Positions 1 through 64,000 of a stretch of DNA of 64,000 nt are shown here, piece by piece. The position numbers and the translations under genes were made by a program. This DNA comes from Microbacterium arborescens (GTDB lineage Bacteria > Actinomycetota > Actinomycetes > Actinomycetales > Microbacteriaceae), in NCBI RefSeq assembly GCF_030369635.1, contig NZ_CP128474.1, forward strand, positions 1,488,001-1,552,000. The letters are read 5' to 3'. Below the pieces are notes generated by a model. That model was given only the letters and a program-made list of their open reading frames with translations, did no database searches and was not told the origin of the DNA. Numbering within the stretch: position 1 is the first letter of the stretch; the number at the start of each line of letters is the position of its first letter.

Positions 1-129
1 CGCACCACGGTGGGCGAGGCGACCATGGTGCAGGTGGCGATGCGGATCACCCTGCCGCTCATCGGGTTGGCGGGCATACCGGCCGCATGGGAGGTGACCG
101 CCCATGCACCGGCCGACGACGGAGAGTGA
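1..129 (+). CDS. TadE-like pilus assembly protein, C-terminal end (partial)
   Basis: An open frame enters from the left edge and stops at 127-129. The 42 visible residues hold a hydrophobic segment ending in Pro-Ala-Ala-Trp, then a short acidic tail. Family assignment rests mainly on position. The next two genes are TadE/TadG-like pseudopilin-type proteins, and actinobacterial tad loci usually encode several such small membrane proteins in a row. The frame overlaps the next gene by 26 nt, which suggests translational coupling. Too little is visible to name it firmly. Confidence 0.5.
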   Translation, partial: RTTVGEATMVQVAMRITLPLIGLAGIPAAWEVTAHAPADDGE

Positions 130-559
130 ACGACACCGAAACGACGACGGCTCCGCGTCGCTCGAGTTCCTGACCGCCGGACTCATCCTGCTCGTCCCCG
201 TCGTCTACCTGATCGTCTCACTCGGAATCGTGCAGTCGCACACGTTCGCCGCCCAGGCGGCTGCGCGACACGTCGCCCGTGCGATCGCGACAGCCGCGGA
301 TGTCGCTCAGGCCGATACGCGTGTCGACGCGATCACGCAGGCGATCGCCGCCGAGTACGGAATGACGGCCGACGACCTCGCGCTCGCCGTCGAGTGTTCG
401 GGCAGCGGTCCCTGCCCCGGAGCGGGTGAGATCGTTCGCGTCACGGCGCGCACCGACGCGGTGCTGCCGCTCGTGCCTCCCGTACTCGGCCTCGACCGGC
501 TCGCCCGTGTTCCGATCGAGGCGACCGCGGTGCAACGGATGCCGCGGGTGTGGGGCTGA
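104..559 (+). CDS. TadE-family minor pilin-like protein
   Basis: This 151-residue protein has the TadE layout: a short polar N-terminus, then Gly-Ser-Ala-Ser-Leu-Glu-Phe at about residues 16-22 leading into one hydrophobic helix (about 22-46), then a soluble domain outside the membrane. The Glu just before or inside the helix is typical of pseudopilins cut by a prepilin peptidase. Two cysteines (Cys-Ser-Gly-Ser-Gly-Pro-Cys) lie near residue 98 and may form a disulfide. The predicted role is a minor component of a Flp/Tad pilus or a related secretion machine. It overlaps the upstream partial gene and is followed 2 nt later by the next tad-like gene. Confidence 0.75.
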   Translation: MHRPTTESERHRNDDGSASLEFLTAGLILLVPVVYLIVSLGIVQSHTFAAQAAARHVARAIATAADVAQADTRVDAITQAIAAEYGMTADDLALAVECSGSGPCPGAGEIVRVTARTDAVLPLVPPVLGLDRLARVPIEATAVQRMPRVWG

Positions 560-561
560 TC

Positions 562-978
562 GTGAAGAGACGGTCCCGCCTGGGGAACGAGGGGAGCGTG
601 CTGCCGCTCACGCTCGGCTACGCCCTCCTCGCCATCGCGCTGGTGCTCGTCAGCGTCGACGCGATGAGCCTCTACCTCGCGCACAAACGCGCGGACACGG
701 TCGCGGAGGCCGCAGCGCTGGCGGCATCCGACGGGTTCACCTTCGTCGTCGAAGGCGGCTCACCGCGCGCGCGACTCGACCCGGCCGACGTCCATGACCT
801 GGCCGCCGAGGTCATCGCGGCGTCCGTCGACGCGACGCTCGTCGATGCCGCCACGCCCGATGGCGTATCCGCTCGCGTCACCGTGGCCACGGTGTGGCAT
901 CCCCCCGTGGCGTCCCTGTTCGTGCCCGACGGCGTACGGATCGAGGCGACGGCGACGAGCCGCACCGTGCTGCGCTGA
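562..978 (+). CDS. TadE/TadG-like protein of the tad locus
   Basis: A GTG at 562, two bases after the previous stop, is the likely start; an in-frame GTG at 550 is the alternative. The roughly 138-residue product starts with a basic stretch, then Gly-Ser-Val-Leu-Pro-Leu-Thr leading into one hydrophobic helix. A following segment, His-Lys-Arg-Ala-Asp-Thr-Val-Ala-Glu-Ala-Ala-Ala-Leu-Ala, matches the heptad-like region seen after the membrane helix in TadG-type and helicase/secretion-neighbourhood TadE-like proteins. It probably ends the pilus operon, since the next gene has its own promoter and an unrelated function. Confidence 0.7.
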   Translation: MKRRSRLGNEGSVLPLTLGYALLAIALVLVSVDAMSLYLAHKRADTVAEAAALAASDGFTFVVEGGSPRARLDPADVHDLAAEVIAASVDATLVDAATPDGVSARVTVATVWHPPVASLFVPDGVRIEATATSRTVLR

Positions 979-1032
979 GTCCGCGATGCGCGGTCATTCC
1001 GCAACCTCCTTCCCGGCACAAATCGCGCTGGA

Positions 1033-1067
1033 TAGGGTCGAGGGACCGGCTATGCGTGGAGGGGGAG
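1033..1067 (+). promoter_or_regulatory. Promoter -10 and strong RBS for the GAF-PP2C gene
   Basis: TAGGGT at 1033-1038 fits the actinobacterial TANNNT -10 pattern. A purine-rich Shine-Dalgarno, GGAGGGGGAG at 1058-1067, lies 7 nt before the ATG at 1075. No convincing -35 is visible. The gene therefore appears to be transcribed apart from the tad genes. Confidence 0.5.
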
Positions 1068-1074
1068 CCCGCTC

Positions 1075-2247
1075 ATGACCCAGCAACTCGATGTCGACGA
1101 CGACGCGGTGACGCGACTCGGCCTGATGGACACCGCCCCGGAGGAGCGCTTCGACCGCATCACGCGGCTCGCGCGCGAGATGTTCGACGTCGACTATGCC
1201 GTCGTCAACGTCGTGAACTCCGAGACGGTGTTCACGAAGTCGCAGCCGGCGGAGTCCGATTTCACGCACACCCCGATCGAGGACTCGTTCTGCGGCGAGG
1301 CCGTCAAGCAGCCCGCCGTGCTCGAGGTGCGCGACGGGCGCGCCGACCCGCGGTTCGCCGACCGTGCGATCGTCGCCGAGCACGGCATCCGCTTCTACGC
1401 GGGCTTTCCGATCCACACGGACGCGGGGGAGACCGTCGGCACGCTCTGCCTGCTCGACACCTCGCCCCGCGAGCTCAGCGACACCGACCGCGACGCCTTC
1501 GAGCGCTTCGGTCTCTGGGCTCAGGCTGAGATGCGCATGGACGACCCCGACGGCGCCGGATCGGTGCCGCTGCCCGAGGGCGCCACGGTCCCCGCCGTAC
1601 GCGATGACCGCCTTACGGCGGGAGAGGTCCGCCTCGCCGCCCTGGCGATCCCGCACGGGCAGGTGAGCGGCGACCGCAGCAGCTGGCAGCAGCTCGGCGA
1701 CCGCATCATCGTCACCCTCGCCGACGTGATGGGCAAGGGCGAGGAGGCAGGCGGTTTCGCTGAGGAACTGATCGGCGCGCTCCAACAGCGTGCTCACCTC
1801 GACCCCGTCGAGGCGATGCTGTCGGTCGAGGACTACGCCCGCCACGACAAGCGCTACCGTGACACCTTCGCGACCCTGTTCCACGCGGTGATCGACACCC
1901 GGAGCGGCCGCGTGGCCTACGTCGACGCCGGTCACGGACTCACCCTGCTGCTCCGCGCCGACGGCACGAGCGAACGTCTGAGCTCACGCAACCTGCCGCT
2001 CGGCCTCCGCCCGTCCGATGCCGATTGGGAGGCAGGCGAGACCGTGGTCGGTCACGGCGACCTCATCATCTCCGTCTCGGATGGCGCCCTCGACGCCTAC
2101 GACTCCACGCTCGACAGCCTGCGCCTGATCGGCGAAGACCTGCGCCGTGCGGCCGAGCCCGACGCGTTCTTCGACGAGCTCTCGATCCGCGTCTCCGAAC
2201 ACACCGTCGACGACGATGTGACCGCAGTCGTCATCTCCGTGCGCTGA
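1075..2247 (+). CDS. GAF-domain PP2C (SpoIIE/RsbU-type) serine phosphatase
   Basis: The 390-residue protein joins an N-terminal GAF sensor domain (about residues 15-150) to a C-terminal SpoIIE-type phosphatase (about 180-390). Metal-binding positions are visible as Ser-Gly-Asp (198-200), Asp-Val-Met-Gly-Lys-Gly (217-222), a Ser-Asp-Gly near residue 342, and the terminal Asp-Asp-Asp-Val-Thr-Ala. Such enzymes dephosphorylate STAS-domain antagonists in partner-switching pathways. A STAS protein and an RsbW-like kinase are encoded just beyond its convergent neighbour, so they are its likely partners. The GAF domain would sense an unknown small molecule or redox signal. No membrane segment is present. 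Family call is firm; the partner is inferred. Confidence 0.88.
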   Translation: MTQQLDVDDDAVTRLGLMDTAPEERFDRITRLAREMFDVDYAVVNVVNSETVFTKSQPAESDFTHTPIEDSFCGEAVKQPAVLEVRDGRADPRFADRAIVAEHGIRFYAGFPIHTDAGETVGTLCLLDTSPRELSDTDRDAFERFGLWAQAEMRMDDPDGAGSVPLPEGATVPAVRDDRLTAGEVRLAALAIPHGQVSGDRSSWQQLGDRIIVTLADVMGKGEEAGGFAEELIGALQQRAHLDPVEAMLSVEDYARHDKRYRDTFATLFHAVIDTRSGRVAYVDAGHGLTLLLRADGTSERLSSRNLPLGLRPSDADWEAGETVVGHGDLIISVSDGALDAYDSTLDSLRLIGEDLRRAAEPDAFFDELSIRVSEHTVDDDVTAVVISVR

Positions 2248-2268
2248 CCTGCGTCGATCGCCCCGAGC

Positions 2269-4803
2269 TCAGCGGGGGATCACCGAGAACAGGAACCGCC
2301 GTCGCACCATCAGGTAGATGAGCGCGATGACGGCGGTGTGGATGAGCGTCCCCTGCCAGAAGCTCTGCCGGTCGAGGCCGGGGATGTTCGCGACGGCGAG
2401 CACGAAGAAGACGTGCACGATGAAGACGTAGAGGCTCGCCTGGCCCAGCGGGATCCACAGCCAGCCCATGACCGCGTTGATCGGCTTCCAGGCCACCGTG
2501 AGCACGGCATAGCTGCAGGTGATCACGAGGACCAGGTCGAGCAGGCGCCCCCAGTGCAGATCGATGCGCGGGTAGCCGGAGTCGTACAGCATCGCGTAAA
2601 GACCAGCGGGGAAGGGGGCTGACTCGAACCCGAAGCTGTCGCCCGCCCAAAGGTAGACGAGGAACCCGGCGTAGCCGACGACGAAGATTCCGACGAAGAT
2701 CTTCCCCGGTCTCGAGGTGAGCGCCCGGATGATCGGTCGCCGGTAGTACCCGATGACGAGTCCGTGCGTGAACAGCACCTGCCAGGCCAGCAGCGGGAAT
2801 ACGGCGTTGAACTGCGACGGCAGCGGCGACAGCTCCGGCATCGTGATGTGGAGGGCGTACAGGCCCCAGCTCCCCGCGAGGACGAGCCACCACAGGCGCC
2901 GCCGGATGAGCCACATGAGGGCCGGATAGGCCAGACTCAGGACGACGAACAGGCCCATGATGTTGAACGGCCACGGCCCCATCTCGAGCAGGAGCAGCTG
3001 ACGCACTGCGTACCAGGGCGGCGGGTAGTCGAGCAGGCGGTCGGCGTTCGGGTAGAGATCGTAGACGCGCCCGGTCGTGGTCTGCCCGTCCTCCCCGGTG
3101 CCTCGGTCGGTGAACGTCATGATCGCGGACGCGTCGATGAACGGCACGAAGCTGACGACGAAGATCAGCAGGATGACGGCGAGGGCGACGAGGTACTGCT
3201 TCCGCGCCCGCGCCCACGCTGCGAGAGTCGCGCCCCATTCGCCGCCTCGTTTGACTGCCGCGGGGAAAACCATGCCGAGGACGACGCCGCTCAGGAGCAC
3301 GAACAGCTCCGCGCCCGTGATGGCGCCGATGATATTCAGCGATGCGAAGGAGTACGGGCTCAGCACCTCGATGTGCGTCACGACGACCACGATGATGACG
3401 AAGCCCCGCATCATGTCGATGCGCAGGTCGCGAGTCGCGGAATCGTCGGGGTAGCGCCACGACGGCAGCATCCGTCCCACGATCCCCGAGACGAGGAACG
3501 CGATGGCGAGCACGACGGCGGCGCCGGTGATCCAATTCATCTCGTCGTTGCCCTCGCGCACCTGCACGGTGCTGGCCGAGGCCTGCTCGGGGGTGACCAC
3601 GTCGGTGATCGGACTCCACTGCACCTGCCCGGATGCCGCGAGGTCGGCGCGGAACGCGCTCGCCAGCTCACCCGAGGCGGTTAGACGCCAGTCGACTTCC
3701 TGCGCGCCCGCCTCGGCTTCCTCGCGCACGGCCTCGAGCCAGGTGACCGCGGTGATCCGCGGGTGGTCGGGCAGCTCGGCGAGCACCTGGCGCCACCAGC
3801 CCTGCTTGACGGCGAGCTCGGTGTTTCCGTCGAGTGAGAAGTCGTAGAGCGCGCCGGTGTCGAGCAGAAGGTCCCGGCTCTCGCCCGCCGCGAACCTGTC
3901 GTAGAAGGTCTCCGCCTGCGGCACGGTGTAGCCCCACTGCTCGTCGAGGCGCGCGGCCACCTCACCCTCGTCGGGAGCACTGTTCGACACGAGCGGCACG
4001 TCGCGACCCGCGGCGGCACCCGACTCGCCCTTGCCGAAGTAGAACATCGTCAGGCCTACCCGGTCGACGGCATCCGCGTCGGGGAAGTAGGGGCTGTACG
4101 GGTCGTCGGCCTCGGTCAGCAGTCCGTCCGCGTCGGTGTCGAGCGCACGAAGGTCCGCGGGGGAGAGGTCGTCGAGGCGCCCGTCGGCGCGCTCGAAGGG
4201 GTACCCCGCGCCGTACGACGGGGCCCAGACCATCTCCGCGCCCGACCGGCCGTCGTGGACGGCGTCGGCCACCGTCTCGAAGGCGCGCACGAACTCCCGC
4301 GGCTGCTGCCCCCACGAGGTCCACGAGCCGTTCATCTCGGGGGCGAATCGCACCAGATGGTGCGTGTCGTAGTCGGCCTGCATCGTCTCGAGCATCGCGT
4401 TGAACGCCGCGGCATCCTCGCGCGTGAGGTCTGAGAGCGAAGCCCGGGGCTCCATGCTCAGAATCAGCACCGCCCCCTGGGCGGCAGCCGCGGTGGCAGC
4501 ACGAGACCAGTCCTGCCGAGCCTTGTCGTCGAGCGGGTACGACAGGCGGATGGCGTAGCTCGCGGGCGTCTCGCCGAGTCGGTCGGCGTATCCGTCGGGC
4601 CCGTCGGACCCCCAGTCGAGCTCGGCGCCGAACCACAGCCCGTCTTGCGCGACGCCCGCTGTCCCCGGGTCGGGGGCTGCCGCGGCATCCGGACCCGCGC
4701 CCGTGTCGGCAACGGCAGCCGGCGCCGCGATCAGAGCAGCGGCGACCGCGAAAGCGAGGGCTGTCAGTGTCCGTCTCAGGCGTCGTCTCACTCGCGACGG
4801 CAC
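2269..4803 (-). CDS. GH26-like glycoside hydrolase fused to OpgC-type membrane acyltransferase
   Basis: The protein has about 844 residues. A GTG at 4803 is preferred because GGAG lies 6 nt upstream (4813-4810); GTG at 4815 is an alternative. An Arg-rich signal sequence (about 1-33) is followed by a roughly 350-residue extracellular domain. It carries Phe-Ala-Pro-Glu-Met-Asn-Gly-Ser-Trp, resembling the acid/base motif of GH26 and related barrel hydrolases (Glu at about 156). From about residue 421 there are ten or so hydrophobic helices. The second begins after Arg-Ile-Asp-Met-Met-Arg-Gly and includes a His in the membrane, as in OpgC polysaccharide succinyltransferases. It is encoded 3-prime of the RsbW-like gene and overlaps its end. 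Likely role: trimming and acylating the polymer made by the nearby glycosyltransferase. Confidence 0.78.
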   Translation of the reverse strand: MPSRVRRRLRRTLTALAFAVAAALIAAPAAVADTGAGPDAAAAPDPGTAGVAQDGLWFGAELDWGSDGPDGYADRLGETPASYAIRLSYPLDDKARQDWSRAATAAAAQGAVLILSMEPRASLSDLTREDAAAFNAMLETMQADYDTHHLVRFAPEMNGSWTSWGQQPREFVRAFETVADAVHDGRSGAEMVWAPSYGAGYPFERADGRLDDLSPADLRALDTDADGLLTEADDPYSPYFPDADAVDRVGLTMFYFGKGESGAAAGRDVPLVSNSAPDEGEVAARLDEQWGYTVPQAETFYDRFAAGESRDLLLDTGALYDFSLDGNTELAVKQGWWRQVLAELPDHPRITAVTWLEAVREEAEAGAQEVDWRLTASGELASAFRADLAASGQVQWSPITDVVTPEQASASTVQVREGNDEMNWITGAAVVLAIAFLVSGIVGRMLPSWRYPDDSATRDLRIDMMRGFVIIVVVVTHIEVLSPYSFASLNIIGAITGAELFVLLSGVVLGMVFPAAVKRGGEWGATLAAWARARKQYLVALAVILLIFVVSFVPFIDASAIMTFTDRGTGEDGQTTTGRVYDLYPNADRLLDYPPPWYAVRQLLLLEMGPWPFNIMGLFVVLSLAYPALMWLIRRRLWWLVLAGSWGLYALHITMPELSPLPSQFNAVFPLLAWQVLFTHGLVIGYYRRPIIRALTSRPGKIFVGIFVVGYAGFLVYLWAGDSFGFESAPFPAGLYAMLYDSGYPRIDLHWGRLLDLVLVITCSYAVLTVAWKPINAVMGWLWIPLGQASLYVFIVHVFFVLAVANIPGLDRQSFWQGTLIHTAVIALIYLMVRRRFLFSVIPR

Positions 4804-5207
4804 TCGAGACTCCACACGTTGCGCCCGTTCTCGTAGCGGTAGTCGAGCGCGTCGACGCTCGCGAGCGCGAGAGCGAGTCCGCGGCCGTCTTCGGCATCGG
4901 CCGTCGCCATCGTCACCGCACTGAGGTCGAGTTCGGCCGGCTGCGCGTCATCCTCGAACGTCGCTGTCAGCGCGTCGCGCGTGGCGTGGACATCGAGCGT
5001 GAAGTGGCGCCCCTCGGCGCCCCGCGCCGCGACGGTGTGCTCGACGATGTTGCCGGCGATCTCCACGACGGCGGTCTCGAAGGCGAAACGCACGCGCGGC
5101 GCGACCTCGCCTACCTCGTCCCACCACGATGCGAGGAGGTCGTGCACCGCCTCGACGCTCTCGAGCGTGACCTCGGCGACGAGCCTCCGGTGCACGTCGT
5201 CATCCAT
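4788..5207 (-). CDS. RsbW/SpoIIAB-like serine kinase (HATPase domain)
   Basis: This 139-residue protein is a stand-alone HATPase_c_2 domain of anti-sigma-factor kinase type. The N box is Glu-Ile-Ala-Gly-Asn (Glu49, Asn53) and the G1 box is Asp-Gly-Arg-Gly-Leu (107-111). It should phosphorylate the STAS protein encoded immediately upstream, whose gene overlaps this one by 8 nt. The gene downstream overlaps its end, so the three are coupled. No sigma factor is encoded within many kilobases. The target held by this kinase may thus be an unlinked sigma factor or an enzyme of the polysaccharide machinery. Confidence 0.85.
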   Translation of the reverse strand: MDDDVHRRLVAEVTLESVEAVHDLLASWWDEVGEVAPRVRFAFETAVVEIAGNIVEHTVAARGAEGRHFTLDVHATRDALTATFEDDAQPAELDLSAVTMATADAEDGRGLALALASVDALDYRYENGRNVWSLECRRE

Positions 5208-5535
5208 CGAGAGCGTCCTGCACGGTCGCGCGCGGCCGGAGCACGCGGTCGAGGTTCGTCAGGCCGAGCACCATCGTCACTTGTTCGCTCGGAGCGGCCA
5301 GCCGCAGGTCGCCGCCGCCTTGTCGGGCGGTCTTGAGGCACGCGACGAGCGCGCCCAGGCCCGACGAGTCGATGAAGGCGACGTCGGAGAGGTCGACGAC
5401 CACCGGCGATGCGCCCGCGGCGGCGATCTCCTCGGTCATCCGTTCGCGGAAAGGCCGCGCAGAGACCATGGTGAGTCGGCCGTGGGGGCGGACGATCCGA
5501 CCGTTGTCGCGCACGTCGATATCGAGGTCCAGCAT
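5200..5535 (-). CDS. STAS-domain anti-sigma factor antagonist (RsbV/SpoIIAA-like)
   Basis: The 111 residues form a single STAS domain. The conserved phosphorylation loop reads Phe-Ile-Asp-Ser-Ser-Gly-Leu-Gly (54-61), with the acceptor serine at 57 or 58, the position phosphorylated in SpoIIAA. In partner switching the unphosphorylated form binds the RsbW-like kinase and frees its client. The gene starts 3 nt after the glycosyltransferase stop codon and overlaps the kinase gene by 8 nt. Synthesis of the switch is therefore tied to synthesis of the glycosyltransferase. The PP2C phosphatase encoded at 1075-2247 is its probable reactivator. Confidence 0.88.
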   Translation of the reverse strand: MLDLDIDVRDNGRIVRPHGRLTMVSARPFRERMTEEIAAAGASPVVVDLSDVAFIDSSGLGALVACLKTARQGGGDLRLAAPSEQVTMVLGLTNLDRVLRPRATVQDALDG

Positions 5536-5538
5536 GGG

Positions 5539-7545
5539 TCAGGTCTCCTTCAGTTCCAGATGAGCCGGCGGCCGGTAGAGCACGGCGCGGATGATGATGC
5601 TGAAGACCATCAGGTCGTACAGCACCCAGACGATGTTGATGAGGGGCGCGATGCCCTGGGCCTGACCGACGGCGTACCGGATGCCGACGGCGACGAGCGA
5701 CAGGACGAGCGCGGCCATGGCGATCAGCTGGGGCTTCACGAGGTCCCACCGCGGGCTGTCCTCGGTGGCGCGGGTCTTCGGTGTGACGGCGAAGCCGAGG
5801 GCTCGACCGCGGTAGACATTCGCGAACGCGGTCGTCACGGAGCGGATCCAGACGGGGAAGAGCGCGAGAGAGTACTGCGCTCCGCGCCACGTGGGGCGTC
5901 CGTTGGCGACGACGAGGAAGAGCAGCTGATTGAGGAGGAAGAAGGGGATGAACCGTGCGAAGAAGTCGACGCTCCATGCCTGCACCGGCATGACCCCGAA
6001 CGTCAGATAGAGCACCGGCGCGGCGATGTAGACGATGCCGGCGAAGCCGGCCAGGTAGCTCCACATCGTGCCGAAGTACATGATGCGCTGGCCCCAGCTG
6101 AGGCTGCGTTGCACGAGGGGGTTCTCGCGGAACATCACCTGCATGGTGCCCTGTGCCCACCGGAGGCGCTGCGTCAGCATCGTGGGAAGGTCTTCGGGAG
6201 CAAGGCCCTCGGCGAGCACCTCGTCGTGGTACACCGACTTCCAACCGAGCCCGTGCAGCCGCATGGACGTCGCCATGTCCTCGGTCACCGAGATGGTCGC
6301 GAGGGGCATGATGGCCTGCGCCTCCTCGTCGCGTCCGACGTCGAACGCCGAGACGAGCATGCTGATCGACTCGAGCGCGGCGAGCGGTGACAGACTGCGA
6401 TCGCCCAGAGCGTCGAGGGTGACCTCGTCGATGACGGCGAGGGCCTCCGTGTCGGCGGTGAGCTCCGCGAGCGCACGCAGCTCTGCGCGGACGTCGGACA
6501 CATCCTGGTCGCTCAACTCACGGCGGACGCGGTCGATCCGGCTCTGGAACGCATAGGTCACGTCGGCGAGCGCGTCACCGCGCGCGATCTCGGCCTTCAC
6601 CTGATCGAGAGCGTCTTCGACGGTGTCGAGGGCGGCGGCGATGCGGGGGTCGGAACCGTGGTCGCGGCGTGCACGAGTCAGCACCCGGCGCGACGACCGC
6701 ACGCCGCGATTGACGGCCAGCGTCACTTCATCGACGTAGCGCGAGACGCCGAGCTGCATGAGGGCTTCGCGGCGCAGGATCGCGTTGGACCCGCAGAAGA
6801 ACGCCGCGTTCCAGCCGTCTTTGGACTGCTGGATCGGGCCATAGAACAGTGGGGCCTGGCTGCCGAGCGGGTCGCTGGGCGGTACGTTCACGAACCACTG
6901 CGGCGTCTGGACGAGGGCGACCTTGTCGTCCATGAACCAGCCGAGTGCCCGATCGAGGATTCTCGGCGAAGGCACTTGGTCGGCGTCGAGGATCAGCAGG
7001 AACTCGCCCTCCGTCACCATGAGGGCGTTGTTGATGTTCCCGGCCTTCGCGTGGCGTGGCCGGTCACGCCACGCCTGCGACCTGGTGACGACGCCGATGC
7101 CCTCCGCCTCGGCGAGACGGCGGAGCTCGGGTCGATCGCCGTCGTCGAGGATCCACGTCTCATGCGGGTAGCTGATGGCCTGCGCGGCACGGGCCGTGCG
7201 CATGACGAGGTCGAGCGGTTCGTTGTAGGTCGTGACGAGGACGTCGACGGTGACCTCGCGTGTCAAGGGCGGCGCGTCGTGGCGTTCGCGCAGACGCCAG
7301 GCGCCGATAGCGAAGATGAGCGAGTCGATGAGGCTGTATGTCTCCGCGAGCACGAGCGGCACGGCTATCCACCACGCCTCCCAGTTCACCGAGGCGAGCC
7401 AGCGCCACACGATGTAGTTCAGGCCGGAGATCGCTGCGAGGAGAACCACGAGGCGGATCAGCGCGAGGCGCCGGGCCGACCTCTTCGAGCGGCGCGCCAC
7501 ATCGCGCCGCGTACCCTCGCGGCCAAGTGTCGTTTCGACGACCAT
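5539..7545 (-). CDS. Cellulose synthase-like (BcsA-type) GT2 membrane glycosyltransferase
   Basis: A start at ATG 7545 is chosen because a GGGAG Shine-Dalgarno precedes it; the product is then 668 residues. Two N-terminal helices (about 28-80) precede a processive GT2 domain. Its motifs are Asp-Asp-Gly (134-136), Asp-Ala-Asp (187-189), Phe-Phe-Cys-Gly-Ser-Asn (249-254), Thr-Glu-Asp (421-423) and Gln-Arg-Leu-Arg-Trp (459-463), followed by several membrane helices. About 140-150 extra residues lie between the Cys-Gly-Ser and Thr-Glu-Asp motifs, where BcsA has about 30. They are charged and look helical. There is no PilZ domain, so no built-in c-di-GMP control is evident. The product is probably a beta-linked exopolysaccharide; the sugar cannot be told from sequence. 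Confidence 0.88.
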   Translation of the reverse strand: MVVETTLGREGTRRDVARRSKRSARRLALIRLVVLLAAISGLNYIVWRWLASVNWEAWWIAVPLVLAETYSLIDSLIFAIGAWRLRERHDAPPLTREVTVDVLVTTYNEPLDLVMRTARAAQAISYPHETWILDDGDRPELRRLAEAEGIGVVTRSQAWRDRPRHAKAGNINNALMVTEGEFLLILDADQVPSPRILDRALGWFMDDKVALVQTPQWFVNVPPSDPLGSQAPLFYGPIQQSKDGWNAAFFCGSNAILRREALMQLGVSRYVDEVTLAVNRGVRSSRRVLTRARRDHGSDPRIAAALDTVEDALDQVKAEIARGDALADVTYAFQSRIDRVRRELSDQDVSDVRAELRALAELTADTEALAVIDEVTLDALGDRSLSPLAALESISMLVSAFDVGRDEEAQAIMPLATISVTEDMATSMRLHGLGWKSVYHDEVLAEGLAPEDLPTMLTQRLRWAQGTMQVMFRENPLVQRSLSWGQRIMYFGTMWSYLAGFAGIVYIAAPVLYLTFGVMPVQAWSVDFFARFIPFFLLNQLLFLVVANGRPTWRGAQYSLALFPVWIRSVTTAFANVYRGRALGFAVTPKTRATEDSPRWDLVKPQLIAMAALVLSLVAVGIRYAVGQAQGIAPLINIVWVLYDLMVFSIIIRAVLYRPPAHLELKET

Positions 7546-7636
7546 TGATCTCCCTCGGTCGCAGCCCACGCTCTCAGGGGTCGTTCGCCAGACGAAACGG
7601 GTTGCGCCCGGGTGGCCGGTCACACCATGATTCGCC

Positions 7637-8497
7637 TCAGCAGTGGGTCATCACATGCTCAGGATCACCCTCAACGGTGAGGTCACGATCCCGGAGGACG
7701 ACGGACGCGGGGGTGGAGGGGTCAGCACATATCTCGGCCCAGGTCCGCGGCAGATTGTCGGTGTACTCGATGTCCACGACAGCCGTTCCGTAGACGTCGC
7801 GATACTCGTCGCACTCTCGATACGCTGCGCACTCCTCGACGACCGCGAAGTCGAAACCCGCCTCCTCGTGCAGCCGGGGTGCGAACTCCGCCGCGTTCTT
7901 CTGCCCGGCTGCGAGTCCCACGGCGTGGGCCGCATCGACGTAAGCAGCGGCGAGAGCGAGGTTCCCCTCGATGTCGAGGGCATCACCTGATCGCGTGAAG
8001 GAGTCGAGATTGTCGAACTCGACGGCATCGAAGCCCGACTCCGCGCATCCGCGGATCCACGTGGCCACCAGATCGAGGATCCGATCCCGCTTGTCTGCCG
8101 TGGACGGGTCGAGCAGCACCTCGTCGGGCCACTCCGGGTCGACGACGGGGGCTCCGGCGACCGTGAGGAGCAGGTCGCTCTCCCACAGGTCGAGCTCGCC
8201 GGGTTGCGTCTGGAACCCGTTCACGTAGCAGATCGAGTAGGCGCCGGCGGCGGGCTCGGATGCGCGGTCGCGGCCGACGATCCGAACGTCATCGGCAGTC
8301 GGGTAGGCGCCGCCGAGCTGATAGTCGGGGAGCCCGTCTGTCGGTGGCAGTGCGACGTCGCCCAGCAGGGGCGGACTCGCCGTGTCGTCGGCTCGCGTCT
8401 GCATCGGGGCGGTCGTGGCGCACCCCGCAAGCAGGGCGACAGCCAGCACCGCCGCGGCGGTAGCGGCGGTCGCGGAGAGTCGTCGCGCGGAGAGCAT
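7637..8497 (-). CDS. GH114-family lipoprotein, putative polysaccharide hydrolase
   Basis: The ATG at 8497 lies one base after the upstream stop and gives a 286-residue lipoprotein with the lipobox Leu-Leu-Ala-Gly-Cys near residue 25. The mature part matches the GH114 barrel. It has Tyr-Val-Asn-Gly-Phe-Gln, Phe-Asp-Ala-Val-Glu-Phe-Asp-Asn-Leu-Asp, and Gly-Leu-Ala-Ala-Gly-Gln-Lys-Asn-Ala, equivalent to the family's Glu-x-Asp-Asn and Lys-Asn motifs. Characterised GH114 enzymes cut alpha-1,4-galactosaminogalactan-type polymers, and a related domain occurs in PelA. Next to a synthase it may release, edit or size the secreted polymer. Substrate is inference. Confidence 0.8.
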   Translation of the reverse strand: MLSARRLSATAATAAAVLAVALLAGCATTAPMQTRADDTASPPLLGDVALPPTDGLPDYQLGGAYPTADDVRIVGRDRASEPAAGAYSICYVNGFQTQPGELDLWESDLLLTVAGAPVVDPEWPDEVLLDPSTADKRDRILDLVATWIRGCAESGFDAVEFDNLDSFTRSGDALDIEGNLALAAAYVDAAHAVGLAAGQKNAAEFAPRLHEEAGFDFAVVEECAAYRECDEYRDVYGTAVVDIEYTDNLPRTWAEICADPSTPASVVLRDRDLTVEGDPEHVMTHC

Positions 8498-8498
8498 G

Positions 8499-9836
8499 CT
8501 ACGCGGACGGGTCCGGCGCGTCGGGCGCGTCCGGTTCGTCGGTGACGCCAGGCGTGCGATCCAGCCGGGTCCGGGGGACGAACCGGGGGACCCACCGGAT
8601 GAAGCCGAAAGCTCCGACGAGACCGAAGCCGCCCATGACGGCGGCGGCGACGGGGAGCGACGCGACGGCGGTGATGCCGGAGACCAGCAGCGGTGCGATC
8701 GCGCCGCCCGCATCGGTCAGCGTCCGCCACGACCCGAGGAACGGGGCGGGATTCGTCGTCGGTGCGACATCCGCTCCCAGGGTGAGGAGGATGCCGCTCG
8801 AGAGGCCGTTGCCGACGCCGAGCACCGCCGCGAACAGCGCGAACCACAGCTCCGGCTGCGCGCTGGCGGATGTCAGCGCGAGTGCGATCAGGCCGGCGCT
8901 CATCAGCAGCATCGCGGGGAGCGCTGCCCAGAGACGCCCGAAGCGGTCCATGACCTGCCCGCTGGCGTAGAAGAGGGCGAAGTCGATCGCGCCCGAGACC
9001 CCGACCACGAGTGCGATCGTCGACCCGTCGAGCCCGATCGCGACGCCCCAGAGGGGCAGCAGAACCTGGCGGGTGGAGCGCAGCGCCGATAGTGACGCGG
9101 CGGCGACGCCGAGGCGGGCGAGCACATCGCGGTTCCGCCAGGCGGTGCGGACGACGCCCGTGCCGGGCACTCGCCGGGTGCGCACCGGCGCGGTCGTCAG
9201 TGCCTCACCCGCGGCGGTCCGAGCGACGGCGGGCACGGCGCCCAGGCGCTTCTCGGGTTCGGGACCGAACGCGACGAGCGCGATCATCGCGACGAGGCAG
9301 ATCCCGAAGAACCAGATCGTGGCGTGCTCATCACCAAACAACCACAGCAGCGCGGCGGCGATGAAGGGACCGACGAACATGCCGAGGCGGAAGCTGCCGC
9401 CGAGCAGCGACAGCGCCCGGGCGCGGAAGGTGACGGGCACGCGGGTCGTCATGAAGGCGTGGCGCGCCACGCCGAATGCGGCCGCGCAGATGCCGATGAG
9501 GAAGACGGATGCCGCGAACACCCCGAGCACCGGCGCGAACGCCATCGCCGCCACGCCGACGAGGGCGAGAAGACCCGCGATGATCATGGTCGCCCGCTCG
9601 CCGATGCGCGCAACCGCCCACCCCGCAGGGAGATTGCCGCACAGTTGGCCGACGACCAGAGCTGCGGCCACCAGCGCCGAGGTAGCGACATCCGCGCCGA
9701 GCTGCGCGGCGATCACGGGGATCAGGGGGATGACCGCGCCCTCGCCGAGCCCGAACAGCGTCGTCGGCCCGTAGATCATCGGGGCGAGACGCCAGAGAAC
9801 GCGGCGGATCGGTTCGTTCTCGTCGCTGGCTCCCAT
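8499..9836 (-). CDS. MFS transporter
   Basis: The 445-residue protein starts at ATG 9836, 25 bp from the divergent prfB start. It has about twelve hydrophobic helices. The loop after helix 2 reads [10 protein letters not shown] and a second copy reads Gly-Gln-Val-Met-Asp-Arg-Phe-Gly-Arg, both degenerate forms of the MFS signature. A central loop near residue 190 separates the two halves. The C-terminus is rich in Asp-Ala-Pro. The substrate is unknown. It leads the minus-strand polysaccharide gene set and overlaps nothing, so it may belong to that operon or simply precede it. Single-component drug or sugar efflux are both possible. Confidence 0.75.
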
Positions 9837-9861
9837 TGCTTCCACGATACTCTGGAGTGCC

Positions 9862-10974
9862 ATGCTCGAATTCGATATCTCCGCCGACATCCAGGCCCTG
9901 CGCTCCACGTTCGCCGACATCCAGGCGGTGGTCGACGTCGAGGCGCTCCGGGCCGAGATCGCCCGCCTCTCCGAGGAGGCCGGCGCGCCCGATCTCTGGG
10001 ACGACGTCGAGAAGGCGCAGAAGGTCACCAGCGCGCTCAGCCACCGCCAGGCCGAGCTCAAGCGCGTCACCGAGGTCGAGCGCCGCCTCGACGATCTCGA
10101 TGTGCTGGTGGAGCTCGCGATCGAGATGGACGACGAGGAATCTGCCGATGAAGCTCGCAAGGAGCTGAAGCAGCTCGAAGAGGTCATCGGTCAGCTCGAG
10201 GTCCAGACGCTCCTCGACGGCGAATACGACGACCGCGCCGCCGTCGTGACCATCCGCTCGGGCGCCGGCGGTGACGACGCCACCGACTTCGCCGACATGC
10301 TCCTGCGCATGTACCTGCGATGGGCCGAGCGTCACAAGTACCCCGTGAAGGTCATGGACACCTCCTACGCCGAAGGCGCGGGCATCAAGTCGGCCACCTT
10401 CGAGGTCGACGCGCCCTATGCGTACGGCACTCTGTCGGTCGAGGCCGGAACGCACCGTCTCGCCCGGATCAGTCCCTTCGGTTCCGCCGACAAGCGTCAG
10501 ACGAGCTTCGCCGCGGTCGAGGTCATCCCCGTGATGGAGGAGGCCGTCGAGGTCGACGTGCCCGAGAACGACATCCGTGTCGACGTCTTCCGTTCGTCGG
10601 GACCGGGTGGCCAGTCGGTCAACACCACTGACTCGGCCGTCCGGATCACGCACATCCCCACCGGCATCGTCGTCTCGATGCAGAACGAGAAGTCGCAGAT
10701 CCAGAACCGCGCCGCGGCCATGCGGGTTCTGCAGACCCGCCTCATGCTGCTTCAGCGCGAGGAGGAGGCGGCGAAGAAGAAGGAGCTGGCGGGCACCATC
10801 ACCGCGAGCTGGGGCGACCAGATGCGCTCATACTTCCTCTACGGACAGCAGCTCGTGAAAGACCTCCGCACGGGCCACGAGGTCGGGAACCCCTCGACCG
10901 TGTTCGACGGCGACCTCGACGGATTCATCGCCGCCGGCATCCGCTGGCGCAAGCGCAAGGACGACGACGCCTGA
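9862..10974 (+). CDS. prfB: Peptide chain release factor 2
   Basis: The 370-residue protein is RF2. The Ser-Pro-Phe tripeptide anticodon (about 204-206) specifies UGA/UAA recognition, and the Gly-Gly-Gln catalytic motif lies at about 249-251 within Gly-Pro-Gly-Gly-Gln-Ser-Val-Asn. The frame is continuous from the first ATG. There is no in-frame UGA near codon 25 and so no programmed frameshift of the enterobacterial kind. TACTCT at 9848-9853 ends 8 nt before the ATG, and GGAG lies 4 nt upstream of it. The gene precedes ftsE-ftsX-smpB, a common actinobacterial order. Confidence 0.97.
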
Positions 10975-11040
10975 TCGAGTGCTGAGGCGCGGATGCCGCG
11001 GCGCGCGGGTGTCGCGGCTCGGTTGTGCGGGGGAGCGGCT

Positions 11041-11046
11041 TAGGCT
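11041..11046 (+). promoter_or_regulatory. Candidate -10 box for ftsEX
   Basis: TAGGCT at 11041-11046 lies 9 nt before the ftsE ATG. Transcription would begin within a few bases of the start codon, giving an almost leaderless mRNA. No clear -35 is seen. The same hexamer recurs before the thiolase gene, otsA, serA and the gene at 48131. Confidence 0.45.
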
Positions 11047-11055
11047 CATCGAGTC

Positions 11056-12036
11056 ATGATCCGGTTCGAACACGTCAGCAAGCGGTATCGCGGCACCTCG
11101 AAGCCCGCGCTCAGCGACGTCGACTTCGAGATCCAGCGCGGCGAGTTCGTCTTCCTCGTCGGCGCATCCGGATCCGGCAAGTCGTCGTGTCTGCGGATGA
11201 TCCTGCGCGAGGACGTCGCGTCCGAGGGGCGCGTGGTCGTGCTCGGCCGTGATCTGCGCGGTCTCTCGACGCGCAAGGTCCCCTACTTCCGTCGCCACAT
11301 CGGTGCCGTGTTCCAGGACTTCCGGCTGCTGCCCAACAAGACCGTCTTCCAGAACGTCGCCTTCACCCTTCAGGTGATCGGCTCGTCGCGAGCATTCATC
11401 TCACAGGCGGTCCCGGAGGCGCTCGCTCTCGTCGGCCTCGCGGGCAAGGAGAAGCGGCTGCCGCACGAGCTCTCCGGTGGTGAGCAGCAGCGCGTAGCCA
11501 TCGCACGCGCGATCGTCAACCGTCCGCAGGTGCTGCTGGCCGACGAGCCGACGGGAAACCTCGACCCCGCGACATCCGTCGACATCATGCAGCTGCTCGC
11601 GCGCATCAACGCCAACGGCACAACGGTCGTCATGGCCACCCACGAGGCCGGCTTCGTCGACCAGATGCAGCGACGAGTCATCGAGCTGAGCGGCGGCGTC
11701 ATGGTGCGCGATGAGGTCGGTGGCGGCTACGGCGACACCTCCGCGTTGCCCAGCCTCGCTCCCGAGCCGGTTCGCGGTGCCGCGGCGGTCGCCGCCCTCA
11801 CGGCTGTGCTCGAACTGCAGCGCGAGATCGCCGAGACCCCTCCGGCGGCCCACGTCCCCGTTCCGGACGCGCCCGAGGCTCCCGTCGAACCTCCGCCGCC
11901 CGTGGGCGAGACGCGGGCCATCCCGATCGTCGCCCCTGACATCGACCTCGCCGGCCTCGGCCTCCCCGATGTCGCGAAGAAGCTCGGACTCGGCGATCGC
12001 GACGATCGCACCGACGAAGTGGGGCCCACGTCATGA
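11056..12036 (+). CDS. ftsE: Cell division ATP-binding protein FtsE, with C-terminal extension
   Basis: This is the ABC ATPase of the FtsEX complex, which controls peptidoglycan hydrolases at the septum. Walker A is Gly-Ala-Ser-Gly-Ser-Gly-Lys-Ser (36-43), the signature Leu-Ser-Gly-Gly-Glu-Gln-Gln-Arg is near 139, and Walker B with Asp-Glu-Pro-Thr-Gly-Asn-Leu-Asp is near 162. The usual FtsE ends near residue 225-230. Here about 100 further residues follow, rich in Ala and Pro, with a short ending that could fold as a helix. The stop overlaps the ftsX start in ATGA, so the pair is translationally coupled. Confidence 0.96.
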   Translation: MIRFEHVSKRYRGTSKPALSDVDFEIQRGEFVFLVGASGSGKSSCLRMILREDVASEGRVVVLGRDLRGLSTRKVPYFRRHIGAVFQDFRLLPNKTVFQNVAFTLQVIGSSRAFISQAVPEALALVGLAGKEKRLPHELSGGEQQRVAIARAIVNRPQVLLADEPTGNLDPATSVDIMQLLARINANGTTVVMATHEAGFVDQMQRRVIELSGGVMVRDEVGGGYGDTSALPSLAPEPVRGAAAVAALTAVLELQREIAETPPAAHVPVPDAPEAPVEPPPPVGETRAIPIVAPDIDLAGLGLPDVAKKLGLGDRDDRTDEVGPTS

Positions 12037-12947
12037 GAGTCGGTCTGATCCTCGGTGAGGCCCTGACAGGCCTGCGTCGCAACGCGTCGATGGTGATCTC
12101 CGTCGTGCTCGTCACCTTCGTCTCGCTCACGTTCGTGGGTGCGGCGATGCTCATGCAGATGCAGATCAGCAAGACGAAGGACTACTGGGCCGAGCGTGCT
12201 CAGGTCGCCGTCTACATGTGCCGTGAGGACGCCGCGGTGCAGAACTGCGCCGACGGAGCTGCGACCGACGAACAGATCGCCGCCGTCGCCGAGCGACTCG
12301 AGTCTCCCGCGCTGCAGAGCGTCGTCCGCGAGGTGCGCTTCGAGACGAGTCAGGAGGCGTACGACAACGTCCTGTCACTCATGGGGCAGGACTACGCCGA
12401 GTTCGTCAGCCCGGAGCAGCTCAACAACACCTACTGGGTCAACCTCGCCGATCCGTCGCAGAGCGATGTCATCAGCGAGGCGTTCAAGGACTTCGACGGG
12501 GTCGAGGAGGTCGCGAACCAGCTGCAATACCTCGACCCGCTGTTCTCCGCGCTCACCGTCGCCACGTACATCGCGGTCGGGATCGCCGGACTGATGCTGA
12601 TCGCCGCGGTGCTTCTGATCGCGACCACGATTCGCCTCTCCGCTTATGCGCGCCGGCGAGAGCTCGGCATCATGCGCCTCGTGGGCGCGTCCAATCGGTT
12701 CATCCAGACCCCGTTCATCCTCGAGGGTGTGTTCGCCGCGTTGATCGGGTCGGCGCTCGCGAGCGTCGCGATCATCGCGATGGTGCAGATCGGCGTCGGC
12801 GACTATCTGTCGTCGCAGATCGACTTCGTCACGAGCTGGGTCAACCTCGGAGACGTCGCGGTGGTGGTGCCGGCGGTGATCGTGATCGGCGTGGCTCTGG
12901 CAGCCGTCTCTGCGGGGTTCGCCATCCGCCGATGGCTGCGCACCTGA
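12033..12947 (+). CDS. ftsX: Cell division protein FtsX
   Basis: The 304-residue membrane partner of FtsE has one N-terminal helix (about 20-45), an extracellular domain of about 130 residues, and three C-terminal helices with the FtsX core (Ala-Arg-Arg-Arg-Glu-Leu-Gly-Ile-Met-Arg-Leu-Val-Gly-Ala). The outer domain has two cysteines 11 residues apart (near 63 and 74) that could form a disulfide, as reported for mycobacterial FtsX. The extracellular domain would bind a NlpC/P60-type hydrolase encoded elsewhere. It follows ftsE with a 4-nt overlap. Confidence 0.96.
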   Translation: MRVGLILGEALTGLRRNASMVISVVLVTFVSLTFVGAAMLMQMQISKTKDYWAERAQVAVYMCREDAAVQNCADGAATDEQIAAVAERLESPALQSVVREVRFETSQEAYDNVLSLMGQDYAEFVSPEQLNNTYWVNLADPSQSDVISEAFKDFDGVEEVANQLQYLDPLFSALTVATYIAVGIAGLMLIAAVLLIATTIRLSAYARRRELGIMRLVGASNRFIQTPFILEGVFAALIGSALASVAIIAMVQIGVGDYLSSQIDFVTSWVNLGDVAVVVPAVIVIGVALAAVSAGFAIRRWLRT

Positions 12948-12990
12948 CCAACGCCGGGCTTTCCCGTCGAGCATGCCGCGGGTGTGCCCC

Positions 12991-13027
12991 TAGACTGTAG
13001 GGCTGCGCCAGTGCATCAGGAAGGAGG
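12991..13027 (+). promoter_or_regulatory. Promoter -10 and RBS of smpB
   Basis: TAGACT at 12991-12996 is a -10 box, and AGGAGG at 13022-13027 is a near-perfect Shine-Dalgarno 6 nt before the ATG at 13034. smpB thus has its own promoter and a conventional leader, unlike many genes in this window. Confidence 0.55.
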
Positions 13028-13033
13028 CGCGTC

Positions 13034-13510
13034 ATGCCGAAGGAACAGGGCGAGAAGCTCGTGGCGAGCAACAAGCGCGCCCGACACGACTACGCCATCG
13101 AGAAGACGTATGAGGCCGGTCTCGTGCTGACCGGCACCGAGGTGAAGTCGCTGCGCCAGGGGCGTGCCAATCTCACCGACGGCTACGCCTACATCGATAA
13201 CGGCCAGGCGTACCTCGATGCGGTTCACATTCCCGAGTACTCCCAGGGGCACTGGACGAATCACGCCACCAAGCGCACGCGCAAACTGCTGCTGCACAAA
13301 GAGGAGATCATCAAGCTGTCGCACGCGGTCAGTGCCGGCGGCTACACCCTCGTGCCTCTGCGGCTGTACTTCTCGGACGGTCGGGCGAAGGTCGAGATCG
13401 CGGTCGCGAAGGGTAAGCGCGAGTTCGAGAAGCGTCAGACCATCCGCGAGCGCGAGGACAAGCGCGAGGCTGAACGCGCGATGCGCACCCGCAACCGTCT
13501 CGGCGAGTAG
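13034..13510 (+). CDS. smpB: SsrA-binding protein SmpB
   Basis: The 158-residue protein matches SmpB throughout. It has the early [19 protein letters not shown], and the basic tail ending in Arg-Asn-Arg-Leu-Gly-Glu. SmpB binds tmRNA and delivers it to stalled ribosomes. The tmRNA gene lies about 840 bp downstream on the same strand, separated by one convergent gene. Confidence 0.97.
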
Positions 13511-13520
13511 CGGCGGGCGC

Positions 13521-13535
13521 ATTCGCCAGGCGAAT
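13521..13535. repeat. Short perfect palindrome between convergent genes
   Basis: ATTCGCC-A-GGCGAAT forms a 7-bp inverted repeat with a one-base centre, between the smpB and SIMPL-gene stops. With no T-tract it is not a classical terminator. It may still act as a weak transcription or mRNA-end signal. Confidence 0.35.
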
Positions 13536-13553
13536 CCTGTGATGCGCTCCGCG

Positions 13554-14216
13554 TCAGCGCGCGCGGAAGCGGGCCTCCACCGCGGCTGTCACGACGATCT
13601 CGCTGGGACGGAGTTCCACTCCTCCGGATGATGCGTCGGCGGACATCGTGGCCGCGCGCGCGAACATCGGCGCCGCGGGCGGCGCGTCGCCACCGCTGAG
13701 CAGTCCGACATCTGCGATCTCGACGGGCTCGACCGTCGCGTGGCCGAGCGCCGTCGCGTACGCGGTCGCGCGGGCAACGGCGACGCCGACCGCTGAGGTC
13801 GCGACCTCGCCCTCGATGCTCGATAGCGTCGCGGGGGAGAGCTGCCATTCGACGTTCGACACGCGCATGCCGTCGTCGTCCGCGAGGAGCGACACCCATT
13901 CGTCCAGTGCGCGGATGTCGTCGAAGGCGGCGACCAGCTCTATCGTCGCGTGGTGGACAGGCGCGAGCTGGTTCCCCTCGGCATTCCAGGGCCGGTCGGA
14001 CCACGTCGCGACGGATCCGCTCGACCAGGTCGAGACGACTCCCGCTCGGGCGAGTTCCTCGAGTCGTGTGCGCAACGGCGCTATCGTGGCGGCCACCCGC
14101 GACGCCACGGCGCTCCTCTCGGCGCCGTCGGCGGTCGCGGCGGCGTGGACCACGGCGACCTCGGGCTGGACACGTCGTTCGGCCTCGCCGCGGACGGAGA
14201 TGAGGATGTCTGCCAT
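13554..14216 (-). CDS. SIMPL-domain (DUF541) protein
   Basis: The 220-residue protein opens with Ile-Ser-Val-Arg-Gly-Glu-Ala-Glu-Arg-Arg-Val-Gln-Pro-Glu, the typical start of SIMPL/DUF541 domains. It continues with the family's alternating strand-helix pattern. There is no signal peptide, unlike many outer-surface family members, so it is predicted cytoplasmic. The biochemical function of the family is poorly defined. TAGAGT at 14228-14223 ends exactly 6 nt before the ATG, which predicts a leaderless transcript. It sits between smpB and ssrA on the opposite strand. Confidence 0.8.
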   Translation of the reverse strand: MADILISVRGEAERRVQPEVAVVHAAATADGAERSAVASRVAATIAPLRTRLEELARAGVVSTWSSGSVATWSDRPWNAEGNQLAPVHHATIELVAAFDDIRALDEWVSLLADDDGMRVSNVEWQLSPATLSSIEGEVATSAVGVAVARATAYATALGHATVEPVEIADVGLLSGGDAPPAAPMFARAATMSADASSGGVELRPSEIVVTAAVEARFRAR

Positions 14217-14228
14217 GGTCCGACTCTA
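14217..14228 (-). promoter_or_regulatory. Leaderless -10 box of the SIMPL gene
   Basis: On the minus strand TAGAGT (14228-14223) is followed by six bases and then the ATG at 14216. This TANNNT-N6-start spacing places the transcription start at the A of ATG. Confidence 0.5.
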
Positions 14229-14348
14229 GGCCGGGTGCGCGGGAATGGCGCCGAGTGGCGATCGGTTGTAGTCTGTAGTGCTCGGGTGCTGCGGCATCCG
14301 GGTTGGTAACTCCACAGTGTGACAGCGGCCCTTCGTTCGAAGGCTCAT

Positions 14349-14718
14349 GGGGATGATCGGTTTCGACATCGCCTGTGTGTCGGCGAGAAGCGGGCCGAGG
14401 ATGCAGGGTTATCTCGTTAACGATCTCTGCAAACCAATAAGTGCCGAATCCAAGCGCACTGACTTCGCCCTCGCTGCATAAGCGAGCCCGATAGTCCGTC
14501 AGACCGTGTGTGATCCCGCCACGGACCCTGGCGTCATCTAGGGATCTTGCTGCGTGACGGCGTCCGGACGTCACGCGGGACTCTTCCCGGACTGGGCCTG
14601 TCGACTTATGTGTCTGTACTGAAAGTCGGGGCCGAGCAGAACGCCTCTACAGACTGCGCCCGGAGAAGACGCCGTATCTCAGCGATGGACGGGGGTTCGA
14701 TTCCCCCCATCTCCACCA
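14349..14718 (+). ncRNA. ssrA: Transfer-messenger RNA (tmRNA)
   Basis: The 5-prime end GGGGATGATCGGTTTCGAC and the 3-prime end GGGGGTTCGATTCCCCCCATCTCCACCA-type arm identify a one-piece tmRNA of about 370 nt with CCA encoded. The acceptor stem pairs GGGGATG with CATCTCC, using one G-U pair. The tag reading frame starts at GCC 14443 and ends at TAA 14479-14481, encoding AESKRTDFALAA. Candidate -10 TAGTCT lies at 14269-14274, leaving about 65-70 nt of 5-prime precursor to be removed. It works with SmpB encoded upstream to rescue stalled ribosomes. Confidence 0.97.
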
Positions 14719-14738
14719 CTGCCGCTGTCACGCTGCAT

Positions 14739-14777
14739 AGCCCCCGATCCCCTGGAAGTAGTGGGATCGGGGGCTTT
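14739..14777 (+). terminator. Rho-independent terminator of ssrA
   Basis: AGCCCCCGATCCC (14739-14751) pairs with GGGATCGGGGGCT (14763-14775), a 13-bp GC-rich stem with an 11-nt loop followed by TTT. It starts 20 nt after the tmRNA 3-prime end. Confidence 0.85.
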
Positions 14778-15240
14778 GGTCTCTCGGGTGGAGGTCGCCC
14801 CGTCCTGACCCGAATCAGGCGGGGCTCGCGCACCGCGTGCCCCCCAAATGCACCCGGTGCACGCGGGTCGGTTCGGAGCGATTCGACGATCGGATTGCTG
14901 TTGGGGCCGCCGCGATCCGCGTCGCAGGTGGGTGGGCTCGCGAGCGTGGGGTCGCCCCGGCGCGCGCAGCGCGGCCCCCAAATGCGTGCCGCGCGCATCG
15001 GAAGCGACCCGCTACGGTCCCACCCGGGGCAGCCTCGTCGACAGGGGGCTTATGCGGGGCGCGCTCATCCTTTATCTTTGGCGCGTCGGCCATCCCAGCC
15101 CAGCGGCGGTTCTGCCTCGAACGTCCCCAAGCGCTCGGCAGGGCCGCCGCGCTCAACGCCGATGCCCGTCAGCGTGCCGGTGCCGTGTGGTCCGCTCCAT
15201 GGCCGTGATCACAGCAAGATGCGGCGCTCGGAGGAAGGTA
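14778..15240. other. Gene-poor stretch downstream of tmRNA
   Basis: No reading frame here has a convincing start, codon pattern or recognisable domain. The stretch lies between the ssrA terminator and a bidirectional terminator. It contains two hairpins with a shared loop sequence (see the repeat at 14832-14994). tmRNA 3-prime ends are frequent integration sites, but I saw no second copy of the tmRNA end and no integrase fragment. Confidence 0.5.
14832..14994. repeat. Two look-alike hairpins sharing the loop CCCCCAAATGC
   Basis: Hairpin A pairs ACCGCGTGC (14832-14840) with GCACGCGG(G)T (14859-14868). Hairpin B pairs GCGCGGC (14969-14975) with GCCGCGC (14988-14994). The 11-nt sequence CCCCCAAATGC occurs in both, at 14841-14851 and 14975-14985, beginning at the end of the left arm. 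The arms differ in sequence while the loop is kept. This resembles a conserved structural element rather than a simple duplication. Its function is unknown. Confidence 0.45.
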
Positions 15241-15285
15241 CGGCGAAGGCCCCCGCCCTCGAGTGAGGGGCAGGGGCCTTCGCCG
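15241..15285. terminator. Bidirectional hairpin terminator
   Basis: CGGCGAAGGCCCC and GGGGCCTTCGCCG form a long stem with an inner GC-rich part and a short loop around 15261-15265. It lies 11 nt past the stop of the minus-strand small membrane gene and ends that transcript. A weak T-run follows on the minus strand. Confidence 0.65.
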
Positions 15286-15295
15286 GTTCGGGCGG

Positions 15296-15454
15296 TCAGG
15301 TCTTGTTGCGGATGGACCGCATCAGCCAGGCGATGACCGCGATGATGATGAGCGCGATGCCGACGAACAGCAGGAACTTCACCGCTTCGACGAAGATTCC
15401 GGTGAACAGCAACGCGATGCCGATGATGATAAGGATGATCGCAAGTGCAGGCAT
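15296..15454 (-). CDS. Small hydrophobic membrane protein (52 aa)
   Basis: From ATG 15454 the product is 52 residues, with two hydrophobic helices (about 4-22 and 26-45) and the tail Met-Arg-Ser-Ile-Arg-Asn-Lys-Thr, whose positive charges would face the cytoplasm. It resembles the small two-helix hydrophobic proteins common in actinobacteria, often stress-induced, but no function is established. The open frame extends further upstream with Ser/Arg-rich sequence that looks non-coding, so the short form is preferred. A strong hairpin follows the stop. Confidence 0.65.
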   Translation of the reverse strand: MPALAIILIIIGIALLFTGIFVEAVKFLLFVGIALIIIAVIAWLMRSIRNKT

Positions 15455-15515
15455 GTCCTCATTGTCGCGCGACGCGAGCTCAGACGCACGTGCTTGACCT
15501 CGCGTTCCGCAGACC

Positions 15516-15908
15516 CTATGGGCGCGCGTCTGCGGGCGACTGTTCCGTCCCCTGGTGGAATCGCAAGGCGAGGGCGTCGCCCGATGTCGCCCAGACCGAC
15601 GAGTGGCGGCTGACGCGCGTGCCGGCGACGAGGCGATAGGTGACGAGCACCGTGTCGACGTCAAGCCGCTGGATGACCCATTCATCCGTGTGCGGAGTGT
15701 CGCGTGTGGCTTCCTCCATGAGCTCGACGAGGAGGTCAGACCGCGTCCACAGGCGACCCGACCGGCCGATCTCGGTGAAATCCGGGTGGATGAGCTCGCG
15801 AAGGCGTCGGGCGTCCTGTCGTACGGCACTCGTGAGCAGGTCGCGCTCGGCGTCGCGGATGCGGCCGGCCAGATCGTCAGCGACGCCGACGGCTTCGACG
15901 TCGTTCAT
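15516..15908 (-). CDS. DUF4440/SnoaL-like (NTF2-fold) protein
   Basis: About 130 residues with the DUF4440 pattern: an N-terminal helix Arg-Asp-Ala-Glu-Arg-Asp-Leu-Leu, then Leu-Ile-His-Pro-Asp-Phe-Thr-Glu-Ile-Gly-Arg-Ser-Gly, then Arg-His-Ser-Ser-Val-Trp and a terminal Leu-Arg-Phe-His-Gln-Gly-Thr. Proteins with this cone-shaped fold bind small molecules or act as minor enzymes; the ligand here is unknown. The ATG at 15908 overlaps the previous stop in TGATG, so it is coupled to the lipoprotein gene upstream. Confidence 0.75.
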   Translation of the reverse strand: MNDVEAVGVADDLAGRIRDAERDLLTSAVRQDARRLRELIHPDFTEIGRSGRLWTRSDLLVELMEEATRDTPHTDEWVIQRLDVDTVLVTYRLVAGTRVSRHSSVWATSGDALALRFHQGTEQSPADARP

Positions 15909-16471
15909 CAACGTCGCTCGATGACGACGAGGCCCTGCTTCACGTCGGCGACCTGGGCATAGCCCTCGCCGAAGAAATAGGTGACGCCGTAGCCGTCGCC
16001 GTCGATGTTGAGCGCGAAAGACGGGTCTTCGGTCAGGTAGACCCCGTCATCGCCCTCTTCGCGGATCCACCCTTGCGATTCGAGGGTGCGCTGGGCCTCG
16101 GTGGTCTCGGCGGCGGTGAGCGGCGCCCAGCCGAACTGGAGGATGTTGCCGCCGGGTTCGGCCGCGTTCGTCCAGGTGCAGGACACGCCTGCATCGATCT
16201 CCGTCTCACCGATCATGAACGGCCCTTGCTCGTACTCCCAGCCCTGCGATTGCAGTTCGTCGAGGCTCGCTTCGCGGATGATGTTCTCGCACGTCGGGTC
16301 GGGCAGAGCCGGCTCCGAAGCGGTGGCCTCGGGCGTCGCTACGGGCGAGGAGGGGACGGCTTCGGGGGGAGCGGTCTCTTGGGGCTCGAGCGCGGAGCAG
16401 CCGCTCAACAGCATCAGAGCCACGGCCGAGCCGGTCGCAATGACGAGGGGTGCGCGCCGGCGGCGGGTCAT
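15908..16471 (-). CDS. Secreted lipoprotein, unknown function
   Basis: ATG 16471 overlaps the stop of the HisN-like gene in ATGA. The 187-residue product has basic residues, a hydrophobic stretch and the lipobox Leu-Leu-Ser-Gly-Cys at about 21-25. A Pro/Ala/Glu-rich linker (about 28-55) leads to a folded domain. Two cysteines in the mature domain (Pro-Thr-Cys and Ser-Cys-Thr-Trp) may pair. I do not recognise a named family. It is probably anchored on the outer face of the membrane. Confidence 0.7.
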   Translation of the reverse strand: MTRRRRAPLVIATGSAVALMLLSGCSALEPQETAPPEAVPSSPVATPEATASEPALPDPTCENIIREASLDELQSQGWEYEQGPFMIGETEIDAGVSCTWTNAAEPGGNILQFGWAPLTAAETTEAQRTLESQGWIREEGDDGVYLTEDPSFALNIDGDGYGVTYFFGEGYAQVADVKQGLVVIERR

Positions 16472-17304
16472 GCGTCGCCCCCGTTGCGAGAGAGCAGTTC
16501 GAGGAAGGTGTCGTGCAGGATGCCGTTGGTCGCGAGCGACGAGCGCGTCGACACCGATGGGGCGCCGTCGATGTCGGTGAAGCGTCCGCCTGCCTCGGTC
16601 ACGATCGGGACATGTGCGGCGATGTCGTACTCCTTCACCCCGAACTCGGCCACGAACTCCAACCGCCCCTCCGCGAGGAGCATGTACGGCCACGCGTCGC
16701 CGTAGCCACGATCGCGCCAGACGCGCCGCGAGAGGGCGAGGAGCTGTTCACCACGGCCGACCTCGTCCCACTGGTGGAGGCTCTGGAAGCTGATGCTCGA
16801 GTGCGCGAGATCATCGATCGATGACACCGATATGCGTCGGGGGGCGGTCTCGCCGGGAACGTTCGTCCAGGCGCCGCGGCCGGCGGCAGCCCACCACCGG
16901 CGCCCGATGGCCGGCTGACTCACGACACCCACCTCGGGCACGCCGTCGACGGCCAGAGCGATGAGCGTCGCCCACATGGGGATGCCCTTGAGGTAGTTCG
17001 CCGTGCCGTCGATGGGGTCGATGATCCACTGACGTCTGGCGTCGCCGGTGGCGCCGTATTCCTCGCCCAGCACGCCGTCGGCAGGCCGCTCCGCGCTCAA
17101 CAGGTCGCGGATGGCGCGCTCGGTGGCGAGATCGGCCTCGGTGACGTGCGACGCGTCCGCCTTCAGTTGCACGTCGAGGTCGGCCGCGTCGAATCGGGCC
17201 ATACTGACGGCGTCGGCCGCATCCGCAAGCCGGAGTGCGAATGCCAGGTCGTCGGCCAGGGCGTCTGCGGAAGCCGCTGTCGGATCCGGTGTGGTGGGGG
17301 TCAC
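16468..17304 (-). CDS. hisN: Histidinol-phosphatase-like inositol monophosphatase family protein
   Basis: The 278-residue protein has the IMPase metal-site motifs: Gly-Glu-Glu-Tyr-Gly (about 79-83), Asp-Pro-Ile-Asp-Gly-Thr-Ala-Asn-Tyr (about 96-104) and Tyr-Asp-Ile-Ala-Ala-His near 226. The segment Arg-Gly-Tyr-Gly-Asp-Ala-Trp-Pro-Tyr-Met-Leu-Leu-Ala-Glu-Gly resembles actinobacterial HisN more than SuhB. HisN hydrolyses histidinol phosphate in histidine synthesis. Inositol phosphatase activity cannot be excluded. The start is GTG 17304, exactly 6 nt after TATCCT (17316-17311), so the transcript is probably leaderless. It leads the three-gene minus-strand operon. Confidence 0.8.
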   Translation of the reverse strand: MTPTTPDPTAASADALADDLAFALRLADAADAVSMARFDAADLDVQLKADASHVTEADLATERAIRDLLSAERPADGVLGEEYGATGDARRQWIIDPIDGTANYLKGIPMWATLIALAVDGVPEVGVVSQPAIGRRWWAAAGRGAWTNVPGETAPRRISVSSIDDLAHSSISFQSLHQWDEVGRGEQLLALSRRVWRDRGYGDAWPYMLLAEGRLEFVAEFGVKEYDIAAHVPIVTEAGGRFTDIDGAPSVSTRSSLATNGILHDTFLELLSRNGGDA

Positions 17305-17336
17305 GGCTCAAGGATACGACGCGCCGGGGGCCCCGA

Positions 17337-17366
17337 TTGGCGTCGTGACGTGAAGTGGGGTAACGT
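17337..17366 (+). promoter_or_regulatory. Promoter of tRNA-Lys
   Basis: TTGGCG (17337-17342) and TAACGT (17361-17366) are separated by 18 bp. Transcription would start about 25 nt before the mature tRNA. This is one of the few places in the window with both hexamers recognisable. Confidence 0.6.
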
Positions 17367-17398
17367 TTCTCCTCGGTTCGCTTCACTGCGAACAGCCT

Positions 17399-17474
17399 GC
17401 ACCTCTAGCTCAATCGGCAGAGCAACTGACTCTTAATCAGTGGGTTCTGGGTTCGAGTCCCAGGGGGTGCACCA
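17399..17474 (+). tRNA. tRNA-Lys (anticodon CTT)
   Basis: A full cloverleaf is visible. The acceptor pairs GCACCTC with GGGGTGC, the D stem GCTC with GAGC, and the anticodon stem ACTGA with TCAGT around the loop CTCTTAA. The anticodon CTT is at 17432-17434. The T arm contains GGTTCGAGTCC and CCA is encoded at 17472-17474. Confidence 0.97.
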
Positions 17475-17475
17475 G

Positions 17476-17517
17476 CACGAAGGCCCCGCAACTCTCGCCA
17501 GTCGCGGGGCCTTCGTG
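17476..17517 (+). terminator. Terminator after tRNA-Lys
   Basis: CACGAAGGCCCCGC (17476-17489) pairs perfectly with GCGGGGCCTTCGTG (17504-17517) around a 14-nt loop. It begins two bases past the tRNA. Confidence 0.8.
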
Positions 17518-17618
17518 TGTTGTGCGAACGTGAGCCGACGCGAATGGTCGCATCGGCATCGGCAGAGGTGCCGTTTACGTCGGCTCGACCGCCGGGAGTG
17601 GTGGCGGTCTGGGGCTCG

Positions 17619-17624
17619 TAGGCT
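17619..17624 (+). promoter_or_regulatory. Leaderless -10 box of the thiolase gene
   Basis: TAGGCT ends exactly 6 nt before the ATG at 17631, so transcription should begin at the start codon. Confidence 0.5.
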
Positions 17625-17630
17625 GAGTGC

Positions 17631-18815
17631 ATGACCACGCCCGAGATCGTCATCGTCGCCGCTGCCCGCACGCCGCAAGGCCGCCTGCAGGGCGCGCTGT
17701 CGTCGATGCCGGCCCCCGAGCTCGGTGGCGCCGCCATTGCCGGTGCTCTCTCCGCATCGGGCGTCGAGGCCGCGTCGGTGGACGCCGTCATCATGGGGCA
17801 GGTCCTCCCGGCGGGCAATGGACAGAATCCCGCACGGCAGGCGGCGCTGTCCGGCGGCATCGGTTGGGACGTCCCCGCATCCAGCGTCAACAAAGTCTGT
17901 CTCTCCGGGCTCACGGCGATCATCGACGCGTCGCGCATGATCGCCCTCGGAGATGCTGAGGTGGTCGTCGCCGGAGGCATGGAATCTATGAGCCGGGCAC
18001 CCCACCTTCTGCCCGGATCCCGCTCCGGTTGGTCGTACGGCTCGATCGAGGTGCTCGACCACGCTGCCTTCGACGGCCTCACCGATGCGTACGATCGCGA
18101 GAGCATGGGGGCGTCGACCGAGCGCCTCAACCCGCGTTTCGCCGTGTCACGAGGAGATCAGGATGCCGTGGCCGCACGCTCGCATGAGCGCGCCGCTGCG
18201 GCACGGGCCGAGGGCCGCTTCAGCGCAGAGATGGCGGCCGTGACGGTGCCGCAGCGACGTGGGGAGCCGGTCATCGTCGATGCCGACGAAGGCATCCGTC
18301 CCGACACCACGCTCGAGACTCTCGCGGGCCTGCGTCCCGCTTTCGCGAAGGGCGGCTCGATTACCGCCGGCAATGCGTCGCAGATCTCCGACGGTGCCGC
18401 AGTGGTCATTCTGACCACCCGAGACCGGGCGGAGCGCGAGGGATGGACGGTGATGGCCGCGCTCGGCGCCAATGGTCAGGTCGCCGGGCCCGACAACTCA
18501 CTGCACGAGCAGCCCGCCGCCGCGATCGAACGCGCACTGGCCAAGGACGGCATCGCGGTATCCGACGTGGATCTCATCGAGATCAACGAGGCCTTCGGCT
18601 CGGTCGTCGCCGCCTCGGAGCGTCGCCTCGGTGTCTCATCCGACATCGTCAACGTCGACGGAGGCGGGATCGCGCTCGGGCACCCCATCGGTGCGTCGGG
18701 CGCACGTCTCGTCGTGCACCTGGCGCACGAACTCGTGCGTCGCGGAGCGGGCACGGCCGTGGCGGGGCTCTGCGGTGGTGGTGGACAGGGCGAGGCGCTG
18801 ATCCTCACGCGCTGA
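17631..18815 (+). CDS. Acetyl-CoA C-acetyltransferase (thiolase)
   Basis: The 394-residue protein is a thiolase II-type enzyme that condenses two acetyl-CoA or cleaves acetoacetyl-CoA. The nucleophilic cysteine is Cys90 in Asn-Lys-Val-Cys-Leu-Ser-Gly. Asn-Glu-Ala-Phe-Gly, Gly-His-Pro-Ile-Gly-Ala-Ser-Gly-Ala-Arg and the terminal Gly-Leu-Cys-Gly-Gly-Gly-Gly-Gln-Gly carry the other catalytic Asn, His and Cys. Length is normal for the family. It stands alone with its own leaderless promoter, so its pathway (fatty acid oxidation, ketone bodies or isoprenoid supply) cannot be fixed from context. A short CCCGCC/GGCGGG hairpin follows it. Confidence 0.93.
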   Translation: MTTPEIVIVAAARTPQGRLQGALSSMPAPELGGAAIAGALSASGVEAASVDAVIMGQVLPAGNGQNPARQAALSGGIGWDVPASSVNKVCLSGLTAIIDASRMIALGDAEVVVAGGMESMSRAPHLLPGSRSGWSYGSIEVLDHAAFDGLTDAYDRESMGASTERLNPRFAVSRGDQDAVAARSHERAAAARAEGRFSAEMAAVTVPQRRGEPVIVDADEGIRPDTTLETLAGLRPAFAKGGSITAGNASQISDGAAVVILTTRDRAEREGWTVMAALGANGQVAGPDNSLHEQPAAAIERALAKDGIAVSDVDLIEINEAFGSVVAASERRLGVSSDIVNVDGGGIALGHPIGASGARLVVHLAHELVRRGAGTAVAGLCGGGGQGEALILTR

Positions 18816-18843
18816 TACCCGCGAGCCAGCCCGCCTGGGCGGG

Positions 18844-19101
18844 TCAGCGGCGGTTGCGCTTGACCCGCTCGGTGAACAGCTCGTCGCGGTCGACCTTGGA
18901 GTCATCCGCGATGAGGCGTCCGCGCGCCCCACGGTAGCTGTCGACCACGGCGCCGATCGCGAGCGCCAGCGTGATACCCCAGCTCAGCCACGCGAGAGCG
19001 GTGCGCCACGTGAAGGGCTCGTCGCTTCGGGCCGAGCGGAGCAGCGTCACGCCGCCGGTGATCGCGGAGAAGAGGCCGGTGCCGAAGAGGTACTTGCGCA
19101 T
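18844..19101 (-). CDS. Small membrane protein (85 aa), unknown function
   Basis: ATG 19101 gives 85 residues with a hydrophobic N-terminal segment (about 5-22), a second helix (about 33-53), and a charged C-terminal tail. TACGTT at 19113-19108 ends 6 nt before the ATG, matching the leaderless promoter pattern and supporting this start. The frame stays open far upstream, across otsA on the other strand, but that part has no matching codon use. I do not recognise a family. Confidence 0.65.
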   Translation of the reverse strand: MRKYLFGTGLFSAITGGVTLLRSARSDEPFTWRTALAWLSWGITLALAIGAVVDSYRGARGRLIADDSKVDRDELFTERVKRNRR

Positions 19102-19182
19102 ACCACAAACGTAGCTTCCCCCAAGGGGCGCCGGGTGCGCAGGTAGGCTGGAGCCATCGCCGATCGCAGCCTGGAGGCATGC

Positions 19183-20664
19183 ATGAGCACCGCTGATTTC
19201 GTCGTCGTCGCCAACCGGCTTCCGGTTGACCGGAACACGGACGGTGGTGGAGACGGGGAATGGCGCCGTTCGCCCGGAGGGCTCGTCACGGCTCTCGAGC
19301 CCGTCATGCGGCGTACCGAAGGCGCTTGGGTCGGTTGGCCCGGGAAGCCCGATCTCGAGTTCGACCCGTTCGACTTCGACGGCATGCAGCTCGTTCCCGT
19401 CGCACTCAGCGCCGCGGACGTCGAGGACTACTACGAGGGTTTCTCCAACGACACCATCTGGCCGCTCTACCACGACGTCATCGCCGCCCCCCGATACCGC
19501 CGTAACTGGTGGGAGGCATACCAGCGCGTGAACCGGCGCTTCGCCGAAGCCGCGGCGGCGGCTGCCGCGGACGGCGGCACCGTGTGGGTGCAGGACTATC
19601 AGCTGCAGCTCGTGCCCAAGATGCTGCGCGACATGCGGCCCGATCTCACGATCGGCTACTTCCATCACATCCCGTTCCCGGCCTACGGTCTCTACTCGCA
19701 GCTTCCCTGGCGTAAGCAGGTGCTGGAGGGGCTTCTGGGCGCCGACGTCATCGGCTTCCAGCGTGTGGCGGACGCGGGCAACTTCGCACGCGCGGTGAGG
19801 CGACAGCTGCGCTACGAGACGAAGGCGAGCGGCATCCGCGTTCCGGCTGACGGCGGCGGGCACCGCACCGCACTCGCGAAGGCGTTCCCGATCTCGATCT
19901 CGACCGACGATTACATCGAGCTCGCGCAGCGCCCCGACATCCAGGCCCGGGCCGCGGAGATCCGCGAAGACCTCGGCAACCCGAAGACCGTGCTGCTCGG
20001 CGTGGACCGTCTCGACTACACCAAGGGCATCCGTCACCGGCTGAAGGCCTTCGGTGAGCTCATCGAAGACGGCCGGGTCTCGGTCGAGGACGCGACCCTC
20101 GTGCAGGTGGCGAGCCCCAGCCGCGAGCGCGTCGAGTCATACGTGCAGTTGCGTGACGAGATCGAGCTCACGGTCGCCCGCATCAACGGCGATCACGACA
20201 CGTGGGGTCACAGCGCGATCCGATACATGCATCAGGCATTCCCGCGCGAGGAGATGGTGGCCCTGTTCCTCGCGGCCGACGTCATGCTCGTCACCGCTCT
20301 TCGCGACGGCATGAACCTGGTGGCGAAGGAGTACGTCGCCAGCCGCATCGACAATCGCGGGGTGCTCGTACTGAGCGAATTCGCCGGCGCTGCCGACGAG
20401 CTCGCGAGCGCCGTGCGCATCAACCCGCACGACATCGACGGTATGAAGGACGCCATCGTACGGGCGATCGAGATGCCCGCAGCCGAGCAGGGGCGGCGCA
20501 TGCGCGCGCTGCGCAAGCGCGTGCGCGAGCACAATGTCGACGATTGGTCGCGCTCGTTCCTCGACGCTTTGGCCGCTGCCGGTCGATCGAGCAGCCCCGC
20601 GCATTCGGCGGCTTCCGCCCGTTCCGTCTCGACGGCCATGACGGAAGCCGAGCACAACGCATGA
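19183..20664 (+). CDS. otsA: Trehalose-6-phosphate synthase
   Basis: The 493-residue GT20 enzyme joins UDP- or another NDP-glucose to glucose-6-phosphate. Diagnostic segments are Val-Val-Ala-Asn-Arg-Leu-Pro-Val, Ser-Pro-Gly-Gly-Leu-Val-Thr-Ala-Leu, Val-Gln-Asp-Tyr-Gln-Leu-Gln-Leu-Val-Pro, Gly-Val-Asp-Arg-Leu-Asp-Tyr-Thr-Lys-Gly-Ile, and Arg-Asp-Gly-Met-Asn-Leu-Val-Ala-Lys-Glu. The family motifs are intact. A -10 TAGGCT is at 19144-19149 and GGAGG lies 5 nt before the ATG. The stop overlaps otsB in ATGA, so the two trehalose genes are coupled. Confidence 0.96.
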   Translation: MSTADFVVVANRLPVDRNTDGGGDGEWRRSPGGLVTALEPVMRRTEGAWVGWPGKPDLEFDPFDFDGMQLVPVALSAADVEDYYEGFSNDTIWPLYHDVIAAPRYRRNWWEAYQRVNRRFAEAAAAAAADGGTVWVQDYQLQLVPKMLRDMRPDLTIGYFHHIPFPAYGLYSQLPWRKQVLEGLLGADVIGFQRVADAGNFARAVRRQLRYETKASGIRVPADGGGHRTALAKAFPISISTDDYIELAQRPDIQARAAEIREDLGNPKTVLLGVDRLDYTKGIRHRLKAFGELIEDGRVSVEDATLVQVASPSRERVESYVQLRDEIELTVARINGDHDTWGHSAIRYMHQAFPREEMVALFLAADVMLVTALRDGMNLVAKEYVASRIDNRGVLVLSEFAGAADELASAVRINPHDIDGMKDAIVRAIEMPAAEQGRRMRALRKRVREHNVDDWSRSFLDALAAAGRSSSPAHSAASARSVSTAMTEAEHNA

Positions 20665-21452
20665 CCGCTCCGACGTTCACCTCCCGTGCGGGACTCGAGG
20701 CTGCGGTGGATCGCGCCGCGAAAGCACGCCACCTGCTCGTCGCCCTCGACTTCGACGGCACTCTCGCGCCCCTGGTCGACGAGCCCATGTCGGCGCGCAT
20801 GCTCCCCGCCGCACGCGATGCCCTCGCACGTCTCTCGCACGCTCCGGCCACGACGGTCGCGCTCGTGTCCGGTCGGACGCTCGAACATCTCGCGGAGATA
20901 TCGGAGCGCGATCCCGACTCGCGAATCCACCTCGCCGGCTCGCACGGCGCGGAGTTCTGGCATCCGGATGCCGGTTCGGAACAGGATTCCGACGATGATG
21001 CCGAGCTCCGCGATGCGCTGACCGCGCGGGCGGAAGCGATCATCGAGGGGGTCGAGGGGGCATGGATCGAACACAAGCGGTTCGGATTCGGCCTTCACAC
21101 GCGTCTCGCCGAACCCGCGGCCGCCGCCGAAGCAGCAGCCCGGATCGATGAGCTCGTCCGTGTCGAGGCCCCGACGTGGCGTCGTCGCACCGGGCAGGAC
21201 ATCCTCGAGTTCGCGTCGCGACACGAGGGCAAGGACTCCGCGGTGCGGAGCCTCCGCGAGCGCGTCGGCGCCGACGTGGTCGTCTTCGCGGGCGACGACG
21301 TGACCGACGAAGACGCCTTGCGGTCGCTCGAGGCCGGCGACGTGGGCATCCGGGTCGGCGGGGGAGAGACGGTCGCCGAATACCGGGTGGCGGATGCGGC
21401 CGCGCTCGCGGTGCTGCTCGGCCGGCTCGCCGAGTCTCGCGCGGGGGAATGA
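20661..21452 (+). CDS. otsB: Trehalose-6-phosphate phosphatase
   Basis: From the ATGA overlap at 20661 the product is 263 residues. It is a HAD-superfamily phosphatase with Asp-Phe-Asp-Gly-Thr-Leu-Ala-Pro-Leu as motif I, Val-Ser-Gly-Arg as motif II, and Gly-Asp-Asp-Val-Thr-Asp-Glu-Asp as the magnesium-binding motif IV. It removes phosphate from trehalose-6-phosphate to give trehalose, an osmoprotectant and storage sugar. The pair otsA-otsB forms a minimal trehalose operon. Confidence 0.94.
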   Translation: MTAPTFTSRAGLEAAVDRAAKARHLLVALDFDGTLAPLVDEPMSARMLPAARDALARLSHAPATTVALVSGRTLEHLAEISERDPDSRIHLAGSHGAEFWHPDAGSEQDSDDDAELRDALTARAEAIIEGVEGAWIEHKRFGFGLHTRLAEPAAAAEAAARIDELVRVEAPTWRRRTGQDILEFASRHEGKDSAVRSLRERVGADVVVFAGDDVTDEDALRSLEAGDVGIRVGGGETVAEYRVADAAALAVLLGRLAESRAGE

Positions 21453-21469
21453 GCTCCGGCGCTCGGGCA

Positions 21470-21475
21470 TAGAAT
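21470..21475 (+). promoter_or_regulatory. Leaderless -10 box of ilvD
   Basis: TAGAAT ends exactly 6 nt before the ilvD ATG at 21482, and no Shine-Dalgarno is present between them. Leaderless initiation is predicted. Confidence 0.55.
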
Positions 21476-21481
21476 TCGAGA

Positions 21482-23188
21482 ATGCCCGACAGCTCCGAGA
21501 CCATCGACATCAAGCCCCGCAGTCGTGCCGTCACCGACGGCATCGAAGCCACGACCTCCCGAGGGATGCTCCGTGCCGTCGGCATGGGGGATGAGGACTG
21601 GGACAAGCCCCAGATCGGCATCGCCTCGAGCTGGAACGAGATCACCCCGTGCAACCTGAGCCTCGACCGGCTCGCCCAGGGGGCCAAGGAGGGCGTCCAC
21701 TCCGGCGGCGGTTACCCGCTGCAGTTCGGCACCATCTCCGTCTCGGACGGCATCTCGATGGGCCATGAGGGCATGCACTTCTCGCTGGTCTCGCGCGAGG
21801 TCATCGCCGACTCCGTCGAGGCCGTCATCATGGCCGAGCGGCTCGACGGTACCGTCCTGCTGGCAGGCTGCGACAAGTCCATCCCCGGCATGATGATGGC
21901 GAGTGCCCGCCTCGGGCTCTCGAGTGTCTTCCTGTACGCGGGGTCGACGATGCCGGGCTGGGTGAAGCTCAGCGACGGCACCGAGAAGGACGTCACGATC
22001 ATCGACTCGTTCGAGGGCGTCGGTGCGTGCCGCGCCGGCAAGATGAGCGAGGCCGACCTCAAGCGCATCGAGTGTGCGATCGTGCCCGGCGAGGGAGCCT
22101 GCGGCGGCATGTACACGGCCAACACCATGGCCTCTGTCGGCGAGGCCCTCGGCCTCAGCCTGCCGGGCTCCGCCGCCCCGCCGTCGGCCGACCGCCGCCG
22201 CGACTACTACGCGCACCGCTCGGGTGAGGCTGTGGTCAACCTCCTGCGCCAGGGGATCACGACGAAGGACATCCTGACGAAGGAGGCGTTCGAGAACGCG
22301 ATCGCCCTCGTCATGGCTCTCGGAGGCTCGACGAACGCCGTCCTCCATCTGCTCGCCATCGCCCGCGAGGCAGAGGTCGACCTCAGCCTGCACGACTTCA
22401 ACCGGATCGGTGACAAGACTCCGCACGTGGCGGACATGAAGCCGTTCGGCCAGTACGTCATGAACGACGTCGACCGTCACGGTGGCATCCCCGTCGTGAT
22501 GAAGGCGATGCTCGACGAGGGACTGCTGCACGGTGACGCGCTCACGGTGACGGGCAAGACCCTCGCCGAGAACCTCCGCGACCTCGACCCCGAGCCCATC
22601 GACGGCAAGGTCATCCACACGTTCGACAACCCCATCCACGCCAGCGGCGGCATCACGATCCTGCACGGGTCGCTCGCCCCCGAGGGGGCGGTCGTGAAGA
22701 CCGCCGGCTTCGACGCCACGGTGTTCGAGGGCCCCGCACGCGTCTTCGAGCGCGAGCGCGCGGCGATGGATGCCGTCGCGAACGGCGAGATCGAGCCGGG
22801 CTCGGTCATCGTCATCCGCTACGAGGGCCCGAAGGGCGGACCGGGTATGCGAGAGATGCTCGCCATCACGGCGGCCATCAAGGGCGCCGGGCTCGGGAAA
22901 GATGTACTACTCTTGACGGACGGACGATTCTCAGGCGGCACAACCGGCCTGTGCATCGGCCACATAGCACCCGAAGCGGTGGACGCAGGTCCCATCGCAT
23001 TCGTGCGCGATGGTGATCTGATACGGGTCGATATCGCGGCTCGCTCCCTCGACCTACTCGTCGACGAGGCTGAGCTGAACGCCCGCCGTGACGGCTGGGC
23101 TCCTCTTCCCCCGCGCTATACCCGTGGCGTTCTGGCCAAGTACTCCAAGCTCGTGCGCTCCGCCGCGGAGGGCGCGACCACCGGCTGA
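21482..23188 (+). CDS. ilvD: Dihydroxy-acid dehydratase
   Basis: The 568-residue iron-sulfur enzyme makes the 2-keto acids for valine and isoleucine. Cluster-linked cysteines occur in [15 protein letters not shown] and [12 protein letters not shown]. Length is normal. ilvB starts 46 bp downstream. Codon choice changes near 22910-23060, where GTA, CTA, TTG and ATA codons otherwise rare here cluster (see findings). Its transcript is probably leaderless. Confidence 0.97.
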
Positions 23189-23234
23189 CTTCGGCTCCGA
23201 CATCGTCTCCTCTTCTTCAGCGAGGTTCATCACC

Positions 23235-25037
23235 ATGTCCACCGACATCTCCGCGGCCATTCCCCGGCCGCCGTCCCGCACCCCCTCAGCTCCCGTGATG
23301 ACGGGAGCGGAGGCCGTCGTCCGCTCGCTCGACAATCTCGGTGTCACCGAGGTCTTCGGGCTGCCGGGCGGCGCGATCATGCCCGTCTACGATCCACTCA
23401 TGGACGACGAGGCCGTACGCCACATCCTCGTTCGTCACGAGCAGGGCGCAGGGCACGCGGCCGAAGGCTACGCCTCGGCGTCGGGTCGGGTCGGGGTCGC
23501 CATCGCGACCTCGGGTCCCGGCGCGACGAACCTCGTGACCGCGATCGCCGACGCCTACATGGACTCCGTGCCACTTGTCTGCATCACGGGCCAGGTGTTC
23601 TCGACCCTCATGGGAACGGATGCCTTCCAAGAGGCCGACATCGTCGGCATCACGATGCCGATCACGAAGCACTCCTTCCTGGTGAAGACCGCCGAGGAGA
23701 TCCCCGGTGCGATCGCGGCGGCGTTCGAGATCGCCGGCACCGGCCGGCCCGGCCCCGTCCTCGTCGACATCACGAAGGACGCTCAACAGAACACCGCGCC
23801 GTTCGTCTGGCCGCCGAAGGTCGATCTGCCGGGCTACCGCCCGGTGACGAAGGCGCACGGCAAGCAGATCCAGGCGGCCGCCCAGCTTCTCGCCGAGTCG
23901 CAGAAGCCGGTCCTCTACGTCGGCGGCGGCGTGATCCGGGGCCGCGCCTCCGACGAGCTGCTGACCCTCGCCGAGGCGACCGGCGCGCCTGTCGTCACGA
24001 CGCTCATGGCCCGCGGCGCTTTCCCCGACTCCCACCCGCAGCATCTGGGAATGCCCGGCATGCACGGCACGGTCCCGGCCGTGCTCGCACTGCAGGAGTC
24101 CGATCTGATCGTCGCCCTCGGTGCCCGCTTCGACGACCGGGTGACCGGCAAGGCATCGCTCTTCGCCCCGAACGCGAAGGTCGTGCACGTCGACATCGAT
24201 CCCGCCGAGATCTCGAAGATCCGCTTCGCAGACGTGCCCATCGTGGGAGACGTGCGCGACGTGCTCGTCGACCTCGAATCGGCGTTCCGCGGCGTGATCG
24301 GCGACGGAAAGCCCGACACGACCGAGTGGTGGGCCTACCTCGACGGCCTCCGCGAGGAGTTCCCGCTCGGCTACGCGCCGACGACCGACGGCCTGCTGTC
24401 TCCGCAGCACGTGATCCAGCGGATCGGCGAGCTCACCGGACCCGAGGGCGTGTACGCATCGGGGGTGGGCCAGCACCAGATGTGGGCCGCGCAGTTCATC
24501 AAGTACGAGCGTCCCAACTCGTGGCTCAACTCCGGCGGCGCCGGCACCATGGGCTACGCGGTCCCGGCGGCCATGGGCGCGAAGGTGGCCCAGCCCGACC
24601 GTGTGGTCTGGGCGATCGACGGCGACGGGTGCTTCCAGATGACCAATCAGGAGCTGGCGACCTGCGTCATCAACCAGATCCCGATCAAGGTCGCGATCAT
24701 CAACAACTCGTCGCTCGGCATGGTGCGCCAGTGGCAGACGCTGTTCTTCGACGGCCGCCACTCGAACACCGACCTGAACACCGGGCACGGGACGGCGCGC
24801 ATCCCCGACTTCGTCAAGCTCGGCGAGGCGTACGGTTGCCTCGCCATCCGGGTCGAGACCGAAGACCAGATCGATGACGCGATCAAGCTGGCGCTCGAGA
24901 CGAACGATCGCCCCGTCGTGATCGACTTCGTCGTGAGCGCCGACGCCATGGTGTGGCCGATGGTCCCGCAGGGGGTCAGCAACAGCTACATCCAGTACGC
25001 CCGCGAGCACGCGCCCGCATTCGACGAGGAGGCCTGA
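23235..25037 (+). CDS. ilvB: Acetolactate synthase, large subunit
   Basis: ATG 23235 gives a 600-residue thiamine-diphosphate enzyme that makes acetolactate and acetohydroxybutyrate. It has Gly-Leu-Pro-Gly-Gly-Ala-Ile and the ThDP glutamate in Arg-His-Glu-Gln-Gly-Ala near the N-terminus, and the ThDP-binding Gly-Asp-Gly-Cys-Phe-Gln-Met followed by Asn-Asn-Ser. The upstream gap contains CTCCTC and GCGAGG that could pair around the ribosome site. No leader peptide rich in Ile, Leu or Val codons was found there. ilvN follows one base after the stop. Confidence 0.96.
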
Positions 25038-25038
25038 G

Positions 25039-25548
25039 ATGTCGCGCCACGTGCTGAGCCTCCTGGTGGAGGACAAGCCGGGTCTGCTGACCCGTGTCGC
25101 CGGGCTGTTCGCCCGACGCGGCTTCAACATCGAGTCGCTCGCCGTCGGTGTGACGGAGGTGCCGGGCCTCTCGCGCATCACCGTCGTCGTCGACGTCGAG
25201 GAACTGCCGCTCGAGCAGGTGACGAAGCAGCTGAACAAGCTCGTCAACGTCATCAAGATCGTCGAGCTCGACTTCTCGTCGTCGGTGCAGCGCGAACACA
25301 TCCTCATCAAGGTGCGTGCTGACAACCAGACCCGCTCGAATGTCATCGAGGTCGCGAACCTGTTCCGCGCGGCGATCGTCGATTACGCCCCCGACGCCCT
25401 GGTGGTCGAGGTGACCGGAGACCGCGGCAAGATCGACGCGATCCTCCGCGCTTTCGAGCCCTTCGGTATCAAGGAACTCGCACAGTCGGGTCTGCTCGCC
25501 ATCGGGCGCGGCGGTAAGAGCATCACCGAGCGCGTTCTGCGCGGCTGA
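25039..25548 (+). CDS. ilvN: Acetolactate synthase, small regulatory subunit
   Basis: The 169-residue subunit starts with an ACT domain (Leu-Ser-Leu-Leu-Val-Glu-Asp-Lys-Pro-Gly-Leu-Leu-Thr-Arg-Val-Ala-Gly-Leu-Phe-Ala) that binds valine, followed by the C-terminal ALS_ss domain. It stimulates IlvB and confers feedback inhibition. One base separates its ATG from the ilvB stop. Confidence 0.97.
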   Translation: MSRHVLSLLVEDKPGLLTRVAGLFARRGFNIESLAVGVTEVPGLSRITVVVDVEELPLEQVTKQLNKLVNVIKIVELDFSSSVQREHILIKVRADNQTRSNVIEVANLFRAAIVDYAPDALVVEVTGDRGKIDAILRAFEPFGIKELAQSGLLAIGRGGKSITERVLRG

Positions 25549-26610
<1,062 letters not shown>

Positions 26611-26681
26611 CCCGTGACGAGCGGCACCGCCCGCTCCGCGACCCTCGGCGGCACCCCGTCGAGCCCGGCCTCGTGCCACGG

Positions 26682-26711
26682 AAGCCCGGTCCCCATCAGG
26701 GGCCGGGCTTT
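26682..26711 (+). terminator. Terminator of the ilv cluster
   Basis: AAGCCCGGTCCCC pairs with GGGGCCGGGCTT around an ATCA loop, with a short T-run. One G-U or mismatch position is tolerated in the stem. Confidence 0.8.
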
Positions 26712-26752
26712 CGGCGTGCGCCGATACCACCGAGACCTTTTACGATGGAGGC

Positions 26753-27478
<726 letters not shown>

Positions 27479-27535
27479 CGCGCCCGGCTTGTTCGCGCAG
27501 ATCGGCTGCCGGCTGCCGGGCGCTACTCTGAACAT

Positions 27536-28003
27536 GTGACGAGCCGCGATGACGATGCCCTGAGCTGGGCCGGAGACGACGACCCGACTCTCGTCTCGGC
27601 TCCTGCCACGGAGCCCGCACCCGCGCCGTCGCAACGGCCGAGGGATGAGCCGGTCGAAGTCGCCGCCGACGAAGCGGCCGATGCCGGCGCGGACGGTTCC
27701 GCCGCGGGACTGAGCAACACGGCCCTGATCGCGCTCGGGGTGCTCGGCGGCGTTTACCTCCTGTACTCGATCGGATGGTTCGTGGGAGGGATGCGCGTCC
27801 ACAACCTGAGCGGTCTGCTCGGGATCGAGGCCGCGGTCTCGGTTCCCGTGCTCGTGCTCGCGGTCGCCGCGCCCGCGATCTGGTTCGTCGCGACATATGC
27901 GCTCACACGCAGCTCGCGCGCGTGGGTGAGGTTCGTCTGGCTCGTCGCGGGGGCGTTGCTCCTCGTGCCGTGGCCGTTCGCGACCCTCGGGGCGGGGAGC
28001 TGA
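27536..28003 (+). CDS. Membrane protein with acidic N-terminal tail, unknown function
   Basis: GTG 27536 lies exactly 6 nt after TACTCT (27524-27529), which supports this start and a leaderless transcript. The 155 residues begin with an acidic, Ala/Pro-rich cytoplasmic tail (about 1-60). Three hydrophobic helices follow (about 64-84, 98-120 and 131-150). No named domain is recognised. The next gene begins at its stop, so the two membrane proteins are probably made together. Confidence 0.65.
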   Translation: MTSRDDDALSWAGDDDPTLVSAPATEPAPAPSQRPRDEPVEVAADEAADAGADGSAAGLSNTALIALGVLGGVYLLYSIGWFVGGMRVHNLSGLLGIEAAVSVPVLVLAVAAPAIWFVATYALTRSSRAWVRFVWLVAGALLLVPWPFATLGAGS

Positions 28004-28332
28004 TGATGGCGAGCGAAGCACGAGGAGCCGCGCAGACGCCTCCGGTCTGGCGGGTGGCGGTCGTCGCGGGAGCGTTCGGCCTGTTCTACGCATACGCGGT
28101 CTGGGCTGCCGTCCCGTTGTTGTTGACCCCGTCACCGGCACGGACCGCGGTCGGATGGGTGGCCGTCATCGCTGCCGTGGTGCTGCCGATCGTCATCTTC
28201 GCGGGGGCCTTCGCGCTCGGGTGGCGCCGACGCTCGGGATCTTTCGCCCTGATCCTCCTGGCGGGGCTCGGGCTGTCAGCGGTGTTCTTCCTGAACGTCC
28301 TCTCGTTCGCCCTCACCTCCGGCGCCGTCTGA
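28003..28332 (+). CDS. Small integral membrane protein (109 aa)
   Basis: The ATG at 28003 overlaps the preceding stop in TGATG; a second ATG follows directly. GGGAG lies 5-8 nt upstream. The product has three hydrophobic helices and a short Arg-rich loop (Trp-Arg-Arg-Arg-Ser-Gly). No conserved enzymatic residues are evident. It may form a complex with the upstream membrane protein. Confidence 0.6.
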   Translation: MMASEARGAAQTPPVWRVAVVAGAFGLFYAYAVWAAVPLLLTPSPARTAVGWVAVIAAVVLPIVIFAGAFALGWRRRSGSFALILLAGLGLSAVFFLNVLSFALTSGAV

Positions 28333-28376
28333 GTCGGCGGAACGTCACACGGTCATGGGAGCGGCCGACGCCGCGC

Positions 28377-28382
28377 TAGGCT
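28377..28382 (+). promoter_or_regulatory. Candidate -10 box of serA
   Basis: TAGGCT lies 80 nt before the serA GTG, giving a leader of about 75 nt, long enough for post-transcriptional control. I see no leader peptide in it. Confidence 0.4.
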
Positions 28383-28462
28383 GAGACGACCCGCCGCACC
28401 GCCGTCGGCTGTCGTGGCGACCACCCGTTCCGCGCTTCTGCGCATGCTCCAGAGGATCGTCC

Positions 28463-30067
28463 GTGCCCCAGCCCGTCGTGCTCATCGCCGAAGAACTCTC
28501 GCCCGCAACGATCGATGCTCTCGGTCCTGACTTCGAGATCCGATCGGTCGACGGCGCCGACCGCGCCGCGCTGCTTCCTGCTCTCGCCGACGCGCACGCC
28601 GTCCTGATCCGCTCCGCGACCAAGATGGATGCCGAGGCCATCGCCGCCGCCCCGTCGCTGAAGGTCATCGCTCGCGCGGGCGTCGGACTCGACAACGTCG
28701 ACATCAAGGCCGCGACAGCCGCCGGCGTCATGGTCGTCAACGCCCCGACGTCAAACATCATCTCGGCGGCCGAGCTGACGGTCGGCCACATCCTGAGCCT
28801 CGCGCGTCACATTCCGGCCGCTCATGCCTCGCTTGCCGCAGGCGCCTGGAAGCGCTCGTCCTTCACCGGCACCGAGCTCTTCGAGAAGACCGTGGGCATC
28901 ATCGGCCTCGGTCGTATCGGCGCGCTCATCGCCGCGCGCGTGCAGGCATTCGGCGTGAACGTCGTGGCATACGACCCCTACGTCACACCCACTCGCGCGC
29001 AGCAGCTCGGCGTGACCCTGCTGAGCCTCGACGACCTCCTCACGCAGAGCGACTTCGTCACGATCCACATGCCGAAGACTCCGGAGACGACGGGCATGAT
29101 CGGCGCGGAGCAGTTCGCGCGCATGAAGAAGTCGGCCTACGTGGTCAACGTGGCGCGCGGTGGCCTGATCGACGAAGAGGCGCTGTACACCGCTCTCACG
29201 ACGGGTGAGATCGCCGGGGCGGGGCTCGACGTCTTCACGAGCGAGCCTCCGAAGGAGGACGGCACCGCGTTCCCGCTCCTCTCGCTGCCCAACGTCATCG
29301 TCACGCCCCACCTCGGGGCCTCGACCGACGAGGCGCAGGAGAAGGCGGGCGTCTCGGTGGCGAAGTCGGTCAAGCTCGCCCTCGAGGGCGATCTGGTGCC
29401 CGACGCCGTGAACGTCGCCGGTGGTGTGATCGATCCGTTCGTGCGTCCCGGTATCGCGCTGGTCGAGCAGCTCGGGCAGATCTTCACGGGTCTCGCGCCC
29501 AGCGCGCTGACGAGCCTCGACATCGAGGTCCGCGGCGAGCTGGCCGACTACGACGTCAGCGTCTACCGCCTCGCGGCGCTGAAAGGGATCTTCACCAACA
29601 TCGTCAGCGAGAACGTCTCGTACGTGAACGCGCCGCTCTTCGCCGAGCAGCGCGGCATCGAGACGCGTCTCATCGTCGAGTCCGAGAGCCCGCTGTACCG
29701 CAACATCACGATCCTGCGGGGCACCCTCTCCGACGGCTCGGTCCTCACCGTCGAAGGCACCCTCGCCGGAACGCGCATGGTCCCGAAGGTCGTCGGCATC
29801 AACGGCTACGAGGTCGAGGTGCCCATCGAACGGCACCACGTGGTGATGCGCTATGCCGACCGCCCGGGGATCGTGGCGATCTACGGCCAGAAGCTGGGGG
29901 AGGCGGGAATCAACATCGCCGGCCTTCAGGTCGCGCGTCCCGACGCTTCCGGTCGCGCTCTTTCGGTGCTGACGGTCGACTCGCCGGTGCCGGACCACCT
30001 TCTCGACGAGATGCGCGAGGCCGTGGCCGCCGACCTGTTCCGCCAGATCGAGCTGACCGGCTTCTGA
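28463..30067 (+). CDS. serA: D-3-phosphoglycerate dehydrogenase
   Basis: The 534-residue enzyme catalyses the first step of serine synthesis. It is the long type-1 form found in actinobacteria. A catalytic and NAD-binding region carries Gly-Leu-Gly-Arg-Ile-Gly (about 150-155), Arg-Gly-Gly (about 233-235) and the catalytic His in Pro-His-Leu-Gly-Ala-Ser. An intervening domain (about 320-450) and a C-terminal ACT domain starting near Val-Met-Arg-Tyr-Ala-Asp-Arg-Pro-Gly follow. The ACT domain predicts serine feedback inhibition. GTG 28463 has AGAGGA upstream. Confidence 0.96.
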   Translation: MPQPVVLIAEELSPATIDALGPDFEIRSVDGADRAALLPALADAHAVLIRSATKMDAEAIAAAPSLKVIARAGVGLDNVDIKAATAAGVMVVNAPTSNIISAAELTVGHILSLARHIPAAHASLAAGAWKRSSFTGTELFEKTVGIIGLGRIGALIAARVQAFGVNVVAYDPYVTPTRAQQLGVTLLSLDDLLTQSDFVTIHMPKTPETTGMIGAEQFARMKKSAYVVNVARGGLIDEEALYTALTTGEIAGAGLDVFTSEPPKEDGTAFPLLSLPNVIVTPHLGASTDEAQEKAGVSVAKSVKLALEGDLVPDAVNVAGGVIDPFVRPGIALVEQLGQIFTGLAPSALTSLDIEVRGELADYDVSVYRLAALKGIFTNIVSENVSYVNAPLFAEQRGIETRLIVESESPLYRNITILRGTLSDGSVLTVEGTLAGTRMVPKVVGINGYEVEVPIERHHVVMRYADRPGIVAIYGQKLGEAGINIAGLQVARPDASGRALSVLTVDSPVPDHLLDEMREAVAADLFRQIELTGF

Positions 30068-30073
30068 GATCGG

Positions 30074-30619
30074 TCAGCGCTTCGTGACGCCGAGGACGAG
30101 GCCGATCAGCGAGTCGAAATCTTCGCCCTGCGGGACGGGCCCGACGACCGCGCCCGCGCCGAGTGCGTTGTTGAAGTAGAGGCCGTCGCCCACCAGGAGG
30201 ACGAGCTGAAGCGCGGTCTCGTCACGGGTGTGGCCGCGCAGCGCGTCCTCCCACAGGGTGCGGACATCACGAAGCGCGGCGCTGGCCGCGGGATGACCGC
30301 TCTGGGCGAGCCGAGAGCCGGCGAGGAGCGCGCGATCGAGGGCGCTGTCCTCCATGACGGAGGTGCGGAGGTAGGCCGCGACGATGCCCTCGGGATGCTG
30401 CGCCATGTCGTCGACATCGAGGCGGGCGAGCTCCATCATCCGCTCGAGCAGCGCCGTCTCAAGCGCCTCCTTCGAGCCGTAGTGGTAGAGCAGGCCGCCC
30501 TTGGAGACGCCGGCGGCCGCAGCCACGGCATCCATCGTCGCGCCGCGCGCGCCGTCGGAGATCAGAAGGTTCTCGTACGCGTCGAGCACGCTTTCGCGGG
30601 CACGTGGGGGACGACTCAT
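30074..30619 (-). CDS. TetR-family repressor, divergent from an MFS gene
   Basis: The 181-residue regulator has the TetR helix-turn-helix (Ala-Thr-Met-Asp-Ala-Val-Ala-Ala-Ala-Ala-Gly-Val-Ser-Lys-Gly-Gly-Leu-Leu-Tyr-His-Tyr, about 27-47). Its ligand domain is of the TetR_C type. It is divergent from a DHA2-type transporter, and an inverted repeat lies between them. It most likely represses that transporter and itself, and is released by an efflux substrate. The ligand is unknown. Confidence 0.9.
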   Translation of the reverse strand: MSRPPRARESVLDAYENLLISDGARGATMDAVAAAAGVSKGGLLYHYGSKEALETALLERMMELARLDVDDMAQHPEGIVAAYLRTSVMEDSALDRALLAGSRLAQSGHPAASAALRDVRTLWEDALRGHTRDETALQLVLLVGDGLYFNNALGAGAVVGPVPQGEDFDSLIGLVLGVTKR

Positions 30620-30655
30620 GTCTCCAATCCTCTCGCGTCTGAGCGTTCGCTCCTG

Positions 30656-30681
30656 TTACTATACCGGCTGGACGGTGAACT
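30656..30681 (+). promoter_or_regulatory. Promoter and TetR operator of the MFS gene
   Basis: TACTAT (30656-30661) is a candidate -10. It overlaps the inverted repeat ACCG-N6-CGGT (30663-30676), similar in type to operators of TetR regulators controlling efflux pumps. A repressor bound here would block transcription of the transporter. Confidence 0.5.
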
Positions 30682-30682
30682 T

Positions 30683-32230
30683 ATGACTTTGACTGAAGAG
30701 ATCGCAATCGCTGACGGCCAGGGCCGGCGGGTCGGCTGGCGCGGGTGGGCAGCCCTCGGCGTGCTCATGCTGCCCGTACTGCTCGTGTCGGTCGACAACA
30801 CGGTGCTGAGCTTCGCGCTGCCCGAGATCGCCCGCGCGCTGAGCCCGACCAGCGCCCAGCAGCTCTGGATCATCGACGTGTACCCCCTCATCCTCGCGGG
30901 ACTGCTCGTGACGATGGGCTCCCTCGGCGACCGGTTCGGACGACGTCGGATGCTGCTGATCGGTGCGACCGGCTTCGCGGCCGTCTCCGGGCTTGCGGCC
31001 TTCGCTCCGAGCGCCGAGCTGCTGATCGTGGCGCGGGCGGCGATGGGCGTGTTCGGGGCGATGCTGATGCCGTCGACCCTCTCGCTGTTGCGGAGCATCT
31101 TCACCGACCGTGATCAGCGGCGCCTCGCGATCGCGGTCTGGGCCTCGATGTTCTCCGCGGGCGCAGCCCTCGGGCCGATCGTCGGCGGTCTCCTGCTCGA
31201 GCACTTCAGCTGGGGCTCGGTGTTCCTCATGGCGGTGCCGGTCCTCGTGCCCCTGCTCGTACTCGCGCCCTTCCTCGTGCCCGAGAGCCGCGATCCGCGA
31301 CCGGGCCGCATCGACCCGATCAGCATCGCTCTGTCGATGCTGACGATGGTGCCGATCGTGTACGCGATCAAGGACTTCGCGGTGAAGGGGTGGGGCATCA
31401 CCCCGCCGGTGCTGTTCGCGCTCGGCCTGGTGTTCGGATGGCTCTTCGTGCGTCGACAGCTTCGTGTGAGCGAGCCGATGCTCGACATGCGACTTTTCTC
31501 CCGCGGCACCTTCAGTGGTGCCTTGCTGGTCAACCTCCTGAGCGTCGTGGCCCTCGTCGGCTTCCTGTACTTCGTGACGCAGCATCTGCAGATGATCGTC
31601 GGTCTCTCGCCGCTCCAGGCCGGGCTCGCCCTCGTGCCCGGTCTCGCCATGATGATCATCGCCGGGCTGGGAGTCGTCCCGATCTCGCGCCGGGTCTCGC
31701 CGCGGATCGTGGTGCCCGCAGCCCTGACGTTGTCGGCAGCCGGGTACGTCATGATCGCGCTCCTGACCGACGCGGAGAGCATGATCGAGCTCGTCCTCGC
31801 GTTCGCTCTCCTCGGCATGGGCATCGGCGCGGCAGAGACCGTGTCGAATGAGCTGGTGCTCGCAAGCGCTCCGCCCGCGAAGGCCGGGGCGGCCAGCGCG
31901 GTGTCCGAGACCGCGTATGAAGTGGGCGCGGTTCTCGGCACCGCCGTGCTCGGCGGCATCCTCACGGCGATGTACCGCGTCGGCATGGCCGTGCCCGAGG
32001 GCGTGCCTGCGGAGGCCGCCGATGCGGCCCGCGAGACCCTCGCGGGAGCCGTCAACGTCGCGCAGGACCTGCCCGAGCCGATCGGGCGTCAGCTGATGGA
32101 CGCGGCCGCTCACGCGTTCGACTCCGGTGTCGGCGTGACCGCGGCCATCGGTGCCGTGCTCGTCGTCTGCGCGGGGATCATCGCGGCCACTACGCTGAAG
32201 GGATCCCACTCGCGGCGTGCCGAGCACTGA
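30683..32230 (+). CDS. DHA2-type MFS drug efflux transporter (14 helices)
   Basis: From ATG 30683 the protein has 515 residues and about fourteen hydrophobic helices. It keeps motif A ([10 protein letters not shown]) after helix 2 and an Asp-Asn pair in helix 1 (Val-Asp-Asn-Thr-Val-Leu), both typical of QacA/LfrA-type proton antiporters. It would expel cationic or other toxic compounds. The divergent TetR gene and the operator-like repeat suggest substrate-induced expression. Confidence 0.9.
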
Positions 32231-32268
32231 GCTCGCGACGCGCCGCGTCGCCGAGAACGAGGAGAGCG

Positions 32269-33321
32269 ATGTCGCGTGTCGTGAAGCTGGCCGTGATTCC
32301 GGGCGACGGAATCGGTCCCGAGGTCGTCGCCGAGGCCGAGAAGGTCCTCGACGCGGCGGTGGCGGGAACGGATGTCGTCATCGACAAGACGCGGTTCTCG
32401 CTCGGTGCCGCCCGGTACCTCGAGACCGGCGACACGCTGACAGACGACGACCTCGCGGCCATCGCGGGGCACGACGCGATCCTCCTCGGCGCGGTGGGGG
32501 GAGTGCCCGGTGATCCGCGGCTGCGCGACGCGAACATCGAGCGGGGACTCCTGCTGAAACTGCGATTCGAACTCGACCACTACGTCAACCTGCGGCCGTC
32601 GAAGCTCTATCCGAGCGTTCCGGGTCCGCTCGCCGAGCCGGGGGAGATCGACTTCGTCGTGGTGCGGGAGGGGACCGAGGGCCCGTACGTCGGCAACGGC
32701 GGGAGCATCCGGCGAGGCACCCCCCACGAGGTCGCCAACGAGACGTCCGTGAACACCGCATTCGGGGTCGAGCGGGTCGTGCGCTACGCCTTCGATCTCG
32801 CTGAGCGGCGGCGCCGCAAGCTGACGCTCGTGCACAAGACCAACGTGCTCGTGCATGCCGGCGGCATCTGGAAGCGCATCGTGGACGAGGTGGCGGCGGA
32901 GCACCCCGACGTCGCCGTAGACTATCTGCACGTCGACGCGGCGACGATCTTCCTGGTCACGAACCCGGGCCGCTTCGATGTGATCGTCACCGACAACCTC
33001 TTCGGCGACATCCTGACCGACTTGGCCGGCGCCGTCACCGGAGGCATCGGCCTCGCCGCATCGGGGAACATCAATCCCGACGGCGCGTTCCCTTCGATGT
33101 TCGAACCCGTCCACGGATCGGCGCCCGACATCGCAGGTCAGCAGAAGGCCGATCCCACGGCCGCGATCCTCTCCGTTTCGTTGCTGCTCGATCACCTCGG
33201 GCTCACGGAGGCCGCTCGACGCGTCACCCACGCCGTCGAGGCCGACATCGCCGACCGTAGCTCGGACCCCCGTACGACGACGCAGATCGGCGACGCGATC
33301 GCGGCTCGGCTCCAGGCGTAG
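32269..33321 (+). CDS. leuB: 3-isopropylmalate dehydrogenase
   Basis: The 350-residue NAD-dependent enzyme performs the oxidative decarboxylation step of leucine synthesis. Visible motifs are [15 protein letters not shown] for substrate binding, and the metal-binding [18 protein letters not shown] lies by the nucleotide site. GAGGAGAG precedes the ATG. It precedes ilvE, while leuC and leuD lie about 24 kb downstream. Confidence 0.96.
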
Positions 33322-33326
33322 CCTGG
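33312..33326 (+). repeat. Palindrome over the leuB stop, possible ilvE promoter element
   Basis: CCAGGC-GTA-GCCTGG is a 6-3-6 inverted repeat spanning the leuB TAG. It includes TAGCCT (33319-33324), which fits a -10 box for ilvE. A regulator or an RNA hairpin could use it; neither is proven. Confidence 0.35.
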
Positions 33327-33362
33327 AAATCGCCCGCCGCCCGACATCCGCTTGGAAGACAG

Positions 33363-34469
33363 ATGACTCTCCTCGAAAACGACCCCGACGCCGGACTCGA
33401 ACCCCTCGATTTCGCCGTCACCCGAAACCTCACCGCGGCCCCCGCCGCCCGTCGCGAGGAGATCCTCGCGAATCCCGGGTTCGGCACCCACTTCACCGAC
33501 CACATGGTCGACATCTGTTGGTCGGTCCGCGGCGGCTGGCACCGTCCGCGCGTCCAGCCCTACGGTCCGATCACTCTCGACCCCGCCGCGGCGGTGCTGC
33601 ACTACGGGCAGGAGATCTTCGAGGGCATCAAGGCGTACCGGCACGCGGACGGCTCGGTGCACACCTTCCGTCCCGACCAGAACGGCCGGCGACTTCAGCG
33701 GTCGGCTCGTCGCCTCGCGCTGCCGGAGCTTCCGGTGGAATGGTTCGTCCAGTCGCTCCGCGAGCTCATCGCGGTCGACGGCGACTGGGTGCCCTCCGGT
33801 GCCGACCAGTCGCTCTACCTGCGCCCGTTCATGTTCGCGAAGGAGGCTTTCCTCGGAGTGCGCCCCGCGAACAAGGTCGCGTACTACGTGATCGCCAGCC
33901 CCGCGGGTGCCTACTTCACCGGCGGCGTGAAGCCGGTGTCGATCTGGCTCAGCGAGGACTATGCCCGCGCAGGCAAGGGCGGCACGGGCGCGGCCAAGAC
34001 CGGCGGCAACTACGCGTCGAGCCTGCTGCCGCAGGCGGAGGCGTACGAGAACGAGTGCGACCAGGTCGTCTTCCTCGATCAGGACCGCAACGTCGAGGAG
34101 CTCGGCGGCATGAACGTCGTGTTCGTCTACAAGGACGGCACGATCGTCACGCCGCAGTCCGACTCGATCCTCGAGGGCATCACCCGCGACTCGATCCTGC
34201 AGCTCGCGCGCGACCGCGGGCACAAGGTCGAGGGGCGCGCCGTCTCGCTCGACGAATGGCGCCGGGGTGTGGCATCCGGCGACATCGTCGAGGTCTTCGC
34301 CTGCGGCACCGCTGCCGTCGTCACCCCGATCGGCGTGCTCAAGGGTCGCGACTTCTTCGACGAGCAGCCCGTGGGTGAGCTCGCCCTTTCGCTGCGCGAA
34401 GAGCTCACCGACATCCAGTACGGACGACGCGAAGACAAGCACGGCTGGCTCGTGCGATTGGACGGCTGA
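33363..34469 (+). CDS. ilvE: Branched-chain amino acid aminotransferase
   Basis: The 368-residue class IV PLP enzyme makes the last transamination to Leu, Ile and Val. It has Tyr-Gly-Gln-Glu-Ile-Phe-Glu-Gly-Ile-Lys-Ala-Tyr. The PLP lysine is in the segment Gly-Gly-Thr-Gly-Ala-Ala-Lys-Thr-Gly-Gly-Asn-Tyr-Ala, followed by Glu-Glu-Leu-Gly-Gly-Met-Asn. This is the long actinobacterial form. One base separates it from the FAH-family gene. Confidence 0.95.
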   Translation: MTLLENDPDAGLEPLDFAVTRNLTAAPAARREEILANPGFGTHFTDHMVDICWSVRGGWHRPRVQPYGPITLDPAAAVLHYGQEIFEGIKAYRHADGSVHTFRPDQNGRRLQRSARRLALPELPVEWFVQSLRELIAVDGDWVPSGADQSLYLRPFMFAKEAFLGVRPANKVAYYVIASPAGAYFTGGVKPVSIWLSEDYARAGKGGTGAAKTGGNYASSLLPQAEAYENECDQVVFLDQDRNVEELGGMNVVFVYKDGTIVTPQSDSILEGITRDSILQLARDRGHKVEGRAVSLDEWRRGVASGDIVEVFACGTAAVVTPIGVLKGRDFFDEQPVGELALSLREELTDIQYGRREDKHGWLVRLDG

Positions 34470-34470
34470 G

Positions 34471-35235
34471 ATGAAGATCGTACGTTTCTCGCACAACGAG
34501 ACCATTCGTTACGGCATCCTCGACGGCACCGATCTGGTGACCCTCGCGGGTGATCCGATGTACGCCGGCTACGACACGACGGGCGATCGCGTGGCGCTGA
34601 GCGACGCCGTGCTCCTGGCACCCGTCATCCCGCGATCGAAGATCATCGCGGTCGGCCGCAACTACCGGGAGCACGCCGCCGAGTTCGGGAACGAGGTTCC
34701 CGCCGAGCCGCTGCTGTTCTTCAAGCCGAACACCGCCGTCATCGGCCCGGGCGACGCGATCGTCCGCCCGACGCAGTCGCAGCAGGTGGACTTCGAGGGG
34801 GAGCTCGCCGTCGTCATCGGCAAGGTCACCCGCAATGTCTCGGTCGACGACGCGCTGAGCCATGTGTTCGGCTATTCGATCGCCAACGACGTCACAGCGC
34901 GCGATCTGCAGCGCAGCGACGGTCAGTGGACCCGGGCGAAGGGCTTCGACACGTTCTGCCCGCTCGGGCCGGCGATCGAGACCGACTTCGACCCGTCGCA
35001 GGCCCAGCTCGTGGCCCGCGTGAACGGGGAGGAGAAGCAGCGTGCACCGCTGACGGACATGGTGCACGGCATCGCCGACCTCATCGCCTACGCCTCGGCG
35101 GCGTTCACGCTGCTGCCGGGCGACGTCATCCTGACGGGAACACCTGCCGGGGTCGGCCCGCTCGTCGCGGGCGACGTCGTGGAGGTCGAGATCGATGGTC
35201 TCGGCATCCTGCGCAACATCGTCCGGGATGCCTGA
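34471..35235 (+). CDS. Fumarylacetoacetate hydrolase family protein
   Basis: The 254-residue protein has the FAH fold: a short N-terminal domain, then Ile-Ile-Ala-Val-Gly-Arg-Asn-Tyr-Arg-Glu-His-Ala and the metal-binding Asp-Phe-Glu-Gly-Glu-Leu-Ala-Val. Tyr-Ser-Ile-Ala-Asn-Asp-Val-Thr-Ala-Arg-Asp and Leu-Thr-Gly-Thr-Pro-Ala-Gly-Val-Gly follow. Relatives act as acylpyruvases, oxaloacetate decarboxylases or hydratases on 2-oxo acids. Its place directly after ilvE suggests housekeeping of a keto-acid by-product, but the substrate is not determined. Confidence 0.88.
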   Translation: MKIVRFSHNETIRYGILDGTDLVTLAGDPMYAGYDTTGDRVALSDAVLLAPVIPRSKIIAVGRNYREHAAEFGNEVPAEPLLFFKPNTAVIGPGDAIVRPTQSQQVDFEGELAVVIGKVTRNVSVDDALSHVFGYSIANDVTARDLQRSDGQWTRAKGFDTFCPLGPAIETDFDPSQAQLVARVNGEEKQRAPLTDMVHGIADLIAYASAAFTLLPGDVILTGTPAGVGPLVAGDVVEVEIDGLGILRNIVRDA

Positions 35236-36517
35236 CACGGTCGACACCCCTGCTCCGAGCGCGACGTCCGCCGGCGTCCCACGGGAGGTCGTGCGGCGCC
35301 GCGCGCTCGTCGTGCTCTCGCTGGGCCAGGTGCTCGGCGGCATCGGTTTCGGGTCGACCATCTCACTCGGAGCTGTCATCACCGAGCGACTCACGGGCGA
35401 CGAGGCTCTGGCAGGTCTCCCGACCGCCGCGGTGACGCTCGGTGCCGCCCTGCTCGCGGTGCCGCTGGCCTCCCTCGCGTCGCGTTCGGGGAGGCGCCCG
35501 GCGCTTGCTCTCGGGATGCTTCTCGCGCTCGTCGGCGTGGCACTCGTCGTCGTGGGTACGGCGGCGGGGCTGTTTCCGGTCCTGCTCGTCGCCTTCGCCT
35601 TGATCGGCGCGGGCCAGGCCGCCAATCTGCAGTCGCGGTTCGCCGCCACCGACCTGGCGACCGATCGAACACGCGGGCGCGACCTGTCGATCGTGGTCTG
35701 GGCGACCACGATCGGTGCGGTGCTCGGTCCGAACCTGATCGGTGCCGGCGAAGCGCTCGGCGGCGCCGTGGGGATGCCCCCGCTGACAGGTCCGTATCTG
35801 TTCACGGCGGTCGCGCAGGTGCTGGCCATCGTCCTCTACCTGTTGGCTCTCCGGCCCGACCCGCTGCTCCTCGCGCGCGAGTCGAGCGCCGGGAGATCGG
35901 GCGCCTCGCCCACGGCGCGGTCACGACCCGACCGGCCTCGCGCGGCGCGCTACGCCATCCTCGCGATCGCCGGCTCTCACGGGGTCATGGTGTCGGTGAT
36001 GGCGATGACGCCGCTTCATCTGGTCCATCACGGCGCCGAGCTGTCAGTCGTCGGGCTGACCATCAGCCTGCATATCGCCGGGATGTACGCGCTCTCGCCC
36101 GTCTTCGGCATCCTCGCCGACAGGCTCGGGCGCGTGCCCACGGTGCTGCTCGGGCAGGCTCTGCTCGCCGCGTCACTCGTCGTAGCCGCTTTCGGTGCGG
36201 AATCGTCCGCCGCCGTCACGGTCTCGCTCATTCTGCTCGGGCTCGGCTGGAGCGCGGCCACCGTGGCGGGATCGGCGCTGCTGACCGAGGCGTCGTCACC
36301 GGAACGCCGGACGACCCGGCAAGGACGCAGCGACGCGGTCATGAACGTCGTGGGAGCAGCGGGCGCTGCCGCAGCCGGGGGAGTGCTCGGGCTGATCGGC
36401 TACGCGGGACTGGCGACGTGGGCTCTCGTCATCGTCGCGCTGGTCGCGATCGGTGGGGTCGTGGTGGGAGGGTCGATGCGTTCGGCGGACAGCGCGAGCG
36501 ACCCGGCGGGCGTCTAG
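35228..36517 (+). CDS. MFS transporter
   Basis: ATG 35228 overlaps the FAH stop by 8 nt, giving 429 residues. About twelve hydrophobic helices are visible, with Ser-Leu-Ala-Ser-Arg-Ser-Gly-Arg-Arg-Pro after helix 2 and Gly-Ile-Leu-Ala-Asp-Arg-Leu-Gly-Arg in the second half. The central loop is basic and Ser-rich. Substrate unknown. The overlap suggests co-expression with ilvE and the FAH gene, so export of an amino acid or keto acid is conceivable but only inferred. Confidence 0.8.
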   Translation: MPDTVDTPAPSATSAGVPREVVRRRALVVLSLGQVLGGIGFGSTISLGAVITERLTGDEALAGLPTAAVTLGAALLAVPLASLASRSGRRPALALGMLLALVGVALVVVGTAAGLFPVLLVAFALIGAGQAANLQSRFAATDLATDRTRGRDLSIVVWATTIGAVLGPNLIGAGEALGGAVGMPPLTGPYLFTAVAQVLAIVLYLLALRPDPLLLARESSAGRSGASPTARSRPDRPRAARYAILAIAGSHGVMVSVMAMTPLHLVHHGAELSVVGLTISLHIAGMYALSPVFGILADRLGRVPTVLLGQALLAASLVVAAFGAESSAAVTVSLILLGLGWSAATVAGSALLTEASSPERRTTRQGRSDAVMNVVGAAGAAAAGGVLGLIGYAGLATWALVIVALVAIGGVVVGGSMRSADSASDPAGV

Positions 36518-36578
36518 TCGTCGCGCCTGTCCACGGCAAGCATTTTGCTGCGGGCCGGAAGGCTGGCACCGTGGAGTC

Positions 36579-36755
36579 ATGAGCCACCGCGCACAGTTGA
36601 TCATCGCCCTCGTCGCGAGTGCGATCCTCTTCCTCTCCATCGCGCTGATGTTCGCGCTGGTGATCATCAGCTTCTTCACCGACGGCATCGAGTTCGCCGG
36701 TGATCCTCACATCGCCGACGCGATCGCCGTGACCGGCTGGGCGCGGACGGCGTGA
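36579..36755 (+). CDS. Possible small single-helix membrane protein (58 aa)
   Basis: A 58-residue frame with one long hydrophobic helix (about 7-33) and a polar C-terminus. GGAG lies too close to the ATG to be a good ribosome site. CACCGT sits 6 nt upstream of the ATG, a weak match to the leaderless pattern. No family is recognised, and this could be chance. Confidence 0.4.
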   Translation: MSHRAQLIIALVASAILFLSIALMFALVIISFFTDGIEFAGDPHIADAIAVTGWARTA

Positions 36756-36784
36756 CGCTCGCGCGCGCCGTCGTCTCCGGCTGA

Positions 36785-37834
36785 TCAGCCGAGGAGAGCG
36801 GCCACGGCGAGCTCGACGTCGCTCTCGTCATTGAAGACGTGGAACGCGAGGCGGGCATTGCCACGGCGACCGGATGCGGTGACCCCGGCGGCCGTCAGTC
36901 GCGCGAGGTCCGCGCCGGCGGGGTCGGGCCAGGTGACGATGGGCGTGGCTCGCAGGGGCTCGGGAAGTCCGAGTCGCTCGCGGAAGGCGGAAGCGAGGCC
37001 GGTCACTCGCGTGTGGAGGGCGGAGGCGTCGGCGCCGGCGAACATCGCCAGCGCGGGCTCTGCTCCCACCATCGCCTGCCAGGCCGGTGACACATCGAAG
37101 CGCCGCGCGGAGCGCGCGAGCGACGCGTCTACGCCGTAGCACGCGGCCCAGGGATCCTCGCCGGCGTACCAGCCGGCATGGAGCGGCGTGAGTGTCGCTG
37201 CGAAGTCATCGCCGACGACGAGGAACGCGACGCCGCGAGGCGCGCACAGCCACTTGTAGGTGTGGCAGACAAGGGCATCGAACATCTCTGCATCGACGGG
37301 GAGCCACCCCGCCGCCTGCGTGGCGTCGCACAGTGTACGAGCGTTGTTCCGCCGGGCCGCGTCGACGATCGCCGTCGCGTCGGCGACCTCTCCGGTGGCC
37401 GACTGCACGATCGAGAACGCGACGAGGTCGACATCCGCTGTGATCGCCCTGGCGAGATCTGCCAGGGGAACCGCGCGCACTCGGATGTCGCGACCGGCGT
37501 GCGCGAACGGGAGCACGAGCGACGAGAACTCGCCCTCGGGGCAGAGCACGGTCGCGCCATCGGGGAGGGACGCCGCGATCATGCCGACCATGACCGAGGT
37601 CTGCGATCCGATGGCGATGCGCTCGGGCGCGGTGTTCACCAGGCGTGCGAAATGACTGCGGCACCGCTCGGTGACGGCGGCGTAATGAACGAGGTCGGGA
37701 CGGGCGTCGAGATCGGCGAGGACAGCCGCGCGGGTGGCATGCGTCGGGAGGCCCGTGCTGCATGCCGCGAGATAGCCGCGTGCGGCCGTGAATGCGGCGT
37801 GAAGCTCCTCGGGCGGGAGAGCCGTCGTCTGCAT
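36785..37834 (-). CDS. Class V aminotransferase / cysteine desulfurase-like PLP enzyme
   Basis: The 349-residue protein has the class V pattern. Cys-Asp-Ala-Thr-Gln-Ala-Ala-Gly-Trp holds the PLP-ring Asp and Gln, and His-Thr-Tyr-Lys-Trp-Leu carries the PLP-binding lysine (about residue 195). Relatives include cysteine desulfurases, kynureninase-like and isopenicillin epimerase-like enzymes. The exact substrate is unclear, and no conserved desulfurase cysteine loop is evident. A LysR gene is divergent from it and probably controls it through palindromes in the shared promoter region. Confidence 0.8.
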   Translation of the reverse strand: MQTTALPPEELHAAFTAARGYLAACSTGLPTHATRAAVLADLDARPDLVHYAAVTERCRSHFARLVNTAPERIAIGSQTSVMVGMIAASLPDGATVLCPEGEFSSLVLPFAHAGRDIRVRAVPLADLARAITADVDLVAFSIVQSATGEVADATAIVDAARRNNARTLCDATQAAGWLPVDAEMFDALVCHTYKWLCAPRGVAFLVVGDDFAATLTPLHAGWYAGEDPWAACYGVDASLARSARRFDVSPAWQAMVGAEPALAMFAGADASALHTRVTGLASAFRERLGLPEPLRATPIVTWPDPAGADLARLTAAGVTASGRRGNARLAFHVFNDESDVELAVAALLG

Positions 37835-37889
37835 GCATCCAGACTGCGCCCCGCTGATCTATTGGTCTACGGCAGGATTTGCATGCAAA
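37830..37889. promoter_or_regulatory. LysR-type operator region with two TGCATGCA palindromes
   Basis: TGCATGCA occurs at 37830-37837, over the aminotransferase ATG. TTTGCATGCAAA (12-bp perfect palindrome) occurs at 37878-37889 in the gap. The centres are about 50 bp apart, near five helical turns. This is what a LysR dimer-of-dimers would need. Confidence 0.45.
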
Positions 37890-37914
37890 GCATCATGTGC
37901 AGTTATCTGTTCGC

Positions 37915-38871
37915 ATGAGCATCCCGGACTATCGTCTCGATGTCGCCGAGCTGCGCATCGTGCGGGCCATCGCCGACGGCGGGTCGATCACCGCGGCTGC
38001 GTCGGCCCTGGGCTACAGCCAGCCAGCCGTGAGCCAGCAGGTCAAGCGACTCGAACAGCGTCTCGGGGTGCCCGTCGTCGAGCGTGTCGGCCGGCGGATG
38101 CGGCTCACTGAAGCCGGTCGCGTGATCGCCCGGCACGCGGCGGCGGTGGCGACGGCCATCGAGGCCGCCTCCGGCGAGCTCGCCGAACTCGCCGGGTTGC
38201 GTTCGGGAACGGTGCGCATGGTCGGCTTTCCCTCTGCTTCGCCGACGGTGTTGCCGCGGCTCATGGATCGGCTGGCCCAGGCGGAGCCCGGGCTGACGCT
38301 GACGTACGTCGAGGCGGAGCCCCCCGAGGCGATCGCAGATGTCCGCGCCGACCGCGCCGACATCGCCCTCACCTTCGGCTATCCAGGCGATCGGAGCGAC
38401 CCGCACGGCGAGAACGCACGCGGTCTCGACGCCGCGCTCATCGGCTACGACGATCTGCTGGCGGTGCTGCCGGTCGACCACCCTGCCGCTCACGGATCCG
38501 GCGCCATCGAGATCGCGCTGCTGGCGCACGAGGCGTGGATCGCCGGGTGCCCCCGCTGCCGAGGGCACCTGCTCGAGGTGTGCGGGCGAGCGGGGTTCGT
38601 CCCCGCGATCCGATTCGAGACCGACAACTTCGTCGCGGTCGAGCAGCTCGTCGCGCAGGGGATCGGTGTCGCGGCCCTCCCGGGGCTCGCGGTCGCATCA
38701 TTCCCGGTCCTTCCGGGTGTGGTCACACGTCCGCTGCCGGCGAGTGAACGCCGCGCCATCCACGCGGTGTCGGCGGGTGGCGCGGGCCGCGTGCCGGCGG
38801 TGGCCTCCGTGCTCGGCCACCTCCGGGCCGTCGTCGCGGAGCTCACCGACACGGATGCGCACGCGAACTAA
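37915..38871 (+). CDS. LysR-family transcriptional regulator
   Basis: ATG 37915 gives 318 residues; an ATG 36 nt upstream is possible. The N-terminal winged helix-turn-helix reads [20 protein letters not shown], and an effector-binding domain follows. Gly-Cys-Pro-Arg-Cys-Arg-Gly-His near residue 205 is unusual and could bind a metal or respond to thiols. It probably activates the divergent PLP-enzyme gene. Its TAA is shared with the -10 box proposed for gltX. Confidence 0.9.
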
Positions 38872-38881
38872 GCTGGAGGGG

Positions 38882-40396
38882 ATGTCCAACGCACCTCACC
38901 CCGCCACCACGACCGCTTCCGGAACCGACGTCCGCGTGCGGTTCTGCCCCTCGCCGACCGGCTTGCCGCACGTCGGCCTGATCCGCACGGCCCTGTTCAA
39001 CTGGGCCTACGCGCGCCACAACGGCGGCAAGATGGTCTTCCGCATCGAAGACACCGACGCTGCGCGCGATAGCGAGGAGAGCTACCAGCAGCTTCTCGAG
39101 GCCCTGCGGTGGCTCGAGATCGACTGGGACGAGGGTGTCGAGAAGGGCGGCCCGCATGCCCCGTACCGCCAATCGCAGCGTCACGAGATCTATCGCGAGG
39201 TGCTCGACAAGCTCATCGCTGCCGGTGTCGTGTACGAGTCGTACTCGACGGCAGAGGAGATCGACGCCCGCAACGAGGCGAACGGACGCGCGAAGCAGCT
39301 CGGCTACGACAACTACGACCGCGGTCTCACCGACGAGCAGAAGGCGGCGTTCCGCGCCGAGGGGCGAGAGCCCGCGTGGCGTCTGCGGGTGCCGGACCAC
39401 GACCTGACCTTCGTCGACCTCATCCGAGGCGAGGTCACGTTCCCCGCCGGATCGTTCCCCGACTTCGTGATCGTTCGGGCCGGCGGCATCCCGCTCTACA
39501 CGTTCGTGAACCCCGTCGACGACGCGCTCATGGGAATCACGCACGTCCTCCGCGGCGAGGACCTCATGCCGTCGACGGCGCGTCAGCTCGCGCTGTACGC
39601 GGCGCTGATCGAGGCGGGCGTCACCGATTTCGTCCCGCGCTTCGGGCACATGCCCCTCGTCCTCGGCGACACCGGCAACAAGAAGCTGTCGAAGCGTGAC
39701 CCGAAGGCCGACCTCTTCCTGCAGCGAGAGAGGGGCTTCATCCACGAGGGGCTCCTGAACTACCTGTCGCTCCTCGGCTGGTCGATCGCGCCCGACCGCG
39801 ACGTCTTCACGCGTGACGAGCTCATCGCCGCGTTCGACATCGCCGATGTGAACCCGAACCCGGCCCGCTTCGATCAGAAGAAGGCCGAGTCGATCAACGG
39901 CGACCACGTGCGGATGCTCGCACCCGACGACTTCGCCGAGCGCCTCGTGCCCTACCTCGCCGGCGCCGGGCTGATCCAGAACCCGCCCACGGCGGGGGAG
40001 CGCGAGATCCTCGAAGCGGCGGCGCCGCTCGTGCAGGAGCGGATGCAGCTGCTGGGCGATGCGCCCGGCCTGCTCGGCTTCCTCTTCCGGTCCGAGGTCG
40101 CATACGAGGACGACGCGCTGTCGGGTCTTCCCGCCAACGCGGGCGAGGTGCTCGTCGCGTCTGTCGGCGCCCTCGAGCTGGTTCCCGAGCAGGGCTTCAC
40201 CGCGGCGGCGGTGCAGGAGGCGCTCGCGCCCGCGCTGATCGAGGGACTGGGTCTCAAGCCGCGTGTCGCTTACGGCCCGCTTCGCGTCGCCCTCAGTGGA
40301 CGTCGCGTGTCGCCGCCTTTGTTCGAGTCGATGGAGCTGCTCGGCAAGGCTGAGACCATCCGCCGGCTCGACGCGCTGGTGCAGCGCGTCGGCTGA
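38882..40396 (+). CDS. gltX: Glutamyl-tRNA synthetase
   Basis: The 504-residue class I synthetase has the HIGH-equivalent [10 protein letters not shown] (about 24-33) and the KMSKS-equivalent Lys-Lys-Leu-Ser-Lys-Arg (about 268). It charges tRNA-Glu. In organisms lacking GlnRS it also mischarges tRNA-Gln for GatCAB conversion. A tRNA-Gln gene lies just downstream. TAAGCT (38869-38874), made partly of the LysR stop codon, ends 7 nt before the ATG. Confidence 0.97.
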
Positions 40397-40417
40397 CGCG
40401 CCCGGGCGGCACTCGGT

Positions 40418-40446
40418 TTGGCCGCATCCTCTCCGTCAGGTAGAGT
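40418..40446 (+). promoter_or_regulatory. Promoter of tRNA-Gln
   Basis: TTGGCC (40418-40423) and TAGAGT (40441-40446) are spaced by 17 bp, about 33 nt before the mature tRNA. Confidence 0.65.
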
Positions 40447-40479
40447 TATTCCTCGGTGCGACTGAGGTCAAACCGACCA

Positions 40480-40551
40480 TGGGGTATGGTGTAATTGGCA
40501 ACACGGCGGTTTCTGGTACCGTTGTTCTTGGTTCGAGTCCAGGTACCCCAG
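40480..40551 (+). tRNA. tRNA-Gln (anticodon CTG)
   Basis: The acceptor pairs TGGGGTA with TACCCCA. The anticodon stem GCGGT/ACCGT encloses TTCTGGT with anticodon CTG, and the T arm includes GGTTCGAGTCC. The 3-prime CCA is not encoded (GCT follows), unlike the other two tRNAs here, so it must be added enzymatically. Confidence 0.96.
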
Positions 40552-40558
40552 CTTTGAG

Positions 40559-40584
40559 AAAAGCCCCGCTGAAGCGGGGCTTTT
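40559..40584. terminator. Bidirectional terminator
   Basis: AAAAGCCCCGC-TGAA-GCGGGGCTTTT is a perfect stem with A/T runs on both sides. It serves tRNA-Gln on the plus strand and the MFS gene on the minus strand. Confidence 0.9.
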
Positions 40585-40608
40585 CTGTTGGTTCCGCGGC
40601 GGCCGCGA

Positions 40609-41931
40609 TCAGCGACGCGGGTTCGACTGTGCCAGCCGGGGCGCCACGATTGCGGCGGCGATCAGCGGGGTGGCCAGGAAGAGCCACGCCGTGACCGGAA
40701 GCCCCGGCATCGCGAGCAGGGCTCCGACGATGAGGTTGCCGATCAACACCGCGACGCCCCCACAGGTGGCGAGCAAACCGAAGAACGACCCTGTCGGGTG
40801 GTCGTCCGCGAAGCGGGGGACGAGTGAGAGTGCGGTCGGGTTGGTCGTCATGTGGCCGGCCACGACGAGGGGCGCCGCCGCGACGACGATCGTGACTCGT
40901 ACAGCATCCGCGCCCTGCGCCATCGTGCCGACTGCCGCGACGGCGAAGCCGGCGGCGGACAGGACATAGCCGACGCGGAGGGCAATGGGCGCCCCGACGC
41001 GCGCCGACCAGCGCGCGACGGGGATCTGCAGCGTCAGCGTCAGGATCGATACCCATCCGAACATCCCGGCGGTCGCGGTCGCCGGGTGTTCCGTCGCGGC
41101 GAGCTGCAAGGGCAGGGCGAGATAGAGCTGGTTGTAGGCCAGCAGGTCCGCGGCGTGCGCGGCCGAGAAGCCGACGAAGCGCCGATCGCGCAGCGACCAC
41201 CAGTGGCCCGTGGGTGTCGTGGCGGCGTCCGACGTGGGTTCGCGTCGGACGACGGGCAGCGAGACGGCGAGGAACAATCCGATCAGGACGAAGAAGGCGG
41301 CCCCGAACAGGGCGACCGTCTCGAACCCCCAGCCGAGGAGGGCGGCGCCGACGACAGGACCCGTGACGGCGCCGAGCTCGCCGGTGATGCTGAGCCAGGC
41401 GAAGAGCGACGCGCGTGTGGCAGAGGTCGAGGCGGGGCGCCGACGCTCGGCGTCCGCCAGGAGCACGTTGAGCCCCGGAGAGAAGAGAGCCCCGCCGAGG
41501 CCGGTGAGGATGGTCCCGGTGACGAAGAGCACGAGCTGGGGCGACTCCAGGATCAGGGATGCCGCGAGCGTCGTGAACCCGGCGATCCGAACGCCGCAAC
41601 CGAGGAGGATGACGCGACGCGCGCCCATCCTGTCGGCGAGCACGCCGCCGACGAGGAACATCCCCTGCTGGGCGAATGTGCGGACCCCGAGGATGAGTCC
41701 GACGGTGGTGGCCGCGACACCGAAGTCTTCGGTGAGGACGAGGGCGAGGAATGGCACGACGGCGTAGAAGCCGGTGTTGAACAGGAACTGCGTCGCGAGC
41801 AGCACCGGGGTGCGCGCGGCGCGCGGCGAGGCGCCACCGGGGCGGGGGATCTGCACGTCGGGTTCTCTCGGGCTTCGGATGTCGTTGGGGGCGCCGCCGA
41901 GTTCGGCTGAGCGACGGGCCGGAACGATCAT
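40609..41931 (-). CDS. MFS transporter
   Basis: The 440-residue protein has a roughly 40-residue polar N-terminal tail and about twelve hydrophobic helices. Motif A appears as Gly-Gly-Val-Leu-Ala-Asp-Arg-Met-Gly-Ala-Arg-Arg after helix 2. Phe-Ser-Pro-Gly-Leu-Asn in helix 4 resembles motif C of DHA1 antiporters. Drug or metabolite export is likely; the substrate is unknown. A perfect 14-bp palindrome lies just upstream of its start. Confidence 0.82.
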   Translation of the reverse strand: MIVPARRSAELGGAPNDIRSPREPDVQIPRPGGASPRAARTPVLLATQFLFNTGFYAVVPFLALVLTEDFGVAATTVGLILGVRTFAQQGMFLVGGVLADRMGARRVILLGCGVRIAGFTTLAASLILESPQLVLFVTGTILTGLGGALFSPGLNVLLADAERRRPASTSATRASLFAWLSITGELGAVTGPVVGAALLGWGFETVALFGAAFFVLIGLFLAVSLPVVRREPTSDAATTPTGHWWSLRDRRFVGFSAAHAADLLAYNQLYLALPLQLAATEHPATATAGMFGWVSILTLTLQIPVARWSARVGAPIALRVGYVLSAAGFAVAAVGTMAQGADAVRVTIVVAAAPLVVAGHMTTNPTALSLVPRFADDHPTGSFFGLLATCGGVAVLIGNLIVGALLAMPGLPVTAWLFLATPLIAAAIVAPRLAQSNPRR

Positions 41932-41941
41932 CGCAAGACGA

Positions 41942-41955
41942 CGGCCGTACGGCCG
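41942..41955. promoter_or_regulatory. Perfect 14-bp palindrome CGGCCGTACGGCCG
   Basis: It lies 11 bp upstream of the MFS ATG, in the divergent region shared with the gene at 41988. The location suits an operator, but no regulator of this transporter is identified. Confidence 0.35.
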
Positions 41956-41987
41956 CGAGCGGCATGCGGTGGAGTGACAATGGGCGT

Positions 41988-42239
41988 ATGGGACTCTTCA
42001 TGCAGCGACCGGAGGAACCGAGCGAGTGGGCAGGTCTGCCGTCTGAGCCTGTACGCCGCACGTCGAACGCGGAGTTGCTGCCCAACGAGCCGCCACCCGC
42101 CGATCCCGCGGGCGATCTCCTCGGCGGGGGCGGCATCGCGTCGATCACGATTCCGCTTCCGGTCCCGTCGGAGCCGGCGGGCGAGGGGGCCGATGGCGAC
42201 AGCGAGGCGGAGTCAGGTACGGAGCCGCCCGCTGTCTGA
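41988..42239 (+). CDS. Small acidic hypothetical protein (83 aa)
   Basis: ATG 41988 gives 83 residues starting Met-Gly-Leu-Phe-Met-Gln-Arg-Pro-Glu-Glu-Pro-Ser-Glu-Trp-Ala-Gly-Leu-Pro-Ser-Glu-Pro. I believe similar short proteins with this opening occur in related actinobacteria, but I cannot check this. The rest is rich in Pro, Glu and Gly and looks mostly disordered. No domain is recognised. GACAAT 6 nt upstream of the ATG is compatible with leaderless transcription. Confidence 0.55.
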   Translation: MGLFMQRPEEPSEWAGLPSEPVRRTSNAELLPNEPPPADPAGDLLGGGGIASITIPLPVPSEPAGEGADGDSEAESGTEPPAV

Positions 42240-42256
42240 CAGGTGTCGGATAAGCT
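42232..42256 (+). promoter_or_regulatory. Promoter and possible operator of the TetR gene
   Basis: TAAGCT (42251-42256) ends exactly 6 nt before the TetR ATG. The 11-bp palindrome CTGTCTGACAG (42232-42242) lies just upstream, near the -35 position, and could be an autoregulatory site. Confidence 0.45.
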
Positions 42257-42262
42257 GAGGTC

Positions 42263-42811
42263 ATGGACCCGCGGTCGATGCGCAGCCGAGAGGCGCTGCG
42301 TCGCGCCGCGCTCGATCTGGCCGCTGTGCGCCCGCTCACCGACCTGTCGGTGTCGGAGATCTGCCGTACCGCAGGTGTCACCCGCGACACCTTCTACCGC
42401 CACGCTGACGCTCCCGTCTCGCTCGTCGCCGACGCGCTGAGCGTCGAGCTCGAGGACGTGCTGTCGGATGTCGGCGAGCTCGATTCGCTGTCGACCGCCG
42501 AAGGACTTCTGCTCCAGCACGTGAAGCAGCGCGCCGATGTCTACCGCGGGGCTCTGCATCCCTCGCTCGCTGCTCCGATCCGTGCCGTGCTCGAACGGGT
42601 CATCGCCGCAGGCCTCGAGGAATGGCTCGCACGGCATCCCGAAATCGAGCCGCCTGCGATCGATGATCTGCCGTCGCGAGAGATCGCTGTGGCGTACGCG
42701 GCGGGCGGGACGGTCGCGGCGATCGAGGCTTGGCTGCGCTCGGGTGCCGATGACGTGGCGTGGGCGACGAGGGCGATCCTCGCCGCATCGCCGGAATGGT
42801 GGCTGCGGTGA
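42263..42811 (+). CDS. TetR-family transcriptional regulator
   Basis: The 182-residue protein has a TetR helix-turn-helix (Leu-Ser-Val-Ser-Glu-Ile-Cys-Arg-Thr-Ala-Gly-Val-Thr-Arg-Asp-Thr-Phe-Tyr-Arg-His, about 28-47). The all-helical ligand domain is divergent. A zinc-dependent dehydrogenase follows 25 bp later on the same strand, so the regulator may control that operon. Its start matches the leaderless pattern. Confidence 0.88.
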   Translation: MDPRSMRSREALRRAALDLAAVRPLTDLSVSEICRTAGVTRDTFYRHADAPVSLVADALSVELEDVLSDVGELDSLSTAEGLLLQHVKQRADVYRGALHPSLAAPIRAVLERVIAAGLEEWLARHPEIEPPAIDDLPSREIAVAYAAGGTVAAIEAWLRSGADDVAWATRAILAASPEWWLR

Positions 42812-42836
42812 CGCAGCCGAACGAGAGGAGATCACG

Positions 42837-43889
42837 ATGAAGGCAGCAGTGTTCCACGCGAAGGAAGACCTCCGCGTGGAAAACGTCGAAGAACCGACCG
42901 TGGAGGCTGGGCAGGTGAAGCTCAAGAACGCCTTCGCGGGGATCTGCGGGTCGGACCTGCACGTGTACTACGCGCCTGAGGCCGCGGGCCTCACCCTGGA
43001 CGAGCCGCACCCGGTGACGGGCGCTCAGCTTCCGCAGATCCTCGGACACGAGTTCGCGGGAACCGTCGTCGAGGTCGGTGAGGGCGTCGAGGGAGTCTCC
43101 GTCGGCGACCGCGCCGCCGTCTGGCCGGTCTACTACTGCGGCGAGTGCCCCGCGTGCGAGAAGGGCATGTTCAACGCCTGCCAGAAGATCGGCTTCCACG
43201 GGCTCAGCTCGCACGGCGGCGGGATGGCGGAGTACACCACGGTTCCGGCCTCGATGCTGCACAAGCTCCCCGAGAACGTCGACCTCCGCATGGGCGCGCT
43301 CGTCGAGCCGATGGCGGTCGCCTGGCATGCTGTCGAGCGATCGCATGTGACGTCCGGACAGACGGCGATCGTCGCGGGGGCCGGCCCGATCGGTATCGGT
43401 GTCTGGTTCGCTCTCAAGGCCCACGGTGTCGAGAAGGTCCTCGTTTCGGAGCCCAGCGCCGCGCGGCGTGAGACGATCGCCGCCCTCGGCGCGACCGTGG
43501 TCGACCCGGTCTCGGGTGACTTGGCCGCCGCGGTCGCCGAGCTCACCGGCGGTCGCGGAGCCGACGTCGCGTTCGACGCCGCGGGAGCGGGACCCGCCAT
43601 CACGTCGGGCCTGGCGAGCCTGGTACCCGGCGGACGCTTGGTCGTCGTCGCCATTCACGAGCGCGCTATGGAGTTCTCGCCGACGCAGCTCGTGATGGCC
43701 GAGACTGAGATCGCCGGTGCGCTGGCGTACCTTCCGGCTGACTTCGATGCCGTCATCGACGCGATGTCGCGCGGCGTGTACGACACGACCGGTTGGGTCG
43801 AGGAGGTGCCGATCGACGGCGTCGTGGGAGCCATCGAGAAGCTCCGCGGCGGTGCCGGCGCAAAGATCCTGGTGCGGTCTGACGCCTGA
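42837..43889 (+). CDS. Zinc-dependent alcohol/butanediol dehydrogenase family protein
   Basis: The 350-residue MDR enzyme has the catalytic zinc ligands in Gly-Ile-Cys-Gly-Ser-Asp-Leu-His and Gly-His-Glu-Phe-Ala-Gly. Structural-zinc cysteines appear in Cys-Gly-Glu-Cys-Pro-Ala-Cys, with the fourth in Asn-Ala-Cys. The cofactor motif is Gly-Ala-Gly-Pro-Ile-Gly. The overall pattern resembles (R,R)-butanediol dehydrogenases. Substrate is inferred only by resemblance. GAGAGGAG precedes the ATG. The stop codon lies inside a heptanucleotide tandem repeat. Confidence 0.87.
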   Translation: MKAAVFHAKEDLRVENVEEPTVEAGQVKLKNAFAGICGSDLHVYYAPEAAGLTLDEPHPVTGAQLPQILGHEFAGTVVEVGEGVEGVSVGDRAAVWPVYYCGECPACEKGMFNACQKIGFHGLSSHGGGMAEYTTVPASMLHKLPENVDLRMGALVEPMAVAWHAVERSHVTSGQTAIVAGAGPIGIGVWFALKAHGVEKVLVSEPSAARRETIAALGATVVDPVSGDLAAAVAELTGGRGADVAFDAAGAGPAITSGLASLVPGGRLVVVAIHERAMEFSPTQLVMAETEIAGALAYLPADFDAVIDAMSRGVYDTTGWVEEVPIDGVVGAIEKLRGGAGAKILVRSDA

Positions 43890-43921
43890 CGCCTGACGCC
43901 TGACGTCTGACGCCCGACGCG
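43880..43921 (+). repeat. Heptanucleotide tandem repeat TGACGCC across a stop codon
   Basis: About six units of TGACGCC with two variants (TGACGTC and CGACGCG) run from the last codons of the dehydrogenase to the terminator. The unit length of seven means each copy shifts frame by one. The gene's TGA is the first base triplet of one unit. Confidence 0.8.
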
Positions 43922-43960
43922 AAAGCCCGCGATTCCGAATGTCGGATCGCGGGCTTTCGC
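43919..43960 (+). terminator. Terminator of the dehydrogenase operon
   Basis: GCGAAAGCCCGCGATTCCGA pairs with TCGGATCGCGGGCTTTCGC around ATG, a stem of about 19 bp with one mismatch. It is bidirectional and also lies past the minus-strand SH3-like gene. Confidence 0.8.
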
Positions 43961-44000
43961 ACGCTCGCTGTGCTGCCGAGCGCGTCAGCCGCGACGAACG

Positions 44001-44213
44001 TCAGGTGCGGCGCGGCCTCGGCGCCGGAGGCGGCGGAACGGGTTTGGCCGCGACGATATCCGAGCGGTGGATACGTTCGACCCCGCGTTTGCCGTCGACG
44101 ACGACCAGCTCGTCGTCCGCGCTCAGCAGCTCGCCGAGCGCATCCGTGGCTTGTCCCGTGGGCAGCAGGTAGCGGACGACCACTCGGTTGCCCGGCACGG
44201 GCAGTCTCACCAT
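44001..44213 (-). CDS. Stand-alone SH3-like domain protein (Rv0428c N-terminal type)
   Basis: The 70-residue protein reads Arg-Val-Val-Val-Arg-Tyr-Leu-Leu-Pro...Thr-Asp-Ala-Leu-Gly-Glu-Leu, then Arg-Ser-Asp-Ile-Val-Ala-Ala-Lys-Pro-Val-Pro-Pro. It resembles the small SH3-like barrel that precedes the acetyltransferase domain in Rv0428c-type GNAT proteins. Here no acetyltransferase follows. The gene overlaps the SDR gene end by about 7 nt (ATG 44213, or GTG 44210 in GTGA). It may act in trans with the SDR protein or with a distant acetyltransferase. Confidence 0.7.
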   Translation of the reverse strand: MVRLPVPGNRVVVRYLLPTGQATDALGELLSADDELVVVDGKRGVERIHRSDIVAAKPVPPPPAPRPRRT

Positions 44214-45688
44214 GCGCCGGGGGAGTAGTCCTTGAGGAAGACGCCGAAGAGGTCTTCGCCGGCCTCGCCGCGGACGATGGGGTCGTAGACGCGCGCGGCG
44301 CCGTCGACGAGGTCGAGCGGGGCATGGAAGCCCTCTTCAGCGAGTCGCACCTTGGTCGGGTGCGGGCGCTCGTCGGTGATCCAGCCGGTGTCGACGCTGG
44401 TCATCAGGATGCCGTCGGTCTCGAACATCTCGCGCGCGCTCGTGCGCGTGAGCATGTTCACGGCGGCTTTGGCCATGTTCGTGTGCGGGTGGCCCGGTCC
44501 CTTGTAGCCGCGGTTGAACACGCCCTCCATCGCGCTCACGTTCACGACGTAGGTGCGGCGGGCCGGGCTGGCCGCGAGCGACGCGCGCAGTTTCGACACG
44601 AGCAGGAAGGGTGCCGTCGTGTTGGCGAGCTGCACCTCGAGCATCTCGAGCGGGTCGACGTCGCCGACGCGCTGCGTCCACGAGTTGACGCTGTCGAGGT
44701 CGGGGATGAGGCCCCCGGCGTCGATCGCCGTGCCCGCGGCGAGCCGGTCGAGCGAGCTCGATCCCGCGGCCATCGCCTGCTCGGTCAGCTCGTCGGCACG
44801 GGAGGCCGCGGCGGCGAGGATCGGGTGCGCGTTGACCGACCGCTCGAGCGCCTGCGGATGCATGTCGTTGGTGTGTCCGAAAGTGATGAGCTCGGGCAAC
44901 GGCCCGTCCGGCAGGGGCGAGAGCTCGGCGTCGACGAGGGGCTGGTAGGCACCGGGCGAGCGCCGCACCGTCTGGGTCGCGTTGTTGATCAGGATGTCGA
45001 GCGGGCCGGCTGCGGCGACGTCATCCGCGAGTCCGACGACCTGGGCGGGGTCGCGCAGGTCGATTCCGACGACCTTGAGCCGGTCGATCCAGTCCGACGA
45101 GTCGGGCAGACTCGTGAACCGGCGCACCGCATCGCGCGGAAAGCGGGTCGTGATGGTCGTGTGCGCGCCGTCGCGCAGCAGTCGCAGCGCGATGTACATC
45201 CCGATCTTCGCGCGGCCGCCCGTGAGCAGCGCTCGGCGCCCGGTGAGATCGGTGCGAGCATCGCGCTTCGCGTGGCTGAGGGCCGCGCAGTCCGGGCAGA
45301 GCTGGTGGTAGAAGGCGTCCACGAGCGTGTACGGCTGCTTGCAGATGTAGCAGGCGCGCGCCTTGATGAGCGTGCCCGCGACCGGAGCGGTCGTCGACGA
45401 CGAGATCGGGATGCCGCGGGTCTCGTCGTCGATGCGGTCGGGAGCACCCGTCGCGGTGGCGTGCACCACGGCGCGGTCGGCGGAGGCGACGGCATCCCGG
45501 ATCTCTCGGCGCCGCACCTTCTTCGCGGCCTTGAACATCGCGGCGGTCGCGCGGCGCACCGTGACGTAATCCGGGTGGGCGTGATCGATGTCGGCGAGCT
45601 GCTCCAGGACGCGGAGCGTCGCGGCGAGGTCGGCCGGGTCGATGCCGCTGGGCGCGACGGAAGCGGGGGAGATCGTGTCGGGAAGCAC
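44207..45688 (-). CDS. Zinc-ribbon and SDR-fold fusion protein
   Basis: GTG 45688 gives 493 residues. A helical N-terminal region (about 15-80) is followed by a C4 zinc-ribbon with cysteines at about 113, 116, 131 and 134. The Rossmann domain begins Thr-Gly-Gly-Arg-Ala-Lys-Ile-Gly (about 156-163) with Ile-Asn-Asn-Ala-Thr further on. The usual Tyr-x-x-x-Lys reads Thr-Asn-Met-Ala-Lys, so the catalytic tyrosine is not in its normal place. It may bind NAD(P) without classic dehydrogenase activity, or use another residue. TAGAAT lies 5 nt before the GTG, which suggests a leaderless start. Confidence 0.78.
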   Translation of the reverse strand: MLPDTISPASVAPSGIDPADLAATLRVLEQLADIDHAHPDYVTVRRATAAMFKAAKKVRRREIRDAVASADRAVVHATATGAPDRIDDETRGIPISSSTTAPVAGTLIKARACYICKQPYTLVDAFYHQLCPDCAALSHAKRDARTDLTGRRALLTGGRAKIGMYIALRLLRDGAHTTITTRFPRDAVRRFTSLPDSSDWIDRLKVVGIDLRDPAQVVGLADDVAAAGPLDILINNATQTVRRSPGAYQPLVDAELSPLPDGPLPELITFGHTNDMHPQALERSVNAHPILAAAASRADELTEQAMAAGSSSLDRLAAGTAIDAGGLIPDLDSVNSWTQRVGDVDPLEMLEVQLANTTAPFLLVSKLRASLAASPARRTYVVNVSAMEGVFNRGYKGPGHPHTNMAKAAVNMLTRTSAREMFETDGILMTSVDTGWITDERPHPTKVRLAEEGFHAPLDLVDGAARVYDPIVRGEAGEDLFGVFLKDYSPGAW

Positions 45689-45991
45689 ACGGAATTCTAC
45701 GACATCGGGCCTGAGCGACTCCGGTGGAGGGTGCGACGCACTTTCGCGCGTCGGGCGCGGATTGAACAGCGATGGATGCCGCGAAGTGCGCGCCATCCGC
45801 TGCCGATGCCTCGGTGAAAAGGGGACGACCCCGCCGGAGATGAAATCTCACGGCGGGGCCGTCAGTGAGCCCTGGGAGAAAGTGACCCGAACACCGTCTC
45901 TACCGAACCGCTCACGTACAAGAGTGAAGCTACGCGGTCGGAGGCCGCCTGTCGGGGTTGTTGACGTCGCACCTCGGGCTCTGGTAGGCGA
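45689..45991. other. Intergenic stretch with one strong hairpin
   Basis: No convincing gene is seen here. A hairpin at 45829-45858 pairs CCCCGCCG with CGGCGGGG outside and GAGAT with ATCTC inside, around GAA. It lies past the minus-strand DUF262 gene. On that strand a TTTT follows about 8 nt after the stem, so it is a plausible but imperfect terminator. The right third, near 45900-45990, shows nothing recognisable. Confidence 0.5.
45829..45858 (-). terminator. Hairpin past the DUF262 gene
   Basis: The 13-bp stem with one bulged base and a GAA loop is very stable. The T-run on the minus strand is short and delayed. Confidence 0.5.
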
Positions 45992-48004
45992 TCAGCGCAT
46001 CGCGTCGCCGATATAGGAGTACTTCAGGAAGACCTCCGACGCCCAGCCGGCCTCCTCGAGGACACCCTGGACCGCGGTGAGCATGTAGCGCGAGTCCCAT
46101 CCCATGTAGAGATAGCTGCCTTCGCCGAGCTCGTCCCACTGCCCGTTCCAGGCCATCGCCGGGTACACGGGGCCGCCCCGACGGGCGCTGAAGTCGATCA
46201 CGCTCTGCCGGGAATCCACCCACAGGCGCTTGAAGACGCGGTTGAACAGGTAGCGGACGTCGGGGACCTCCCAGTGCTCGCCGCGGAACTCGACGTAGTC
46301 GAACTCTCGTTGCCAGCCGCGCGGCCAACCCCGGCGCAGCTTCGCGTCGAGGATCGGCGTGAGGTTGTCGTCGTCGATCCCCGTCATCGGCGGGCGGCGC
46401 CAGAGGTCGACGAAGCGCGCCGCGAGCTCTTCCGTGCGCGCGCCGATCGCCCCGGTGTCCCAGCGCGCGTGCTCGGCGATCTCGCGAGACATCTCCACCC
46501 CGCTTCCCGCAAGGACGGAGCGAAGCTGTGGGAAGGTGGCGTCGAGCGCGCGCTCCGACCGGTCCTGCTCGAGCAACGTCAGATTGCCGATGGTGTGTGC
46601 CAGCGCGCGGTGGCTGTTCTGCTCGTCCTCGCTGTAATCGGCGAAGCGTCGCGTGCCGTCCCCCGACCAATCGTCGCCGGCGCCGGCGGGGAAGATGGGC
46701 GACACATCGAGGAGGTCGGCCGCGTCGACGCCGGCGAGCCTGCCGAGCACGTAACGCGGGTGGGGGAGGTCGGTGTACTTGAGGCCCACGCGCACGCGCT
46801 CGTCTGAGGGCGTGATGCGCGCGATGGCCCGGGTGAGGGCATCCGGGCCCCCCGCGTAGGCGCGGCACAGGCGCGCGACGAGCCGCTCGGTCGCGATGCC
46901 GACGACGACACGGCGCAGGAGAAGCGACTGGATGTCTTCGAGGCGGGCGATCAATTCGTCGCGGGGCAGGATGCCGGCGCGCTGGTCGTGCACGAGCCGC
47001 ATGGCGAGGGGGAACATCTGGCGGCCGAGAACCGCGAGGTAGCCGAGCTGGCGGCCGACCTCCGGGTCGTCGCTCGTGGCCGGGTCGAGGAGCTCGCGAT
47101 AGATCTCGGAGAAGGTACGCCAACTCGTCGCGTGCTCGCGCAGGCTGTCGATGTCGAGCCGAGGGAATTGCTGGCGGAACACGTCGTAGACGCCGCGCCC
47201 ACCGGTGATGAGCACCTCGCGACCGGTGAGCATGACCAGGTAGTGGTTCCAGAACGACCCGATCGCGTCGCCGGTGTTCTGCTCGATCGGAAGCCAGTAC
47301 TCCTGCTCGATCTCGTTCTGCTCGGTGTGGGTGAGCCCCATGAGCACGTAGTTGTGGATGAGCTCGTGATCGCGCAGCGGCTCACCGGTGGAGTTCAGGC
47401 TCTCGAAGATCTGCTGCGCGTTGGCCTGCGCGCCCAGGGTGATCGAGACGTGCTCGAGTTTCTGCAGCCCACGCCACAGCGTGGCGGCTTCGCCCGGACG
47501 GATCTGGCTGCGGAAGAACGCGTAGTTGTCATCGAAGCGCGAAGCGCGCTGCTCGTCCTCGGGGCCGCGCCGATCGAGGACGACGCTCTCGAAGACATCG
47601 GCCCACGCGCGGTGGGGACGCAGCTTGGTGCGCGTCGGGTCGTCCGCCCGCACGAGCACCGCCTCGAGCTCCCGCGCGAGGCCGGGATCGTCGTCGCGCA
47701 GCGTGTGATGCAGGGCTGCCACCAGCAGCATCAGCGTCGTGATCCGCTGCTGCCCGTCGATGAGCACGAGCTGGGCGTCGTCGTCGGTCGAGGTGCTCGC
47801 GGTGGAGAGGATCGATCCGATGAAGTGGGTGTGAGCGTCATCCGAGGCCGAGACCGATCGGATGTCGCCGAGCAGCTGCTCGCAGCCGCCGATGTCCCAG
47901 CGGTACTGACGCTGATAGACCGGCACGACGATGGTGGTCTCGGATGCCGAGAGCCAGCCGATCGTGTTGACGGCGGTCGCTTCGACATTCGTGGCAGTGC
48001 TCAT
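45992..48004 (-). CDS. DUF262/DUF1524 (GmrSD-like) protein with altered nuclease motif
   Basis: The 670-residue protein has the DUF262 ParB-like N-terminus: Val-Pro-Val-Tyr-Gln-Arg-Gln-Tyr-Arg-Trp (27-36) and Asp-Gly-Gln-Gln-Arg (83-87), the latter linked to nucleotide hydrolysis in GmrSD and relatives. A DUF1524-like segment follows near 460-560, recognisable by Ile-Gly-Asn-Leu-Thr-Leu-Leu and Arg-Glu-Ile-Ala-Glu...Trp-Asp. The expected Glu-His-Ile-x-Pro is Asp-Val-Ser-Pro-Ile-Phe-Pro, and the later Asn pair is missing. About 115 extra C-terminal residues are unassigned. Family members include type IV restriction and phage-defence nucleases. Minus-strand TAGACT at 48043-48038 and GGAGAA support the start. 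Confidence 0.82.
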   Translation of the reverse strand: MSTATNVEATAVNTIGWLSASETTIVVPVYQRQYRWDIGGCEQLLGDIRSVSASDDAHTHFIGSILSTASTSTDDDAQLVLIDGQQRITTLMLLVAALHHTLRDDDPGLARELEAVLVRADDPTRTKLRPHRAWADVFESVVLDRRGPEDEQRASRFDDNYAFFRSQIRPGEAATLWRGLQKLEHVSITLGAQANAQQIFESLNSTGEPLRDHELIHNYVLMGLTHTEQNEIEQEYWLPIEQNTGDAIGSFWNHYLVMLTGREVLITGGRGVYDVFRQQFPRLDIDSLREHATSWRTFSEIYRELLDPATSDDPEVGRQLGYLAVLGRQMFPLAMRLVHDQRAGILPRDELIARLEDIQSLLLRRVVVGIATERLVARLCRAYAGGPDALTRAIARITPSDERVRVGLKYTDLPHPRYVLGRLAGVDAADLLDVSPIFPAGAGDDWSGDGTRRFADYSEDEQNSHRALAHTIGNLTLLEQDRSERALDATFPQLRSVLAGSGVEMSREIAEHARWDTGAIGARTEELAARFVDLWRRPPMTGIDDDNLTPILDAKLRRGWPRGWQREFDYVEFRGEHWEVPDVRYLFNRVFKRLWVDSRQSVIDFSARRGGPVYPAMAWNGQWDELGEGSYLYMGWDSRYMLTAVQGVLEEAGWASEVFLKYSYIGDAMR

Positions 48005-48062
48005 GTTCTCCGAAATCGCTCCTCGAAAACCCCGGACGAGTCTACCGGCGCGCTCAGGAGCC

Positions 48063-48080
48063 GTAGGTAGGCTGACCTAA
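48063..48080 (+). promoter_or_regulatory. -10 box TAGGCT inside a partial iron-box-like repeat
   Basis: GTAGGTAGGCTGACCTAA contains TAGGT and ACCTA half-sites separated by 6 bp. DtxR/IdeR iron boxes have 7. The same bases include TAGGCT (48068-48073), the recurrent -10 hexamer of this window. The right half is a good match to an iron box and the spacing is not, so regulator binding is doubtful. Confidence 0.35.
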
Positions 48081-48130
48081 GTCGGGCCTGTAAAAACTTC
48101 GCTTGTCCGACAGAAAGGTCATGATCCGTC

Positions 48131-48904
48131 ATGGGTTACATCAAGTCCGCTGCCCTCGAGGAGACCGGCTACGTCGTCCTCGACCGCTACAACAAGGAGA
48201 TCGATCCGAAGGAATGGCTCGACGTCGAGTACGTCGACTGGAAGTCCTCCGGAGACACCCGCTTCGCCCCGCTGGCCTCGGCCAAGGGTGAGATCGAGTG
48301 CAACGGTTTCTGGAACCACAAGCCGCCGCGCACCGACAAGGACGGTGTCTGGATCGATTCGCAGACCGCGATCGCGCCGACGCTGACCGCGCGTGCGCAG
48401 GAGCCCGGCGCGAACGTCGGCCGCTGCCGCATCATCGAGCTGCAGCCGAACACGTATGCCGACTGCCTCTACAACCTGCACCAGGACGACAACAACCGCC
48501 TCAACCCCGATGGCACGGGTTGGGTCGTCCGCGGCTTCTTCAACCTGACGGACGACAAGACCAGCTACTTCGTGCTGCGTGAGAACCGCACCGACCCCAG
48601 CGAGGAGACGCGCATCGCCCTCCCCGCCGGCGCGCAGCTCATCGTCGACACCCAGCGCCTGTGGCACGCCGCCGCTCACTACGGTGACGAGCCGCGCTAC
48701 TGCCTCATCACGTCGTGGGAGTCCGGCCCCGAGCTCGACGCCTACATCGCCAAGTACAACGGCGTGAACAAGGTGGAGAGCTACCCGGTCGACCAGGAGA
48801 TCCTCGATGCCGGTCAGATCGAGCAGGAGCGCCGTATCGCCGCTCGCGCCGCCGCCCTCGCGGCACGCGGTCAGCAGGAGGTCATCGCGATGAGCGAGGC
48901 CTGA
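48131..48904 (+). CDS. Putative 2-oxoglutarate/Fe(II) oxygenase-like protein
   Basis: I do not recognise a named family for this 257-residue protein. It has features of a double-stranded beta-helix oxygenase. His-Gln-Asp (117-119) fits the HxD metal motif. About 60 residues later come Arg-Leu-Trp-His (His179) and Arg-Tyr-Cys-Leu-Ile-Thr (Arg189), matching the distal His and 2-oxoglutarate Arg. The spacing is acceptable for the superfamily. The C-terminus (about 205-257) looks helical and Ala-rich. It is divergent from the DUF262 gene, with 126 bp between starts. A strong terminator follows. Confidence 0.55.
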   Translation: MGYIKSAALEETGYVVLDRYNKEIDPKEWLDVEYVDWKSSGDTRFAPLASAKGEIECNGFWNHKPPRTDKDGVWIDSQTAIAPTLTARAQEPGANVGRCRIIELQPNTYADCLYNLHQDDNNRLNPDGTGWVVRGFFNLTDDKTSYFVLRENRTDPSEETRIALPAGAQLIVDTQRLWHAAAHYGDEPRYCLITSWESGPELDAYIAKYNGVNKVESYPVDQEILDAGQIEQERRIAARAAALAARGQQEVIAMSEA

Positions 48905-48921
48905 GCTCGCACTCGCTGTAG

Positions 48922-48955
48922 GGGAGGCGTCGGCTGCGGCCGGCGCCTCCCTTTT
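48922..48955 (+). terminator. Rho-independent terminator
   Basis: GGGAGGCGTCGGC pairs with GCCGGCGCCTCCC and is followed by TTTT. It separates the oxygenase-like gene from the fructose operon. Confidence 0.85.
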
Positions 48956-48984
48956 GCCGTGAGGGCCGCGGGACCAAGGACCGT

Positions 48985-49027
48985 GTTGCTTTTTGTTGCT
49001 TTGGGTTTGATTGCGTTGTAACGTGTG
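48985..49027 (+). promoter_or_regulatory. fru operon promoter with 10-bp phased repeats (putative FruR operator)
   Basis: GTT begins at 48985, 48995, 49005 and 49015, exactly one helical turn apart; the first two units share GTTGCTTT. The promoter overlaps them: TTGCTT (48996-49001), 17 bp, then TAACGT (49019-49024). This is an AT-rich island in very GC-rich surroundings. DeoR-family regulators often bind such direct repeats, so it is the likely site of autoregulation by FruR. Confidence 0.6.
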
Positions 49028-49047
49028 GGCATCCGAAGGAGGATGTC

Positions 49048-49824
49048 GTGTACGCAATGGAGCGCCAGCAGCTCATCGAACGAATGCTCGTCGCTAACGG
49101 TCGCGTGGCCGTGGTCGACCTCGCATCGCGCTTCGACGTCACGACCGAGACCGTCCGCAGAGACCTCGCGGCCCTCGAAGAGACCGGGGTTCTGCGTCGC
49201 GTGCACGGAGGTGCAGTCTCCGCTGAGCGTGTCAGCACCGCCGAGCCTTCGGTCGCCGAACGTTCCCAGCGGCATTCTGCAGCCAAGGAACGAATCGCCC
49301 GCCGCGCACTCTCAGCGCTTCCGGCCGCGGCCGGATCCATCTACATCGACGCCGGCACCACCACGGCGTCGTTCGCCGAGGCTCTGGTCGAGCGCGGCGC
49401 ACCGAGCGGGCTCGAGGTCGTCACCCACTCGATGACGATCGCGCACTCCCTCGCCGGTGCGAGCGGCATCGGCCTCACCGCGATCGGCGGCCGCGTCCGG
49501 GGTCTCACCGCAGCCGCCGTCGGCTCGGACACCGTTGCCGCGATCACGCGGCTGCGCCCCGACGTGGCCCTGATCGGCACCAACGGCATCGCCCGAGGTG
49601 CGGGGCTGACGACGCCCGACCCCGACGAAGCCGCCGTGAAGCGAGCGATCGTGGCGGGTGCGCGCCGCGTGATCGTGCTCGCCGACGCCGACAAGTTCGA
49701 CGCCGAGCTGCTCGTGTCGTTCGCCGACCTGTCGGAGCTCGACGTCATCGTGACCGACCGTGAGCCCGAGGACGATCTCGCTCTCGCCCTGCGCGAGGCC
49801 GACGTGGAGGTATGGACCGCATGA
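49048..49824 (+). CDS. fruR: DeoR-family repressor of the fructose operon
   Basis: The 258-residue protein has a DeoR winged helix-turn-helix (Val-Val-Asp-Leu-Ala-Ser-Arg-Phe-Asp-Val-Thr-Thr-Glu-Thr-Val-Arg-Arg-Asp-Leu, about 22-40) and the DeoRC sensor domain with Asp-Ala-Gly-Thr-Thr-Thr and Asp-Lys-Phe. DeoRC domains bind phosphosugars; here fructose-1-phosphate is the obvious candidate. GTG 49048 follows GGAGG; ATG 49057 is an alternative. It overlaps fruK in ATGA and so is the first gene of the operon it probably represses. Confidence 0.9.
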   Translation: MYAMERQQLIERMLVANGRVAVVDLASRFDVTTETVRRDLAALEETGVLRRVHGGAVSAERVSTAEPSVAERSQRHSAAKERIARRALSALPAAAGSIYIDAGTTTASFAEALVERGAPSGLEVVTHSMTIAHSLAGASGIGLTAIGGRVRGLTAAAVGSDTVAAITRLRPDVALIGTNGIARGAGLTTPDPDEAAVKRAIVAGARRVIVLADADKFDAELLVSFADLSELDVIVTDREPEDDLALALREADVEVWTA

Positions 49825-50771
49825 TCGTGACCCTGACGGTGCATCCGTCGCTCGACCGGACGATCTCGATCGACGCTGCGCTCCGCGTCGGAGAGGTGCA
49901 GACCGCGTCGGCCGTGCGCGAAGACGCCGGTGGCAAGGGCATCAACGTGGCCCGTGTCCTCCGGGCATCGGGAGCCGAAAGTCTGGCGGTGCTGCCGCTC
50001 GACCCGGCCGACCCGTTCGCCGCCGCGCTCGCGGCCGCCGATGTCGATGTCCGCACGGTCCCCGTGCGGGGACGCACCCGCGCGAACATCGCGGTCACGG
50101 ATCCGACCGGTGAGACGACGAAGATCAACCTCCCCGGTGTGGCCTTGAGCGAGGACGATCTCGATGACGTGATCGACGTCGTCGCCGAGTCCGCGCGAGG
50201 CGCGCAATGGCTCGTGCTCGCCGGCTCTCTCGCGCCGGGGCTGCCTGACGACACCTATGTTCGGGTCATCCGCGCGGTGCGGGACCGGCTCGGCGAGCAC
50301 GCACCCCGGGTGGCGGTGGACACCTCGGGTGCCGCGCTGCGCGCGGTCGTCGCGGACGGGCGTCCCGATCTCATCAAGCCCAACGACGAGGAGCTCGCCG
50401 ACCTGCTCGGTGCGGCACTGCCAGCCGCCGAGCACCTCGCCGATGCCGTCCACATCGCATCGCGCGAGCTCGTGCCCGCGACGGTGGGGGCGGCCCTCAT
50501 CACGCTCGGCGGCGACGGAGCTGTCTTCGTCTCCGAGCACGGCGCGTGGGCGGCCTCGCCGCCTCCCACTCGTGTGCGCAGCACGGTCGGAGCCGGCGAC
50601 AGCTCGCTCGCGGGCTTCCTTCTCGCCGACTCGCGTGGCGCCGATCCCGCCGCGGCTCTCGTGTCCGGCATCCGTTACGGCTCCGCTGCCGCGGCGCTCG
50701 ACGGCACGCAGGCGCCGACTCCCGCCGATCTCCCCACCGCGGACATCCCCGTCCGCGTGCTCCATCACTGA
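49821..50771 (+). CDS. fruK: 1-phosphofructokinase
   Basis: ATG 49821 (ATGA overlap with fruR) is preferred over ATG 49812, because GGAGG at 49806-49810 is too close to the latter. The 316-residue PfkB-family kinase has Gly-Gly-Lys-Gly-Ile-Asn-Val-Ala near residue 34. The C-terminal signature Thr-Val-Gly-Ala-Gly-Asp-Ser-Ser-Leu-Ala-Gly-Phe contains the catalytic Asp. It phosphorylates fructose-1-phosphate, the product of FruA, to fructose-1,6-bisphosphate. Confidence 0.95.
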   Translation: MIVTLTVHPSLDRTISIDAALRVGEVQTASAVREDAGGKGINVARVLRASGAESLAVLPLDPADPFAAALAAADVDVRTVPVRGRTRANIAVTDPTGETTKINLPGVALSEDDLDDVIDVVAESARGAQWLVLAGSLAPGLPDDTYVRVIRAVRDRLGEHAPRVAVDTSGAALRAVVADGRPDLIKPNDEELADLLGAALPAAEHLADAVHIASRELVPATVGAALITLGGDGAVFVSEHGAWAASPPPTRVRSTVGAGDSSLAGFLLADSRGADPAAALVSGIRYGSAAAALDGTQAPTPADLPTADIPVRVLHH

Positions 50772-50808
50772 TCCGAACGACCCGCACCACTCGAACCAGG
50801 AGGACACC

Positions 50809-52893
50809 GTGTCCGACACCATCACCCCGGAGCTCGTCAGCCTCGACGCGCCCCTCGGGGCCGACAAGAAGGACGTGATCCGCGCTCTCGCTCGCCTCGT
50901 CGCAGCGCAGGGCCGCGCCACGGACGCCGACGCCCTCGCGAACGATGCGATCGCTCGCGAGGATAAGGACGAGACCGGGCTCCCCGGCGGCATCGCGATC
51001 CCGCACGCCAAGAGCGCCGCCGTCACTCAGGCCTCGCTCGCGTTCGCCCGCCTGAAGCCCGGCGTCGCTTTCGGGGCGCCCGACGGTCCCGCTGATCTCG
51101 TGTTCCTCATCGCGGCGCCCGCGGATGCCGCCGAGGAGCACCTCGCGGTGCTGTCGCGCCTCGCACGCAGCCTGATGCAGGACGCGTTCACGAGCGATCT
51201 TCGTGCGGCAGCGACCGCGGACGACGTCGTGCGCACGGTCCGCGCCGCGATCGGCGAGGCCGACGCTCCCGCGTCGGCTGCCACGGCGACGGCGTCGTCT
51301 GCGGCGTCGACTCCGGCCGCCGCGCCCGGCGCGCCCGCAGACGACCTCACGATCGACGGTCGCCCCGCGCGGATCGTCGCGGTCACCTCCTGCGCCACGG
51401 GCATCGCGCACACGTTCATGGCCGCCGACGCTCTGACGGCCGCGGGCAAGGAGGCCGGGATCGACCTCGTCGTCGAGCCGCAGGGCTCGAGCGGGTACCA
51501 GGCACTGCCCGCATCCGTCATCGACAACGCCGACGCGGTGATCTTCGCCACCGACGTCGACGTCCGCGAGATCTCGCGGTTCGCGGGCAAGCCGGTCGTC
51601 CGGTCGGGAGTGAAGCGCGGCATCGAGCAGCCCGCACAGATGATCCGCGAAGCGGTCGCCGCCGCGTCGAACCCGAACGCCGCCCGTGTCAGCGGGGCCG
51701 CAGCGGATGCCGACTCCGGCACCAGTGCGGCTGCGACGCAGAACCTGTCATGGGGTGCGAAGATCCAGCGCATCCTGCTCACGGGCGTCAGCTACATGAT
51801 CCCCTTCGTCGCCGGAGGCGGCCTGCTGATCGCCCTCGGCTTCGCCCTCGGCGGCTACGAGGTCACCGACAACGCGAAGAACGTCATCATCGACAACGCG
51901 CTGTGGAACCTACCCACGACCGACATCACCTCGCCGTTCGGTCCGCTCGGCCAGTACCTCGGGTCGGTGGCGTTCATGATCGGCTCGACATCCATGGGCT
52001 TCCTGGTCGCCGCACTCGCGGGCTACATCGCCTACGCGATCGCCGACCGCCCGGGTATCGCGCCCGGTTTCGTCGCCGGCGCGATCGCCGTCACGATGAA
52101 CGCCGGCTTCATCGGCGGCATCATCGGCGGTTTCCTGGCGGGCTTCGTGGCCTGGTGGCTCGGACGCCTCCCCGCGCCGCGCTGGCTGCGGGGTCTCATG
52201 CCCGTCGTCATCATCCCGCTGCTCGGCTCGATCGTCGCCTCGGGGCTCATGGTCCTGTTCCTCGGTCGTCCCATCGCGGCCCTCATGGCGCTCCTCACCG
52301 ACGGGCTGACCTCGCTCACCCAGAGCGGTGCGGGCCTCATCGTCGTGGGCGTGATCCTCGGACTGATGATGTGCTTCGACCTCGGCGGTCCGATCAACAA
52401 GGTCGCGTACGTCTTCGCGACGACCGGTCTCGCAGCCGCGTCCACCGAGAACACCGCGCCGTACCTCATCATGGCCGCCGTCATGACGGCCGGCATGGTG
52501 CCGCCGCTGGCTCTGGCGCTCGCGTCGACCGTGCTCGCCCGTCCGCTCTTCACCCCGGTGGAGCGCGAGAACGGCAAGGCCGCCTGGCTGCTGGGCGCCT
52601 CGTTCATCAGCGAAGGTGCGATTCCCTTCGCGGCGGCTGACCCGCTGCGTGTCATCCCGGCCTCCCTCGTCGGCGGCGCGATCACCGGCGCGCTCAGCAT
52701 GTGGTTCGGCGTCCAGAGCTTCGCGCCGCACGGCGGCGTGTTCGTGCTGTTCGCGATCTCCCCGGTGTGGGGTTTCTTCGTCGCGCTTCTGGCGGGTACC
52801 GTCGTTTCTGCGCTGTTGCTCGTCGTACTCAAGAAGTACGTCCGCAAGAGCTCCACCGCCCCGGCCCCGGCCGTGGCGACCGCGACAGTCTGA
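50809..52893 (+). CDS. fruA: Fructose PTS permease, EIIABC
   Basis: GTG 50809 with AGGAGG upstream gives 694 residues in the order EIIA, EIIB, EIIC. The EIIA phosphohistidine is His66 in Gly-Ile-Ala-Ile-Pro-His-Ala-Lys. An Ala/Pro linker (about 150-178) precedes EIIB with the phosphocysteine Cys195 in Thr-Ser-Cys-Ala-Thr-Gly-Ile-Ala-His-Thr. The EIIC membrane part has about ten helices and Asp-Leu-Gly-Gly-Pro-Ile-Asn-Lys. It imports fructose as fructose-1-phosphate, the substrate of FruK and likely inducer for FruR. Confidence 0.96.
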   Translation: MSDTITPELVSLDAPLGADKKDVIRALARLVAAQGRATDADALANDAIAREDKDETGLPGGIAIPHAKSAAVTQASLAFARLKPGVAFGAPDGPADLVFLIAAPADAAEEHLAVLSRLARSLMQDAFTSDLRAAATADDVVRTVRAAIGEADAPASAATATASSAASTPAAAPGAPADDLTIDGRPARIVAVTSCATGIAHTFMAADALTAAGKEAGIDLVVEPQGSSGYQALPASVIDNADAVIFATDVDVREISRFAGKPVVRSGVKRGIEQPAQMIREAVAAASNPNAARVSGAAADADSGTSAAATQNLSWGAKIQRILLTGVSYMIPFVAGGGLLIALGFALGGYEVTDNAKNVIIDNALWNLPTTDITSPFGPLGQYLGSVAFMIGSTSMGFLVAALAGYIAYAIADRPGIAPGFVAGAIAVTMNAGFIGGIIGGFLAGFVAWWLGRLPAPRWLRGLMPVVIIPLLGSIVASGLMVLFLGRPIAALMALLTDGLTSLTQSGAGLIVVGVILGLMMCFDLGGPINKVAYVFATTGLAAASTENTAPYLIMAAVMTAGMVPPLALALASTVLARPLFTPVERENGKAAWLLGASFISEGAIPFAAADPLRVIPASLVGGAITGALSMWFGVQSFAPHGGVFVLFAISPVWGFFVALLAGTVVSALLLVVLKKYVRKSSTAPAPAVATATV

Positions 52894-52905
52894 GGAGACA
52901 CCACC

Positions 52906-53175
52906 ATGGCAGAACGCACCGCCACCATCGCGAGCAGCTCCGGACTGCACGCCCGCCCCGCGAAGCTCTTCGTGCAGGAGGTGCAGTCGAAGGGCGTCCC
53001 CGTCACGATCGCCGTCGAGGGCGGCCCCGACCTGAACGCTGGCAGCATCCTGAGCATCATGGGCCTGGGCGCCTCGCAGGGCTCGGTCGTGACGCTCAAG
53101 GCCGAGGGTGAGGGTGCCGAGAAGGCGCTCGACGAGCTCGTCGCCTTCCTCGAGATCGACCACGACGCGGCCTGA
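52906..53175 (+). CDS. ptsH: Phosphocarrier protein HPr
   Basis: The 89-residue protein has the phosphohistidine in Ser-Gly-Leu-His-Ala-Arg-Pro-Ala (His15) and Ser-Ile-Leu-Ser-Ile-Met-Gly-Leu around residue 46. It carries phosphate from enzyme I to FruA. It starts 12 nt after fruA and is the last gene of the operon; enzyme I is not encoded in this window. Confidence 0.96.
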   Translation: MAERTATIASSSGLHARPAKLFVQEVQSKGVPVTIAVEGGPDLNAGSILSIMGLGASQGSVVTLKAEGEGAEKALDELVAFLEIDHDAA

Positions 53176-53190
53176 TCCGCTCGGAACACA

Positions 53191-53224
53191 CGGATGCCGT
53201 GGACCTTCTGGTCCACGGCATCCG
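53191..53224. terminator. Bidirectional hairpin between HPr and MBL genes
   Basis: CGGATGCCGTGGACC pairs perfectly with GGTCCACGGCATCCG around TTCT, a 15-bp stem. It has no real T-run on either side, but its position between convergent genes fits termination. Confidence 0.7.
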
Positions 53225-53236
53225 TCGTCTCACCGG

Positions 53237-53875
53237 TCAGATGTCGGTGGAGTCGCCCGGGTCGAGCGCGACGAACTCGCCGCCGTTCTGCTGGGCCGCC
53301 CACGTCAGCCGCTCGCGGCCCATCGACAGGCCCGCCGGCGACAGCGTCATGTCGTGGGTTGCGAACACCCGCCGGGGCTTGACCTCGAGCACGAAGTCCA
53401 TCGCATCGCCGATCTTCAGCCACGGGGCGCCGACGGGTGCCGCCAGGAGCTTCACCTTCGCCCCCTTGGGCACGGCGTACGAATCGCCCGGATAGTAGAA
53501 CTCGTCGTCGACGAGGACGCCGACGTTGTCGATCACGGGGATCGACTCGTGGATCACCGCGTGGTGCCCGCCGAAGAACTCGAGACTGAACGGACCCGCC
53601 TCGAGCTTGTCGCCGGGGGAGACCTCGCGGATGTCGAATCCGGCCGCAGCCCGCACGACGCCCTCCGGGCCGTAGACCGGGATGTTCGGGAACTGCTCGA
53701 GGATGCTCGACAGGTGCTGCGACGTCCAGTGGTCGGGGTGCTCGTGCGTGATGACGACGGCCACGACATCATTCAGACCGTCGAGGGGTGACGTGAAGGT
53801 GCCGGGGTCGATGAGCAGGGTCTTGCCGTCACGCTCGAGGCGCAGGCAGGCGTGTTCGTGCTTGGTGACATGCAT
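53237..53875 (-). CDS. Metallo-beta-lactamase-fold hydrolase (UlaG-like)
   Basis: ATG 53875 gives 212 residues. The metal motif Thr-His-Glu-His-Pro-Asp-His (43-49) is intact. Phe-Phe-Gly-Gly-His-His-Ala-Val and Tyr-Pro-Gly-Asp-Ser give the later His and Asp ligands, and a terminal Ala-Thr-His-Asp completes the site. It resembles the UlaG/YtnP-like branch of unknown specificity in actinobacteria. Upstream sequence open in this frame overlaps the tRNA-Glu promoter and is judged non-coding. Confidence 0.85.
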   Translation of the reverse strand: MHVTKHEHACLRLERDGKTLLIDPGTFTSPLDGLNDVVAVVITHEHPDHWTSQHLSSILEQFPNIPVYGPEGVVRAAAGFDIREVSPGDKLEAGPFSLEFFGGHHAVIHESIPVIDNVGVLVDDEFYYPGDSYAVPKGAKVKLLAAPVGAPWLKIGDAMDFVLEVKPRRVFATHDMTLSPAGLSMGRERLTWAAQQNGGEFVALDPGDSTDI

Positions 53876-53925
53876 GCTCTCAGTCAACGCCCGACACGCC
53901 CGAGAGGGCAATGGGGGCCCCGATT

Positions 53926-53954
53926 TTGCCGGATGCGCGGGGCCGTGGCATACT
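53926..53954 (+). promoter_or_regulatory. Promoter of tRNA-Glu
   Basis: TTGCCG (53926-53931) is followed after 17 bp by CATACT (53949-53954), about 42 nt before the mature tRNA. TACTTT at 53951-53956 is an overlapping alternative. Confidence 0.55.
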
Positions 53955-53996
53955 TTAACGGTTGCCTCCGGAGCCCCGGAGAAGACGAAAAAGTAC

Positions 53997-54072
53997 GGCC
54001 CCATCGTATAGCGGCCTAGTACGCCGCCCTCTCACGGCGGTAACGCGGGTTCGAATCCCGCTGGGGTCACCA
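53997..54072 (+). tRNA. tRNA-Glu (anticodon CTC)
   Basis: The acceptor pairs GGCCCCA with TGGGGTC (one G-U). The anticodon stem CCGCC/GGCGG encloses CTCTCAC with anticodon CTC, the T arm has GGTTCGAATCC, and CCA is encoded at 54070-54072. Confidence 0.96.
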
Positions 54073-54075
54073 ACA

Positions 54076-54107
54076 CGAAACGCCCGTCCACTCGGATGGG
54101 CGTTTCG
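54076..54107 (+). terminator. Terminator after tRNA-Glu
   Basis: CGAAACGCCC pairs with GGGCGTTTCG around a 12-nt loop, starting 4 nt after the tRNA. It can also serve the minus-strand DUF4349 gene. Confidence 0.75.
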
Positions 54108-54140
54108 CGTTTCCGGGAAGTAGCGCCCGGGCCCGCGAGG

Positions 54141-55259
54141 TCAGTCGGCGGTCGAGTTACGTCGCGCGCGGCGCCGACGCGTGGTCGAGACGACGAGCCA
54201 GATCAGCGCGGCGGTGAGTCCGATCACGATGAGCCACGGCAGCAGGAATCCGAGCGCCACGATGATTCCGTTGAACGTCGCGATGAGGCCGTTCCACCCC
54301 GTCGCAAGCCCGTCGCCGAAGCCCGCGGGATCGGCATCCACCTTCTCGGCGGGCGCCTGCAGCTGAACGGTGAGCGACGAGAGGGCGACCTGCGACTCGA
54401 GCGCGGTGAGCTGCTGCTGCAGCGAATCGAGATCGGCCTGTCGCTCCGCGAGTGCGGACTCCGCCGCGATGAGGTCGGCGACCGATCCGGCTTCGCCCAT
54501 CAGCTCCGTCAGCCTCTTGACCGACGCCTGCCCCGCAGCCACTCGAGCACGCAGGTCGGTGGTCTGGGTCGTGACGTCATCGCGTGAGACCTGAGAGGTC
54601 TCGACCTCACCCACGTCCGAGAGTCCGGCGACGGCGTCTTCGAGGCTCGCGGCGGGCACACGCACCAACACCCAGGCCGACCCGGAGGCAGCCGGCCACA
54701 CCGCGCGGTCATCCGCGTACGGCAACGCCCCCGTCGGCGTGCCGCCGAGGCTCATGGACTCGACGTAGCCGCCCGTCGCGACGGCGGCCGCGCCGATCGA
54801 CTCCGCCGCGGCGCGGGGGTCGGCGACGACCACGGTCGCGGATGCGGTGGCGACGACGTCGCGCCCGGCGGGGGAGTCCGACACCGTTCCGGAGGTCACG
54901 CCTTCGTCGGCCGACCCGTCCAGCGCGAAGGGTTCCGCCTGCGGCGCCGAACCGCCGGCGTCTCGCGACATGTCACCGTTCTCCGGTGCGCCGAACATCG
55001 TGTCGGGCGCGGTGGCCGGAGCGACGGAGGACGCCCCGCCGCTGCTGCTCGTCAGCTGCGGAGCGATCGCGGCGGCTACGACGATGACGGCCGCTGCCGC
55101 TCCTGACGCTCCCCACCAGGTGCGGCGGCGACGCCGACGCCGGGCCGCGGACACGTCGTCGCGGGCGCGCCCCTCGGCACGTTCGCGAGCGATGTCCGCG
55201 AACAGGGCTGCCTCGATCTCATCGATACGGCGGTTGTCGAGGGCGGGAAGATCGTTCAT
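54141..55259 (-). CDS. DUF4349 membrane protein, possible anti-sigma factor
   Basis: The 372-residue protein begins with a cytoplasmic segment of about 48 residues ending in a run of arginines, then one membrane helix (about 49-68). A disordered linker, an extracellular DUF4349 domain (about 135-320) with a coiled-coil-like helix pair near 240-290, and a second helix near 335-360 with a basic tail follow. Its start overlaps the ECF sigma stop in ATGA. This gene order is typical of a sigma factor and its membrane anti-sigma. The cytoplasmic segment lacks a zinc-binding His-x3-Cys-x2-Cys motif. The anti-sigma role is inference. Confidence 0.8.
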   Translation of the reverse strand: MNDLPALDNRRIDEIEAALFADIARERAEGRARDDVSAARRRRRRRTWWGASGAAAAVIVVAAAIAPQLTSSSGGASSVAPATAPDTMFGAPENGDMSRDAGGSAPQAEPFALDGSADEGVTSGTVSDSPAGRDVVATASATVVVADPRAAAESIGAAAVATGGYVESMSLGGTPTGALPYADDRAVWPAASGSAWVLVRVPAASLEDAVAGLSDVGEVETSQVSRDDVTTQTTDLRARVAAGQASVKRLTELMGEAGSVADLIAAESALAERQADLDSLQQQLTALESQVALSSLTVQLQAPAEKVDADPAGFGDGLATGWNGLIATFNGIIVALGFLLPWLIVIGLTAALIWLVVSTTRRRRARRNSTAD

Positions 55260-55816
55260 GACTGCTCCGGTTCAACGCTCGAGCGGACGAATGTGCGAAT
55301 GCGGGAGAGGCGGTTCCGGACCGTCCCGTGGCTGACGCCGAGCTGGTCGGCGGCCGCTTGATAGGCGAATCCCTCTGCGGCGCAGAGCCGGAAGATGTCC
55401 TGATCGAGCGGGCTGAGAGATCCGACGGCGGTGAGGATGCGTTCGACCAGATCGCTCTGCGCGACCTGTCGCTCGACGTCGACCGTGTCCGCGACGTCAG
55501 CGGCATCCGCGTCGGTCGTGTGGCGGCGTTCACGTTGCCGTCGACGGATGCGGTTCGCGCTCTGGAATCGGCAGATGGTGACGAGCCACGGCAGAAGGGA
55601 CTCGCCCGCCAGCTCGAGATCGGGAAGCTTCCGCCAGGCCACGAGGAACGTCTCTTGAGTCGCGTCCTCCGCCTCCGCGGGATCGCCGAGCAGGCCGTGT
55701 GCGAGCCAGTACACCGGCCGCACGTAGGCGCGGTAGAGCGTCCGGAAGGCGTGCTCGCTTCCGGATGCCGCCGCCTCGACGAGTTCGGCATCACCGCGTG
55801 TGATCGTGTCGACCAT
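55256..55816 (-). CDS. ECF-type RNA polymerase sigma factor
   Basis: The 186-residue protein has sigma region 2 (Phe-Arg-Thr-Leu-Tyr-Arg-Ala-Tyr-Val-Arg-Pro-Val-Tyr through Asp-Ala-Thr-Gln-Glu-Thr-Phe-Leu-Val-Ala-Trp, about 23-62). Region 4 carries the helix-turn-helix Gly-Phe-Ala-Tyr-Gln-Ala-Ala-Ala-Asp-Gln-Leu-Gly-Val-Ser-His-Gly-Thr-Val-Arg-Asn-Arg near 150-170. It probably responds to an envelope signal transmitted by the coupled DUF4349 membrane protein. GGGAAGGGA lies upstream of ATG 55816. Its regulon is unknown. Confidence 0.92.
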   Translation of the reverse strand: MVDTITRGDAELVEAAASGSEHAFRTLYRAYVRPVYWLAHGLLGDPAEAEDATQETFLVAWRKLPDLELAGESLLPWLVTICRFQSANRIRRRQRERRHTTDADAADVADTVDVERQVAQSDLVERILTAVGSLSPLDQDIFRLCAAEGFAYQAAADQLGVSHGTVRNRLSRIRTFVRSSVEPEQS

Positions 55817-55898
55817 GCGTCCGAGTCCCTTCCCTCACCCCATCAGTGTCACGTCGTCGCAGACCGTCTCACACCCGGGCCACGGGGGAGCCGGGGTG

Positions 55899-55922
55899 TA
55901 GTCTCGGGAGGCTTCCTCCCCG
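55899..55922 (+). promoter_or_regulatory. terC promoter -10 and 5-prime hairpin
   Basis: TAGTCT (55899-55904) is directly followed by CGGGAGG-CTT-CCTCCC (55905-55920), a tight stem-loop at or just past the expected transcription start. The leader before ATG 55933 is too short for a manganese riboswitch. Confidence 0.45.
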
Positions 55923-55932
55923 AAAGGCTCGC

Positions 55933-57006
55933 ATGGACCTCCCCGTGCCGTTCCAGATCATCGCGCTCGTCATTCTGGTTCTCGTGCTCGTCGCCGACCT
56001 GCTCATCATCGTCAAGCGGCCCCACATCCCGTCGCCGAAGGAATCGACGCTGTGGGTGCTGTTCTACGTCGCCCTCGCGCTGGTGTTCGCCGGCATCCTC
56101 TGGGCGGTCGCCGACGTCGAGCATGCCGGACAGTTCGTCGCAGGATGGCTGACGGAGTACAGCCTGTCGATCGACAACCTGTTCGTCTTCGTGCTGATCA
56201 TGAGCCAGTTCTCGGTTCCGCGGCGGTACCAGCAGAAGGTGCTGATGGTGGGCATCATCATCGCTCTGGTGCTGCGGGGGCTCTTCATCCTCGCGGGCGC
56301 GGCGATCATCGAGCAGTTCAGCTGGGTGTTCTACATCTTCGGCGCCTTCCTCATCTACACCGCGATCAAGCAGGCGCTGCCCGAGGGTGATCACGACGAC
56401 GACGTGAAGAAGGAGAGCTTCCTCGTCCGCATCATCCGGCGCACGGTCGACATCTCCGACGAGTACGACGGGCCCAAGGTCCGCACGGTCGTCAACGGCA
56501 AGCGGATGTTCACCCCGATGATCATCGTGTTCGTGGCCATCGGCGTCACCGACCTGCTGTTCGCCCTCGACTCGATCCCCGCGATCTTCGGCATCACGCA
56601 GGATCCGTTCCTCGTGTTCACGGCGAACATCTTCGCGCTCATGGGCTTGCGCCAGCTCTACTTCCTGCTCGGCGATCTGCTCGACCGGCTCAAGTATCTG
56701 CACTACGGCATCGCGTTCATCCTCGCCTTCATCGGCGTGAAGCTCATCCTCCACGCCATGCACGAGAACGAGCTCGCGTTCATCAACGGCGGCGAGGGGA
56801 TCGCCTGGGCGCCGGAGATCTCGACCTGGGTGTCGCTCGGGGTCATCGTCGGCGCCATGCTCGTCGCAACCGTCGCGAGCCTCATCGCCGCCCGTCGCGA
56901 TGCCCGCGCCGCCGGCCCCACCGAAGCAGCTGCCGCGGTGGCCGGCGAGCAGGGCACGCCCCCGACGGTCGAGCAGCCCGATGCGCGCGAGGACGAGCGC
57001 CCGTGA
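55933..57006 (+). CDS. TerC-family integral membrane protein
   Basis: ATG 55933 gives 357 residues with about nine hydrophobic helices. The TerC hallmark Glu-Tyr-Ser-Leu-Ser-Ile-Asp-Asn-Leu-Phe-Val-Phe (about 75-86) and a second acidic in-membrane motif, Phe-Ala-Leu-Asp-Ser-Ile-Pro-Ala-Ile-Phe-Gly, are intact. These acidic residues are thought to bind metal. Family members have been linked to manganese efflux during protein secretion and to tellurite resistance. A central charged loop (about 155-195) and a Glu/Ala-rich tail are cytoplasmic. It precedes the leu leader. Confidence 0.9.
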   Translation: MDLPVPFQIIALVILVLVLVADLLIIVKRPHIPSPKESTLWVLFYVALALVFAGILWAVADVEHAGQFVAGWLTEYSLSIDNLFVFVLIMSQFSVPRRYQQKVLMVGIIIALVLRGLFILAGAAIIEQFSWVFYIFGAFLIYTAIKQALPEGDHDDDVKKESFLVRIIRRTVDISDEYDGPKVRTVVNGKRMFTPMIIVFVAIGVTDLLFALDSIPAIFGITQDPFLVFTANIFALMGLRQLYFLLGDLLDRLKYLHYGIAFILAFIGVKLILHAMHENELAFINGGEGIAWAPEISTWVSLGVIVGAMLVATVASLIAARRDARAAGPTEAAAAVAGEQGTPPTVEQPDAREDERP

Positions 57007-57032
57007 CCGGACGTCGCCGCCGCACCCGGTGG

Positions 57033-57038
57033 TATTCT
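57033..57038 (+). promoter_or_regulatory. -10 box of the leuC leader transcript
   Basis: TATTCT ends exactly 6 nt before the ATG of a 16-codon frame at 57045. The transcript would start at that ATG. Confidence 0.55.
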
Positions 57039-57044
57039 GACCGC

Positions 57045-57095
57045 ATGCGGATCGCTCGCCTTCTCCTTAGCGGCCGCGGCGAGGTCTCGTTCTGA
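57045..57095 (+). CDS. Putative leucine leader peptide (16 aa)
   Basis: The frame encodes MRIARLLLSGRGEVSF and ends in TGA at 57093-57095. Three consecutive Leu codons (CTT-CTC-CTT, 57060-57068) lie at positions 6-8; CTT is uncommon in this GC-rich region. The ATG follows a -10 box by 6 nt, so it would be read from a leaderless mRNA, and leuC begins 63 nt after the TGA. A ribosome slowed at these codons by low leucyl-tRNA is the expected sensor. The peptide itself probably has no function. Confidence 0.6.
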   Translation: MRIARLLLSGRGEVSF

Positions 57096-57149
57096 GCCCC
57101 TCCTCGCCGCGGAGTCCGTCGTGGGCTTGATCCCGGTTCGCAAGGAGAA
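57060..57149 (+). promoter_or_regulatory. Putative leucine-responsive attenuator of leuCD
   Basis: The Leu-codon run TTCTCCTT (57061-57068) is the exact 8-nt complement of the leuC Shine-Dalgarno region AAGGAGAA (57142-57149). Between them CCGCGGCGAGG (57074-57084) and CCTCGCCGCGG (57102-57112) form an 11-bp hairpin that would bring the two together. A ribosome stalled on the Leu codons would cover the anti-Shine-Dalgarno and reach into the left arm, freeing leuC translation. Rapid passage would let the sequester form. This is a model read from sequence. Confidence 0.55.
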
Positions 57150-57157
57150 CGAAACCC

Positions 57158-58606
57158 ATGAGCATTCCCACCCCTCCCGAGCGCCCGCGCACCCTGGCCG
57201 AGAAGGTCTGGGACGACCACCTCGTCGTCAAGGGTGAAGACGGTCAGCCCGACCTGATCTACATCGACCTGCACCTCGTGCACGAGGTCACCAGCCCGCA
57301 GGCCTTCGACGGCCTGCGTGCGGAAGGGCGTCCGCTGCGGCGGCTCGATCTCACGATCGCCACCGAGGACCACAACACCCCGACCCTCGACATCGACAAG
57401 CCGATCGCCGACCTCACGAGCCGGACGCAGATCGAGACCTTGCGCCGCAACGCCGAGGAGTTCGGCGTGCGCCTGCACTCGCTCGGCGACGCCGAGCAGG
57501 GGATCGTGCACGTCGTCGGCCCCCAGCTCGGGCTCACGATGCCCGGCATCACGGTGGTGTGCGGCGACAGCCACACGTCGACCCACGGCGCATTCGGCGC
57601 GATGGCCTTCGGCATCGGCACCAGCGAGGTCGAACACGTCATGGCGACGCAGACCCTGCCGCTGAAGCCGTTCAAGACCATGGCCATCACGGTCGAGGGC
57701 GAGCTGAAGGAAGGCGTGACGGCGAAGGACATCATCCTCGCCGTCATCGCGAAGATCGGCACCAACGGCGGGCAGGGCTACGTGCTCGAGTACCGCGGCA
57801 GCGCCATTCGCGCACTCTCGATGGAGGGCCGCATGACGATGTGCAACATGTCGATCGAGGCGGGTGCCCGCGCGGGGATGGTGGCGCCCGACGACATCAC
57901 CTTCGAGTACGTCAAGGGCCGGCCGCACGCACCCACCGGACAGGACTGGGACGACGCCGTGGCCTACTGGCGCACGCTCCCGAGCGATGAAGGCGCCGTC
58001 TACGACGCCGAGATCTTCATCGACGCGGCCGAACTCGAGCCGTTCGTCACGTGGGGCACGAACCCCGGCCAGGGGGTCTCGCTCAGTTCGACGGTGCCGT
58101 CGCCGGACGATTTCAGCGACCCGAACGAGAAAGCCGCCGCTGAGCGTGCGCTCGAGTACATGGACCTGCGCCCGGGGACTCCGCTCAAGGAGATCCCCGT
58201 CGACGCGGTCTTCATGGGGTCGTGCACCAACAGCCGGATCGAGGATCTGCGCGCGTTCGCGTCGATCATCGAGGGCCGGACGAAGGCGGAGGGCGTCCGC
58301 GTCATGGTCGTTCCGGGCTCGGCCCGCGTCCGGCTCGAGGCCGAGGCCGAAGGGCTCGACAGGGTCTTCACCGAGTTCGGTGCCGAATGGCGCTTCGCCG
58401 GCTGCTCGATGTGCCTGGGCATGAACCCCGATCAGCTCGCCCCGGGAGAGCGCTGCGCGTCGACCAGCAACCGCAACTTCGAAGGACGCCAGGGCAAGGG
58501 CGGTCGCACCCACCTGGTGTCGCCGCTCGTGGCCGCCGCCACCGCCGTGCTCGGGCGCCTCGCGTCACCGAGTGATCTGCCCGCACGCGAGAAGGTCGAG
58601 GCCTGA
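57158..58606 (+). CDS. leuC: 3-isopropylmalate dehydratase, large subunit
   Basis: The 482-residue aconitase-family subunit isomerises 2- to 3-isopropylmalate with LeuD. The 4Fe-4S ligands are in Gly-Ser-Cys-Thr-Asn-Ser-Arg and Gly-Cys-Ser-Met-Cys-Leu-Gly-Met-Asn. Substrate motifs Glu-Asp-His-Asn-Thr-Pro-Thr and [10 protein letters not shown] are present. AAGGAG lies 10 nt before the ATG and may be masked by the leader described upstream. leuD starts 2 nt after its stop. Confidence 0.97.
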
Positions 58607-58608
58607 AC

Positions 58609-59205
58609 ATGGAGAAGTTCGAGACCCACACCGGTGTCGTCGCGCCCCTCAAGCGTTCCGCGGTCGACACCGACCAGATCATCCCCGCCGTATACCTGAA
58701 GCGTGTCACGAAGACCGGTTTCGAGGACGCGCTCTTCGCCAACTGGCGGCAGGACCCCGAGTTCGTGCTGAACCAGCCGGTCTTCTCCGGCGCCTCGATC
58801 CTCGTGGCCGGACCCGACTTCGGCACCGGATCGAGCCGCGAGCACGCCGTGTGGGCGTTGCGCGACTACGGCTTCCGCGTCGTGCTCGCACCGAAGTTCG
58901 CCGACATCTTCCGCGGCAATGCGGGCAAGCAGGGGCTCCTCGCGGGCATCATCTCCGAGAGCGACCGCGAGGCGATCTGGGCTGCCGTCGACGCGCAGCC
59001 CGGCGTGCAGATGACCGTCGACCTCGAGGCGCGCGTCGCCTCTCTCGGCGACCTCCGAGTCGCCTTCGAGATCGACGATTACACTCGTTGGAGGCTCCTC
59101 GAGGGACTCGATGACATCGGGCTCACGCTGCGCAATGAAGAGGCGATCGCGCAGTTCGAGGCGCGCCGCGAGGCGTGGCGACCTCGGACACTCCCCGTCG
59201 CGTAG
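58609..59205 (+). CDS. leuD: 3-isopropylmalate dehydratase, small subunit
   Basis: The 198-residue swivel-domain subunit has Asp-Thr-Asp-Gln-Ile-Ile-Pro-Ala near the start and [13 protein letters not shown], the usual substrate-binding loop. It pairs with LeuC and follows it by two bases. murA starts 72 bp later, a conserved order in related actinobacteria. Confidence 0.97.
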
Positions 59206-59277
59206 CCCCGGATCACGCCCCTGAACCGTGGGGCGAGAATCCGCCCCGCCCTCGATCACCAAGTGAGGAAGTCCTGC

Positions 59278-60645
59278 ATGAGCACTCCGTCGAGTGAGCC
59301 GAACGCATCGGAGAACGGCAGCCGCCGCGAAGACGGCGAGATCCTCGAGATCCGGGGCGGACGGCCCCTCGTCGGACGTGTCGACGTCAAGGGTGCGAAG
59401 AACTTCGCGACGAAGGCGATGGTGGCCTCGCTGCTCGGTGGGACCGAGAGCGTGTTGCGGGACGTGCCCGATATCAGCGATGTCGCCGTGGTGCGCTCGC
59501 TGCTCGAGGTGCATGGTGTGACGGTGGCCGACGACGGCGAAGGCACGTACCGGCTCGACCCGAGCGGGGCGGAGTCGGCGGGCTTCGAGGAGATCGATGC
59601 GCACGCGGGTGCCTCGCGCATCCCGATCCTGTTCTGCGGGCCGCTCCTGCACCTGCTCGGTCAGGCCTTCATCCCCGACCTCGGTGGATGCCGCATCGGC
59701 GACCGACCGATCGACTTCCACCTCGACGCGCTGCGCAAGTTCGGAGCGATCGTCGACAAGCAGCCCAGCGGCATCCGCCTCTCGGCACCCGACGGCCTCC
59801 ACGGGGCCGACATCGAGCTGCCCTACCCGAGCGTCGGCGCGACGGAGCAGGTTCTGCTGACCGCGGTGCGTGCCAAGGGCACGACCGAGCTTCGCAACGC
59901 CGCCATCGAGCCCGAGATCATGGACCTCATCGCCGTCCTGCAGAAGATGGGCGCGATCATCTCCTATGAGCCGAACCGCGTCATCTTCATCGAAGGTGTC
60001 GACAAGCTCCGCGGCTACGACCACCGATCGATCTTCGACCGCAACGAAGCGGCGTCGTGGGCGTGCGCCGCTCTGGCGACCGACGGCGACATCTTCGTCG
60101 GCGGTGCGAAGCAGCAGGAGATGCTGACGTTCCTCAACGTCTTCCGCAAGGCCGGAGGCGACTTCGACATCCGGGAGGACGGCATCCGCTTCCGTCGTGA
60201 CGGCGCGCTGCGCCCCGTCTCGGTCGAGACCGACGTCCACCCCGGGTTCATGACCGACTGGCAGCAGCCGCTCATCGTCGCCCTGACGCAGGCCGAAGGC
60301 GTCTCGACCGTCCACGAGACGGTGTACGAGAACCGACTCGGGTTCACTCAGGCGCTGAACAAGATGGGCGCGCAGATCGTCGTGCACCCCGAGGGCATCG
60401 CGAGCCCGGAGCGTCGTGTCCCGCGCCGGGCCCTCGAGCAGGCGGCCGTGATCACCGGCCCCACGCCGTTGCACGGCGCGGACGTGGTCGTGCCCGACCT
60501 CCGCGGCGGCTACAGCTACGTCATCGCGGCTCTCGCAGCCGAGGGGACGTCGGTCGTTCGCAACGTCGGGATCATCCGCCGGGGCTACGAGAAGTTCTTC
60601 GACAAGCTCGAGGCGCTCGGCGCCGACTTCGACATCATCGGCTGA
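59278..60645 (+). CDS. murA: UDP-N-acetylglucosamine 1-carboxyvinyltransferase
   Basis: ATG 59278, 7 nt after GAGGAA, gives 455 residues. MurA transfers enolpyruvate to UDP-GlcNAc, the first committed step of peptidoglycan synthesis. Lys41-Asn42 in Gly-Ala-Lys-Asn is intact. The loop Gly-Gly-Cys-Arg-Ile-Gly-Asp-Arg-Pro keeps the catalytic cysteine (Cys138), the residue fosfomycin modifies; mycobacterial MurA has Asp there. Parts of the sequence diverge from the enterobacterial enzyme, for example Ile-Leu-Phe-Cys-Gly-Pro-Leu-Leu-His, so this may be one of two actinobacterial paralogues. Confidence 0.92.
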   Translation: MSTPSSEPNASENGSRREDGEILEIRGGRPLVGRVDVKGAKNFATKAMVASLLGGTESVLRDVPDISDVAVVRSLLEVHGVTVADDGEGTYRLDPSGAESAGFEEIDAHAGASRIPILFCGPLLHLLGQAFIPDLGGCRIGDRPIDFHLDALRKFGAIVDKQPSGIRLSAPDGLHGADIELPYPSVGATEQVLLTAVRAKGTTELRNAAIEPEIMDLIAVLQKMGAIISYEPNRVIFIEGVDKLRGYDHRSIFDRNEAASWACAALATDGDIFVGGAKQQEMLTFLNVFRKAGGDFDIREDGIRFRRDGALRPVSVETDVHPGFMTDWQQPLIVALTQAEGVSTVHETVYENRLGFTQALNKMGAQIVVHPEGIASPERRVPRRALEQAAVITGPTPLHGADVVVPDLRGGYSYVIAALAAEGTSVVRNVGIIRRGYEKFFDKLEALGADFDIIG

Positions 60646-60648
60646 CGC

Positions 60649-61413
60649 ATGTCCCACAACCGCCGTCGCGCGTCCCCCGAGAAGACGAAGCCGACTCCGT
60701 TCTGGTTGGCGGCAGCCGTCGTCCTGCCTGCGGTCGGTCTGCTCGCCAAGATCGAGATCGAGGGTGGGGAGCATCTGCCTGAAGAGGGTCCGTACGTCCT
60801 CGCGCCGAACCACTACAGCGAGTTCGATCCGATCGTGATCGCCGTCGCGACCTGGCGGCTCGGACGGGCGCCGCGATTCATGGCGAAGGAGAGCCTCTTC
60901 CGGGTTCCGGTCGTCGGCGCGGTGCTCAAGGGCCTCGGCATGATCCCCGTCTCGCGGACGACGTCGGCATCCGCTGCGGGGCAGGCGATCGCCCAGGCCG
61001 CCGAGCTGGTGGCCGACGGTCGTGGCGTGATCGTCTACCCGGAAGGGTCCCTCACGCGGGAGCCCGATCTGTGGCCGATGCGCGGCAAGTCCGGCGCGGT
61101 TCGCGTCGCGGTGGCGGGCGACATCCCGATCATCCCCGTCGCGACGTGGGGAGTGCAGGCAATCATGCCGCGCTACGGCAAGTTCAGCGTGTGGCCGCTC
61201 CGCAAGCGCATCCGGGTGCGGTTCGGCCCGCGCGTCGAGCTGCCCCTCGAGTCCGGCGTCACACCGTCGCCCAGTCAGCTCGTCGCGGCGACGGATGCGG
61301 TGATGGGACGCATCGCGGGTCTGCTCGGAGAGCTACGCGGCGAAGAGCCGCCCGCCCAGCGCTGGAACCCGGGGCAGCACGGTCAGAAGGAGACGGGTCG
61401 CCTTGAGCCGTAA
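60649..61413 (+). CDS. plsC: 1-acyl-sn-glycerol-3-phosphate acyltransferase
   Basis: The 254-residue protein has an N-terminal hydrophobic segment (about 18-34) and the acyltransferase motifs Asn-His-Tyr-Ser-Glu-Phe-Asp-Pro (NHx4D, about 54-60) and Tyr-Pro-Glu-Gly-Ser-Leu-Thr (about 128-134). It should add the second acyl chain in phospholipid synthesis. It starts 3 nt after murA and overlaps gpsA, the enzyme that supplies the glycerol-3-phosphate backbone. Confidence 0.9.
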   Translation: MSHNRRRASPEKTKPTPFWLAAAVVLPAVGLLAKIEIEGGEHLPEEGPYVLAPNHYSEFDPIVIAVATWRLGRAPRFMAKESLFRVPVVGAVLKGLGMIPVSRTTSASAAGQAIAQAAELVADGRGVIVYPEGSLTREPDLWPMRGKSGAVRVAVAGDIPIIPVATWGVQAIMPRYGKFSVWPLRKRIRVRFGPRVELPLESGVTPSPSQLVAATDAVMGRIAGLLGELRGEEPPAQRWNPGQHGQKETGRLEP

Positions 61414-62539
61414 GACCGAAACCATTGGCCCCCGCGTCACCGTCATCGGCTCGGGAAGCTGGGGTACGACGTTCGGGAAGGTCCTCGCGGACGGCGGCGC
61501 GCAGGTCACGATGTGGGCGAGGCGCGCGGAACTCGCGCATGAGATCCGCGAGGGCAAGCGCAACAGCCGGTATCTCCCCGGCATCAATCTTCCGCGTTCG
61601 ATGACGGCCACCCATCATCTCTCGGAGGCGCTGGAGGGGGCCGAACAGGTCTACCTCGCCGTCTCGAGCCAGGCGCTGCGCGAGAACCTCACGGCCATCC
61701 GTCCACTGATCGCCGGCGGCTCCATGCCGGTGGTCTCCCTCATGAAGGGGGTGGAGAAGCGCACGGGACTGCGGATGAGTCAGGTGATCGAGCAGGGTCT
61801 CGACTGCGACCCGAATCGCATCGCCGTGGCCTCCGGCCCGAACCTGGCGCTCGAGATCGCGCGGGAGCAGCCGACGGCTGCGGTCATCGCCTCGACCAGC
61901 CAGGAGACCGCCGAAGCCGTCGCGCTGCGGTCTCGCAACACCTACTTCCGCTCGTTCGTGAACACCGACGTGGTCGGCACCGAGTTCGGCGGTGTGCTCA
62001 AGAACCTCATCGCCGTCGCGATCGGCATCGTCGACGGTGTCGGGTACGGCGAGAACACGAAGGCCTCGATCATCACGCGCGGTCTCGTCGAGATGACGGA
62101 CTTCGCGGTGGCACAGGGCGCGCAACCCGAGACGCTCCAGGGTCTCGCCGGGCTCGGCGACCTGATCGCGACGTGCCAATCGCCCCTCAGTCGCAACAAC
62201 ACCGCCGGACGCCTGCTCGGACAGGGGTTCTCGTTCCAGGACGTCGTGAAGCAGATGGACCAGACCGCCGAGGGACTCGCTTCGGTGGCGCCCGTTCTGA
62301 CGCTGGCGCGCGCGGCGGGGGTGCAGATGCCCATCGTCGAGCAGGTCAAGATGGTCTTGGACGGCACGATGAACCCGCGCGACATCGCGCCCCACCTGAC
62401 CACCGACGACGACAAGCCGACCGGCGAGAGGACCCCCCATGGCGACGACAACAGTAGCGGTGCTCTTCGGCGGGCGTTCCAGCGAGCATTCGATCAGTTC
62501 CGCCACGGCGGCCGGGGTGCTGCGCGCGATCGATCGTGA
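61403..62539 (+). CDS. gpsA: Glycerol-3-phosphate dehydrogenase [NAD(P)+]
   Basis: A TTG at 61403 is the only sensible start and has AAGGAG 11 nt upstream. The 378-residue enzyme has Val-Ile-Gly-Ser-Gly-Ser-Trp-Gly-Thr-Thr (nucleotide motif), Gly-Pro-Asn-Leu-Ala-Leu-Glu-Ile, Lys-Asn-Leu-Ile-Ala-Val-Ala and Ala-Gly-Leu-Gly-Asp-Leu. It reduces dihydroxyacetone phosphate for lipid synthesis. The C-terminus runs 101 nt into ddl in another frame; the last 34 or so residues (basic, Gly-rich) look unlike the family. Confidence 0.94.
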   Translation: MSRKTETIGPRVTVIGSGSWGTTFGKVLADGGAQVTMWARRAELAHEIREGKRNSRYLPGINLPRSMTATHHLSEALEGAEQVYLAVSSQALRENLTAIRPLIAGGSMPVVSLMKGVEKRTGLRMSQVIEQGLDCDPNRIAVASGPNLALEIAREQPTAAVIASTSQETAEAVALRSRNTYFRSFVNTDVVGTEFGGVLKNLIAVAIGIVDGVGYGENTKASIITRGLVEMTDFAVAQGAQPETLQGLAGLGDLIATCQSPLSRNNTAGRLLGQGFSFQDVVKQMDQTAEGLASVAPVLTLARAAGVQMPIVEQVKMVLDGTMNPRDIAPHLTTDDDKPTGERTPHGDDNSSGALRRAFQRAFDQFRHGGRGAARDRS

Positions 62540-63539
62540 GCGCTATCGCGTGATCCCGGTCGGGATCACGCGGGAAGGCGCGTTCGTCCTCGAGGACGAC
62601 GACGCCGACAAGTTCGCCCTGAACCCGGAACGGATGCCCGAGGTCGCCGACAACGGCACACGGGTGCTGTGGCCGGAGCCCGGCGGCCGTCGCGAGCTGC
62701 GCGTGCGCCGCGCCGACGGAACGGTCGACGCGCTCGGCGAAGTCGATGTCGTGCTGCCGATCCTGCACGGTCCCCACGGCGAGGACGGCACGATTCAGGG
62801 CTTCTTCGACACGCTGCAGCTGCCCTACGCCGGAGGCGGGGTCTTCGATTCCGCGCTGTGCATGGACAAGCACTTCATGAAGATCGTGCTGCAGGCAGCC
62901 GGCATCCCGGTCGCTCCGTGGGTGACCGTAGACGAGGCGCGATGGCGTCGTGATCCCGAGGGCGTTCGAGCGGATGCCGCAGCCCTCGGCATCCCGAGCT
63001 TCGTCAAGCCGGCGCGCGCCGGATCGAGCGTCGGCGTCTCGAAGGTCCACGAGGCTGCTGAACTCGACGCCGCTCTCGAGCTGGCGTTCGCGGAAGACGG
63101 CAAGGTGCTCATCGAGCCTGCGATCGTCGGCCGCGAGGTCGAGGTGGCGGTCCTGGAAGGTCGCGGCGGTGAGCCGGCCCGCGCGTCGTTGCCGGGCGAG
63201 ATCGTGCTGACGACCCGCGAGTTCTACGACTTCGAAGGCAAGTACCTCGGTGGTGACGGCGCGGAGGTCGTCTGCCCCGCCGACGTCACGGCCGACGAGA
63301 TCGATGCGCTCCAGCGCATGGCGGTCGCCGCTTTCACCGCCGTCGACGGTCGCGGTCTGGCGCGCGTCGACTTCTTCCAGACGGCGGACGGCCTGTACGT
63401 CAACGAGCTGAACACGATGCCGGGGTTCACGCCGATCTCGATGTTCCCCAAGTGCTGGATCGCCTCGGGCCTCAGCTACGGCGATCTCATCTCCGAACTG
63501 ATCGAGGTCGCGCTCTCGCGAGTGTCCGAGCGCGTCTGA
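62439..63539 (+). CDS. ddl: D-alanine--D-alanine ligase
   Basis: The 366-residue ATP-grasp enzyme makes the D-Ala-D-Ala dipeptide for peptidoglycan. It has Leu-Phe-Gly-Gly-Arg-Ser-Ser-Glu-His at the start, Leu-His-Gly-Pro-His-Gly-Glu-Asp-Gly, and the ATP-grasp segment Val-Lys-Pro-Ala-Arg-Ala-Gly-Ser-Ser-Val-Gly-Val. Asn-Glu-Leu-Asn-Thr-Met-Pro-Gly-Phe-Thr closes the active site. Phe-Tyr-Asp-Phe-Glu-Gly-Lys-Tyr fits a D-Ala-D-Ala rather than D-Ala-D-Lac ligase. ATG 62439 lies within the gpsA frame. Confidence 0.96.
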   Translation: MATTTVAVLFGGRSSEHSISSATAAGVLRAIDRERYRVIPVGITREGAFVLEDDDADKFALNPERMPEVADNGTRVLWPEPGGRRELRVRRADGTVDALGEVDVVLPILHGPHGEDGTIQGFFDTLQLPYAGGGVFDSALCMDKHFMKIVLQAAGIPVAPWVTVDEARWRRDPEGVRADAAALGIPSFVKPARAGSSVGVSKVHEAAELDAALELAFAEDGKVLIEPAIVGREVEVAVLEGRGGEPARASLPGEIVLTTREFYDFEGKYLGGDGAEVVCPADVTADEIDALQRMAVAAFTAVDGRGLARVDFFQTADGLYVNELNTMPGFTPISMFPKCWIASGLSYGDLISELIEVALSRVSERV

Positions 63540-63572
63540 GCGCACGCGGACGACGCGGCCTGTGGCACTGCC

Positions 63573-64000
63573 TCAGGGGCTGACCGGCGTCGGCACCGGC
63601 GTCGCCTCCGCGCGGTCGACGCATTCGCCGCCGTCGCGGGGGAGGCGGGAGACGACCCGCGAGAGCTCGTCGAGCACCTGGCGGCTCGAGACGCCTTGCA
63701 CGTCGTCGGAGGTCTCGGTGTCGAAGTAGAGCTCGACGGCGGGGGTGCGGCCGAATGTGACGACCCGGAACTTGGGTGCTTCGGACTCGTCGATCACCCA
63801 GTCGACGCCCGCCACCGACTCGCACCGCAGCGTCGTCGGACCGGGCGACGCGACGCCGCACGAGAAGATGACGGTCGTGGGGTCGCCCCATGCCGCGGTG
63901 GCCTGACTGTCGGTCCAGCGTCGCTCCGCACCGGCAACGGTCTGGGGAAGGCGGACCATGACGTCCGCGCACTCGGGGGAGTTCGCCTGCGGCGCCGATG
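63573..64000 (-). CDS. DUF3515 family protein (5-prime end beyond the window)
   Basis: The frame stays open to the right edge, and the sequence upstream of the first visible Met (63959) reads Ala-Pro-Gln-Ala-Asn-Ser-Pro-Glu-Cys-Ala-Asp-Val, typical DUF3515. It is therefore cut by the window rather than starting at 63959. The rest has Ala-Thr-Ala-Ala-Trp-Gly-Asp-Pro, Cys-Gly-Val...Pro-Gly-Pro-Thr and Gly-Val-Asp-Trp-Val. Family members are usually lipid- or membrane-anchored secreted proteins beside ddl in actinobacteria. Function unknown. Confidence 0.85.
   Translation of the reverse strand, partial: SAPQANSPECADVMVRLPQTVAGAERRWTDSQATAAWGDPTTVIFSCGVASPGPTTLRCESVAGVDWVIDESEAPKFRVVTFGRTPAVELYFDTETSDDVQGVSSRQVLDELSRVVSRLPRDGGECVDRAEATPVPTPVSP

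Follow-up and report, generated by a model that had tools for sequence, protein, structure and literature searches.

Classical leader peptides of amino acid genes act on transcription. In the leuL-type attenuator of Escherichia coli the Leu codons of the leader serve as the sensor and the switch works through an intrinsic terminator. For mycobacteria, polycysteine leaderless short open reading frames (ORFs) are said to have been described by Canestrari in 2020. Like the leader treated here they are leaderless and carry a run of codons for the sensed amino acid, which is cysteine in their case; the likeness is one of description alone, and the accessible part of a related source points the same way (PMC4633059).

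The closest described system is the LEU element, which is found in front of leuA in most Actinobacteria and which, as far as the available text of the paper goes, comprises an ORF with a run of Leu codons, a base stem between these codons and the Shine-Dalgarno (SD) sequence of leuA, a pseudoknot and an alternative hairpin (PMC1262725). The target genes named in these parts of the paper are leuA operons and one transposase gene only; its authors were sceptical of a riboswitch as well as of leader-peptide attenuation, preferred a binding protein and left the mechanism open (Seliverstov et al. 2005; PMC1262725). Mutants of the leuA leader of Streptomyces coelicolor are said there not to fit classical attenuation, and mutations of the Leu codons are credited with 'some effect' in one of the accessible passages and with no influence in another (PMC1262725). 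The leuA leader LeuL1 of Streptomyces lividans (MRFGLLLLSCRGEGL) is leaderless and lacks a typical terminator according to the excerpted source (PMC8079986). In Corynebacterium glutamicum and C. diphtheriae, leuA leader peptides with four consecutive Leu residues are treated as attenuators; they differ from the leader described below in their target, leuA, and SD pairing is absent from the portions of their descriptions at hand (PMC4046766; PMC5784534).

The present analysis concerns a leader in front of leuC-leuD in a 64,000-nucleotide stretch of the Microbacterium arborescens genome (the window). It resembles the LEU element, compared by its text description in the accessible part of the paper, in the Leu-run leader ORF, the base stem between Leu codons and SD, and the internal pseudoknot; it is unlike the LEU element of leuA in standing before leuC-leuD, which is read as a difference of location, not of structure (PMC1262725). 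A first-pass annotation had regarded the design, with regulatory codons that are themselves the sequester on a leaderless leader-peptide mRNA, as unusually compact. The same pairing of Leu codons with the SD has been known for leuA since 2005 as part of the LEU element, and leaderless transcription is known for LeuL1 of S. lividans, at least from the excerpted source. In the part of the relevant literature that was reachable, a search found no description of a LEU element before leuC or leuB. The design is already known, and the placements before leuC and leuB appear to be undescribed.

Architecture of the leuC leader

The leader follows a TerC/Alx family gene ending at 57006, and its features are collected in Table 1. 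Coordinates and translation of the 16-codon frame agree with the first-pass annotation, and its two further structural claims, an exact complementarity of the Leu-codon segment to the leuC SD (8 nt) and a perfect 11-bp hairpin between the paired segments, were found as described. It had overlooked a pseudoknot in which the hairpin loop pairs with the 3' flank, and also a second, homologous copy of the element which precedes leuA in the same genome (leader MRFGRLLLLSRRDESSF*).

Table 1 Features of the leuC leader region in the window
Feature	Position	Strand	Basis
Extended −10 promoter element, TGG-TATTCT	57030..57038	+	TATTCT 57033-57038, TG 57030-57031; sequence inference
Leader ORF, 16 codons, MRIARLLLSGRGEVSF*, predicted leaderless	57045..57095	+	translation; ATG at 57045, 6-nt gap from TATTCT
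Leu codons CTT-CTC-CTT, proposed sensor	57060..57068	+	in frame
Anti-SD strand of the base stem, TTCTCCTT	57061-57068	+	exact complement of 57142-57149
Hairpin 5' arm, 11 bp	57074..57084	+	perfect complement of 57102-57112
Pseudoknot loop strand AGCCC	57095..57099	+	complement of 57123-57127; shares last base of the stop codon
Hairpin 3' arm	57102..57112	+	pairs with 57074-57084
Pseudoknot 3' strand GGGCT	57123..57127	+	complement of 57095-57099
leuC SD AAGGAGAA, 3' strand of the base stem	57142..57149	+	8-nt exact complement of TTCTCCTT
leuC, 3-isopropylmalate dehydratase large subunit	57158..58606	+	TIGR00170, 738.3 bits, cut-off 560.25
leuD, small subunit	58609..59205	+	TIGR00171, 193.4 bits, cut-off 116.25

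The hairpin stem is the longest perfect inverted repeat of the leader, and an equally long one arose in 2 of 500 shuffles; an equally long complement of the SD was present in 46 of 2000 dinucleotide-shuffled leaders. Both helices appear in the minimum-energy fold (−53.4 kcal/mol, z −1.99), with 6 of 200 shuffles equally stable. The signal of this single sequence is modest; it is conservation which decides that the leader is real and which rules out chance as its sole explanation.

A sigma-70 promoter scan requiring a −35 box gave no match; the promoter is taken to be of the extended −10 type. No Rfam family reached its gathering threshold in the leader region, and a relaxed search returned two sub-threshold matches on the opposite strand (E 3 and 5.5). 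The leuD gene lies 2 nt 3' of leuC and is presumably co-transcribed with it.

Conservation within Microbacterium and evidence for translation

A leuC gene was found in 58 of the 59 Microbacterium genomes scanned. Fifty-nine loci were fetched and 58 parsed; the excluded one (L059) is a more distant leuC-like match, 64% identical, in one of the 58 genomes. The leader is present at all 58 parsed loci, and also at 8/8 of the closest named leuC loci, which belong to Microbacterium. In the genus alignment (51 rows, seven near-duplicates of the 58 being omitted) the 10 predicted pairs of the hairpin show one broken cell and 2 pairs changed on both sides, and the best-placed hairpin has on average 9.94 to 9.98 of 10 bases paired, mostly through invariance. 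RNAalifold returned the hairpin as the only structure; in many rows of this alignment the SD is misaligned. In the wider family, 53 leuC loci (one per genus, handles G059-G142) and 46 leuA loci were studied in detail besides the 58 of the genus. The leuC leader is real and conserved, and very probably functional. Two leuA loci, L220 and L084, in which the core pattern was not found, were dropped from the leuA sets.

The promoter and the start codon keep a fixed distance. A TANNNT hexamer precedes the start codon of the genus leaders by 6 nt in 50 cases and by 7 nt in 8, and a TANNNK hexamer stands 6 or 7 nt before it in 58/58 genus leuC, 52/53 family leuC and 42/44 family leuA leaders. As the start codons in these counts had been picked with a Leu-run criterion, the frame test was repeated without it, taking the first ATG or GTG 6-7 nt past the hexamer and ignoring the peptide. 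Relative to the hairpin the start then falls in the same frame at 151 of 152 loci (58/58 genus leuC, 52/52 family leuC, 41/42 leuA), three loci without a start so placed standing outside the 152. Lengths from start to hairpin change by steps of 3, and those from hairpin to gene occupy all three phases. The earlier proposal of a leaderless, translated leader is compatible with this conservation of frame and −10 spacing. Transcription is accordingly predicted from the sequence to begin at the leader ATG or beside it, in which case the leader would be translated without a Shine-Dalgarno sequence.

A run of at least three Leu codons is present in 56/58 genus and 46/53 family leuC leaders, and the remaining leaders have 2; L182, one of the 53, was counted in the wrong frame and has a run of 3 when read correctly. 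The rare Leu codon CTT is in strong excess at 57060-57068 and in the homologous leaders: in the genus it makes up 106 of 199 leader Leu codons (53%), against 9 of 245 (3.7%) in eight genes of the window. This genus excess is not explained by SD pairing, since the matched-partner and synonymous-redraw tests given below are null there; sensing through a rare codon, or other demands, are possible causes.

Pairing of the base stem and the pseudoknot

In the matched-partner test, duplex energies of own and of exchanged partners were compared by permutation, uncorrected for relatedness. For the base stem of leuC in 53 genera, own partners reach −10.41 and exchanged ones −9.60, with 5 of 2000 permutations as good, and for leuA (n = 40) the values are −12.09 and −10.74, with 1 of 5000 as good. 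The leuA sets for base stem and openness hold 40 of 44 loci, because the chosen gene start of four lay too near the hairpin. Within the genus no matched-partner excess was found for leuC (972 of 2000 permutations as good). Base-shuffled leaders pair worse with their own SD both in the family (−7.70 vs −10.41) and in the genus (−8.47 vs −10.76). When the Leu codons were redrawn synonymously, pairing fell in the family leaders from −10.62 to −8.83; in the genus leaders, redrawn at genomic usage, it was unweakened (own −11.21, redrawn −11.20). Part of the complementarity between Leu codons and SD comes free, CTC and CTT being anti-SD-like by nature, and the SD pairing in the genus is under no visible pairwise constraint. 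The comparison of relatives proposed by the first-pass annotation thus bore out conserved Leu codons and hairpin; the SD complementarity proved partner-matched across the family and in leuA, but not within the genus.

The pseudoknot shows partner-matching in every set, the permutations as good out of 5000 numbering 31 for family leuC, 1 for genus leuC, 59 for family leuA, 0 for 42 other leuA elements plus paralogues, and 12 for 11 leuB elements. The loop reads GGCC in most relatives; striking single cases are CCGACC/GGTCGG at L153 and AGGGCA/TGCCCT at L186.

In 23 genomes the leuC and leuA elements are more alike within the same genome (0.846) than between different genomes (0.814), with 1 of 2000 permutations as good. 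This may reflect a partner that both elements have in common, a recent copying event or descent from the same ancestor.

Distribution in Actinobacteria

Two covariance models were used, R1 built from 32 genus rows and one leuA element, and R2 from Microbacteriaceae elements. R1 matches in 144 of 150 Microbacteriaceae genomes, and among the 150 matches listed 101 belong to leuA, 49 to leuC and 0 to other places. Rescanning 80 of the family genomes with R2 gave, among 141 matches listed, 79 at leuA, 46 at leuC, 4 at leuA paralogues and 12 others. Over the two lists of matches together, leuC is preceded by the element in 95 of the 129 leuC-bearing Microbacteriaceae genomes counted, a total which excludes 17 further leuC-bearing genomes that were scanned with R1 only and had no leuC match among those listed. 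In 34 of the 129, about a quarter and all of them rescanned, leuC has no detected element. At one of seven element-less loci inspected (L201, genome G075) the region upstream of leuC keeps an apparent decayed remnant, CTTAGCCGCCGCGACGAG, which suggests loss of the element.

Seven of the 12 other R2 matches in the family were inspected (L126-L132), the five left out having E values above 0.03: four stand before leuA paralogues, one before an MFS transporter gene, and two look false. A leuA paralogue, 50-56% identical, carries its own LEU element in some Microbacteriaceae (L126, L127, L129, L130, L133), and at L126, L129, L130 and L133 the 5' arm of the hairpin reads GCCAC instead of GCCGC. The match before the MFS gene (PF07690; L128 in genome G166, 36.2 bits with R2) has the LEU-like leader MVMRQLLLRRDGS*, and the gene is possibly a leucine-linked transporter. 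The weak second matches L131, L132, L140, L143 and L145 were rejected as false, since neither sequence comparison nor frame reading revealed a leucine gene there.

Among 80 named leuC loci the element occurs in 22, all of them among the 32 assigned to Microbacteriaceae, including Agromyces, Leifsonia, Cryobacterium, Leucobacter, Rathayibacter, Agreia and Glaciibacter; Terrimesophilobacter and Rhodoluna were counted as members of this family, which we take them to be. It was found at 0 of the other 48 named loci. At the level of the order a model matches in 88 of 119 genomes, and all 22 best matches inspected stand before leuA. In the 80 of these genomes that belong to other families of the order, 79 of them with leuC, 0 of the 87 matches listed lie within 1500 bases before leuC.

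At the level of the class a model matches in 127 of 148 genomes. Best matches at 24 loci fall before leuA (21), before leuB (2) and at a contig end (1), and 20 further chosen matches comprise 12 at leuA, 7 at leuB (one already counted) and 1 without an assigned gene; no downstream gene was found for L226, at the contig end, and L269. One of the leuA leaders found by R2, at L232, encodes a peptide identical to LeuL1 (MRFGLLLLSCRGEGL). As far as the excerpted source allows a comparison, LeuL1 shares with the elements treated here a Leu run followed by S-C/G-R-G/D-E, and differs in its target, leuA, and in a run of 4 Leu against 3 in the window leader (PMC8079986).

In all, 11 distinct LEU-like elements (L135, L137, L139, L234, L242/L250, L252, L258, L259, L261, L262 and L263) stand before leuB in 11 genomes, three of them from the order. 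The cut-off of NCBIfam NF002898 (3-isopropylmalate dehydrogenase) was passed by 4/4 leuB genes tested; the others were identified by comparison with one of these four, and L139 by reading. Hairpin and pseudoknot are retained, the pseudoknots being mostly long, and the leader peptides mix Val, Ile and Leu, as in MRHALILRCRGGA, MARQLVILSSRGEFR and MRSVFVLIDCRGEA. That these leaders keep the structure and yet mix the three residues suggests that codon identity matters. In some loci a small ORF lies between the element and leuB. Several elements are far from leuB, and masking of the SD is therefore perhaps not common to all copies.

Mechanism of regulation

We consider it reasonably probable that the LEU element before leuC-leuD acts by translational attenuation, a waiting ribosome covering the anti-SD strand. 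In the free RNA the Leu codons would pair with the leuC SD, the hairpin and the loop pseudoknot would hold the space between them, and leuC would be off. Under a shortage of charged tRNA-Leu, a ribosome would wait on CTT-CTC-CTT and cover the anti-SD strand together with part of the 5' arm of the hairpin, so that the SD is left free and leuC is switched on. With plentiful leucine the ribosome would move on to the stop codon, which lies in the hairpin loop; the Leu codons, left behind it, could pair with the SD again. Translation of the leader, its sensing of and response to leucine and the direction of the switch are all inferred here.

A model of SD openness, in which bases covered by a ribosome of assumed footprint are kept unpaired and pseudoknots stay outside the energies, is compatible with such a switch, in which the sensing codons are also the mask. 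Predicted openness for the free, Leu-stalled and stop-positioned states is 0.01, 0.37 and 0.02 in the window, with means of 0.25, 0.45 and 0.26 for 53 family leuC loci and 0.19, 0.45 and 0.24 for 40 leuA loci. The contrast is small among the 58 genus leuC loci (0.27, 0.36 and 0.34), only 37 of which have a value at the stop below the stalled one.

The base stem may instead be locked or opened by a regulatory protein whose receptor is the pseudoknot, with the leader peptide playing a secondary part, as the authors of the 2005 study preferred in the available text; we regard this as unlikely. It would account for hairpin arms that are almost invariant beyond the needs of pairing, for the likeness of leuC and leuA elements in the same genome, as a shared partner would favour, and for the leuA Leu-codon mutations said, in the accessible passages, to lack the expected effect. 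The conserved frame, start spacing and Leu runs speak against it, as do the leuB copies, in which Leu runs are exchanged for mixtures of Val, Ile and Leu, a change for which a site serving protein binding alone offers no reason.

Control at the level of transcription, for instance Rho-dependent, would mean that transcripts end ahead of leuC when the leader is untranslated or unblocked, and that a ribosome at the Leu codons alters this outcome; it is distinctly improbable in our view. It would follow the classical amino acid leader peptides and make a regulator gene unnecessary. Unlike the leuL type of E. coli, the leader of the window has 0 intrinsic-terminator-like sites in 56900-57300, and a base stem placed on the SD points to initiation and argues against attenuation of transcription. 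A constitutively translated upstream ORF whose stop delivers ribosomes to leuC, independently of leucine, would agree with the proposal, in the available part of its source, that leader ORFs raise downstream translation via re-initiation (PMC4833913), but it is very improbable, because the distance from stop to leuC is 62 nt in the window and variable among relatives, and such an ORF would give no account of the hairpin, the pseudoknot or the Leu run.

Implications for the leucine regulon

If translational attenuation is the correct reading, a change of codons would alter the sensor and the mask at once, a double role that may account for the poor fit of the older leuA mutants with attenuation. 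More tentatively, at somewhat less than an even chance, the actinobacterial leucine regulon may be controlled by parallel leaderless switches of leader peptide and pseudoknot, placed at leuA in most genomes sampled, at leuC in Microbacteriaceae and at leuB in several other families, each with a codon run tuned to its gene (Leu at leuA and leuC, Val/Ile/Leu at leuB) and with sensor and SD mask combined at leuA and leuC.

The second and third target genes, in which the pseudoknot is kept and the codons differ, provide natural controls with which the mechanism of the LEU element can be tested. The leuC-leuD genes of Microbacterium and its relatives would join those for which a leucine-responsive leader is predicted, and the leuC leader would offer a compact translational switch without a terminator.
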